From positions 1 to 38,382 of the forward strand of contig CANIZL010000063.1 of NCBI GenBank assembly GCA_947471985.1: DNA of 38,382 bases. The letters run 5' to 3'. A program made the position numbers and the translations under genes. The notes beneath the pieces are model-generated. The model worked only from the letters and a program-made list of their open reading frames with translations. It had not been told where the DNA came from and did no database searches. Below are positions 1-38,382 of the stretch, piece after piece. This stretch comes from Verrucomicrobiota bacterium (GTDB taxonomy: Bacteria; Verrucomicrobiota; Verrucomicrobiia; Limisphaerales; UBA9464). How positions within the stretch are numbered: the stretch's first letter is position 1; every line of letters starts with the position of its first letter.

Positions 1-49
1 GGAGGGAATGGTTCCGGTCGCCCTACGGGCTCCCTCCACCATTCCCTCC
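1..49. repeat. Perfect inverted repeat (cruciform or REP-like)
   Basis: Bases 1-11 (GGAGGGAATGG) are exactly complementary to bases 39-49. A second small stem, GCCC-TAC-GGGC, lies inside at 20-30. No T-tract follows, so this does not look like a normal intrinsic terminator. It starts at the window edge, so the arm may extend further left. It could be a REP-type palindrome or the 3' hairpin of a gene outside the window. Confidence 0.6.
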
Positions 50-896
50 CACTTCAACCCGTAGCGTAATGAATCTTTACTTTGAGGTCACGAACTCAGA
101 AACGGAGGGGGAGTGACCCCGTCCTTCGCATTTTTGGCGAGGCCTCCTAGACACCAAACACTGTCAGATCGCGTCATTTACCTTCAGTAGAAGATTTCCG
201 TCTCACACCCGGATCATTAGGCCGGACGCGGCCTTCGATGTCCGGAACTGTTTGTTGGGCCGCAGGGTTTAGGCGTTTACGGGACAATCCGTCGTTCAGG
301 ATTGAGCCCTCCGGGTGTGAAAATGAAGGCTGCTTGGTTCCATAGGCCCACGCCCGACGGACTCCATTATAGCCTAATCGATGGAGTAAGACTGGAAATG
401 TCGGCCCACGCACACGGTGCCAGGAAGGCACCCTGGCGCGTCGAGGTCCAAATTGAGGCTGGCCTGGAAAGGTCGAATTCAACGCGAGGGCGGACTCCGG
501 CGGGGCACGGGAATGACAGTTGGAGAGGCGCTTCACCGTATTTCTACACCGGGCTGGTATTTTACTAAGTTTTGGCTTTTCTACACGAAGTCCCGCTCGC
601 TGGATCCCTTCCTGGCGGCGGGATACGTGGATATAATATTTGGTTAAAATAACGCGTCAGACACCGTTGGCGGATCCTTGGGTGTGTGGGTGTCGGAGTC
701 ATCGATTGTCCGGTGAGCGCCGGGTGGAAAATTTGCTGATGCAGGGGTTTTTGAGCGCGTTGGTACGTGCTGGGCGAAATCCAGGGGATGAAAATGGGAT
801 TACCGCCGTACTTTCGACCTGGGCTTGGCGGTGTATGTGGGCCCCGTTTGGTTTATCTCGTGGGCGCCGTCGTGGGGCGGTTGGCGCGGATAATTC
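50..896. other. Long stretch without a credible gene
   Basis: Open frames here (76-120 codons) overlap one another on both strands, are rich in Arg, Pro and Gly, and show no recognisable domain. I treat them as noise. A TATAAT hexamer at 632-637 resembles a -10 box, but the spaced -35 position (TTCCTG at 609-614) is poor and no gene follows on the plus strand. The region also holds the 3' flank of the minus-strand cluster ending at 897. It may be decayed coding DNA, but nothing identifies the source. Confidence 0.5.
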
Positions 897-2729
897 TCAG
901 TTTGGGCGGTCCGGGGTGACGGAGGACTTCGGGGGCGCACTCGAGGCGACCCAACGTTGATCCGTCAGCGTTCGCAGAAACGCCACCAGCGCTTTTTGAT
1001 CGCTCGGTGACAAGGGCACGCCGCCGTCGGGGTGTTTGGCCAGATTGGGATCCAACGTCGCACTGCGGGTGACGCCCGCGCAGTAGTGCCTCACGACGTC
1101 CGCCAACGTGGCCAGTCGGCCGTCGTGCATATAGGGCGCGGTGACCGCGATGTTGCGCAGTGAGGGAACGGCAAACCGGCCTTGATCCCCGACGCGGCCG
1201 GTCACGGCGCGACGGCCCGGATCGGCGCTCACGGCGTCGAGCCCGTTGTTGGCAAACCCCTGGCTTTGAAACAGCGGTCCGCCATGGCAGTGGAAACAAT
1301 CGGCGCCGTATTGTTCCCGGCGCGGATCGTACTCGGTGTGGAAAAGTTCCAAGCCGCGTTTTTCCTCGGCGGTTAATTCCGCCTGGCCGGCCTGGAAGCG
1401 ATCGAAGCGGGAATCATCGGAGGTGCGCGTCAGGAGGAATTGTTCCAGGGCGCGGGCGAGGCGATCCGCGGTGATTTCCGCGGTCCCAAAGGCGCGGGCG
1501 AAACGCGCGGTCAACGCGGGATCGGCTTTCAATCGGGCGACGACCGTGGGCAGCGCGGCGTGCATTTCGAGCGGATTCTGAATGGGCTGCAACACTTGCT
1601 CGCGGAGGGTCGAGGTGCGGCCGTCCCAGAAGTAGGACGTCTTCCAGGCGAGATTGAAGAGCGGTGGGGCGTTGCGGGCGCCCACCTGGCCTTCGGCTCC
1701 CAGGCTGAATCGCCGGTCTTCGGTGAACGCGCGTTCCTCCTGATGACACGAGGCGCAGGATTGCCGCTGATTGCCCGAGAGTCGGGTGTCCGAGAAGAGA
1801 TCGCGGCCCAGGGCGACGCCTTCCTCGGTCAGCGGATTATCGCGGGGCAGGGCGGGTTGCGGGAAGGAGCCGGGATAGGAAAAACGGTACGGCGTGGTGT
1901 TGCGGGCGATCTCCGTCCGCAGGGCTGTCGGGGCAGCGGGATTGGGCGCGGTGACGGAGCGGACGCTTTCGATGCTGAAGGCGGCTTCCACATTTTTCCG
2001 AAGTTGTGGCGCCAACGCGTCGTTGGTTCGCGAATGTGTGGAGATCGAGTCCGGGTTGAAGGATGCCAGCTGAGGCCCGGCAAGAATGCGGGCGACGTCC
2101 AATCCCAGGCGGATTTCGCCGTCGGTCGAGAGCTCCAGCGCCATCGGGAGTTCGACGGTCATCAGCATCGGATCGGTGGCGAGATGAAAGGAATAGCCGC
2201 GGACGTCGGCGGAAGTGGCCGCGGGAGTCGCGGTGTCGCGCCAATTTCCTTCCAAAGCGAGAAAGACGTAACCGCCCTGCCAATTCCAGTGCAGGCCATT
2301 GAGGTTGGGATTCAAGGGACTGCTGGCGGGGATGCCGGCCGGATGGGTGTGGTTTTCGGTCGGGGGCAGGCCGACGTGGAAGCGAATCCGGTCATACGCG
2401 CCGGAGGGAACTCCGCCGGTGGTGAAGCGGAGGCGATGCTCGCGGGCGCTGATATAGGCGTAACCTTCGGTGGGCACGACCCACTCCCCGTCGCGGCGCC
2501 GCAGGGCCGGGTGGGAGATTAGGAAATCCAGCCGCGTGACCGACCACGGCTGCCCGGCGGCGTTGGTCAGGACGAGGGCATCGAAGGTCAGCGGCGTGGC
2601 GTGGAAACGCGGCACGATTTGCCAGTCCAGACGGGATTCGCCGGCGCCGGCGCGGTTCACCCCGAGCAGCCCCGCCAGCGCGGCGAGCGCGGCGCGGGCG
2701 ATCGGGCGAAGCGAGGTGAAGCGCGACAT
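897..2729 (-). CDS. MbnP-like domain fused to di-heme cytochrome c peroxidase (MbnH/MauG type)
   Basis: An exported 610-residue protein with a signal peptide at about 1-30. Residues 35-260 resemble the MbnP family: a beta-rich domain with the hallmark HWNWQGGY segment (Trp148, Trp150) and His-rich ENHTHP at 125-130. Residues 295-595 are a cytochrome c peroxidase/MauG-type domain with two heme-binding sites, CASCH (325-329) and CFHCH (478-482), plus the APYMHDGR segment at 531-538 that surrounds a heme in this family. In known systems MbnP and MbnH are separate periplasmic proteins, and the di-heme MbnH oxidises a Trp of MbnP to kynurenine. Here both halves are one chain, so any such chemistry could be intramolecular (inference). 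It is last in a three-gene minus-strand cluster, 28 bp after the YHYH gene. No Shine-Dalgarno is evident before the ATG. A plain di-heme peroxidase with an unrelated N-terminal domain is the alternative. Confidence 0.88.
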   Translation of the reverse strand: MSRFTSLRPIARAALAALAGLLGVNRAGAGESRLDWQIVPRFHATPLTFDALVLTNAAGQPWSVTRLDFLISHPALRRRDGEWVVPTEGYAYISAREHRLRFTTGGVPSGAYDRIRFHVGLPPTENHTHPAGIPASSPLNPNLNGLHWNWQGGYVFLALEGNWRDTATPAATSADVRGYSFHLATDPMLMTVELPMALELSTDGEIRLGLDVARILAGPQLASFNPDSISTHSRTNDALAPQLRKNVEAAFSIESVRSVTAPNPAAPTALRTEIARNTTPYRFSYPGSFPQPALPRDNPLTEEGVALGRDLFSDTRLSGNQRQSCASCHQEERAFTEDRRFSLGAEGQVGARNAPPLFNLAWKTSYFWDGRTSTLREQVLQPIQNPLEMHAALPTVVARLKADPALTARFARAFGTAEITADRLARALEQFLLTRTSDDSRFDRFQAGQAELTAEEKRGLELFHTEYDPRREQYGADCFHCHGGPLFQSQGFANNGLDAVSADPGRRAVTGRVGDQGRFAVPSLRNIAVTAPYMHDGRLATLADVVRHYCAGVTRSATLDPNLAKHPDGGVPLSPSDQKALVAFLRTLTDQRWVASSAPPKSSVTPDRPN

Positions 2730-2757
2730 GACGGCAACGGATCGGTGGGCCGACTGG

Positions 2758-4542
2758 TTAGAGAATCGTGAAACCGTTGGCGAGCGTGAACGTCACGTTG
2801 CCCATGCCCGGGGGACCCGGGAACACCAAACTGACCGTGACAGGTCCCGTTGGGGCATTGGCGGGAATCGCAAAGCTCGCGGTGATGTTGTTGCCGTTGC
2901 GCGTGAGCTTGGTGCCGGGGAAGGCGCCCAGCGTGGCCGACGTGGGATTGACTCCGGCCGGGGGCGGTGGCGGTTGGGAATTGGCGGCCAGCATCAGGGT
3001 GACGATCACGCTCGTCCCGCGGTTTCCGCTGACCGGCGAGATGCCGGAAAGCGTCGGGCCACCGCCACCCGGGTCGCCGCCGGTTCCGCCGCCCGTGGTG
3101 GAATTCGTGACGGAATCGTGGTTGGCTACAGCGGTGCGCAGGATCCGGGCAAAGTTGGGATTACCCGCGCTGGTGTTGGTGGTGCCGGCGAGATTGCTCG
3201 TGGCGGTGACGGGCGCGCCTTGCGCGGACCAGGTGGTCAGGTTCGACGACGTCTCGACTTGATACGTTCCGCCTTCCACCGCGCTCCAGACCAGGGTGAC
3301 TTTGCCGCCGCTCACCTCTGGACTGGCCAGCTGTACCGGGGCCTGCGCACCGCCGGTGTAGTGGTTCGTCACGGTTTCGGTCAGGGTAGTGACCGGAGCC
3401 CCCGTCGGGTTGCCGTGGAACGCCCGGCCGATGTTATACGGAAACGTCGGCGTGCCGTCGTCCGCGATGCTCACGAAGTAGGCGTAAGTGCCCTGCGGGA
3501 ATTCCGGCGTGACGCAGAAGCGGCCGTTGTCCTCGTCGAGATCGAAATCGGTGCCGAGGTGTTGTCCGAAATCCCCGAGGTACGCGTTGTCCTCCATATA
3601 GCGTCCGAGCGGATACGAGGCGGAAACGGCCGGACCGGTGGCGTTTCCGGAATTGCCGTAGAGCCGGGTGGCCCACGCGGGGATCTGGGTGCGTCCGGTG
3701 GCGATTAGATTATCCGTGCCGTGTTGGCCGTTGCGCAGTTGATAGCCGGAAATCATCCGACGCAGCCCGCTCGCGGGATTCGTGGCGTTGGCGTAGCCGT
3801 AGGGACCGTAGACCGGAAACCCATCGCGGACCCAGCCGAGGATGGGGGAGTGTTTCTGCACGGGACCGGTGGACTCCGAGTACGTCCGGGTGTCGGCGTG
3901 GTAGTCCACGTGGTCCTGCAACAGGTAACGGAGCGCGACCGGATTCGCGTGGTAGTGATAGGTCCCGCTGTTTTCCTGATGCGCGTACGCGGGGTCGAAC
4001 GTTTTGCCTTCGTTGACGTAAGCTTCGCGGTTCCAATTGCCGGAGCCCTGCGTTTCGGTGCTGCCGTTCCAATAAAACGCGTCGCGGGAATCAAACATGG
4101 CCACGCCGTCCACAAAGTAACCGATGGATCCAAAACCGGTGAGGGTCTTGGAGGCGGGGACGGTGGGATGGCGGGGCAGGCGATAGAGCACGTGCTGGTT
4201 CGCGGGGAGATTGGGGAAGCCGACGGACCAGGGCCCCATGGTGTGGATACCCAGGCCGGTGGTGCGCAGGTAAACCCAGTCGGCGGAGGCGTTGATTTCC
4301 TGAACCCCGGAGTAGGCGGGGAGGGATTGGGTCTGGGACCCGTTGCTCCAGGTGGTGACCGCCGTGCCCGTCGATTGGGCGGCGGCGTTGAGGTAGACCC
4401 GGGCGTAGCGACCGGACGCCGACGTGAACCACGAATCCAATTGGGGATCGGCCGCGGTGGATCGCACCGCGGTGGCGGCGAGGCCCAGGACCAAGGTCGC
4501 GGAGAGTGTGCGAAGCGGGGATCGAACAGATTTCATCTTCAT
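2758..4542 (-). CDS. Exported YHYH-domain protein with C-terminal Ig/TIG-like domain
   Basis: A 594-residue protein with an N-terminal signal peptide (about 1-31). The central part (about 85-330) carries the motif that names the YHYH family, Tyr195-His-Tyr-His198, followed by LGWVRDGFPVYGPYGY at 235-250, also typical of the family. The biochemical function of YHYH proteins is not established; clustered His and Tyr would suit metal binding (inference). Residues 400-490 resemble a fibronectin-like adhesion module. After a Gly-rich linker near 485-495 the last 100 residues form a TIG-like beta domain. It lies between the CRTAC1 gene (89 bp upstream) and the MbnP-MbnH fusion (28 bp downstream), all on one strand, so an operon is likely. 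No membrane anchor or sorting tail is seen, which suggests a secreted or periplasmic product. Confidence 0.85.
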   Translation of the reverse strand: MKMKSVRSPLRTLSATLVLGLAATAVRSTAADPQLDSWFTSASGRYARVYLNAAAQSTGTAVTTWSNGSQTQSLPAYSGVQEINASADWVYLRTTGLGIHTMGPWSVGFPNLPANQHVLYRLPRHPTVPASKTLTGFGSIGYFVDGVAMFDSRDAFYWNGSTETQGSGNWNREAYVNEGKTFDPAYAHQENSGTYHYHANPVALRYLLQDHVDYHADTRTYSESTGPVQKHSPILGWVRDGFPVYGPYGYANATNPASGLRRMISGYQLRNGQHGTDNLIATGRTQIPAWATRLYGNSGNATGPAVSASYPLGRYMEDNAYLGDFGQHLGTDFDLDEDNGRFCVTPEFPQGTYAYFVSIADDGTPTFPYNIGRAFHGNPTGAPVTTLTETVTNHYTGGAQAPVQLASPEVSGGKVTLVWSAVEGGTYQVETSSNLTTWSAQGAPVTATSNLAGTTNTSAGNPNFARILRTAVANHDSVTNSTTGGGTGGDPGGGGPTLSGISPVSGNRGTSVIVTLMLAANSQPPPPPAGVNPTSATLGAFPGTKLTRNGNNITASFAIPANAPTGPVTVSLVFPGPPGMGNVTFTLANGFTIL

Positions 4543-4631
4543 GCCGGGAGACTACCGGGCCCGACCTTAAGGCAGGGTGAAGACGATAAATTATTTCAAT
4601 ATTCTGCGCGGCGGCACGCGAAGACGCGGGT

Positions 4632-6902
4632 TTATGGGTGGTGGTGAGGCGTACCTCCAGGGGCGTCGGGACCGGGCAGGGCGAATTTGGGGAGCGGCAC
4701 CCATTCCGGAGCCGGCGTCCCTTCGCGGAGGCGATAGAACTGATCCAATTGCAAACCGCTCACCTTTTGCACGGTGCCGCTGCCGGGCCAGCGGATCTCG
4801 ACTTCGCGGATTTCGGTGGCATCGCCCAGACCGATCTCTTGACGCAGCGGGTTGCCGCCGAAGCTCGCGCCGGTGGACACGGTGCGATGCACGGTCCGGA
4901 CGCCCGCCGGCCGGGCGACGGTGACTTTCAAGCGGGCGCCGATGGCCGAGCGGTTGGCTTTGACGCCGACGAGCTGCAGCTTGAGCCAGTGGTGGCCGTG
5001 ACCGGGGTTGGCGAAGAGGACGTTGGGATAAACATCGCCCGAGACGGCCCCACCCAGGTCCTCGAAAACATCCTGATCCCCGTCATTGTCGAGGTCGGCG
5101 AAGGAGACCCCGTGGCCTTTTTGCAGATGTCCGAAACCGCCGCTCGTGGTCACGTCCTGGAAGACTTTTCCTTCCGCATTTCGGAACATGCGATTGGGGA
5201 CCAGGGTCAGCAGGTCCGGATCACCGGTGCCCAGATAGAAATCCAGCCAGCCATCGTTATCGAGATCGCCGTAATTGCAGCCCATCGCGTGCAGGACGTG
5301 ATCCAATCCCATTTCGCGCGTAACGTCGGCAAACGTTCCGTCGCCGCGATTGTGGAAGAGTTTGGCCCGCTCCCCGTGATTCGGCAGCCCGAGGTAATCC
5401 GCGGCGATGTCCCCGACGTTATCAATCTTGTATCCGGCAACGAAGAGATCCTCCCAACCGTCGTTGTCGTAGTCAAAGAACCATGTGGGAAAGCTGTAGA
5501 TGGGCAGCGTGACTCCAGCGGCAGCGCCTACTTCGGTGAATTTCCAGTTGGTGCTCGACGACGACGCCCCCGGCTGGGGCCCGTCATTGCGAAAGAGCTG
5601 GTTGGGTTGGCCCAGCAGGGAAAGATAGAGATCCGGCCGGCCGTCGTTGTTGTAGTCCGCCATGGTCACTCCCTTGACGTAAGCCGACACCGCCAAGCCC
5701 GCGGCAGCCGCCATTTCGGTGAAGGTCCCGTTGCGGTTGTTGTGGAAAAGCTCGCACGGGTGAGGGGGTGAACCTTGGATGCTCTCGTTGCCCACAAACA
5801 GGTCCAGCCAACCATCGCCGTCGAAATCAAACCACACCGCAGTTTGAGTGGGATGAAACGAAAGGAGTCCGGCGGCCTCGGTGACGTCGTCAAAGGTCCC
5901 GTCGCCCCGGTTGCGCAGCAGGGAATTCGGATGCCGTCCCTGTTCCCGCATCCAGGCCCCGCGCAGCACGAGCACGTCCGGATGGCCATCGTTGTCGAAG
6001 TCCGCGCTGATCAGGTTCAATCCCCCGGTGAGTCCCACCAGACCGGCTTCGCGGGTGCGTTCGCTGAAAGTGCCGTCGCCGTTGTTGTGGTAAAAGTGCA
6101 TCTGATCCCGCAGACCGATGGAGGTCACCATCACGTCCAATCGATCATCGCCGTCGAAATCCTCCACCACGCTGCCGCCGGAGAGTTCGTTCACGGCGAG
6201 TCCCGCGCCCACGGCGACTTCGGGGAAGCGCTTGATATCGTAGCTGGACGCAAAGGTGGCGGGGGGAATCAGCCACGGTGTGGGCACGCCGGCGGGATAC
6301 TCGCCCACGGTCATGGCAGCGACATTGAGCAGCCAGCGGGCGGAGAGGTTGCCGGGGAACTCGTTCAGCAGATTCGTCAGCCCGCTCATGGCCTGGCGGG
6401 ACCCGTTTTGCCAGCGGTGGATGCCGCCGCCCTGAATCGGCAGGAGACAGGATTCACTGGTGTGATTGCTCAGGCAATTCAGCAGTTCGCCGTCGCGCAG
6501 ATGACAGAGGACCTGATTTAACAGCAGATTGATGCGGTTGGCTCCCTGCGCCGGGGTGCCGCGCTTTTGCAGGTCCTCGTCGACCTTCTGGAACAGCGTC
6601 AATGCCTCGGGGTTGTGGCCGGCTTTCAAAAGCTCGGAGGCGAGTTCAAAGCGCAGGCCGGTGGTGTCCGCCGTGGGCGGGCGGCTGGCGATGAATTTGC
6701 GGAGATCGCGGGCCCTTTCTTCGCTGAGAAAACGGTTCTGCACCGGGATCGCCTCCCGCGCCAGACGTTCCAGCAAGGTGGCCATCTGCAGGGTTCCCGG
6801 GGTTCGGGGATCGGAGGACGAAGGGGGCAGGCCGCCATCTGCTGCCTGAAGGGTCAGGAGCAGCAAAAAATAGATCAAGAATCTGCCGGCCGTCTGGGTC
6901 AT
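4632..6902 (-). CDS. CRTAC1-type FG-GAP/VCBS repeat protein with ASPIC/UnbV domain
   Basis: A 756-residue exported protein. I chose the ATG at 6902 because it opens a clear signal peptide (MTQTAGRFLIYFLLLLTLQA), whereas the 33 codons upstream in frame do not look coding; GGCGGA lies just upstream. Residues 60-215 are helical, TPR-like. Residues 240-617 hold repeated FG-GAP/VCBS blades with calcium-type loops such as DFDGDDRLD, DFDNDGHPD, DFDGDGWLD and DYNNDGRPD, which normally fold into a beta-propeller. Residues 647-725 match the ASPIC/UnbV domain. Proteins of this layout are extracellular; their substrates are mostly unknown. It is first in the cluster with the YHYH and MbnP-MbnH genes, so it may be a scaffold or binding partner for them (inference). 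It is divergent from the VKOR fusion gene, with 212 bp between starts. Confidence 0.88.
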   Translation of the reverse strand: MTQTAGRFLIYFLLLLTLQAADGGLPPSSSDPRTPGTLQMATLLERLAREAIPVQNRFLSEERARDLRKFIASRPPTADTTGLRFELASELLKAGHNPEALTLFQKVDEDLQKRGTPAQGANRINLLLNQVLCHLRDGELLNCLSNHTSESCLLPIQGGGIHRWQNGSRQAMSGLTNLLNEFPGNLSARWLLNVAAMTVGEYPAGVPTPWLIPPATFASSYDIKRFPEVAVGAGLAVNELSGGSVVEDFDGDDRLDVMVTSIGLRDQMHFYHNNGDGTFSERTREAGLVGLTGGLNLISADFDNDGHPDVLVLRGAWMREQGRHPNSLLRNRGDGTFDDVTEAAGLLSFHPTQTAVWFDFDGDGWLDLFVGNESIQGSPPHPCELFHNNRNGTFTEMAAAAGLAVSAYVKGVTMADYNNDGRPDLYLSLLGQPNQLFRNDGPQPGASSSSTNWKFTEVGAAAGVTLPIYSFPTWFFDYDNDGWEDLFVAGYKIDNVGDIAADYLGLPNHGERAKLFHNRGDGTFADVTREMGLDHVLHAMGCNYGDLDNDGWLDFYLGTGDPDLLTLVPNRMFRNAEGKVFQDVTTSGGFGHLQKGHGVSFADLDNDGDQDVFEDLGGAVSGDVYPNVLFANPGHGHHWLKLQLVGVKANRSAIGARLKVTVARPAGVRTVHRTVSTGASFGGNPLRQEIGLGDATEIREVEIRWPGSGTVQKVSGLQLDQFYRLREGTPAPEWVPLPKFALPGPDAPGGTPHHHP

Positions 6903-7114
6903 CCGTCCGCCATACGTCGGTCGTTGGTTGTTGAGTGCAAAAGTATGACGTGAAAAGTAGGCGGAAATGCGTGGGCTGCTGATTTGGAGCAGCGCTTTCA
7001 AAGGGAATCATCCGGCGCGTTGGTTTGGTCGCCGTAGACGGAGAAGCCGGGCGACGTTGAAGTCGCCGGACGATTTTGACGGGTGAACCGGGAACCGGCA
7101 GGTTTGCCGTAATC

Positions 7115-8536
7115 ATGAGTCGCAAAAGTTCCGCTGCTCCGGCCAATCAACCGACACCCAGGCCGGCTCCTGCCGCGGGCGGTTCTCTTCGCTGGGCGCG
7201 GTGGGCGTGGGCGGCGGCGTGCGGGGTGGCGCTTTATTTGAGTTACGTCTCCTTTGCCGGCGGCGGGGTGGCCGGGTGCGGCGCCGAGGGGGGCTGCAGC
7301 GAGGTGTTGAACAGCCGCTGGAGCAAATGGCTGGGCATTCCCGTCAGTCTGCCGGCCGCGGGTCTCTATTTGGCGTTGATTGGTTTGTCCTTTCCATCCG
7401 GGCGGCGGTCTGCGGTCAGTGGGCTGGGCTCGCCGGCGGGGTGGTTGCGGATCGGCGCCTGGACGGTGCTGGGATCGGCCGCGTGGTTTTTGTTTTTGTC
7501 GGCCTTCGTTCTGGGGAAGTTCTGTCCGTACTGCCTGACGGTGCATTTGCTGGGCTCGACGGGGGCGGTGCTGGCGCTGCGCGGATTGGCGGGTGGACCG
7601 GAATCCGTTCGTAAATCTTCCGGCACCCCGGCCGGTTGGGCCATCGCGGCGCCGTGGGCGTTGCTGCCGCTCGGATTGCTGATCGCGGGGCAGGTGGCCT
7701 TCGCGCCCAAGACGTTTAAAGTAACTTCCGTTCCGGCCGGGAACGCCGCGCCGGTCGCGAATCCCCCAGCGGTCAGCCCGGCGCCTGCTCCCGCGGTGCC
7801 GAGTGTGACTCCCCCGACTCCGCCGGTCGCGGCCACGCCGGTTCCGTCGGCTCCGTCGACGCCGCCGCTGACATCAACGGCCACCCCAACGCCAACGACC
7901 GCGGCGTCCCAGTCGGCCCTCCCAGCCCATGCCCGTTTCCTGGCGCTGCATGGTGGGAAGTTTCAGTTGGATGTCGATCAACTACCGATCCTCGGCTCTC
8001 CGGCGGCGGCCAAGGTGATGGTTTCCCAATTCGACTACACCTGTGAACATTGTCGCCGCAGCCATGGCCCGATCACGCAGGCGCGGCAGTATTTCTCGAA
8101 TGAGCTGGCCGTGATCAGCCTGCCGATGCCTCTCGACGGACGGTGCAATGAATGGATTCGCCGGGCCTCCGCCCACAACAACGGATGCCAGCTTGCCGCT
8201 CTGGCACTGGGGGTCTGGCGCGCGGATCGGACGAAGTTTCAGGAGTTCGATCACTGGATGATGACCGCCCCCGAGGCTTTGAAGGTTCCCGTTGCCCTGG
8301 CCCGCGCCCGCAGCTTGGTGGGTGAATCGGCCCTGGATCAGGCCATCGCCGACCCCTGGGTGGCCAACACCCTGCAGGTTTCCATCGCGCTGTACCGCGA
8401 AAACTGGCTGGCCATCAAGAATAGCTCGATGCCCATGCTGGTGGTGGGAACCAATATCATCAGTGGCACCGTCAGCTCTACTTCGGACCTGTATCGCCTG
8501 CTGGATGAGTCGATGGGATTGAAGCACACGCCGTAA
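7115..8536 (+). CDS. VKOR-thioredoxin fusion (disulfide bond formation)
   Basis: A 473-residue membrane protein joining a vitamin K epoxide reductase domain to a DsbA-like thioredoxin domain. The VKOR part (25-200) has about five hydrophobic helices, the loop cysteines Cys55 and Cys61, the family segment SRWSKWLGIPVS at 67-78 and the quinone-side active site CPYC (137-140). A Pro/Ala/Thr linker covers 205-270. The thioredoxin part (275-473) has CEHC at 310-313 and the cis-Pro loop at SSMP (437-440). Together these should oxidise cysteines of exported proteins and pass electrons to quinone. The ATG at 7115 replaces an in-frame TTG at 7076 that would add 13 non-family residues. It is divergent from a cluster containing a c-type cytochrome, whose maturation depends on thiol chemistry; a functional link is inference. 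Confidence 0.92.
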   Translation: MSRKSSAAPANQPTPRPAPAAGGSLRWARWAWAAACGVALYLSYVSFAGGGVAGCGAEGGCSEVLNSRWSKWLGIPVSLPAAGLYLALIGLSFPSGRRSAVSGLGSPAGWLRIGAWTVLGSAAWFLFLSAFVLGKFCPYCLTVHLLGSTGAVLALRGLAGGPESVRKSSGTPAGWAIAAPWALLPLGLLIAGQVAFAPKTFKVTSVPAGNAAPVANPPAVSPAPAPAVPSVTPPTPPVAATPVPSAPSTPPLTSTATPTPTTAASQSALPAHARFLALHGGKFQLDVDQLPILGSPAAAKVMVSQFDYTCEHCRRSHGPITQARQYFSNELAVISLPMPLDGRCNEWIRRASAHNNGCQLAALALGVWRADRTKFQEFDHWMMTAPEALKVPVALARARSLVGESALDQAIADPWVANTLQVSIALYRENWLAIKNSSMPMLVVGTNIISGTVSSTSDLYRLLDESMGLKHTP

Positions 8537-8597
8537 TCGTCACGCCCGTTGGGGCGAAGCGATGGCCGATTCGGTGGGCCCGCGAGGACGGACGGGG

Positions 8598-11500
8598 TCA
8601 GTGGATGCGTAATCGCACAAACCGCGGTGGGCGGTCGGCCGAAGTGCCGGGCCGGAGTCGGACGGTGAGTTCGGAACTGCCATCGGCATTCACGTGCGTC
8701 GAGAGGATTTCGGTGCCCGTCTCCGAGGCATCCCAATCCACCAGGTTTTCCGACACCTCGCGTTGCCAGAGCAGATCCGGAGCCTCGGTCCGGATTCGAT
8801 AGGTGAAATTCAAGGAGCCGTCTGACTGCAAACTCTGCGGCACGAGCCGGGCGGCATCGGCGATCAGGGGCGCCCGAACGAACGCGTACTCGGCGAAATT
8901 GCTCAGGCCATCGCCGTCCGGATCGACTCCTGGTACGGTGTCTTCGGGCGGCGTGTTGGCGCGGAATGCCGTGACCTTCCAGGCGGCATAACCCGCTTCG
9001 GGCCGGGCATTGGGCTGCCCCAGTGTTGGTTGCTGCAATAACGCCCAGCGGTCCTGTCCATCCGGCGTGCGACCGATGCTGCGGCCTTGCGGGGTGGCGC
9101 TGAAGTCGATTTCATCCGCAAAACGGAGCAGATTCCCTGCCGCATCGGCTTCAATCAGATGAACCTGGTCCCCGTCGCCGTTCAGCGCGAAGGGGATGAG
9201 GCAGTTGGGGTTGGCCGGGTTGTTGAAATCCGCTTCCCGCACGACCCGGCGGGAGCCCGGCGGCATCCCGGTGTCGGTCCCAAAGCGATATTTCCGGGGC
9301 GTTTTCAGACTGTCGCTCAGATACCAGCCGGTGATGGATTGGGGAACGGCGGAGGTATTCATGAGCTCGATCGCATCCGTCTCCTGCGCAGGCGAGGCAG
9401 CGTAAACCTCGTTGAGGAGCACTCCGTCGTTGGTCGTGGCGCCCTCCGCACCCGGCGAGCCATGAACCTGGCGACTGGCCCGCCAATGGCGTGCGTCACT
9501 GAGCCAGTTGGATTTTTCGGCGGCGGTGGTGGGCGCTTCCGGCGCTGGGGTTAGCTCCAGGGAACTACCCCATCCGTCCGCCCGTTCGGGCCAGGGAAAT
9601 ACCGTGCCGTAGGTGCAGGAAAACAGGAGGGTGCCCGCGGGCGCATTCACCTCCACGGTTTCACCACTGTTGGACAAGGAACCCTGCCACGGCCCCAGCA
9701 CGCGGATACCGCGGTGGTAATACGGCGAATTGGTGGCTTGATAAACCGTCGCAAAGAGGGCGGGATCCTTGGTGACCACCAATCGCTCCTGGAAGGCCAG
9801 CACCGTTCCCAGCGGAAAGACATATTGAAGGGCGTTGGTGAGGATCACCCCGGAGAGATCCAGCGAAGCGGGGGAACCATTGTAAAACTCCAGGAATTCC
9901 GGTCCCGCGTCGTCCCGTGCATGGTATTGAATTTCGGTCAACCACAGCCCGCCGGTCGAGGCCGGGGGGATGCCATCGGGAACGTAGGCCACGTCCACCA
10001 AGGCGGACCAATCCGCGGCGGCGAACACCCGGGCGCGGATTTGCCGCGGTTGATCCACCAGAAGCGCGCCCGCGGCGAGGGTGCGGGCGGTGGGATTGAT
10101 TTTGCCGCCGGAAAGCCGCGGATCCGAGCCGTCGGTGGTAAAGTAGATGACCCCGGTGGGACTGGTGATGCCGATGACGGATCCGCCGGGAACCCGACCG
10201 CCCGGGAGGGTGAAGGTGGGAGGTTCCACCGGCCACCAGCCCGAGTGTTTGCGGAGTTGGGCGATCAATCGTGTATGGCGCTGCGGGAAGAAGGTGTTGC
10301 GGAGGTAGTTCCATTCATTGAGCCATTCCTGATCGCGATCCCACGGCAGTTTGGCCACGCTGGTGCCGGGCTGCCAACGCGCGGTCTCGGCGACGATGGC
10401 ATTGGAAATCTCGCGCATCCGATCGTGGTACAGGCCGCCGGCCCGGGCGGGAGTCAGCGCGCCGTCGTTGAAGCAGTGGAGGTATGCCCGGTCGCGGAAC
10501 AGCACCCGGAAATCCGACTGCCTCATCAGCGCGGTGAAAATGCCGTCGGGCACATCCTGATCGGTGCAATCGGCCGCCACGTCCTGCAGCGCGACATCGG
10601 AATCCTGTTGAAAGAATTTCCAACCGCCCCGATCCGGCGCGCTTGGCCCGGCCGCCGCCCAATTGTGCTGGGCCGACCAGTCCCAATCATTCCCGGCGTA
10701 AAAACTCAACAGCATGTAATCACAGAGATTGGTGACATCGATCCACCGCCGGGCCTGCGTGTAGTTGTTGAGACTGCCTTTCAAGGCCTGCCACGGCTGG
10801 GTCCAGCTGTCGCCGCCCCCGTGATCGCTCCCGGTCGTGGCCCCACCGGTAAAATGATACCCACTCGCGCCGCCCGGATAGTAGCTCGCCAGGTAATCGT
10901 CGTCGGGATGCTCGTGGATGTGATAGATCCCGTGGTAGGCCCCGTTCAGATACAGGTGCACCTGACGTCCGTGTTTTCCGGGCTGACCCATCATCAATTG
11001 CATTTCATCGATCCACGGATTGCGCGCCAATTGGGCGTCGCCGCTGCGGGTGACGGGGGGATCTCCGTAGGGCACCGGGGGATTCTCCCGGGTGCCGAGC
11101 CAGAAGAACGTGTCGTGGGAATGGCTGCGCAGGCGGAGATTCTTGAATTGCGTGGCCGCGCCCTGGGGAAAGCGTGAGCCCTGGGCAAACAGCGGGTACT
11201 TCAATTCCGCCCGCCCGTATTCGCGTCGGAAGCTGGCGGCCATGCTCAGCTTGGGGGACGCCAGACTGGTGGTTCCGGTGGCCTCGATGCCGGCATCGAT
11301 TTGAAAGCCGGCTTCCCGATTTTCCGGATCAAAAAGCTCGATGGACGCGGGATTCTCCGTCGTGCCCAGGGTGCCCGTGAGGACCACGGACACGGCGGGC
11401 AGGGCGGTGAAGGCATCGGCCAGTACCGGCCCGTAGGCGGCGCTGCGGGTGATGGACGTCGCCAATTGGGATTGGTTGACCACGCCCTCGAGCAGCGGGT

Positions 11501-13517
11501 TGCCGACTCCATTGACGAAGAGATAGGTCTGGGTGGCGACCGGGGTGTACGCCGCGCCGCCTTGCAGGGCGATGGCGCGGACGATGCGGGTGCCGCGGGT
11601 CGTGCCGCTGGTATTGGGAGTTACGGTGAAGGGCCCGGTGTAGGTGGTGCCGTTGACTGCGCTCGGTACGGTGCCGTTGAGGGTGTACCGGATTACCGAG
11701 GACGGCACCGTGGCGCTGAGTTCCAGCGAAATCGCCGCCTGATAAAAACCGTGGGGCCGGCTGAACGTGACTTCGTTCTGACCGAGGGCGAAGGGCGCCG
11801 CGTTGCTCGCGCCCGGGGTGGGCTTGGTCAAATACGCCAGGGTTCGCGTACCGCCGGGATCAAGGGTGTAGCCATACGACACGCCGGGGTATTGCGTCGG
11901 TGGATCCAGGGCGCTGACGACGGAACTGCCGTCGGGCCGCACGAGGGCTAAAAATTCCCCGGTCGCAGCCAGCGAGAAATTCGCGTGCAGCAGCGGGGAG
12001 TCCGGTGGTGCCGTCCCGAGTCCGTCGGCCAGAACGGTGAGGAATCCGTTGGGCGCGATCCGGCTGGCGGGAAACGTCCACTTCGGCAAGTCGGACTTCG
12101 AGTCGGTGAGATGCCAGTTCGTAAGTTCGACCCACTGGGGCAGCTCGTTGTAAATCTCGATCCAATCCTGCGGCGCGCCGAACTCGTCCGGGAGGCCGCC
12201 CACGGTTCCGGACTGAAATTCGTTGAGCCGGAGTTGGTACTCGCTGACTGGCAATTCGAAGGTGGTTTCCCCGGACAAGCCGGCGAGGTCGGTGGCCCGG
12301 AGCCGGATTTTTGCGACCGATCCGACCGGTGGGGCAGGGCTCCGCAGGCGAAGCTCATTTCCCGTGATGGTGAACAGGGCGTTGTTTTCACCACCGGGGC
12401 CGTCCACCAACTGGAGCACATGCTGATCGAAGGCATCGGCATCCACGGCGGTGGCGTGAGCCACCAGCGCACCGGCGGTCGCGCCGCCCTCCACTCCCTG
12501 CGCATCGAGGGTGATCCGGGTCGGGGCGTGCGGGGCGGCAAGGGTCAGCGGAAACGTTTTTTCCAGCCAGCGATTGGTGTCGGCGCGATCGGTGGTTCGG
12601 ACGCGGACGGAAAACTGCGCGCCCGCGGGTTGAGTGGAGAAAACGAACGGGCGGGGGAACAACTCATTGCCCACCAGGGTGAACTTGGCGTTGTCCGTGT
12701 CGCCCGGGCCGGGAACCAGGGTGACTGCATGGGTGGCGTTGGACTTGCGATCCACGGTCCGCACGTGGCCGATCGCCGCGGTTTGCGTCGCGAAGAAAGC
12801 GCCGCCGCCGGGTTCCAGCACCAGATCGTCCGGCGTGGGCGGTACGGTGATTTTCTCCAGGGTGAGGGCCTGCCAGATGGGATTGCGATCGCCACCGTCC
12901 GTGGCCCCGAACAGGGTGCCCATTTCGACGATCACACTGGTGGTCGCCGCCACGAATTGATACGTGTACAACGTCGCCCGATTCGCGGCGTAGCGTTGTC
13001 CGGGCGAGACTCCGAGGGAGGTGATTTCATCGACGGCGTTGAGTCCGTTGACCCGGATATCCCAGCGTCGGTCTTCGACGACGTTGCCGGAGATGAGGAT
13101 TTGCAGTTTGTATTCGTTGCGGGCGACGACCTGCAGGGTTGCCCGGAGCCGTTCCCCTCCGGCGGTGTTGGCCCAACGGATATCCCGCAGAATTTCCTCC
13201 AATTGATTGGCATCGCTGCTGTTGCCGAACTCGGGTTTGGCCTGCCAGGGGGTGACGGATTGCGGTCCCACGAGCGTGGCTCCGGGAATGGGCAGTCGAT
13301 CCGGCGTAAAGCTGACCCCATGAACGACCCGGATGGGGTCGTCGGTGCTGAAATTGATGGCGTAGACGAATTCGCCATCGAGATCGAGATCCTGCGGGCC
13401 GGCGAGGGCGGAGACATTTCCCAGGAGAACCGCGGTGGCGGCCTGCATGCGAGGGGCGAACCCGAGCCATCCCCCAAGAGCCAGGCAGACTAGGAGCGCG
13501 AAACGAGGGCCTTTCAT
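8598..13517 (-). CDS. Giant exported lamin-tail / CotH-kinase / chitobiase-like protein
   Basis: A 1639-residue protein with a signal peptide at about 1-26. Order of parts: a beta-rich N-terminal region with two cadherin-like stretches (about 220-425); lamin-tail domain 1 near 428-530; a chitobiase/hexosaminidase C-terminal-like module near 590-670; a CotH-kinase domain near 740-1085, with VHLYLNGAYHGIYHIHE and the acidic QQDSDVAL segment expected to bind metal; a second chitobiase-like module near 1099-1165; lamin-tail domains 2 and 3 near 1180-1290 and 1362-1460; a calcium-type DPDGDGLSNFAEY loop near 1530; and a terminal beta domain. CotH proteins phosphorylate spore-coat proteins in Bacillus, but the role of these secreted multidomain relatives is unknown. 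No anchor is seen at the C-terminus. Start is ATG without a clear Shine-Dalgarno. The nearest same-strand gene (epimerase) is 133 bp upstream, so co-transcription is uncertain. Confidence 0.9.
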   Translation of the reverse strand: MKGPRFALLVCLALGGWLGFAPRMQAATAVLLGNVSALAGPQDLDLDGEFVYAINFSTDDPIRVVHGVSFTPDRLPIPGATLVGPQSVTPWQAKPEFGNSSDANQLEEILRDIRWANTAGGERLRATLQVVARNEYKLQILISGNVVEDRRWDIRVNGLNAVDEITSLGVSPGQRYAANRATLYTYQFVAATTSVIVEMGTLFGATDGGDRNPIWQALTLEKITVPPTPDDLVLEPGGGAFFATQTAAIGHVRTVDRKSNATHAVTLVPGPGDTDNAKFTLVGNELFPRPFVFSTQPAGAQFSVRVRTTDRADTNRWLEKTFPLTLAAPHAPTRITLDAQGVEGGATAGALVAHATAVDADAFDQHVLQLVDGPGGENNALFTITGNELRLRSPAPPVGSVAKIRLRATDLAGLSGETTFELPVSEYQLRLNEFQSGTVGGLPDEFGAPQDWIEIYNELPQWVELTNWHLTDSKSDLPKWTFPASRIAPNGFLTVLADGLGTAPPDSPLLHANFSLAATGEFLALVRPDGSSVVSALDPPTQYPGVSYGYTLDPGGTRTLAYLTKPTPGASNAAPFALGQNEVTFSRPHGFYQAAISLELSATVPSSVIRYTLNGTVPSAVNGTTYTGPFTVTPNTSGTTRGTRIVRAIALQGGAAYTPVATQTYLFVNGVGNPLLEGVVNQSQLATSITRSAAYGPVLADAFTALPAVSVVLTGTLGTTENPASIELFDPENREAGFQIDAGIEATGTTSLASPKLSMAASFRREYGRAELKYPLFAQGSRFPQGAATQFKNLRLRSHSHDTFFWLGTRENPPVPYGDPPVTRSGDAQLARNPWIDEMQLMMGQPGKHGRQVHLYLNGAYHGIYHIHEHPDDDYLASYYPGGASGYHFTGGATTGSDHGGGDSWTQPWQALKGSLNNYTQARRWIDVTNLCDYMLLSFYAGNDWDWSAQHNWAAAGPSAPDRGGWKFFQQDSDVALQDVAADCTDQDVPDGIFTALMRQSDFRVLFRDRAYLHCFNDGALTPARAGGLYHDRMREISNAIVAETARWQPGTSVAKLPWDRDQEWLNEWNYLRNTFFPQRHTRLIAQLRKHSGWWPVEPPTFTLPGGRVPGGSVIGITSPTGVIYFTTDGSDPRLSGGKINPTARTLAAGALLVDQPRQIRARVFAAADWSALVDVAYVPDGIPPASTGGLWLTEIQYHARDDAGPEFLEFYNGSPASLDLSGVILTNALQYVFPLGTVLAFQERLVVTKDPALFATVYQATNSPYYHRGIRVLGPWQGSLSNSGETVEVNAPAGTLLFSCTYGTVFPWPERADGWGSSLELTPAPEAPTTAAEKSNWLSDARHWRASRQVHGSPGAEGATTNDGVLLNEVYAASPAQETDAIELMNTSAVPQSITGWYLSDSLKTPRKYRFGTDTGMPPGSRRVVREADFNNPANPNCLIPFALNGDGDQVHLIEADAAGNLLRFADEIDFSATPQGRSIGRTPDGQDRWALLQQPTLGQPNARPEAGYAAWKVTAFRANTPPEDTVPGVDPDGDGLSNFAEYAFVRAPLIADAARLVPQSLQSDGSLNFTYRIRTEAPDLLWQREVSENLVDWDASETGTEILSTHVNADGSSELTVRLRPGTSADRPPRFVRLRIH

Positions 13518-13650
13518 GGCGGTGGTAGCAATGGTGATAGCAACGGGTGAGGGAGGATTGCGGTTGAGTCCAATCGCAGCACGAGGGGGATTGCCCGGGC
13601 GCGTGAAAGCGCTTCGTGCGATGCCCGAAGTAAAGAGTTGAACTATTTCC

Positions 13651-14538
13651 TTAAGACTGAGGCCCGGAAATCAGGGTTTCGTAGCCTTCCCGAAAGGTGG
13701 GGTAGCGGGGGATCCAGGCGAGTTCGGTGCGCAACCGCTGATTACTGACGCGCTTTTGGGTCTGGCCCCGTTTGCTCAAGGTTCCGTCGGCGGCGCTGGC
13801 GGGGCCGGGGAAGGGGAGATTCAGCCGATGACTGAGCCAGGTGAAGAACTCCCGTTGGGTCACCGGAGCGTCATCGGTGGCGTTGTAGACCCGGCACCCG
13901 CCCTTCGCTGTGGATCCTGTAAGAAACGAGGCCAGTGCGGCTGCGGCATCATCGCGGTGAATCATATTGATAAGCCTTGAGCCGTCGCCCTGGAGTCGTG
14001 CTTCGCCGCGAAGGAGTTGATGGTACAGGTGTCCGCGCTGGGGACCGTAAAGGCCGGTCACGCGAAAAATGCCGATGGCTAGCGGCAGGGTCGCGGCTGC
14101 GGCCTGCAAATCCCGCTCGGTGGCGACGAGGACTTGGGCGGTCTCGCTGGTTGGCTCGGTGGGGGCGTCCTCGGTGACGACGGAACCATCGGTTTGCCCA
14201 TAAACGCTGGTGCTGCTGGTGTAAACGTAGCGGTGACAACGGGTTTGGCGCAGCCACTGCAGGACGTGGCGCGTGCCTTGTTGGTAAACCTGACGGTAGA
14301 CCTCGGCGTCGCCCCGGGAGGAGGAAACTGTGTTGGCCACCCAATCGAAATCCCGGGGCAGGGCGTCCAGAGACGAGGGATCGGTGACGTCGCCGAGCAG
14401 CGATGGCAGTCCGTGGGATGCGAGTTCCGCCGCCCCGGCGACGGAACGGCGCAAGCCGAACACTTCATGGCCTTGGGCCTGGAGGTGGCGGCCCAGGGCG
14501 ATGCCCACGTAGCCACAACCCAGAATCAGCACGCGCAT
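13651..14538 (-). CDS. NAD(P)-dependent epimerase/dehydratase-like SDR (YeeZ-type)
   Basis: A 295-residue cytoplasmic protein of the atypical extended short-chain dehydrogenase group. It opens with MRVLILGCGYVGIALG, a Rossmann beta-alpha-beta with the Gly-rich nucleotide loop at 7-16, which fixes the start at the ATG at 14538; the long in-frame upstream extension has no such features. The catalytic region is YTSSTSVYGQ, where the family usually has a Ser/Thr and a Tyr, though no classical YxxxK Lys follows. Substrate is not predictable; relatives are annotated as sugar-nucleotide epimerases or YeeZ. It lies upstream of the CotH/lamin-tail gene on the same strand. Confidence 0.85.
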   Translation of the reverse strand: MRVLILGCGYVGIALGRHLQAQGHEVFGLRRSVAGAAELASHGLPSLLGDVTDPSSLDALPRDFDWVANTVSSSRGDAEVYRQVYQQGTRHVLQWLRQTRCHRYVYTSSTSVYGQTDGSVVTEDAPTEPTSETAQVLVATERDLQAAAATLPLAIGIFRVTGLYGPQRGHLYHQLLRGEARLQGDGSRLINMIHRDDAAAALASFLTGSTAKGGCRVYNATDDAPVTQREFFTWLSHRLNLPFPGPASAADGTLSKRGQTQKRVSNQRLRTELAWIPRYPTFREGYETLISGPQS

Positions 14539-14762
14539 GGTGTCAGGTTGGCATAAAATTGTCGCCGAACCCCCCTTTTGTACCGGCTTCGGCCGAGCTG
14601 ATGGGGAGCGCGGAACCCGGTGGCAATTCGGTCTGGCTGGATGGGTAGGGAGCTCATTTCGTCCCCCATATGCCGATGCCCCTTGACACGGGATAATCCC
14701 GGAGCAGTTTGGCCTCAGTGAAAACTTTAACGGAAGCAAAAAATCTCCCATCGCTTGGCGCG

Positions 14763-14930
14763 ATGGATGGCCACTGCAACTCCGTCGGTTTCTTCAAAAA
14801 GACGGTGCTCTTGGCGGTGCTCGCGGGTGTTTTGGGTTCGGTAATACCCGTTCAAGCCGGCAATCGTACGGGCCCGCCGCCGCCACCGCCGCCGCCGCCG
14901 ACCCCGAAGCCGATCGTCAGCTTGGGCTGA
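14763..14930 (+). CDS. Small exported proline-rich peptide
   Basis: A 55-residue frame with a convincing signal peptide: FFKK, then TVLLAVLAGVLGSVIPVQA, with cleavage likely before GN. The mature peptide is only about 25 residues: GNRTG, a run of nine prolines, and TPKPIVSLG. The ATG at 14763 was chosen; an in-frame TTG at 14709 would add 18 residues. A TTGACA hexamer at 14683-14688 could be a -35 box, but no good -10 follows. The sorting-tail gene starts 56 bp downstream on the same strand. The protein is too short to assign, and the poly-Pro run comes from a GCC/GCCG-rich tract, so it may not be a real gene. The signal peptide is the main support. Confidence 0.45.
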   Translation: MDGHCNSVGFFKKTVLLAVLAGVLGSVIPVQAGNRTGPPPPPPPPPTPKPIVSLG

Positions 14931-14986
14931 TCTTTGGTCGCTGAGTCCCCCCCTTTGACTGATAAGTTGCCCTCCCCCCACGATTC

Positions 14987-15811
14987 ATGAAAATTCCGGC
15001 TAGCGTCCTCTCCGCCCTGCTGATTTCGAGTTCCACCGGCAGCGTGCTGGCGATCACCACGTACACCACCGATTTCGGTGACCCGCCGTTCAGCGCTGCG
15101 TCGCCTTTGGCGGGCCAGGACGGTTGGTCCATCAGCAACCCGCCGCCGACCGATCTTTCGTCCATCTACAATTACAATTCCGTCAATGACCCGACCAACC
15201 CTTGGGGAGCGTTGGGCGGTCTGAATGCGACGCCGGATGTAAATCCGACGCATTTGACGCATTTGGTGGATTTGCCGCTGACCGCTCTGGTGTTTTCCGT
15301 TGATTTCGCCATCAGTAGCACCCAGTTGCCCTCACCGGCCACCCGCGACAAGTTTGCCTGGTCCTTCAACTCTGCGACTCCCGGGGATTTGTTTCGCATC
15401 GCGTTTGAGCCCGACCTAATCAACCCCAACAAGCTGGAAGTCGTGTGGTACGACTCCGGTGGCAACCGGCAGACGTTGACGGGCCCGGTGACCGGCATCG
15501 CCTATGATTCGATTTACAACCTCCACGTGGATGTCGTCGGGGCTGGGGCAGATGCGCAGTTTACCGCTACAATTACGCCCAGTGTAGGGACTCCCTTGAT
15601 TTTCACCGAAACTCTGACCGGTCAGGCCGGTGCCACTGTGTCATCGTTTGGGGCGGACTTTGAAACGGTTGCGGCCTCTCCCTTTGGTGACGCGGGCGAC
15701 AATACGATGTTCTTCGACAACCTCACGGTGGTTCCGGAGACCTCCAGCAAGCTCGCTATCGGCCTGTTGGCCCTCGGATTGTGCGCGCTGCGGTTCAAGC
15801 GGACGGCCTGA
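14987..15811 (+). CDS. Secreted protein with PEP-CTERM/VPDSG-like sorting tail
   Basis: A 274-residue protein with a signal peptide (about 1-22, ending SVLA). The body (25-240) is a jelly-roll-like beta-sandwich rich in Asp, Thr and Ser, with a late FFDNLTVVPE segment typical of PEP-CTERM proteins. The last 26 residues (249-274) form the tripartite exosortase signal: motif VPETSS, a hydrophobic helix (LAIGLLALGLCAL) and a basic end (RFKR). The motif is a variant of VPEP or VPDSG. Such proteins are cut and anchored by an exosortase; none is encoded in this window. Function of the body is unknown; an extracellular matrix or carbohydrate-binding role is possible. The gene ends 61 bp before a strong hairpin terminator. 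Confidence 0.85.
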   Translation: MKIPASVLSALLISSSTGSVLAITTYTTDFGDPPFSAASPLAGQDGWSISNPPPTDLSSIYNYNSVNDPTNPWGALGGLNATPDVNPTHLTHLVDLPLTALVFSVDFAISSTQLPSPATRDKFAWSFNSATPGDLFRIAFEPDLINPNKLEVVWYDSGGNRQTLTGPVTGIAYDSIYNLHVDVVGAGADAQFTATITPSVGTPLIFTETLTGQAGATVSSFGADFETVAASPFGDAGDNTMFFDNLTVVPETSSKLAIGLLALGLCALRFKRTA

Positions 15812-15872
15812 TTGGCCGATTGAAAGCGATACCCGGGTAGATGCGAATCGTTTCGCCTACTGGGAAAACTGG

Positions 15873-15902
15873 GGAGGGACTTGAGTCCCTCCTTATTTTT
15901 TT
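15873..15902. terminator. Intrinsic terminator between convergent genes
   Basis: GGAGGGAC (15873-15880), loop TTGA, GTCCCTCC (15885-15892): a perfect 8-bp stem followed on the plus strand by TTATTTTTTT. It ends transcription of the sorting-tail gene. On the minus strand the hairpin begins right after the stop codon of the ligase-like gene (15893) and is followed by AGTTTTC, so it probably works in both directions. Confidence 0.88.
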
Positions 15903-18064
15903 GTACCGGGACCTTCTCCGAGGGCTTCGGGATGGTTCGTTTGCCATTGGAGTGCCTGAGCCCGATTGCCCCGTCCGATCCAAATGCCGAGCAGTTGGCG
16001 CCGCCCTTCCGGGCTGATCGTGTTCTGGGTCAGCACCCCGGGCAGTTTTTCATCCAGCATCCGGGGTGACGCCTGATTGGCCCAGTACATCAGCCGTTCC
16101 GCATCGGGCAGCAGGTATTTCAAGGCGCGATCCATCAGGACGTCATTTCCGCGCGCCAGCGAAACAATCTGTTCCCGCACCTGGCTCTGATTCAGATCTT
16201 CGGCGGAGGTTAGCTGACGCAGGGCGTCCACCCGGCGAAACGCTTCCTTCCAAAGTTCTTCCGCCTTGTCGGGATTGATGGGGCCCCACTCATGGGCTTG
16301 GCGCAAGGGGGTGCGGATCCACTGGGGATCCAGCCGACGTTCCAAGGCAAATTCCTTATCAGCGATGGCATACATGTCGCTAAAATGGAGGGCCAGAAAT
16401 CCCTTTTTGAAATGCAGTTCCGGAGCCAAGGGCGTCAGTTGGATGGCCTGGTCGAGGAGGGACATGGCTTTTTCCAGTTTGTCTTCCGCGCTTGGAATCA
16501 CGAGGGGAGCCTGTCCCGGAGGGGCGGCCGCGCGCTCGGCTTCGTCCAGTTCGTAGAGGAACTGGGCTTCCGCCTCGAGTTGAGCGGCCCGGGTTAATGC
16601 TACCGGCCGTCCGCTCGACCATTCTGCTTGCAGCAAGAGGGCGCCGATCAGTATCACCAAGGCCCCGGCCGTCCGATACAGTCCGATGGTCCAGCGGGTG
16701 GGGGGGCGCGACGTGGCATTTTCCCGGAACGACAGCGCCAGCAGCACCACGGCGGTCCAGCTCAGGCCAATGCGGTGGCCGGGAACGTCGAAGAGCCCAT
16801 GCACCGGGACCACGGTGGCGGCCAGTAGCCCCGACCAGCGCAGGATCCACTGGGGACGGTTGCGGACATTTCGCCAAGCCAGTACCAGCAGCCAACCCAC
16901 ACTGCCGGCCAGCGCCAGCACGGTGGGCCAGCCGCATTCGCCGGCCAACAGCAGCCAATCGCTTTCCGGATGAATGGCTTGGGACCCCGAGGCGGAATGC
17001 TTGCGATACTGCGGGAAAATATAGCGGAAATTGCCCAAGCCGACGCCGGTCCAAGGCGCGTCCTGGATCAAGGTCAACGCGTCGCGGAAAATCCGGAGGC
17101 GGAAATCCAGTGGCAGGTTGGAGTTTTCGCTGACGGCCGGGGCGGAGAGGTTGGGGGTGAAATTTTCCGGCGCGAGCTTGGGCACGCTTTCATGCAGGCG
17201 CTTTTTTAATTCGCCATCCGTGACCAGAAACAAGGCGGCGCCCACTCCAGCAATGCCGACGACGCTCAGGAGCAGTCGCCGCGAAATATAGCGCGGTCCA
17301 AGTCCGGTCAACCAGACGCCGGTGAAGAGCACGCTCAGAACCGCCCCGGCACGGCTCGGGGAGAAGCCCCAGATCGCCAATTCGATCAGGGCGAGATTCA
17401 GGGCGGAGAGCCCCGCCAGGATGTTGCGCTTTTGTCGGACCGATTGCAGCAGGCATCCCAGCGCGGCGATGGATCCCATCACCAGCAGGGTGGCTGTGTG
17501 ATTGCGATTGGGGAAAAAGCCGAAGCTGGAATCCACATCCCACGGCGCCAGCCAGCCGGCCACCTGCGCCCACATGGCGAAGCTGGCGTAACTGGCCACG
17601 ATCAAGGAGACGCCCCAGAGCAGCAGCAGATGGGTCCGATCAGAGATCCGATGTCCCAACACGTACAGGACAACGGCTAAGCCGCATCCCAAGCCGATCC
17701 ATTTTTCGAAGGATTGCCGGGCATGGGGAGCTTGGAACGGACCGGTGGTGAGCCCCAGCGATTCCAATTCCAGGCGCCAAAAGGGTTGGGCAAACCAGCT
17801 GGCGGGCAGAAAGGCGCCCGCGGCGAGCACCAGAATGGCACCCGCCAGCAGATACAAGCTGCCGGGCAGCCGAATGCGGGGCGGTAGCGCCACGATCAGA
17901 CCGCCCGTCGCGAGCAACAGAAGCCCGTTGAGCAATTGGTAAGGCGCGGCGGGGAATATTACTGCGACCCAGCACACCACCAGCATCAGGGTCAGCGCCG
18001 CCAAGGATTTTCCCGAATCCGTGGTCGGAAAAGGCGGCTCCGACGAAGGCGACATTTTGGTCAT
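15893..18064 (-). CDS. O-antigen-ligase-like polytopic membrane protein with TPR-like tail
   Basis: A 723-residue inner-membrane protein. About 11-12 hydrophobic helices fill the first 470 residues. A large extracytoplasmic segment carries GVGLGNFRYIFPQYRK and HPESDWLLLAGECGW, as in the O-antigen ligase/Wzy_C superfamily (polymerases and ligases using undecaprenyl-linked glycans or glycosylating pilins). The remaining 250 residues are soluble, helical and TPR-like (for example LEKAMSLLDQAIQLTP), as in other bacterial ligase-TPR fusions. The ATG at 18064 is preferred over a GTG at 18088, because that GTG lies directly beside the T-tract of the terminator of the upstream pilT gene. The acceptor is unknown; proximity to pilT makes a pilin or surface-glycan target conceivable but unproven. 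Confidence 0.82.
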   Translation of the reverse strand: MTKMSPSSEPPFPTTDSGKSLAALTLMLVVCWVAVIFPAAPYQLLNGLLLLATGGLIVALPPRIRLPGSLYLLAGAILVLAAGAFLPASWFAQPFWRLELESLGLTTGPFQAPHARQSFEKWIGLGCGLAVVLYVLGHRISDRTHLLLLWGVSLIVASYASFAMWAQVAGWLAPWDVDSSFGFFPNRNHTATLLVMGSIAALGCLLQSVRQKRNILAGLSALNLALIELAIWGFSPSRAGAVLSVLFTGVWLTGLGPRYISRRLLLSVVGIAGVGAALFLVTDGELKKRLHESVPKLAPENFTPNLSAPAVSENSNLPLDFRLRIFRDALTLIQDAPWTGVGLGNFRYIFPQYRKHSASGSQAIHPESDWLLLAGECGWPTVLALAGSVGWLLVLAWRNVRNRPQWILRWSGLLAATVVPVHGLFDVPGHRIGLSWTAVVLLALSFRENATSRPPTRWTIGLYRTAGALVILIGALLLQAEWSSGRPVALTRAAQLEAEAQFLYELDEAERAAAPPGQAPLVIPSAEDKLEKAMSLLDQAIQLTPLAPELHFKKGFLALHFSDMYAIADKEFALERRLDPQWIRTPLRQAHEWGPINPDKAEELWKEAFRRVDALRQLTSAEDLNQSQVREQIVSLARGNDVLMDRALKYLLPDAERLMYWANQASPRMLDEKLPGVLTQNTISPEGRRQLLGIWIGRGNRAQALQWQTNHPEALGEGPGTKK

Positions 18065-18088
18065 ACGGGAAGGGGCGTCACGGTTCAC

Positions 18089-18127
18089 AAAAAAGGGCGA
18101 CCGTGCGTTCTAGCGCGACGGTCGCCC
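18089..18127 (-). terminator. Intrinsic terminator of the pilT-like gene
   Basis: Read on the minus strand: GGGCGACCGT (18127-18118), a 13-nt loop, ACGGTCGCCC (18104-18095), then TTTTTT (18094-18089). The 10-bp stem is perfect. It lies 58 bp after the pilT stop and just before the ligase-like gene, which argues against simple read-through from pilT. Confidence 0.88.
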
Positions 18128-18184
18128 GGAAGAAAGTCTGAACCGGCGAAAGCAGTCCGGGAAGGACGGCTCGCCGGGGTGGGA

Positions 18185-19273
18185 TCAGGAAATGATGCGC
18201 GAACCTTCGTTGAGGAAGATGCCCTTGAACATCATCTCCAGCGCCTGCGCATTCGACGCCTTGGCCAGGGCCTCGCGATCACTGATCTTGCGTTCCTGGA
18301 CCAGATTGTAGAGCGCCTGGTTGAAGGTCTGCATGCCGTCGTCCGCGCCGGTTTCCAACGCGGCGTTGATCTTTTCGATGCGATTTTCCTCGAGCATTTT
18401 GCGCACCGTGGGGGTGTTGATGAGGATTTCAAGGGCCGGGATCACACTGCCCGTGACCGTACCCACCATGCGTTGGCAGATGACGGCGCGCAGGGTGCCG
18501 GCGAGCTGGCGACGGACCTGTTCCCGTTCATCGGGGCGGAAGAAATCGAGGATGCGGCCGATGGATTGTGAGGCGTTCTGGGTGTGGAGGGTGGAGAGCA
18601 CGAGATGGCCAGTGTCCGCCGCGCTCATGGCGGCCTGCAGAGACACGGCGTCGCGCATTTCGCCGACCATGATCAGATCGGGATCCTGCCGCAGCACCAT
18701 TTTGAGGCCCGATTGGAAACTGGAGGTATCGAGGCCGATTTCCCGCTGTTCGATGACGCTCTGATTATCTTCGAACACGAATTCGATGGGATCCTCGAGG
18801 GTGACCACGTGCTTTTTGAAATTCGCGTTCACGTATTCGATCATGGCCGCGAGGGTCGTGGATTTGCCGGAGCCGGTGGTGCCGGCAACGAGCACAATGC
18901 CGCGCGGGGAACGGGCGATGTCCTTGAGGACGGGGGGCAATCCGAGTTCCTCGAACGCGGGCACCTGGGTCTTCACCGCCCGCATGGCGAGGGCGAACGT
19001 GCCGCGTTGCTGGAAAATATTGGTACGGAAACGGCCGACCCCGGGTTCATAGTAGCTGAAGTCCACTTCGCGATCCGACTTGAGCTTCAGTTGGGCGTGC
19101 TCGGGACAGATTTTGGCGGCGATCTTGTTCATCCACTCCTCGCTGGACGGCGGGCAGTCGAGGGCGACGAGTTGGCGATTGATCCGGAGGATGACCGGTG
19201 CGTTCACCTTGATGTGAACGTCGGAGGCGCCGGCCTCAACGGCGGCTTTGAGAATTCCACGAAGCAGTTCCAT
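18185..19273 (-). CDS. pilT: PilT/PilU-family twitching motility ATPase
   Basis: A 362-residue hexameric secretion ATPase, the usual length for PilT. It drives type IV pilus retraction at the cytoplasmic face of the inner membrane. Visible motifs: ASDVHI (16-21) of the N-terminal PAS-like domain; Walker A GTTGSGKST (131-139); Asp box TLEDPIEF (158-165); Walker B DLIMVGEMRD (199-208); His box STLHTQNA (227-234); QRMVG further on. The C-terminal helix reads TVRKMLEENRIEKI rather than the classical AIRNLIRE of PilT, so PilU or another retraction ATPase is possible. It is single in the window; a prepilin peptidase lies 10 kb away. It is followed by its own terminator. Confidence 0.93.
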   Translation of the reverse strand: MELLRGILKAAVEAGASDVHIKVNAPVILRINRQLVALDCPPSSEEWMNKIAAKICPEHAQLKLKSDREVDFSYYEPGVGRFRTNIFQQRGTFALAMRAVKTQVPAFEELGLPPVLKDIARSPRGIVLVAGTTGSGKSTTLAAMIEYVNANFKKHVVTLEDPIEFVFEDNQSVIEQREIGLDTSSFQSGLKMVLRQDPDLIMVGEMRDAVSLQAAMSAADTGHLVLSTLHTQNASQSIGRILDFFRPDEREQVRRQLAGTLRAVICQRMVGTVTGSVIPALEILINTPTVRKMLEENRIEKINAALETGADDGMQTFNQALYNLVQERKISDREALAKASNAQALEMMFKGIFLNEGSRIIS

Positions 19274-19423
19274 GTTTGCGAGTACGGTTGATGTTGGAGA
19301 AAAATACTAGCAATTGCAGGGCCAGAGGCCACCGCATTTTGCGAAAGCAGACGGAAACGATCGGTCGCGGAATTGGCCGCCCCGCCGAGGCGACGGCCCA
19401 AGGTTTTACCGCGACCGAATCGG

Positions 19424-20860
19424 TCAGCTTTTGAGGATTTTCTGTGCGGCGGCGGCGAGGCGTTTCAATCCGGCGGCGGTCTTGGCTTCGAGATAGCACC
19501 GGATCAGCGGCTCCGTGCCGCTGGCGCGGAAGGCCACCCACTCGCGGTTCGGGAGCAAAAACTTGAAGCCATCGGTGGTGATGAATTTCTCCACCGGCAA
19601 CGTGCCGATCCGGTCCAGACCCCCGGCCAGGCGGGCCAGCAAGGCCGCCTTCTTCTCCGCGGGAATCGCAACATTGATCCGGTCCGTGTGAAACTCCCCG
19701 ATCTGCTTTTCCAAGCGTTTGAGGACTTCGCCGAGGGAGCATCCTTCTACCGCCACCAATTCCGCCATCAGCAGACAGGCCAGAATACCGTCCTTTTCCG
19801 GAACGTGCCCCTTGATGCTCAGGCCGCCGGATTCTTCACCGCCACAGATGACGGGCTCGCTTTCCATCAAGGCCCCGATGTATTTGAAGCCCACGGGGGT
19901 TTCATGCAGGGGGACGCCCAACAGTTCCGCCACGGCATCCACTTGGTGGCTCGTGGGAACCGTGCGAACGACGGAGCCCGTCCAACCGCGGTTATGCTTG
20001 AGGTGGTAGAGGGCCAGCGCCAGCACCTGGTTGGGGGTCAACCACGTGCCGTCCTGATCCACGATTCCGAAGCGATCCGCATCGCCATCGAGGCCCAGTC
20101 CGAGGCTGGCCTTGCCGGCGAGGATGGCGGCCCGAACTTCTGACATGCCTTCGGCATTCGGCTCCGGATGATGCCCGCCAAAGCTGGGATTCAACTCATC
20201 ATGAAAACGCAGCACCTTGGCCCCGCCATCCTCCTCGAGCAGAGTGTCCAGGTAGCCGCGGCCGGTGCCGTACATGAACTCCACGGCCAGCTTCAACTTG
20301 GCCTTCTTGATGGCCTTGAAATCGATCAAACTCCGCAGCTGTTTGAGGTAGGCGGGGGATGGATCGATGGTGGGACACTTAAAGGTGCCGACGACCGCAG
20401 CATCGAACTCCCAGCCGGCGGCCTGCCGTTCGAGGATAAATTTCTCGACCTCCCGGGTGACCTCCGGCGGTGCGGCGGCCCCGTTGTGCACGCTGAATTT
20501 TAATCCCTGATACTCCGCGGGATTGTGACTGGCGGTGAGGTTGATGCCGCCGATGGCCTTCCGTGCGCGGATGGTGTGGGCGATGACGGGCGTCGGGGCG
20601 TCGCGTTCACACAACAAGGGCAGCAGGCCGTTGGCGGTCAGCACTTCAGCCACGGCCAGACTGAACTCGCGGCCGAGGAAGCGCGTGTCGTGGCCGATGA
20701 TCACCGTGGGTTTGCGGCCGTGGATGGGACTGCCCACCCGCTTCAATTCCGCCAGCCACCAGTCCGCCAGGCCCTGCGTGGCCACCCGGACGTTGGTGAA
20801 GGTGAAATCCCGCGCGATCAAACCGCGCCAGCCCGAAGTGCCGAACTTGATGTGTGTCAT
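19424..20860 (-). CDS. Phosphoglucomutase/phosphomannomutase family protein
   Basis: A 478-residue alpha-D-phosphohexomutase that interconverts hexose 1- and 6-phosphates in the cytoplasm through a phosphoserine. Motifs run in the expected order: FGTSGWRG (6-13), the phosphoserine loop TASHNP (Ser111), the metal loop DGDADR (258-263), the sugar-binding loop GGEESGG (340-346) and the phosphate-binding RASGTEPLIR near 448-457. All key residues are intact. GEESGG is common in enzymes acting on glucose, mannose or both, so substrate is left open. It may feed the nearby glycan enzymes (ligase-like protein, GT4). It is flanked by nuoA upstream (63 bp) and pilT downstream (150 bp). Confidence 0.93.
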   Translation of the reverse strand: MTHIKFGTSGWRGLIARDFTFTNVRVATQGLADWWLAELKRVGSPIHGRKPTVIIGHDTRFLGREFSLAVAEVLTANGLLPLLCERDAPTPVIAHTIRARKAIGGINLTASHNPAEYQGLKFSVHNGAAAPPEVTREVEKFILERQAAGWEFDAAVVGTFKCPTIDPSPAYLKQLRSLIDFKAIKKAKLKLAVEFMYGTGRGYLDTLLEEDGGAKVLRFHDELNPSFGGHHPEPNAEGMSEVRAAILAGKASLGLGLDGDADRFGIVDQDGTWLTPNQVLALALYHLKHNRGWTGSVVRTVPTSHQVDAVAELLGVPLHETPVGFKYIGALMESEPVICGGEESGGLSIKGHVPEKDGILACLLMAELVAVEGCSLGEVLKRLEKQIGEFHTDRINVAIPAEKKAALLARLAGGLDRIGTLPVEKFITTDGFKFLLPNREWVAFRASGTEPLIRCYLEAKTAAGLKRLAAAAQKILKS

Positions 20861-20923
20861 GAAATCAATCGAAGCAGAAGCAAATACCCGCCGGTGGTGG
20901 AATGCGCGGAGGAGAGCGGTGGA

Positions 20924-21307
20924 TCAGCTCCTCCAATCAAAGGCGCGCTTCTTCAGGGCGTAGACGTAGCCGACGAAGAGGATGCCGAGGAACGAGACCA
21001 TGCCGCCGAGCGCCAGGGGGGCATTGGTCTTCAGCATGTCGCGGTAGTTAACCGCCCACGGATACATGAACACCACTTCGATATCGAACAGCACGAAGAG
21101 GAGGGCGACGAGGAAGAACTTCACGGACATGCGCGCACTTCCGGGACCTTCCGGCAACATGCCGCACTCGTAGGGGATGTCCTTGGTGCGGGTGCGACGA
21201 CCGACTTTTCCAGCGATGACGCTGAAGGCCAGCGTCCCGAAGGCGAAACCCGCGGCGACGCCGAAAAGCATCAGCACCGGGAAGTATTGCGATAATTGCG
21301 TACCCAT
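20924..21307 (-). CDS. nuoA: NADH-quinone oxidoreductase subunit A
   Basis: A 127-residue integral membrane subunit of respiratory complex I, the normal length for NuoA. Three helices are visible (about 12-34, 67-87, 95-115). Family marks include DIPYECG after helix 1 and the acidic helix RMSVKFFLVALLFVLFDIE, which takes part in the membrane coupling region. The ATG at 21307 gives the family N-terminus; the longer frame upstream reads into the divergent regulator's promoter region. No nuoB or other nuo gene is adjacent: the downstream gene is a phosphohexomutase. In most bacteria nuoA heads a nuoA-N operon, so it is either a lone copy or complex I is split in this genome. Confidence 0.94.
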   Translation of the reverse strand: MGTQLSQYFPVLMLFGVAAGFAFGTLAFSVIAGKVGRRTRTKDIPYECGMLPEGPGSARMSVKFFLVALLFVLFDIEVVFMYPWAVNYRDMLKTNAPLALGGMVSFLGILFVGYVYALKKRAFDWRS

Positions 21308-21428
21308 TGCGGTGGGAACCCTAGAAGGCGGGTCTCGACAGGCAAGACTCCTTGGGCGGTCCCGCCCAAGGATCCCTGACATTCCGCTCTTTCCGCGAGG
21401 GATCACATGCGCCAGACTGGTGGTGCCG

Positions 21429-21848
21429 TTGAAACTGTCTGTAAAAAGTGACTATGCCACCCGGGCCGTCCTGGCCCTGTCCCGCCGGCACTCGCTGGGC
21501 GAAACGACCCGGTCGGAGGAGATTGCCACCGAGTGCGGCATTCCCCCCAATTACCTGACCCAGATCCTGATCGAGTTGAAGTCGCAGGGCATTGTGAAGA
21601 GTACGCGCGGCAAGCAGGGAGGATATTCCCTCGCTCGCCCGCCGGGGCAGATCACCCTGGCCGATGTCCTGCGCAGTGTGTACGGACCTTTGCTCGATAC
21701 TCCCGCCTTCACGGATCCGCAGTGTCCCGCCGAACTGAAATCGGCGTGGCGCGGGTTGCAAGGAGCCATCGAGGCGGCGGCCAACCGGGTTAACTTCCAG
21801 CAATTGGTGGAATCGGGCTCCGAGCGGGATCGGATGTTTTATATCTGA
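21429..21848 (+). CDS. Rrf2-family transcriptional regulator
   Basis: A 139-residue winged-helix DNA-binding protein. The family N-terminus MKLSVKSDYATRAVLAL starts at a TTG (21429). Two in-frame GTG codons at 21420 and 21423 are alternatives. The recognition-helix region reads IPPNYLTQILIELKSQGIVKSTRGKQGGYSLAR, written here in pieces: IPPNYLTQILIEL, KSQGIVKSTRG, KQGGYSLAR. Only two cysteines occur (in ATECGIP and DPQCPAE), so the three-Cys iron-sulfur ligand set of IscR and NsrR is missing; it may sense something else or be apo. It is divergent from nuoA (121 bp between starts), making nuoA a plausible target (inference). Confidence 0.9.
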   Translation: MKLSVKSDYATRAVLALSRRHSLGETTRSEEIATECGIPPNYLTQILIELKSQGIVKSTRGKQGGYSLARPPGQITLADVLRSVYGPLLDTPAFTDPQCPAELKSAWRGLQGAIEAAANRVNFQQLVESGSERDRMFYI

Positions 21849-21888
21849 AGCCGGCCCAAAAGGCGTCGGCTGGCCCGTGAAGGAAGGT

Positions 21889-21913
21889 CATCCGCCGGAC
21901 CACCCGACGGATG
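21889..21913. terminator. Hairpin between convergent genes
   Basis: CATCCG-C-CGG, loop ACCAC region, CCG-A-CGGATG: a 9-bp stem with one mismatch, between the Rrf2 gene (stop 21848) and the FucU/RbsD gene (stop 21941). There is no T-tract on either strand, so its action as a terminator is uncertain. Confidence 0.35.
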
Positions 21914-21940
21914 CCCCGTGTACCTGGTTCCGGGAGACAA

Positions 21941-22387
21941 TCAATTCGCCCGACATCCCAGAGAGAGCAGCACATTCGCCCACAGGGCCTGATCCCCGGT
22001 CTGGACGGTGAGTACGTGATCCGCCGATTCCACCGCCTTGTAGAAATCCCACTTCAGAATGGGCACCAACGGAGTGGTCAGGCCTGCCGCCGCCACCGTT
22101 TTGCGGAATTGTTGCCAGACCGGCGGTTCGCCGTGCTTGGCGTAGGAGTCGTCGGCCGGGATCCCCATGACATTGACCTCATCCACGGCCACGGCCGAAA
22201 GGATGGCCTGAAGCACCTGATCCACGGTCACCAGCCCGGGGGAGAGGTTGAGGCAGACGACTTCGGCGTTGGGGCCCTTTTTCGTCGAAGCGGGGTAGTG
22301 CCCGTCGGCGATCAGGATTTTGGAGTGATGTCCGGCCCGGCCGAGGATTTCGTTCAGGCGAGGATGGATGAGTTGATGCTTGAGCAT
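21941..22387 (-). CDS. RbsD/FucU-family sugar mutarotase
   Basis: A 148-residue protein of the RbsD/FucU fold, the normal length for the family, which catalyses anomer or ring-form conversion of sugars such as ribose and fucose. The N-terminal LKHQLIHPRLNEILGRAGHH followed by SKILIADGHYPAS matches the conserved active-site entry with its His and Asp; the C-terminal QTGDQALWANVLLSLGC is also family-like. The pattern is closer to FucU than to RbsD, but no fucose or ribose genes are nearby. It lies 30 bp after the Ppx/GppA gene on the same strand, so co-transcription is likely. Confidence 0.85.
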   Translation of the reverse strand: MLKHQLIHPRLNEILGRAGHHSKILIADGHYPASTKKGPNAEVVCLNLSPGLVTVDQVLQAILSAVAVDEVNVMGIPADDSYAKHGEPPVWQQFRKTVAAAGLTTPLVPILKWDFYKAVESADHVLTVQTGDQALWANVLLSLGCRAN

Positions 22388-22417
22388 GGTAAAAGTGGGG
22401 TTTTTGGTCCGGGGGGA

Positions 22418-23371
22418 TTAGGTCAGCAGCGCTGCGTACCGCAGTCCGCGCAGGCTGATGGCCAGGGTGGTCAGGCGGAATTCCCGCAGGATCGCTTCGT
22501 AGATGGCGGCGCCAAAAAGGATGACGTCCGCGCGTTCGGGTGGCAGACCCGGCAACTTACGCCGTTCATCCAAGGGCAGTGACCAGAGACGCTCCACCAA
22601 CTCGGTCAGTGCCGGTGCGGAGAACTCCGTGGCTTCGATAAATTCGCGTTCAAACTGAAGGCACCGGTGATGGATCAACGCGAGGATGGCGGTCGTGCCG
22701 CCGATGCCGACGGCTTGCGTGACGCCGAGCGGAGCCTTGGCTCGTTCCAAAGCGCCCCGGACCTCCCGTCGAAGATATTCGGCCAGTGCGGCTCGGACCG
22801 ACGCGAGATCCGCGGCCGTCGGGGCCGTGCCGCAGCGGAATCGTTCCAAATATCGGACGCTGCCCAAGGGAAAGCTCTGCCGGAAGTCCGGCCGCACGGC
22901 CCGCGGCCCGGAGCAGCCGAGGATGACCTCCGTGCTGCCGCCGCCGACGTCGAGGATCATCAGGGGACGGCCGGCGAAGACCGGATTGGAAACGACTCCG
23001 GCGAAGCCCCAATCGGCCTCTTGCTCCCCCGAGATCACCTCCGTAACCACGCCGCTGGCGGCATCAAGGGCGGTCCGTAAATCCGCGCCGTTTTTGGCCT
23101 CCCGCGCCGCACTGGTGGCGATGACGCGCACGCGGACCGCGCCGAGTTCCCGCGCCTGGGTCGCGAAGCGTGAAACGACGCGGGCCGTATGGTCGATCCG
23201 TTCCGGTTGCAGTTGGTGCGAATCGTAGAAGCCCGCGCCCAGCCGGGTTTGTTCGCTGGTTTCCAAAAAGGGAGTCACTGCCTGATCGCGCACGTCGGCG
23301 ACCAGCAGTTTGACCGAGTTGGTGCCGACATCGATGACAGCACCACGGAATTCGACGGCATTAAGAGCCAC
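22418..23371 (-). CDS. Ppx/GppA-family phosphatase
   Basis: A cytoplasmic exopolyphosphatase/guanosine pentaphosphatase-family protein of the ASKHA fold. The first nucleotide loop AVIDVGTNSVKLLV sits near the N-terminus and the second, LDVGGGSTEVIL, about 140 residues later; ATSAAREAKNG is also typical. I chose a GTG at 23371 because it places the first loop about 10 residues in, as in the family. An ATG at 23434 and a GTG at 23455 in the same frame would add 21-28 residues. At about 317 residues it matches the short Ppx/GppA forms that lack the C-terminal HD domain, so whether it acts on polyphosphate or pppGpp is open. It is divergent from the YheT-like hydrolase gene. Confidence 0.9.
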   Translation of the reverse strand: MALNAVEFRGAVIDVGTNSVKLLVADVRDQAVTPFLETSEQTRLGAGFYDSHQLQPERIDHTARVVSRFATQARELGAVRVRVIATSAAREAKNGADLRTALDAASGVVTEVISGEQEADWGFAGVVSNPVFAGRPLMILDVGGGSTEVILGCSGPRAVRPDFRQSFPLGSVRYLERFRCGTAPTAADLASVRAALAEYLRREVRGALERAKAPLGVTQAVGIGGTTAILALIHHRCLQFEREFIEATEFSAPALTELVERLWSLPLDERRKLPGLPPERADVILFGAAIYEAILREFRLTTLAISLRGLRYAALLT

Positions 23372-23495
23372 TGTATCCGAAGCATGGAGGCCGGCGGCCA
23401 CGGGACAAATTTCTGCGCTCCGCTTTCCCGGCATCCAGGCGTAACGGGATTGCACTGTTCAACCGACGTTCCGGGGGCTATGCGATCTCCCGCCA

Positions 23496-24500
23496 ATGCC
23501 GAGCGCACCTCCGTCCAGTTTTCGACCGCCCTGGTGGCTGGCGGGCGCGCATCGACAGACGCTCTGGCCCGCATTGACCCGCCGCGTGCCAACTCCGCCG
23601 TGGCGACGGGAGCGTTTGGATCTTCCCGATGGTGATTTTTTGGATTTGGATTGGAGTCGATCCAAGGCGGCCGGTGCGCGCGGTGAACGCGTCGTGGTGG
23701 TTTCGCATGGTCTGGAAGGGAATTCCCGCCGGCCGTACATGGCAGGGTTGGTACGAGCGTTGAATCACGCCGGGTGGGATGCCGTGTCGTGGAACTTCCG
23801 CGGGTGTTCCGGCGAAGCCAATCGGACGTTGCGGGCGTATCATTCCGGCTCCTCCGATGATTTGGCCACGGTGATTGCTCACGTGGTGAAGTCCTCCCGC
23901 TGTCCCGCGGAGCTGCAGGTCGCTCTTGCCGGATTCAGCCTGGGGGGAAATGTGACCCTGAAACATCTGGGCGAGTTGGGAACGGCGCCGGGATGCGTGA
24001 CCCGGGCGGTGGTGTTTTCGGTGCCCTGTGACCTTGGATCGGCGGCCCGGGCGATGTCGCGTCGCGCCACTCAACCTTACCTTCAGCATTTTCTGCGGAC
24101 CCTGCGGGCCAAGGCGGCGGACAAGGTGCGCCAGTTTCCGTCGGACCTGCCGACCATCACCCGGAACGCGCGTTGGGATCGGATGCGCACTTTTGAAGAG
24201 TTTGATGACGCCTTCACGGCGCCGGTACACGGGTTTCGGGATGCGGCCGACTATTGGGATCGCTGTTCGTCCAAACCGCTGATCGAGCGGATTACCGTGC
24301 CCACACTGATCGTCAATGCGCTGGACGACCCGTTCCTGAGTCCGGGGTGTTTTCCTCGGGCGGAGGCGGAACGCAGTCGAACGGTGTGGCTCGAGACGCC
24401 CAGCGGTGGCGGACATGTCGGATTTCGCGGGGCGGGGGACCGCGATTCCTATTGGCACGAACGTCGGGCGGTGGCGTTTTTGGCCGGTCAGGTCGGATAA
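23496..24500 (+). CDS. YheT-family alpha/beta hydrolase
   Basis: A 334-residue alpha/beta-hydrolase of the YheT group. The N-terminal PPWWLAGAHRQTLWPAL is characteristic: these proteins begin with a segment placing HxQT near residue 20. The oxyanion strand is VVVVSHGLEGNS (67-77). The catalytic triad can be read as Ser148 (GFSLGGN), Asp277 or Asp278 (NALDDPFL) and His307 (GGGHVGF). No signal peptide is present. Substrate is unknown; relatives are thought to be carboxylesterases. The start is ATG at 23496, in agreement with the conserved N-terminus. Confidence 0.9.
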   Translation: MPSAPPSSFRPPWWLAGAHRQTLWPALTRRVPTPPWRRERLDLPDGDFLDLDWSRSKAAGARGERVVVVSHGLEGNSRRPYMAGLVRALNHAGWDAVSWNFRGCSGEANRTLRAYHSGSSDDLATVIAHVVKSSRCPAELQVALAGFSLGGNVTLKHLGELGTAPGCVTRAVVFSVPCDLGSAARAMSRRATQPYLQHFLRTLRAKAADKVRQFPSDLPTITRNARWDRMRTFEEFDDAFTAPVHGFRDAADYWDRCSSKPLIERITVPTLIVNALDDPFLSPGCFPRAEAERSRTVWLETPSGGGHVGFRGAGDRDSYWHERRAVAFLAGQVG

Positions 24501-24516
24501 CGGGCGCGAAGTTCCC

Positions 24517-24906
24517 TCAGGGACGCCGTACGACCGGGCTGGCGGCAAAGGACATGGCGATTTCCAGCAAGGCTTGCCCGTCCGTGCGGGCCGCGACCAC
24601 GACCAATTGCGAGCGGTCCAGCACCGCCAGACAGAAAGCTATTTCCTGATCGGAGCGGGGATTCTTGGGAACGTAGATCACCACCAGCTGCTGGGGTTCC
24701 TTCACGCCGACGAGCCGTTCCCAACCGCGGGCGGACATGGCCCGATCAGCCGCGGCAAACTGCTGGACGGATACGGGGGCGGCCTGGCGTTTCCCGGAGT
24801 CGTACACCGCCACTTCCGCTCCCCGGACCGCGGCCAGGGCCTGCCGCGCCTCGGGGGGCAGAAGAAAAATCAGACGCCAGCGGAAGGGGGCGCGGGGCGA
24901 AGTCAT
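24517..24906 (-). CDS. Short DUF4252-like paralogue of the upstream gene
   Basis: A 129-residue protein without an obvious signal peptide. Residues 61-110 (RGWERLVGVKE and onward to TDGQALLEI) line up with residues 108-165 of the gene just upstream (KGWERIVTVKE...), so the two look like diverged tandem duplicates. The N-terminal half is not recognisably similar. The gap to the upstream gene is 34 bp, so they are probably co-transcribed. Start is an ATG at 24906, with a GTG one codon earlier. Function is unknown. Loss of the export signal would put it in the cytoplasm, unless the RWRLIFLLPP segment is used as a membrane anchor. Confidence 0.65.
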   Translation of the reverse strand: MTSPRAPFRWRLIFLLPPEARQALAAVRGAEVAVYDSGKRQAAPVSVQQFAAADRAMSARGWERLVGVKEPQQLVVIYVPKNPRSDQEIAFCLAVLDRSQLVVVAARTDGQALLEIAMSFAASPVVRRP

Positions 24907-24940
24907 CACGGGTGGATGGTTTTACGAACGAGAGGCCGCC

Positions 24941-25498
24941 TTACTTTTTGTTGAGCGATTCCGCCACTTTTTGCAGCGGCGCCAGATGCAACTTCTCGCC
25001 GAGCTCGGCGATCTTATCCGGCTTGATGTCGCCCTCGATATTCACCAACACCGCCTGTTTTCCGCCTTCGCTGACGGTGATGACGATGCCTTCGATGGTT
25101 TCCGGGCTGTGGGATTTGAGGTAGACCCCGACTTCCTGGGCCTTTTCCTTCACCGTCACGATGCGTTCCCAGCCTTTCGTGATCAGCTCGGAACTCAGCG
25201 TCCGGAGGCGTTCCTGAATGACGCTGCGATTGCCGTCATCGAGGCCGACGACATTGATGCGGACGGAGCGCAGCCCGCGGATCAATTCGGCCGCATCCGG
25301 TTCCTGTTTCGCCGCGAGGCGGGCGGCGATGCCGAGCAAATTTCCCGAGACATTGACCTCTACGAAGTCGCCTTTGGCGGACGGAGTGAGCGGACCGAAA
25401 TCGATATAGCCGGGGCGATCATTTTCTGCGTAGAGCGGGTAGGCGAGCAGGCCGACGCCGAGGGTGACGCCGAGAAGTGTTTGCGTGATCAGTTTCAT
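24941..25498 (-). CDS. Exported DUF4252-like protein
   Basis: A 185-residue protein beginning at the ATG at 25498, which opens a clean signal peptide (MKLITQTLLGVTLGVGLLAY, ending PLYA); the longer frame upstream does not look coding. The mature part (about 25-185) resembles DUF4252: GDFVEVNVSGNLLGIAARLA, then LIRGLRSVRINVVGL, the GWERIVTVKE segment at 109-118 and a terminal helix. The family has no firm function. The neighbour 34 bp downstream is a shorter, partly similar protein. Periplasmic or outer-membrane location is likely. Confidence 0.82.
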   Translation of the reverse strand: MKLITQTLLGVTLGVGLLAYPLYAENDRPGYIDFGPLTPSAKGDFVEVNVSGNLLGIAARLAAKQEPDAAELIRGLRSVRINVVGLDDGNRSVIQERLRTLSSELITKGWERIVTVKEKAQEVGVYLKSHSPETIEGIVITVSEGGKQAVLVNIEGDIKPDKIAELGEKLHLAPLQKVAESLNKK

Positions 25499-25682
25499 AA
25501 AAGGTGATGTGTTGGTGCCGGACCGGACGCGGTCCGGTACGGGCTCAACACCCGGTAACCGGGGCTGAGGTTTCAGAAGTTTTCGTGGGTCGCGGCAAGT
25601 TGATTCGGAACGGCCTCCCGGGGCTGCCTTTCTTGTGCCATGCTGGGGCCATGGTGAATCACGTTTACGCCGGACTCCTGTC

Positions 25683-26378
25683 ATGAGGTCTGATTTTCGC
25701 TTGGACCAATTGTTGTCGCGCTTTGGCTACTGCAGTCGCAGTCAGGCCCGGGGCTGGCTCAAGGCGGGCCGCGTTCTGGTGGACGGCAAGCCCGCGCGCG
25801 AACCGGATCAACGGGTTGCGCCCGAGGCGGTATTGGTGGATGGCCAGCCGGTGGAGCAGCCGCACGGATTGCTGGTGGTGTTTCACAAGCCGCCGGGCTG
25901 CGTCTGCTCCCGCGATGAGCGGGAAGGGCGCAGTGTGTTTGATCTGGTTCCCGCCCGCTGGTCCGCGCGGAATCCGGAAATTACGTCCATCGGACGGCTG
26001 GATCGTGATACCACCGGGGTTTTGCTGCTGACCGATCAGGGCGAGTTGGTGCAACGCTGGACGTCGCCACGGCACAAAGTTCCCAAGGTTTACGAAGCGC
26101 AATTGGATCAGGATCCGCCCGCGGAACTGGTCGCCACCCTGGCCGCCGGGACCCTGCGTCTCGAGGGTGAGCAACAGCCCTGTGCTCCGGCAGTCTTAGA
26201 GATTCTCGGGGACGCCCGCGTCCGGCTCACGCTCACCGAAGGACGGTTCCACCAGGTGAAGCGCATGTTTGCTGCCCACGGGCGACTCGTCATGTCGCTG
26301 CATCGCTCGCAGTTTGGCGACTATCGCTTGGACGGGCTGGCCCCGGGCGAATGGCGGGTGGTTCCGTTGCCCGGTTGA
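25683..26378 (+). CDS. RsuA/RluB-family pseudouridine synthase
   Basis: A 231-residue RNA-modification enzyme. An S4 RNA-binding domain occupies 1-60 (RLDQLLSRFGYCSRSQAR) and the catalytic domain follows: LVVFHKPPGCVCS, then GRLDRDTTGVLLLT with the catalytic Asp107, and the late GRFHQVKRMF segment. The length and layout suit RsuA, which modifies one uridine of 16S rRNA, better than the longer RluB, but the target is not certain. The ATG at 25683 was chosen because the S4 domain follows at once; the frame is open upstream but not family-like. Confidence 0.9.
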   Translation: MRSDFRLDQLLSRFGYCSRSQARGWLKAGRVLVDGKPAREPDQRVAPEAVLVDGQPVEQPHGLLVVFHKPPGCVCSRDEREGRSVFDLVPARWSARNPEITSIGRLDRDTTGVLLLTDQGELVQRWTSPRHKVPKVYEAQLDQDPPAELVATLAAGTLRLEGEQQPCAPAVLEILGDARVRLTLTEGRFHQVKRMFAAHGRLVMSLHRSQFGDYRLDGLAPGEWRVVPLPG

Positions 26379-26450
26379 CGACGGGGTGATCCCGCATTCG
26401 AGGGACAGCGTCACTTGTCGCCCGGCCAGTCCGGAGTAACGTTTGCTCCG

Positions 26451-27806
26451 GTGAATCTCGTCCAGATCACGCCCGGCGCCGGGGGAATGTATTGCGGGAA
26501 TTGTTTTCGCGACAATGCCCTCGTGGCGGAATTGCGCCGACAGGGTCACGACACCGTGTTGGTGCCGTTGTACCTGCCCATGACGCTGGACGAAGCGCCG
26601 GCCACCTCGGATGTCCCGACGTTTTTCGGTGGCATCAATGTGTTTCTGTCCCAGAAGCTGGCGTGGCACCGGCGGGCTCCGAAGTGGTTTCGGCACTGGT
26701 TCGATTCCCCGCGGCTGTTGCGGTGGGCGGCCGGGAAGACGGCCAAGACCCGGGCATCCGATGTCGGTGAATTGACCGTTTCCATGCTGCGGGGCGAGGA
26801 TGGCCGTCAAAGCCGCGAATTGCGGGAGATGGTGACGTGGATGGGGAATCTGCCGCGGCCGGACGCGGTGTTTTTGTCGAACGCGCTGCTGGTCGGATTT
26901 GCCCGGGAGTTGAAGGCCCGGCTCGGAACCCGGGTGATTTGTTTCCTGCAGAGCGAAGAGTCCTTTCTCGATGGGATGCCGGAACCCTTTCGTTCCGAAG
27001 CTTGGGCCCACCTCGCGGAACGGGCTGAGGAAGTGGACGGATGGATCGCTCCCACGCGCTATTTTGCCAATCGCATGAGCGAACGGCTCGCGCTGCCCTC
27101 CAGCCGACTGCACGTGGTGCCAAACGGGATCGCCCTGGCCGGGTACGCGGAGTTGCCGGAACGGGTACCGGTGCTGGCCGGTGCGGATCTCACGCTGGGA
27201 TTCTTTGCCCGCCAATGCGCCGACAAGGGGCTGGATCTCGTGGTGGACGCCTTCTGTGAACTGCGTCGACGCGGGACGGTGCCGCGGTTGCATCTGCGCG
27301 TAGGTGGCGGTTGCGGGCCGGGCGACGAGGCCTTTGTGGCGGGCCTCAAAGCCCGCCTCGCTCAAGCCGGGTTGGCGGCGGAGGCGTCGTTTCATCCGAA
27401 TCTCAGCCGGGACGAAAAGATTTCCTTCCTGGCCGCGTGCGATGTGATTTCTGTCCCCGCGCGGTTCAGCGAGGCCTTCGGTTTGTATTTGATCGAAGCC
27501 ATGGCCGCCGGGACGCCGGTGGTGCAGCCGGACGTCTGCGGTTTTCGCGAGATCATCGAGGCCACCGGAGGCGGGGTGGTGTATCCGAAGAATGACGCGC
27601 CGAGTCTGGCAAACGCGTTGGAGCCGTTGTTACGCCAGCCGGTCCGACTCCGGGAGTTGGGCAACGCCGGGCGGCGCGCCGTTTCCCGGGACTATACCGA
27701 CCAGGTCATGGCGCGGGACATTGCGGCGGTCACCCAGCAAGTCGTGGCCGAACGCCCGGCGGCGGGCCCGGCGGCGGATCGGGCACAGACCGAGAAGGGA
27801 AACTGA
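26451..27806 (+). CDS. Glycosyltransferase family 4 protein
   Basis: A 451-residue GT-B glycosyltransferase. The N-terminal LVQITPGAGGMYCGNCFRDN followed by ALVAELRRQGH is the donor/acceptor lobe start of a GT4 subgroup. In the second lobe: LTLGFFARQCADKGLDLV, LRVGGGCGPGDE, and the EX7E-type segment EAFGLYLIEAMAAGTPVV. I chose the GTG at 26451, which places the first strand at the N-terminus. A TTG at 26415 has a better Shine-Dalgarno (GAGGGA, 9 nt upstream) and would add 12 residues, so it remains possible. Donor sugar and acceptor are unknown. No transmembrane segment is seen. The thioesterase gene follows 81 bp downstream. Confidence 0.88.
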   Translation: MNLVQITPGAGGMYCGNCFRDNALVAELRRQGHDTVLVPLYLPMTLDEAPATSDVPTFFGGINVFLSQKLAWHRRAPKWFRHWFDSPRLLRWAAGKTAKTRASDVGELTVSMLRGEDGRQSRELREMVTWMGNLPRPDAVFLSNALLVGFARELKARLGTRVICFLQSEESFLDGMPEPFRSEAWAHLAERAEEVDGWIAPTRYFANRMSERLALPSSRLHVVPNGIALAGYAELPERVPVLAGADLTLGFFARQCADKGLDLVVDAFCELRRRGTVPRLHLRVGGGCGPGDEAFVAGLKARLAQAGLAAEASFHPNLSRDEKISFLAACDVISVPARFSEAFGLYLIEAMAAGTPVVQPDVCGFREIIEATGGGVVYPKNDAPSLANALEPLLRQPVRLRELGNAGRRAVSRDYTDQVMARDIAAVTQQVVAERPAAGPAADRAQTEKGN

Positions 27807-27887
27807 TGGCCACTCCGCGCGCGCCCGCTCGGCTGGATCTTCACCCGTTCACCCACGCTCCGGGACGTTTCATTTTCAATCATTATC

Positions 27888-28343
27888 ATGCCCCCCTCTG
27901 TGATCAGTGAATTCCGCGCCAATCGACGGGTTGAATTCAGCGAAACCGACCTCGCTGGGATTGTCCATTTCTCCAATTTTTTCCGCTACATGGAAACCGT
28001 TGAACACGGTTTTTGGCGGGCGCTGGGCACGTCGGTGGTGATGCGTCAGTATGATCCGCCGCTGGGTTTGCCGCGGGTTCACGCCTCGTGCGATTATCGG
28101 CGGCCGTTGTATTTTGAGGACGTGCTGGAATTGCACCTCCGGGTAACGGAAAAGAAGCCTCGATCCATCAGCTTTGAGATTCGCTTTTGCCGCGTCGAAC
28201 CGGGTCCGGAAGAACTGGTGGCCGTGGGCAAATTGACGGTGGTTTGCGTGGCCAAGGATGCGACGGGCGTGATGCGGGCGGTGCCGTTACCGGCGGAAAT
28301 TGCCGATCGGATCGCGGTGGCGCCCGACTTGGCGGCTACGTGA
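27888..28343 (+). CDS. Hotdog-fold acyl-CoA thioesterase (4HBT/YbgC-like)
   Basis: A 151-residue single-hotdog enzyme, the usual size for the 4-hydroxybenzoyl-CoA thioesterase group. The active-site segment is VEFSETDLAGIVHFSNFFRYMETVEH, here in parts: SETDLAGIVHFSN with the catalytic Asp21, then RYMETVEH with the conserved Glu/His helix. It should hydrolyse acyl-CoA thioesters in the cytoplasm; chain preference cannot be read. The start is ATG at 27888, without a clear Shine-Dalgarno. Confidence 0.9.
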   Translation: MPPSVISEFRANRRVEFSETDLAGIVHFSNFFRYMETVEHGFWRALGTSVVMRQYDPPLGLPRVHASCDYRRPLYFEDVLELHLRVTEKKPRSISFEIRFCRVEPGPEELVAVGKLTVVCVAKDATGVMRAVPLPAEIADRIAVAPDLAAT

Positions 28344-28461
28344 GGGATTCGACCCTCCGGGTGGACTGAACTCTTTTTGGGGCGTCCGGTAAACCGGGCG
28401 GATCAGGTCGCGAAACAATCCCTTCATTGCCCGGCGCCTGGGTTCCGCTCTAGTTGCGAGC

Positions 28462-29232
28462 ATGAAACCATGTTTGTGGCGACGTCCGTTGGAGCTGGGC
28501 GCGGCGGGGTTGCTGGTGCTGGCGACGGTTGCGGGGGTGGCGGAAGATCCCCCTACGCAAGCGCCTCCGGCGATTCAACCGACGCCGGTGAAATTGCCGC
28601 CCCCCGGTCCCCGTCCGAATGCCGGCGGTGCGTCCGCCCGGCCGCGCGTGCGCACCGGCACCAACAGTGCCGCGAACTTTGTTGCGACGAACTCTAGCGT
28701 GGCCGTGGTCCGCACAAACACCGGCAGTGGCCGGGCGGCCGTGGTCCCCGATCGCTTCCAGCGGGCCAACGTGGAGGAATTCGACCAATTGCGGGCCCGT
28801 CCGGACGCTGTCGTGGTGGACGTGCGCACCGCGGAGGAATTTGCCCAAGGTCATCTTCCGAAGGCTGGCCTGGTGGACATCAAGTCCGTGGATTTCATGG
28901 CCACCATTGCCGGCCTGGATCGATCCAAGCTGTACCTGGTGAACTGTGCGGCGGGAGCGCGGAGTGTGCGGGCCTGTCAGAACTTTGCGGCTCTGGGGTT
29001 CACCAATGTGGTGAATCTGGACGGCGGATTCAATGCCTGGCTCAAGGCCAAGCCGAATGTGGTCTCGGTGGAGCCCGCGGTGGCGCTGCCCCAGTCGCCC
29101 CAGCCGAACATGGAGAAGAGCGGCACTGCAAAGACCCCGCCGCCCGCGCAACCGGCGTCGACCAACAAACATCCCGTCTTCAACGCGCCGCTCATCATCA
29201 AGAAGCCCACTCCCAAAAAAGTGGCCCAATGA
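28462..29232 (+). CDS. Exported rhodanese-like sulfurtransferase
   Basis: A 256-residue protein with a signal peptide or N-terminal anchor (about 1-27), a Pro/Ala/Thr/Asn-rich linker at 30-95, one rhodanese domain at about 100-205 and a low-complexity Pro/Lys tail. The active-site loop is CAAGARS with Cys162 intact; family marks VVDVRTAEEFAQGHLPKA and the late FTNVVNLDGGFNAWL are clear. Export suggests a role with sulfur or thiol compounds outside the cytoplasm. A membrane-protein gene starts 70 bp downstream. Confidence 0.9.
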   Translation: MKPCLWRRPLELGAAGLLVLATVAGVAEDPPTQAPPAIQPTPVKLPPPGPRPNAGGASARPRVRTGTNSAANFVATNSSVAVVRTNTGSGRAAVVPDRFQRANVEEFDQLRARPDAVVVDVRTAEEFAQGHLPKAGLVDIKSVDFMATIAGLDRSKLYLVNCAAGARSVRACQNFAALGFTNVVNLDGGFNAWLKAKPNVVSVEPAVALPQSPQPNMEKSGTAKTPPPAQPASTNKHPVFNAPLIIKKPTPKKVAQ

Positions 29233-29302
29233 TCCGTGCCCTCGGGCGCGAAAATGGCGGCGGAGCGGCCGATGACTCGGAGGGCCATTTGACGGTTTCC
29301 GG

Positions 29303-29788
29303 ATGATTGCTGCAGCTGCTTTGGTGGTGATGCTGGTGGCCGGTCGGATCTGGCGTCGGCGGGTGCCACCGCAAAATCTGCTCCAGGCCGCCGGGTTGAT
29401 CGCCGTTCTCGCGGTCGCTTTGGCCGCGTGGTTTGATGGCCCGGGATTGCGGTTCTGGCGGTATCCCGGGACCCTTGTCCTGGTGGCGTGGGCCGCCTTA
29501 CCGACCGCGCGGCTTTTGGCCGCGTGGTGTTGTCGCGGATTTCGATCGGCCGCCTACTACGGTCTGGGGCTGAACCTGCTGGCCGGGATACTGACCGCCT
29601 TGCCATTGGGCTGGTTCTTACGCTCGCAGGGAGTGGCTTTGTCGGGCGGGAGCTACGCGCCGTTCTATTTTTGGCTGACCCTGGTGGGTTGGTCGGTCGG
29701 TGCCTTGTTGATCACGCTCCCGTGCTGGCTGGATAAACTACGGGACGGACCGGGGCGGGTGGTTCCTGTGGCTGGAGCTTTCAAGTAG
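29303..29788 (+). CDS. Hydrophobic membrane protein of unknown family
   Basis: A 161-residue protein with about four hydrophobic helices: 1-15, 27-45, 53-72 and 83-106, plus a fifth near 118-140. No motif is recognised. It is followed by the convergent prepilin peptidase gene (26 bp between stops) and preceded on the same strand by the rhodanese gene. Its composition fits a real inner-membrane protein, but no function is proposed. Confidence 0.65.
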   Translation: MIAAAALVVMLVAGRIWRRRVPPQNLLQAAGLIAVLAVALAAWFDGPGLRFWRYPGTLVLVAWAALPTARLLAAWCCRGFRSAAYYGLGLNLLAGILTALPLGWFLRSQGVALSGGSYAPFYFWLTLVGWSVGALLITLPCWLDKLRDGPGRVVPVAGAFK

Positions 29789-29814
29789 CCCGCCTGGAAG
29801 TCACCGGAGATGGC

Positions 29815-30942
29815 TCACCCGAAGGTCTGTTGCCACCAACTCCAACCGCCGAGAATCCAAGCCACGGCGCCGGCAGCCAGATAGGGTCCAAAGGGTAATT
29901 TACTGCCTTGTTCCCGGCGGCCGATGGCGACGAGGCTGAGTCCAATCACCGCCCCCGCCAAAGAGGCCGCCGCCAGGGAGAACAGGGTCGATTGCCAACC
30001 CAGCCAGGCGCCGATGGTGGCCATGAATTTTACGTCGCCAAAGCCCATGGCTTCGCGCGGGAGTACCGCTTCGTCGGCGGTGATTTCCAAATGTCGCACG
30101 ACGGCCGGGTCGAAGGAATCGTTGCCAATCCGCAGGGTCGGCGGGGTGGCGGCGAGGGCGAGTCGGACCTCCGCTTTGCAGTAACAGCGGTCCGGCAATT
30201 CCACCCGGGTCGCCCGGATGATCACCGTGTCTCCCGGTCGGTAGAAAATCTCCTCGAACGGCACGGTCTCATCGGGGGTCGTCAGGCCGCCCTCGTGAAG
30301 GATGAGCGTGGTGCCCGCCGGAAATTTCAAGCGCAACCGGCCAAAGAGCAGTTTGCCCAGTCGGACCACGCCATAAACCACACCAAATCCAATGGCGACG
30401 CCCCAGCCGGCGGATTTGAGGGCGGCCAGCTGATCCCCTTGATGATGCAACGCCGGCGCCAGCAGCGTCGCGCCCACGCCGAGGATCACGCCGCCGATGG
30501 TGATCTCGTCGGGGATGATGAAATGGGCGAAATCAATGAACGTGGCGGCGATGAACAGCGACCAGAGCGCAAACAGGCACATCGCCATCACCGGTTCCGT
30601 GTGACCCCAATGAATCCACGTAGCGGCAAAGATCAGGGCGGTCAGGAGTTCGACCCCCAGGTAACGTGGGGAAATGGGCGTGGCGCAATTCTTGCAGCGC
30701 CCGCGCAGCCAGAGCCACGAAACGAGCGGCATGTTCAGCCGCAGCGGAATCGCGTACTGACACTTCGGACAATGGGACCCGGGATGAACGATGCTCAGTC
30801 CAAGGGGCATCCGGTAGATGACGACATTCAGGAAGCTGCCCACCATGGAGCCCAGAATGAAGAACACGCCCGTCCAGAAATGGAACGGCATCCCGAGCAG
30901 ACTGAAGTCGCGGGTGGCCCAGTCCAGAAAGGCATCCCTCAT
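29815..30942 (-). CDS. pilD: Prepilin peptidase (A24 family) with an inserted domain
   Basis: A 375-residue bifunctional leader peptidase and N-methylase of type IV pilins and pseudopilins, in the inner membrane. The cytoplasmic zinc domain shows CPKC (58-61) and CKNC (83-86). The two aspartates of the membrane active site are Asp137 (TFIDFAH, followed by LPD-like IIPDEI) and Asp303 (GFGDVKF). Between them, residues 200-295 form an extra soluble beta domain absent from short PilD proteins. Family length is usually 250-290. The start at 30942 overlaps the aroE stop by one base (TGATG), so translation is probably coupled; the in-frame extension upstream lies inside aroE. Confidence 0.92.
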   Translation of the reverse strand: MRDAFLDWATRDFSLLGMPFHFWTGVFFILGSMVGSFLNVVIYRMPLGLSIVHPGSHCPKCQYAIPLRLNMPLVSWLWLRGRCKNCATPISPRYLGVELLTALIFAATWIHWGHTEPVMAMCLFALWSLFIAATFIDFAHFIIPDEITIGGVILGVGATLLAPALHHQGDQLAALKSAGWGVAIGFGVVYGVVRLGKLLFGRLRLKFPAGTTLILHEGGLTTPDETVPFEEIFYRPGDTVIIRATRVELPDRCYCKAEVRLALAATPPTLRIGNDSFDPAVVRHLEITADEAVLPREAMGFGDVKFMATIGAWLGWQSTLFSLAAASLAGAVIGLSLVAIGRREQGSKLPFGPYLAAGAVAWILGGWSWWQQTFG

Positions 30943-31877
30943 CAGCGTGCCTCCCCGGTCGGTCCGTAAACTTCGCGCCACAACGCGGCGCGCAGGGCGG
31001 CCACGGGAGCCGGTCGACCGGTCCACAGCGCGAGTGCGGCTGCGCCCTGATGCAGGAGCATGCCGAGACCGTTGGCCGTTCGAAGACCGGCCGCCCGCGC
31101 GGCCGCGAGCAGCGGAGTTTCGGCAGGTCGATAAATCATGTCGTAGGCCGCATCCGCCCGGCGGAGATCGAATTGGGCCGCGTCCCAGGGCAGCGCGTCG
31201 CCCGCTTTCAAACCCAGGGACGTCGCGTTGAGGACCAACTCCACTTCCGCCTCGGGATAGCCCACGTGGGCGGTCACCGCGGGGTAACGTTCTTCAATCT
31301 CCCGTTGCAGCGCCTTCGCCTTGCTCTGGGTGCGATTCACCAGGTAAAGCTCCGATACTCCTTCCGCCGCGAGCCGCAAGGCCGCCGTCCGACCCGCGCC
31401 GCCGGCGCCCAGTAACAAGACCCGGCTCGAACGCACTTCCAACTGCAGATCCTGGGTGATCGCGCTCACGATCGCGTCGGCGTCGGTGTTGTACCCCCGG
31501 GCACGGATCGGTCCCCGGATTTCCCGCAATTGTCCGATCGGCCGCCACCAGCCCTCGGGATCCTCGGCTTCAAACACCACCGTGTTGACCGCGCCCCACT
31601 CCCGGGCGGACTCATCGAGATCGTCCATCAACGGCACCGCCAGCAACTTGTGCGGAACGGTCAGGTTCAGGCCGAGAAACCGCATCGCTTTGGCCCCGGC
31701 GAGGGCTTCCGCGAGTTGTTCCGGGGCGACTTCGCAGGCCACGTACCGCCAGTCCAATCCCAACGCGGCGAGCCCGGCATTTTGCATGGCCGGCGACGCG
31801 GAATGCCGGATTGGCTGACCATACACGGCCAGCAGGCGCGTGGTGGCGGAAAGTGGTTTCGAAAACTCAGTGGGCAT
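30942..31877 (-). CDS. aroE: Shikimate dehydrogenase
   Basis: A 311-residue NADP-dependent enzyme that reduces 3-dehydroshikimate to shikimate. The shikimate-binding SASP (26-29) and the catalytic Lys77 (NLTVPHK) are present; the paired Asp is Asp132 (NTDADA). The nucleotide loop is LLLGAGGAGRTAA. Compared with the usual form, 104-127 carries about 20 extra residues, and the NTDG motif reads NTDADA. The ATG at 31877 was chosen over an in-frame TTG at 31910. It ends by overlapping pilD by one base. The length is above the typical 270-290. Confidence 0.9.
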   Translation of the reverse strand: MPTEFSKPLSATTRLLAVYGQPIRHSASPAMQNAGLAALGLDWRYVACEVAPEQLAEALAGAKAMRFLGLNLTVPHKLLAVPLMDDLDESAREWGAVNTVVFEAEDPEGWWRPIGQLREIRGPIRARGYNTDADAIVSAITQDLQLEVRSSRVLLLGAGGAGRTAALRLAAEGVSELYLVNRTQSKAKALQREIEERYPAVTAHVGYPEAEVELVLNATSLGLKAGDALPWDAAQFDLRRADAAYDMIYRPAETPLLAAARAAGLRTANGLGMLLHQGAAALALWTGRPAPVAALRAALWREVYGPTGEAR

Positions 31878-31991
31878 GCCCGGAGCGAGAGATTGCGTGG
31901 ACAGCTGCAAGCGGGCAAGGGAAGGGGAGCCACGAAGTTCGCCGACGCTGGGATCGGCCGATGGCGGGCCCGGTTCTCCCTGGGCTCAACC

Positions 31992-32819
31992 TCAACCCGG
32001 CACGTACAGCGCCTGCTTCAATTCGTGCACCAAAACGCTGGTAATCGGATACCGCTTGTCGGGGGTCCGTTCGAGGCACCGCAAAATGATTCGTTCCAAG
32101 CCCTTGGGCAGATCAGGATGGAGTGAGCTTGGGGCGATGAAGTCCTTCCGATTCAACTGCCCCCGCAGGACGTCATCGGCCGTTTCGCCGGGGAACGGTT
32201 TGCGTCCGGTGAGCAGTTCGTACGCGCTCACGCCCCAGGCCCAGATATCCGCCCGATGATCCACCGCTTCGCGCAGGAGCTGTTCCGGCGCCATGTAGTG
32301 CGGCGTACCGGGATTCTTGTCGAGCTTGCGCGGCGGATTCGGAATGGGGAGGGCGAGATCAAAGTCGACCAGGCGTAGTTCCCCGTTCCGGGTCAGCAGG
32401 ACGTTTTCCGGCTTGAAATCCAGGTGCATGAAACCGGCGTCATGCAGATGCTCGAGCGCCTCCGCGGTCTGGATCAGCACGTCCGCCACGATCTCCCCCA
32501 GAACCGGATCCTGATTGTTCATCAGGAGTTTCAGGTTGTCGCCTTCCACGTATTCCATCACCAGCGCCAGCTCGCCGTCGATCTTGCCGTGTTCGACGTA
32601 ACCGATGATGAGGGGGTGACCGCTGACCTTCTGGAGTACTTCGCAGCCGGTCAGAAACCGTTTGCGTTCGGTGAAGGCAAACGCGGAATTATTCCGCATC
32701 AACCGCACCGCCACCGAGGTCCCCGCCTCGTCCGTGGCCAGCCAAATCTCCGACATGCCGCCCGAATTGATCAATTCGTGCAGCATGTACGGTCCCAACC
32801 TGGTGCCTTGCCGTGACAT
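31992..32819 (-). CDS. Eukaryotic-like Ser/Thr protein kinase with altered motifs
   Basis: A 275-residue single-domain kinase with no transmembrane segment. The glycine loop is partly kept (INSGGMSEIWLA), the catalytic segment reads HLDFKPEN (132-139, Asp134, Lys136 and Asn139 intact), the metal Asp is Asp152 and the activation end is GTPHYMAPE (171-179), followed by DIWAWGV. Departures: the beta-3 Lys is Arg39 (VAVR), HRD is HLD, and DFG is DFD. Arg for the beta-3 Lys usually weakens or removes catalysis, so it may be a poor kinase or pseudokinase. It lies on the same strand as a lipoprotein (81 bp upstream) and aroE (114 bp downstream). Confidence 0.9.
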   Translation of the reverse strand: MSRQGTRLGPYMLHELINSGGMSEIWLATDEAGTSVAVRLMRNNSAFAFTERKRFLTGCEVLQKVSGHPLIIGYVEHGKIDGELALVMEYVEGDNLKLLMNNQDPVLGEIVADVLIQTAEALEHLHDAGFMHLDFKPENVLLTRNGELRLVDFDLALPIPNPPRKLDKNPGTPHYMAPEQLLREAVDHRADIWAWGVSAYELLTGRKPFPGETADDVLRGQLNRKDFIAPSSLHPDLPKGLERIILRCLERTPDKRYPITSVLVHELKQALYVPG

Positions 32820-32900
32820 TTTGGCTGCCCGTAGTTAGCCGAGCGCGCCATCTTTGCAATGGGCGGGCGGCAAGGATCTGGTGGCCCGGGCCGCCGTGAC

Positions 32901-33869
32901 CTATTTCGCCGTCAAGCGGTAGACGTTGACCGACGTCAGGGATTCGCCCACCGACAACCGTTTCATCGGGCCCATGGTCTCCAGCTCCACGTAGTCGGCC
33001 TCGCCGCCATTGGTGTAAACCGCCACGCTGCAACCTTGGTCGGGATAGCTCGCGCCGGGGACTCGGGGGGATTCAATGGTGAGAGTCTGGTGGGCGTCCT
33101 GCCAGGTCACGGAACCGGCATCGTTGCCGATCTTGTGTCCCGCCTGCGGATCGCGCGTGAAGCGGATCTGATCGCCGGTACGATGGGCGAAAGACCCGGG
33201 TGTGCCGGCCAGTGCGACGTAGCCGTCCGCGAACGGGGAATCGGGCGGAACCGGCAGCTGAACATCGACGGGATTCTTCAGTTGAGTGATGACCCAGACA
33301 CCAACTTCGACGGGTTCGCCTTGCACCTTGTGGTAGGTGGTCGTGATGCGCAGGACCGGTTGGCCGAGATCCATCTCCACCCGGCGCTCGGTGCGGATGC
33401 CGAAGCGGGGGCTGACCTTGGATTCCAGGATCAGGGCCCCGGAGACCTCTCGGACGGTGACCGCTTCCTGGTCGAAAACATCCGGGGGCGGCCAATTCCA
33501 GGCGCTTTGCGGGGATGGCCAGGTCTTGTCGCCCCCAAAGCTCCCGGCGGTGTCCCACGGTTGGCTGGGCATGCGTTTGCCGATCAATTTCGGATTCTCC
33601 CAGAACACCCCGTCCTCATTGACCCGACCCAATTGCATCACCCGGCCGGTCGACGGCACCACGGCCGCCCAGACGCGGCCATTGGAGAGCAACCAGGAGT
33701 TCGGCCAGCCCTTGTACGTCTGGTGGGAAATGAACCGGGTCTCCGTATTGCTGCTGGGCAGTGGACCCGAGGCGATGACGCCGGTCGGGGTGGTTTGAAT
33801 GACGGTGAAGGGACCGGAACAACTGGCCACGCCGATCAGGGAGAGGAGGAAAGTGAGCCGAAGATGCAT
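32901..33869 (-). CDS. DUF4380-like lipoprotein
   Basis: A 322-residue exported protein. The signal peptide ends in a lipobox, IGVASC with Cys17, so a lipid anchor is likely. After a variable stretch (18-45) the body shows the DUF4380 pattern: YKGWPNSWLLSNGRVWAAVV followed by PSTGRVMQLG, then WDTAGSFGGDKTWPSP, and a C-terminal beta domain. The fold resembles galactose mutarotase/glycoside hydrolase-type beta sandwiches, but the catalytic role is not known. It is divergent from the multiheme cytochrome gene (about 244 bp between starts), and the two may share a control region. Confidence 0.82.
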   Translation of the reverse strand: MHLRLTFLLSLIGVASCSGPFTVIQTTPTGVIASGPLPSSNTETRFISHQTYKGWPNSWLLSNGRVWAAVVPSTGRVMQLGRVNEDGVFWENPKLIGKRMPSQPWDTAGSFGGDKTWPSPQSAWNWPPPDVFDQEAVTVREVSGALILESKVSPRFGIRTERRVEMDLGQPVLRITTTYHKVQGEPVEVGVWVITQLKNPVDVQLPVPPDSPFADGYVALAGTPGSFAHRTGDQIRFTRDPQAGHKIGNDAGSVTWQDAHQTLTIESPRVPGASYPDQGCSVAVYTNGGEADYVELETMGPMKRLSVGESLTSVNVYRLTAK

Positions 33870-34100
33870 AGCGGTGGGCTATATAAGAGCACAGTTCCGA
33901 ATTTTAGCGATTCCAATCGGCGGTCACTCCGGCCCGCTGCGATGGCCGACGGAGCGCTGATGGTGCCTCCGGTACCGGGCGAATTCGATCGCCCCTCCAA
34001 GGAATGTATGACTCCCGGCAAGATGCGGGCGGCGACAACCCGTGCCGGAGTATAGGGTCGAAGTAATCGGTGAACGGGCCCAATTCACGTTCATCAAGGC

Positions 34101-34106
34101 GAAGGA
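34101..34106 (+). promoter_or_regulatory. Ribosome binding site that fixes the cytochrome start
   Basis: GAAGGA lies 7 nt before the ATG at 34114 and fixes the start there. The in-frame ATG at 34042 has no such site and would place 24 uncharged-to-basic residues before the signal peptide. Confidence 0.7.
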
Positions 34107-34113
34107 AACGACT

Positions 34114-37100
34114 ATGAAGATACGTGCATTTTTGAAGCAGATCGGGGCGTTCTGGCTGGGCATCCTCTGTTACTGCGGCCTTCCGATCCATGCTGCCTCC
34201 GCACCGGCGGTTTTGCTCGGATGGAACAATTTGGGCATGCATTGCATGGACTCCAGCTACGCGGAGTTTTCCATCCTGCCGCCCTACAACACCATTGAGG
34301 CCCAGCTGATCGTTGGGGGCAAATTGGTGACGGCGGGGGGTGGATACACGATGACGTACGAAGCCGTGGCTGACCCGGACGGATCCATCAATTCCTTCTC
34401 GGTGGGCAAAGGCAATTGGGCCGATTTCGCTCCGGTAATTTTTGGCGTGGCCGTGCCGTATTCGGCCGACCAGGGGCTCGCGGGTTGGAACATGCCGGGG
34501 CTGCTCAACACCCCGCAGCCGCTGCATTTCGAAGCCAACAATGTGCCCGCCGCCGGGGCCTCGGCCTTGGTGAACTGGTTCCGGGCCGAGGGCATCCCCA
34601 TCACCCCATACGATGATGCTGGTCACAAGAATCCCTATCCGCTGATGCGTTTGGTGGCCCGGGATGCGGCGAACAAGGTGGTGGCCCAGAGCGACATTGT
34701 GCTCCCGGTGTCAGACGAGATGGATTGCCGCGTCTGCCACGGTGCGAACACCCAGTCCGCCGCGATGCCGGCGGGCGGTTGGACCTTGGATGCGAACAAG
34801 GATCGGGAACAACGCCTTAACATCCTGCGGGTTCACGACGATCGGGAATTTGCCAATCACCAGGATCTCTATGTCGAGGCGCTGGCGGCCAAGGGCTTTG
34901 CGCCGGCCGGGCTCTACGCCACGACGATGAGCGGCAAACCCATGCTCTGTGCGGCCTGCCATGCTTCCGAAGCGTTGGGTGCGCCCAGTTTCACCAGTGC
35001 CAAGGGCCTCGGAACCGTGCCGCCACTGACCGCATCCATGCACAGCAAACACGCGGATGTGGCGGACCCCGTACTCAATCTGACCTTGAATCATTCCGAC
35101 AACCGGGCCAGCTGCTACCGCTGTCACCCGGGCTCGGCCACGCGGTGCTTGCGGGGCGCCATGGGCAGTGCGGTGGCGGCGGACGGGAGCATGGCCATGC
35201 AATGTCAAAGTTGTCACGGCACCATGAGCCAGGTGGGATCCAGTCAACGGGTGGGCTGGTTCATGGAACCCAATTGCCAGAGCTGCCATACGGGACCGGC
35301 CAATCACAATAACGGTCAAATTCGTTATCAATCGGTGTTTGATGGCACGGGCAAGGAGCGCGTACCCGTGGATCCGTTGTTCGCCACCACGCCCAATACC
35401 CCGGCGGCCGGGATCTCCTTGTACCGGTTCTCGTCGGGGCATGGTGGGTTGCAATGCTCTGCCTGCCACGGTTCCACGCACGCGGAGTTTCCGGCTGCGC
35501 ATCGCAACGACAACATCCGCAACGTGCAAATGCAGGGACACGCCGGTGTCACGGTGGAGTGCGTGGCCTGTCACACCACCATGCCCACCTCTGCGAATGG
35601 CGGACCGCATGGACTCCACCCGATCGGGCAGGCTTGGGTCAACGATCATCATGACGCGATCAGCCAGGTCGGTTTGGCGTCCTGCCAGGCCTGTCACGGC
35701 ACGGACAATCGGGGAACCGTGTTGTCCCGCGTGCAAGCCGACCGCTCCTTCCGGGCGGGTGACTCCGGTACCCAAGCGTTTTATCGAGGCGCGACGGTCG
35801 GTTGTTACACCTGCCACCAGGGTCCGTCCAGCAGTTCGATGAACACCGACCTGCCGCCGGCGATTGCCGATGTCTCAGCCACCACCGTGGCGGGGGTGCC
35901 GGTGGATATGGTGTTGCCCGTAGGAAATGCGACAGCTGTCCTCCGCATTCTCAGTCAGCCCGCGAACGGATCCGTGGGGCTGAGCAATAATGTGGCCACG
36001 TATTTTCCCGCCGAGAGTTTCACGGGAACGGAAACGTTTACCTTTGCGGCCTACGATGGGGCCAGGAATTCCCGCGTGGCGACGGGGACCGTCACGGTGG
36101 GTCCCAACTCCGGCGGCTGGCTGGCTCCGCAGATCAGCGGGGATCCGGTCTCGCAGACGGTGATCGCGGGAGGTGGAGCGACCTTCTCGGTGGTCGCCAG
36201 TGGCGGTACCCTCACGTATCAATGGTCCAAGGAAGGGTGGCCGATTTCGGGAGCCGTGGATGCCGTGTTGAACTTGCCGGCCGTGAGTCCGGCCGACGCC
36301 GGCAGCTATCGGGCGCTTGTTCGGAACCAAGGCGGTGCCACGGCCAGTGCAGCCGCCACCTTGACGGTGCTGATACCCGTGACCGTGACCACCCAGCCCG
36401 TCAGTCAGACGGTGCTCGCCGGAACCACGGTTCAATTCAACGTGGCGGCGACCGGTTCGACACCGCTGACGTTTCAATGGAGCAAGAACGGTGCGCCCAT
36501 CAACGGCGCGACAGGCAATTTCCTCCGACTCTCCAATGTCAGTCTTAATGCCGCGGGAGAGTACCGCGTTCGGGTCACCAATCCCGCCGGGGGAGTGGAC
36601 AGTGACGTCGCCGTGCTGATCGTGCAGGCGCCTCCGACGATCAGTCGGCAACCCGTCAGTCAGACTGTTATTCAAGGGACCACAGTGACGCTGAGCGTGA
36701 CTGCTACGGCGTTTCCGGTGCCCACCTATCAATGGTATAAGGATTCCATCGCCATACCCGGAGCGACGGCGACGGCGGTGACTTTCCCCAGTGTTGCCCT
36801 TGCCGACGCCGGCGCCTTCATGGTGGTCGTGAGCAACCCGCTGGGTACAGCCAACAGTTCGACGGCGACCCTGACGGTGAAACTTCCCACTCCGGTCATC
36901 ACGGGCTTCAGTCCGGGATCCGGAACGGTGGGTTCCCTGGTCACCTTGACAGGGTCCGGTTTTGCGGGAGCCACGGCGGTGAAATTCAATGGGGTCAGTG
37001 CCGCCAGCTATATCGTGGGGTCTGCTACTCAGATCACGGTGACGGTTCCCGCGGGAGCTACTACGGGACGAATCACGGTGACGACACCGGGAGGCACGGC

Positions 37101-37845
37101 CACCAGTGGCAGCAACTTCACGGTCTACCCGGTTCCCACGATCAGTAGTTTCAGTCCGGGGGCGGGTTCAGTGGGCTCTCGGGTGACGCTCTACGGCAGT
37201 GGATTTTCTGCCGGGGCGGCGGTTACGTTCAATGGCATTGCGGCCAGCAGTGTCAGTTGGCTATCCGCCACCCAATTGTCGGCGATCGTGCCGTCGGCGG
37301 CCACCACGGGGCCGATCCAGGTTACGACACCGGGTGGCTCTGCGGTCTCCGGCGTCTTTCGAGTCACTCCGAACATCAGTGGTTTCGCCCCGGGATCCGG
37401 GCGGGTGGGCACGGCGGTGACGGTCGCCGGCACGGGCTTCACTGGGGCGACGGCGGTGGCCTTTAACGGCAAGGCAGCAGCCTTCACGGTGATCTCTCCG
37501 ACGACGCTTATCACCGGGGTTCCGGTCGGAGCGACGTTGGGTCGGATCACGGTAACCACCCCGGGCGGCACGGCCACCAGCGGATCGAATTTTGCGCCGA
37601 GCGCCCTGTTGGTGGCTCCGGTCATTACGACGCGGAGTCCGAGCAGCGGACCGGCTGGCACCAAGGTGACCGTCAACGGTGCCAATGTGGGTGCGGCAAC
37701 GGCGGTAAAAGTTGGGGCCGTTTCTGCCAGCTTCACGGTGATTTCCGCTAATCAAATTCAGGTCACGGTCCTGAACAGTGGCGCTATCTCGGTCACCACG
37801 CCGGGCGGAGTGGCGACCTCGGTTGGTGCATTTACGGTCCTATAA
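34114..37845 (+). CDS. Nonaheme c-type cytochrome with Ig-like and IPT/TIG domains
   Basis: A 1243-residue exported cytochrome. The signal peptide covers about 1-27. A conserved N-terminal segment, LGWNNLGMHCMDSSYAEF, opens the cytochrome part. Nine CxxCH heme sites start at Cys205, 279, 334, 364, 388, 448, 483, 524 and 564. After these come a cadherin-like module (about 579-665), three Ig-like domains (669-922) and four IPT/TIG domains (926-1243). No anchor or sorting tail is visible. The heme part could carry electrons across or outside the cell surface; the beta domains would give reach or binding. That role is inference from architecture. It is divergent from the DUF4380 lipoprotein and ends in a strong terminator, so it is probably a single-gene transcript. 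Heme attachment would need a cytochrome c maturation system not present here. Confidence 0.9.
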   Translation: MKIRAFLKQIGAFWLGILCYCGLPIHAASAPAVLLGWNNLGMHCMDSSYAEFSILPPYNTIEAQLIVGGKLVTAGGGYTMTYEAVADPDGSINSFSVGKGNWADFAPVIFGVAVPYSADQGLAGWNMPGLLNTPQPLHFEANNVPAAGASALVNWFRAEGIPITPYDDAGHKNPYPLMRLVARDAANKVVAQSDIVLPVSDEMDCRVCHGANTQSAAMPAGGWTLDANKDREQRLNILRVHDDREFANHQDLYVEALAAKGFAPAGLYATTMSGKPMLCAACHASEALGAPSFTSAKGLGTVPPLTASMHSKHADVADPVLNLTLNHSDNRASCYRCHPGSATRCLRGAMGSAVAADGSMAMQCQSCHGTMSQVGSSQRVGWFMEPNCQSCHTGPANHNNGQIRYQSVFDGTGKERVPVDPLFATTPNTPAAGISLYRFSSGHGGLQCSACHGSTHAEFPAAHRNDNIRNVQMQGHAGVTVECVACHTTMPTSANGGPHGLHPIGQAWVNDHHDAISQVGLASCQACHGTDNRGTVLSRVQADRSFRAGDSGTQAFYRGATVGCYTCHQGPSSSSMNTDLPPAIADVSATTVAGVPVDMVLPVGNATAVLRILSQPANGSVGLSNNVATYFPAESFTGTETFTFAAYDGARNSRVATGTVTVGPNSGGWLAPQISGDPVSQTVIAGGGATFSVVASGGTLTYQWSKEGWPISGAVDAVLNLPAVSPADAGSYRALVRNQGGATASAAATLTVLIPVTVTTQPVSQTVLAGTTVQFNVAATGSTPLTFQWSKNGAPINGATGNFLRLSNVSLNAAGEYRVRVTNPAGGVDSDVAVLIVQAPPTISRQPVSQTVIQGTTVTLSVTATAFPVPTYQWYKDSIAIPGATATAVTFPSVALADAGAFMVVVSNPLGTANSSTATLTVKLPTPVITGFSPGSGTVGSLVTLTGSGFAGATAVKFNGVSAASYIVGSATQITVTVPAGATTGRITVTTPGGTATSGSNFTVYPVPTISSFSPGAGSVGSRVTLYGSGFSAGAAVTFNGIAASSVSWLSATQLSAIVPSAATTGPIQVTTPGGSAVSGVFRVTPNISGFAPGSGRVGTAVTVAGTGFTGATAVAFNGKAAAFTVISPTTLITGVPVGATLGRITVTTPGGTATSGSNFAPSALLVAPVITTRSPSSGPAGTKVTVNGANVGAATAVKVGAVSASFTVISANQIQVTVLNSGAISVTTPGGVATSVGAFTVL

Positions 37846-37873
37846 TCCGCCGAATTGCTGGCGGTGGCATCGG

Positions 37874-37905
37874 GCGGGGCTTGTTGAAAGACAGGCCCCG
37901 CTTTT
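37874..37905 (+). terminator. Intrinsic terminator after the multiheme cytochrome
   Basis: GCGGGGCTTGT (37874-37884), loop TGAAAG, ACAGGCCCCGC (37891-37901): an 11-bp stem with one G-T wobble, followed by TTTT. It lies 28 bp after the cytochrome stop codon. Confidence 0.88.
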
Positions 37906-37950
37906 GGGCGTTCACGCGACCACCGCTACGCCGCCGAAAAATCACCTGAG

Positions 37951-38126
37951 GCCAGGTTCGCCATTCACCAGACAAAGACCCAGGTTCACTGGCACACGCG
38001 ATCCCAAACCGTGCCAGGTTCACTCCCGGATTGAAGTGGTGCCACGCTCCCTATTCCCCCGTGCGTCCGATAGCGTGCCAGGCTCCCTATCTCCGGCCGG
38101 CCTCCGGAGATGGTCGCAGGTTCCCT
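37951..38126 (+). repeat. Cluster of imperfect GTGCCAGGTTC-type direct repeats
   Basis: Six related units share a CAGG/CACG core starting at 37953, 37981, 38015, 38043, 38079 and 38117, spaced 28, 34, 28, 36 and 38 bp. The best pair is GTGCCACGCTCCCTAT (38039-38054) and GTGCCAGGCTCCCTAT (38075-38090), 15 of 16 bases identical. Position just before a REP-associated transposase suggests substrate-like sequences for it, but that is inference. Confidence 0.6.
38089..38111. repeat. Perfect 8-bp palindrome ahead of the transposase
   Basis: ATCTCCGG (38089-38096) and CCGGAGAT (38104-38111) form a perfect stem with a 7-nt loop. No T-tract follows. REP-type transposases act on small hairpins flanked by a short guide sequence, so this is a candidate hairpin of that kind. 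Confidence 0.5.
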
Positions 38127-38220
38127 GTAAAAAGTCCGTAACACTCGCCCGGATTCTTCGTAGTAGGCCGTGGAACCCCGGCCCGGTTGGGCGGGGACCG
38201 CAAACACCACGAAGAACAAC

Positions 38221-38382
38221 ATGAGACTGAAGCGGATCAAACCGGCGGGGGAGACGGCCGTGTATCACTGCCTTTCACGGATTGTGGGTGGGCAAATGCT
38301 GTTGGATGACCTGGGGAAGGAGAAGTTGGTCCAGTTACTCTGGCCCCTGGCCGCCTTCTGCGGGGTGGAGGTGCTGACCTAC
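38221..38382 (+). CDS. REP-associated tyrosine transposase (N-terminal part, cut by window end)
   Basis: The frame runs from ATG at 38221 to the window end (54 residues) without a stop. MRLKRIKPAGETAVYHCLSR is the typical opening of Y1-type (IS200-like) REP-associated transposases, and the last residues, FCGVEVLTY, also match that family. The HUH motif and catalytic Tyr would lie beyond the window. In the cell these act on single-stranded hairpin DNA. The repeats just upstream may be its targets. The gene could be intact or broken; only the N-terminus is visible. Confidence 0.82.
   Translation, partial: MRLKRIKPAGETAVYHCLSRIVGGQMLLDDLGKEKLVQLLWPLAAFCGVEVLTY

Follow-up and report, generated by a model that had tools for sequence, protein, structure and literature searches.

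The window, by which we mean the whole stretch of 38,382 nucleotides analysed here (contig CANIZL010000063.1 of a Verrucomicrobiota bacterium), contains one gene in which a domain of the MbnP type, the presumed substrate, is followed by a di-heme domain of the MbnH type, the presumed enzyme. The coordinates of the original prediction for this gene, 897-2729, are correct and its strand is minus; both domains lie in one 610-aa ORF, and not in the separate chains of a two-protein pair. The features of the fusion gene and of its upstream neighbour are the following:

897..2729, minus strand: MbnP-MbnH fusion gene, a single ORF of 610 aa
2643..2729, minus strand: likely Sec signal peptide, residues ~1-29, read by eye from a hydrophobic N-terminal stretch, with a helix at 9-26 in the model
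2061..2618, minus strand: MbnP domain (PF20243), residues 38-223, by Pfam; the match to the MbnP fold spans 30-262
2286..2288, minus strand: W148, first Trp of the WxW motif and candidate kynurenine precursor, by conservation and alignment with the WxW of solved MbnP
2184..2186, minus strand: H182, candidate copper ligand, by conservation and alignment with a His of 7l6g
2034..2036, minus strand: H232, candidate second copper ligand, by conservation
1839..1955, minus strand: linker between the halves, residues 259-297 (28-51 residues long across 40 aligned fusions)
942..1832, minus strand: di-heme MbnH/MauG domain, residues 300-596, by profiles and by sequence and fold matches
1743..1757, minus strand: first heme motif CASCH, residues 325-329, with invariant Cys, Cys and His
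1626..1628, minus strand: W368, Trp of an FWDG stretch and likely inter-heme Trp, kept in 48/48 fused and 53/82 separate domains
1284..1298, minus strand: second heme motif CFHCH, residues 478-482, with invariant Cys, Cys and His
1083..1085, minus strand: Y549, likely MauG-type Tyr axial heme ligand, kept in 46/48 fused (2 gaps) and 80/82 separate domains
2758..4542, minus strand: YHYH-family protein of 594 aa, part of the module, directly upstream of the fusion with a 28-base gap (PF14240, E 1.9e-40)

That the N-terminal half is MbnP and the C-terminal half a di-heme protein of the MbnH/MauG type, as originally predicted, was confirmed by Pfam profiles and by folds. In the profile search that had been proposed as a check, both halves scored above the Pfam cut-offs, MbnP (PF20243) at residues 38-223 with 99.1 bits (cut-off 27, E 3.8e-28) and CCP_MauG at residues 303-450 with 185.2 bits (cut-off 25.6). 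The NCBIfam model of MbnH (TIGR04039) ranks top for the C-terminal half (5.7e-68) and matches 40/40 fusions of our alignment A1, a count that is not independent of fusion status since its 40 members were chosen as intact fusions (in L056 the ORF begins only within the MbnP domain, with a stop further up in its frame). Its 229 bits in the window lie below the curated cut-off of 362.85, and the 45 bits of MbnP_like_WxW (TIGR04052; 6.4e-12) in the N-terminal half lie below the curated cut-off of 140. Scores under these NCBI equivalog cut-offs for MbnP and MbnH weaken the explanation that we favour below; two separate Bacteroidota pairs that were tested (L053 and L138) also fall under the curated cut-offs of TIGR04039 and TIGR04052.

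The structure of the fusion, predicted from 40 aligned fusions (pLDDT 86.3, pTM 0.85), agrees with the profiles. Model residues 30-262 align to the solved MbnP 7l6g (Z 17.9, rmsd 3.2, 213 residues aligned), the next structural rows for this half reaching only Z 5.1, and residues 280-596 align to the solved MbnH 6e1c with Z 30.5, which makes 6e1c the best solved structure for the C-terminal half by sequence as well as by fold.

Both heme motifs named in the original prediction, CASCH and CFHCH, are present, and the Cys, Cys and His of each CxxCH never vary among 48 fused and 82 separate rows, the latter including second di-heme copies (another residue count left out the partial fusions L034, L047, L048, L052 and L063 and the copies L001, L010, L014 and L022). 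Among the Trp residues of this half, W362 is kept in 48/48 fused and 37/82 separate rows, and W368 is taken here to correspond to Trp93 of MauG; similarly, we equate Y549 with Tyr294 of MauG, an axial heme ligand. Bacterial cytochrome c peroxidases have a Met ligand at the second heme, and in L002, an ordinary peroxidase encoded by this genome, the residue equivalent to Y549 is Met. With Tyr at this position the fusion lacks the Met ligand of the peroxidases, and it combines two CxxCH motifs with a Tyr at the MauG-type axial position, as is characteristic of MbnH.

The N-terminal half possesses the WxW motif and the conserved His that characterize MbnP (W148, W150 and H182). The segment HWNWQGGY occupies residues 147-154, which confirms the numbering of the two Trp residues between which the original prediction had left the choice of target. 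W148 is kept in 50/50 fused and 43/45 separate MbnP domains (2 gaps), W150 in 49/50 fused domains and in 42/43 of the separate ones that have a letter there, H182 in 49/50 and 43/45, and H232 in 48/50 and 36/45, copies L001, L010, L014 and L022 having been dropped before this count. In the fusion L093 the motif appears as MAWPP, MAWPP and MGWPS in the three MbnP domains, all of which retain the first Trp and have lost the second. Work by Manesis from 2021 reportedly identified the first Trp of WxW as the kynurenine precursor in the MbnP of Methylosinus trichosporium OB3b, with which the retention of only the first Trp in L093 agrees. Of the two candidates W148 is accordingly the better one, W150 being slightly less conserved and lost in L093. 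The residues preceding the motif are distributed differently in the two groups: position 146 is Leu in 46/50 fusions and Met in 38/45 separate MbnPs, and position 147 is His in 48/50 fused and 29/45 separate domains. The copper site of the fusions may differ, because the Met two residues before the Trp is replaced by Leu in most of them. Together with a kynurenine, H182 and H232 would by analogy resemble the copper ligand set of CorA, in which copper is held by two His and kynurenine (PMC3912023, excerpt).

The original prediction named a Trp far from both hemes in a confident model as something that would refute it. Of the 50 structural alignment rows, 20, all of them from the cytochrome c peroxidase family, start on the model side at one of residues 147-150, matched to the beginning of the aligned peroxidase chain; MauG and MbnH rows start at 280-301, and the row of one peroxidase, 3o5c, starts at 288. 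The pattern hints at contact between the WxW loop and the di-heme domain in the predicted model, but amounts neither to a distance nor to proof. Nearness of the Trp to a heme would not be decisive in any case, because MauG oxidizes its Trp substrates via long-range electron transfer (PMC6405878, excerpt).

In the 40 aligned fusions, the highest mean hydrophobicity over 15 residues within the first 95 residues has a median of 1.95 (range 1.35-2.59), and the corresponding value for the linker a median of 0.6 (range -0.9 to 1.83), the two ranges overlapping at their ends. These values suggest that the fusion is exported as one chain, one likely signal being present at the N-terminus and no clear second one in the linker. 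Attachment of c-type heme occurs outside the cytoplasm, and separate export of the di-heme half is therefore hardly possible.

The fusion is not peculiar to the genome of the window but is the pattern throughout our sample of its phylum. PF20243 was found in 16/288 genomes of this phylum at 21 places, which represent 20 genes (two places belong to one frame-split gene), and 18 of these 20 are intact fusions with a di-heme domain, several of them in single-contig genomes. The remaining two are a frame-split MbnP-MbnH fusion (G108) and a gene in G121 (L121:7731-11546) whose MbnP and di-heme pieces are set apart by transposase-like ORFs. A similar picture emerges from public genomes: among the best 80 of 558 relatives, a single ORF encodes both domains in 32 loci, L050 is truncated by the end of its contig, MbnP and di-heme domains lie in separate ORFs in 42 loci, and 5 have a di-heme domain only. 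The titles of 30 of the 33 fused or contig-edge loci in this set name Verrucomicrobiota, the three exceptions being L046 (Sphaerotilus), L056 (Proteobacteria; both are MAGs) and L093 (Spirochaeta).

Samples of three other phyla, each including its centring genome, which was already known to have MbnP, contain almost exclusively separate genes. In Bacteroidota, the phylum of L081 (Dyadobacter), MbnP occurs in 39/148 genomes, none of its 54 places is in a frame of more than 352 residues, and the MbnP and di-heme genes are separate neighbours in the 29 loci that were read (of 30). In Bacteroidota loci such as L059-L061 and L064-L084, two di-heme genes in tandem often come after MbnP, and they fall in separate clades of the tree described below. 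In the phylum of L046, MbnP is present in 9/249 genomes, and only L046's own gene is fused, the other 8 loci being separate. In that of L093 it is present in 56/188 genomes, with L093's own gene as the sole fusion found; four long MbnP frames considered as further fusions proved to be separate ORFs, and the remaining frames, of up to 440 residues, are too short for both domains.

In a tree of 90 di-heme domains, 47 of the 48 fusions group with two rows labelled separate in one clade of 49 rows (SH-aLRT 99); the tree was built quickly and without bootstrap, from every second separate row (41/82 kept) and without L052, which is too short. Of the two separate rows, one is L063, which is frame-split, and the other is L050, which lies at a contig edge. 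L046 and L056 fall inside the Verrucomicrobiota fusion clade, a placement that may reflect either transfer or misbinning. The fusion left outside is L093 (L093:6240-9746), a protein of 1168 aa with three MbnP domains before one di-heme (MauG) domain, which is a second, independent fusion. On the tree as drawn the fused/separate label requires at least 4 changes, with L063, L050 and L093 among the causes. Within the phylum of the window the fusion probably arose once, from an ancestral gene pair in which MbnP was followed by MbnH.

The genes next to the fusions are recurrent as well. We surveyed the neighbours of 49 fused loci with profiles built in this analysis, omitting L063 and L115 (frame-split), L121 (broken by transposase-like ORFs), L050 (contig edge) and the short copies L001 and L003-L023, for which longer loci supplied the genes. 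In 33/49 fusions, that of the window included, a YHYH-family gene is no more than 1.2 kb away; it is upstream and shares the strand of the fusion in 30 of these 33, and is within 28 bases or overlapping in 17. The exceptions are L041, with the YHYH gene on the other strand, and L040 and L111, with the gene downstream. The association extends to gene content: PF14240 was found in 30/288 genomes of the phylum, comprising all 16 MbnP genomes and 14 without MbnP (hypergeometric 2e-18, a value that ignores the kinship of the genomes), and some of the 16 have a PF14240 gene elsewhere in the genome. No YHYH gene was detected in flanks of up to 8 kb in 47 unfused loci among the best 80 of 558 relatives, and separate genes have one alongside in 3 of the 29 Bacteroidota loci (L150, L154 and L157, with short flanks). 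Four His residues of the YHYH family (H188, H196, H198 and H231) are invariant in 17 aligned members and look like a metal site. The YHYH domain, called enigmatic in 2021, is in print a predicted Zn2+-dependent hydrolase, on account of three His residues and one Asp (PMC7824862, excerpt). A structure prediction for the YHYH protein was set aside (pLDDT 47.7).

A second kind of neighbour, a galactose-oxidase-like copper radical oxidase gene, is found within 300 bases of 10/49 fusions. In Verrucomicrobiota this partner is a protein of ~2,300-3,000 residues with a Kelch propeller and a galactose-oxidase E-set, to which are added lectin-like or other domains and a region of CCP_MauG/RoxA type that contains two CxxCH motifs. 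Such giant proteins are encoded directly downstream of the fusion in L036 (9596-17581), L039, L105, L113 and L117-L120, as well as in L050 and L063, two loci outside the survey of 49 (Pfam was run on L036, L050, L105 and L119, the others being assigned by motifs). The copper radical oxidase sites Cys, Tyr, Tyr-His and His, the roles of which we assume to be those of galactose oxidase, are present in 6/6 aligned proteins, with somewhat variable surrounding letters; one of the six is the 828-residue oxidase-like neighbour of L093, whose gene lies on the strand opposite to the fusion. The fusion stop overlaps the next start by four bases in L105, L113, L117, L119, L120, L036 and L039, and by one base in L118. 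Among the 288 genomes PF09118 occurs at 6 places, and 6/6 are in the gene directly downstream of a fusion; the genome of the window has no PF09118 match. Genomes G240 and G215 each have one fusion of each kind, YHYH-linked and oxidase-linked. The partner links are not universal, because 6/49 fusions have neither gene nearby (L027 and L047 lie at contig ends), and neither YHYH nor oxidase was found near MbnP in 20 extended loci of L093's phylum, in which a di-heme gene is beside MbnP in 16 and MbnP stands alone in 4.

Two further genes of the window, an FG-GAP/ASPIC gene (4632-7001) and an LTD/CotH gene (8598-13517), were considered as parts of the module and rejected, neither having a match at E 1e-5 in 103 loci. 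The latter (minus strand) encodes a 1639-aa protein with Lamin Tail, CotH kinase and Fn3-associated domains. Elsewhere in the window, a 486-aa ORF (7076-8536, plus strand) has a VKOR domain followed by a thioredoxin/DsbA-like stretch recognized by eye, and a 1267-aa ORF (34042-37845, plus strand) has Ig domains and a Cytochrome_C7 match and possibly encodes a secreted cytochrome.

The reading that we favour, and to which we give an even chance, is that of a single-chain copper protein which carries its own maturase and serves a protein encoded by a neighbouring gene. Both halves would be exported as one chain by means of the single N-terminal signal, and the C-terminal half would bind two c-type hemes in the manner of MauG and MbnH, with Y549 and W368. 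Given H2O2 or another oxidant, W148 would then be turned into kynurenine by the di-heme half, in the same chain or in a neighbouring copy, a step that we infer because the MbnP/MbnH pair of M. trichosporium performs it. Kynurenine 148 and H182, probably joined by H232, would hold Cu(I), and the copper would be passed to, or used with, the protein of the neighbouring gene, the YHYH protein here and the copper radical oxidase elsewhere. For the window this hand-over, which is read from gene order, is the weakest step, and a copper client is disfavoured because the YHYH domain is predicted to be zinc-dependent (PMC7824862, excerpt).

Several other readings compete with this one. The Trp could be oxidized in trans, for instance within a dimer, the fusion merely equalizing the amounts of enzyme and substrate; the ancestral pair does react between two proteins, but the WxW loop seems in the model to be packed on the di-heme domain of its own chain, and we regard this alternative as possible though doubtful. 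It is less likely still, and on the whole unlikely, that the di-heme half modifies the neighbour, be it YHYH or oxidase, instead of W148, while the MbnP half docks or delivers copper. The tight linkage of the partner genes, with a four-base stop/start overlap in 7/10 oxidase loci, speaks for such a role; however, fusions and separate MbnPs conserve W148 and H182 equally well, and a shared self-directed reaction accounts better for partners of two unrelated kinds. 

A bolder version of our favoured reading, which we would rate slightly lower again, makes the fusion a dedicated, self-activating copper chaperone for the neighbouring secreted metalloprotein, building its kynurenine-Cu(I) site and loading the partner. 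If so, H2O2 made by the oxidase would mature more chaperone in the oxidase-linked lineages, and the YHYH protein would, by analogy, be a copper protein served likewise. More improbable than these is a protein that mainly removes H2O2, for example that of the neighbouring copper oxidase, with MbnP as a copper or electron relay. The second half does have the fold of bacterial di-heme peroxidases, copper radical oxidases release H2O2, and such a role has been proposed for DtpA (PMC4736821, excerpt), but residue 549 of the fusion is Tyr and its counterpart in L002, the genome's ordinary peroxidase, is Met, and PF09118 has no match in that genome. A sequencing or assembly artefact, finally, has a negligible chance in view of the 18 intact fusions of the phylum sample, several of which sit in one-contig genomes.

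Among known systems, the closest to the fusion is the MbnP/MbnH pair of M. trichosporium OB3b (7l6g and 6e1c), with which it shares both folds, the WxW motif, the aligned His and the di-heme residues. It differs from this pair in forming one chain and not two, in having Leu-His before the Trp where OB3b MbnP has Met-Ala, and in its neighbour genes. A search for MbnB (TIGR04159) in the 96% complete assembly of the window's genome gave no match, the control search matching only below the cut-off. PF02461, used to look for a methane/ammonia monooxygenase, matched neither this genome nor the controls and thus carries no information. The broader use of the pair that the original prediction envisaged is borne out in so far as it occurs outside methanobactin producers, but this is not new, the presence of the pair far beyond such producers having been stated in 2013 (PMC3621798, excerpt). 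What is new in this analysis are the recurrent partners, YHYH and the copper radical oxidase. In open-licence PubMed Central articles, which constitute a weak test, we found neither the fusion nor its partners in print, and domain libraries may already list the MbnP-MbnH architecture.

The proteins of the GlxA/Sco/DtpA system of Streptomyces lividans are presumably unrelated to the fusion. The logic is nevertheless the same with other parts, as GlxA depends on a copper chaperone and on a heme peroxidase for its maturation when copper is low (PMC4736821, excerpt); the likeness concerns the oxidase-linked fusions only and not that of the window. The neighbours name testable clients, the YHYH family and a copper radical oxidase that was found in the sampled phylum only beside the fusion. 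MauG (3l4m, with pre-methylamine dehydrogenase) resembles the C-terminal half in its di-heme fold (Z 26.8) and, we assume, in the Tyr at the axial position. Like the activity proposed here, that of MauG is directed at a Trp of a protein, but its substrate is a separate protein without any fusion, and the single-chain form offers a one-to-one system in which to study the di-heme oxidation of Trp. CorA/CorB and MopE of methanotrophs have a Cu(I) site of kynurenine and two His, such as we propose for the fusion, with an adjoining di-heme peroxidase gene, whereas theirs are separate proteins (PMC3912023, excerpt); the fusion bears on the role of such kynurenine-copper pairs outside methane oxidizers.
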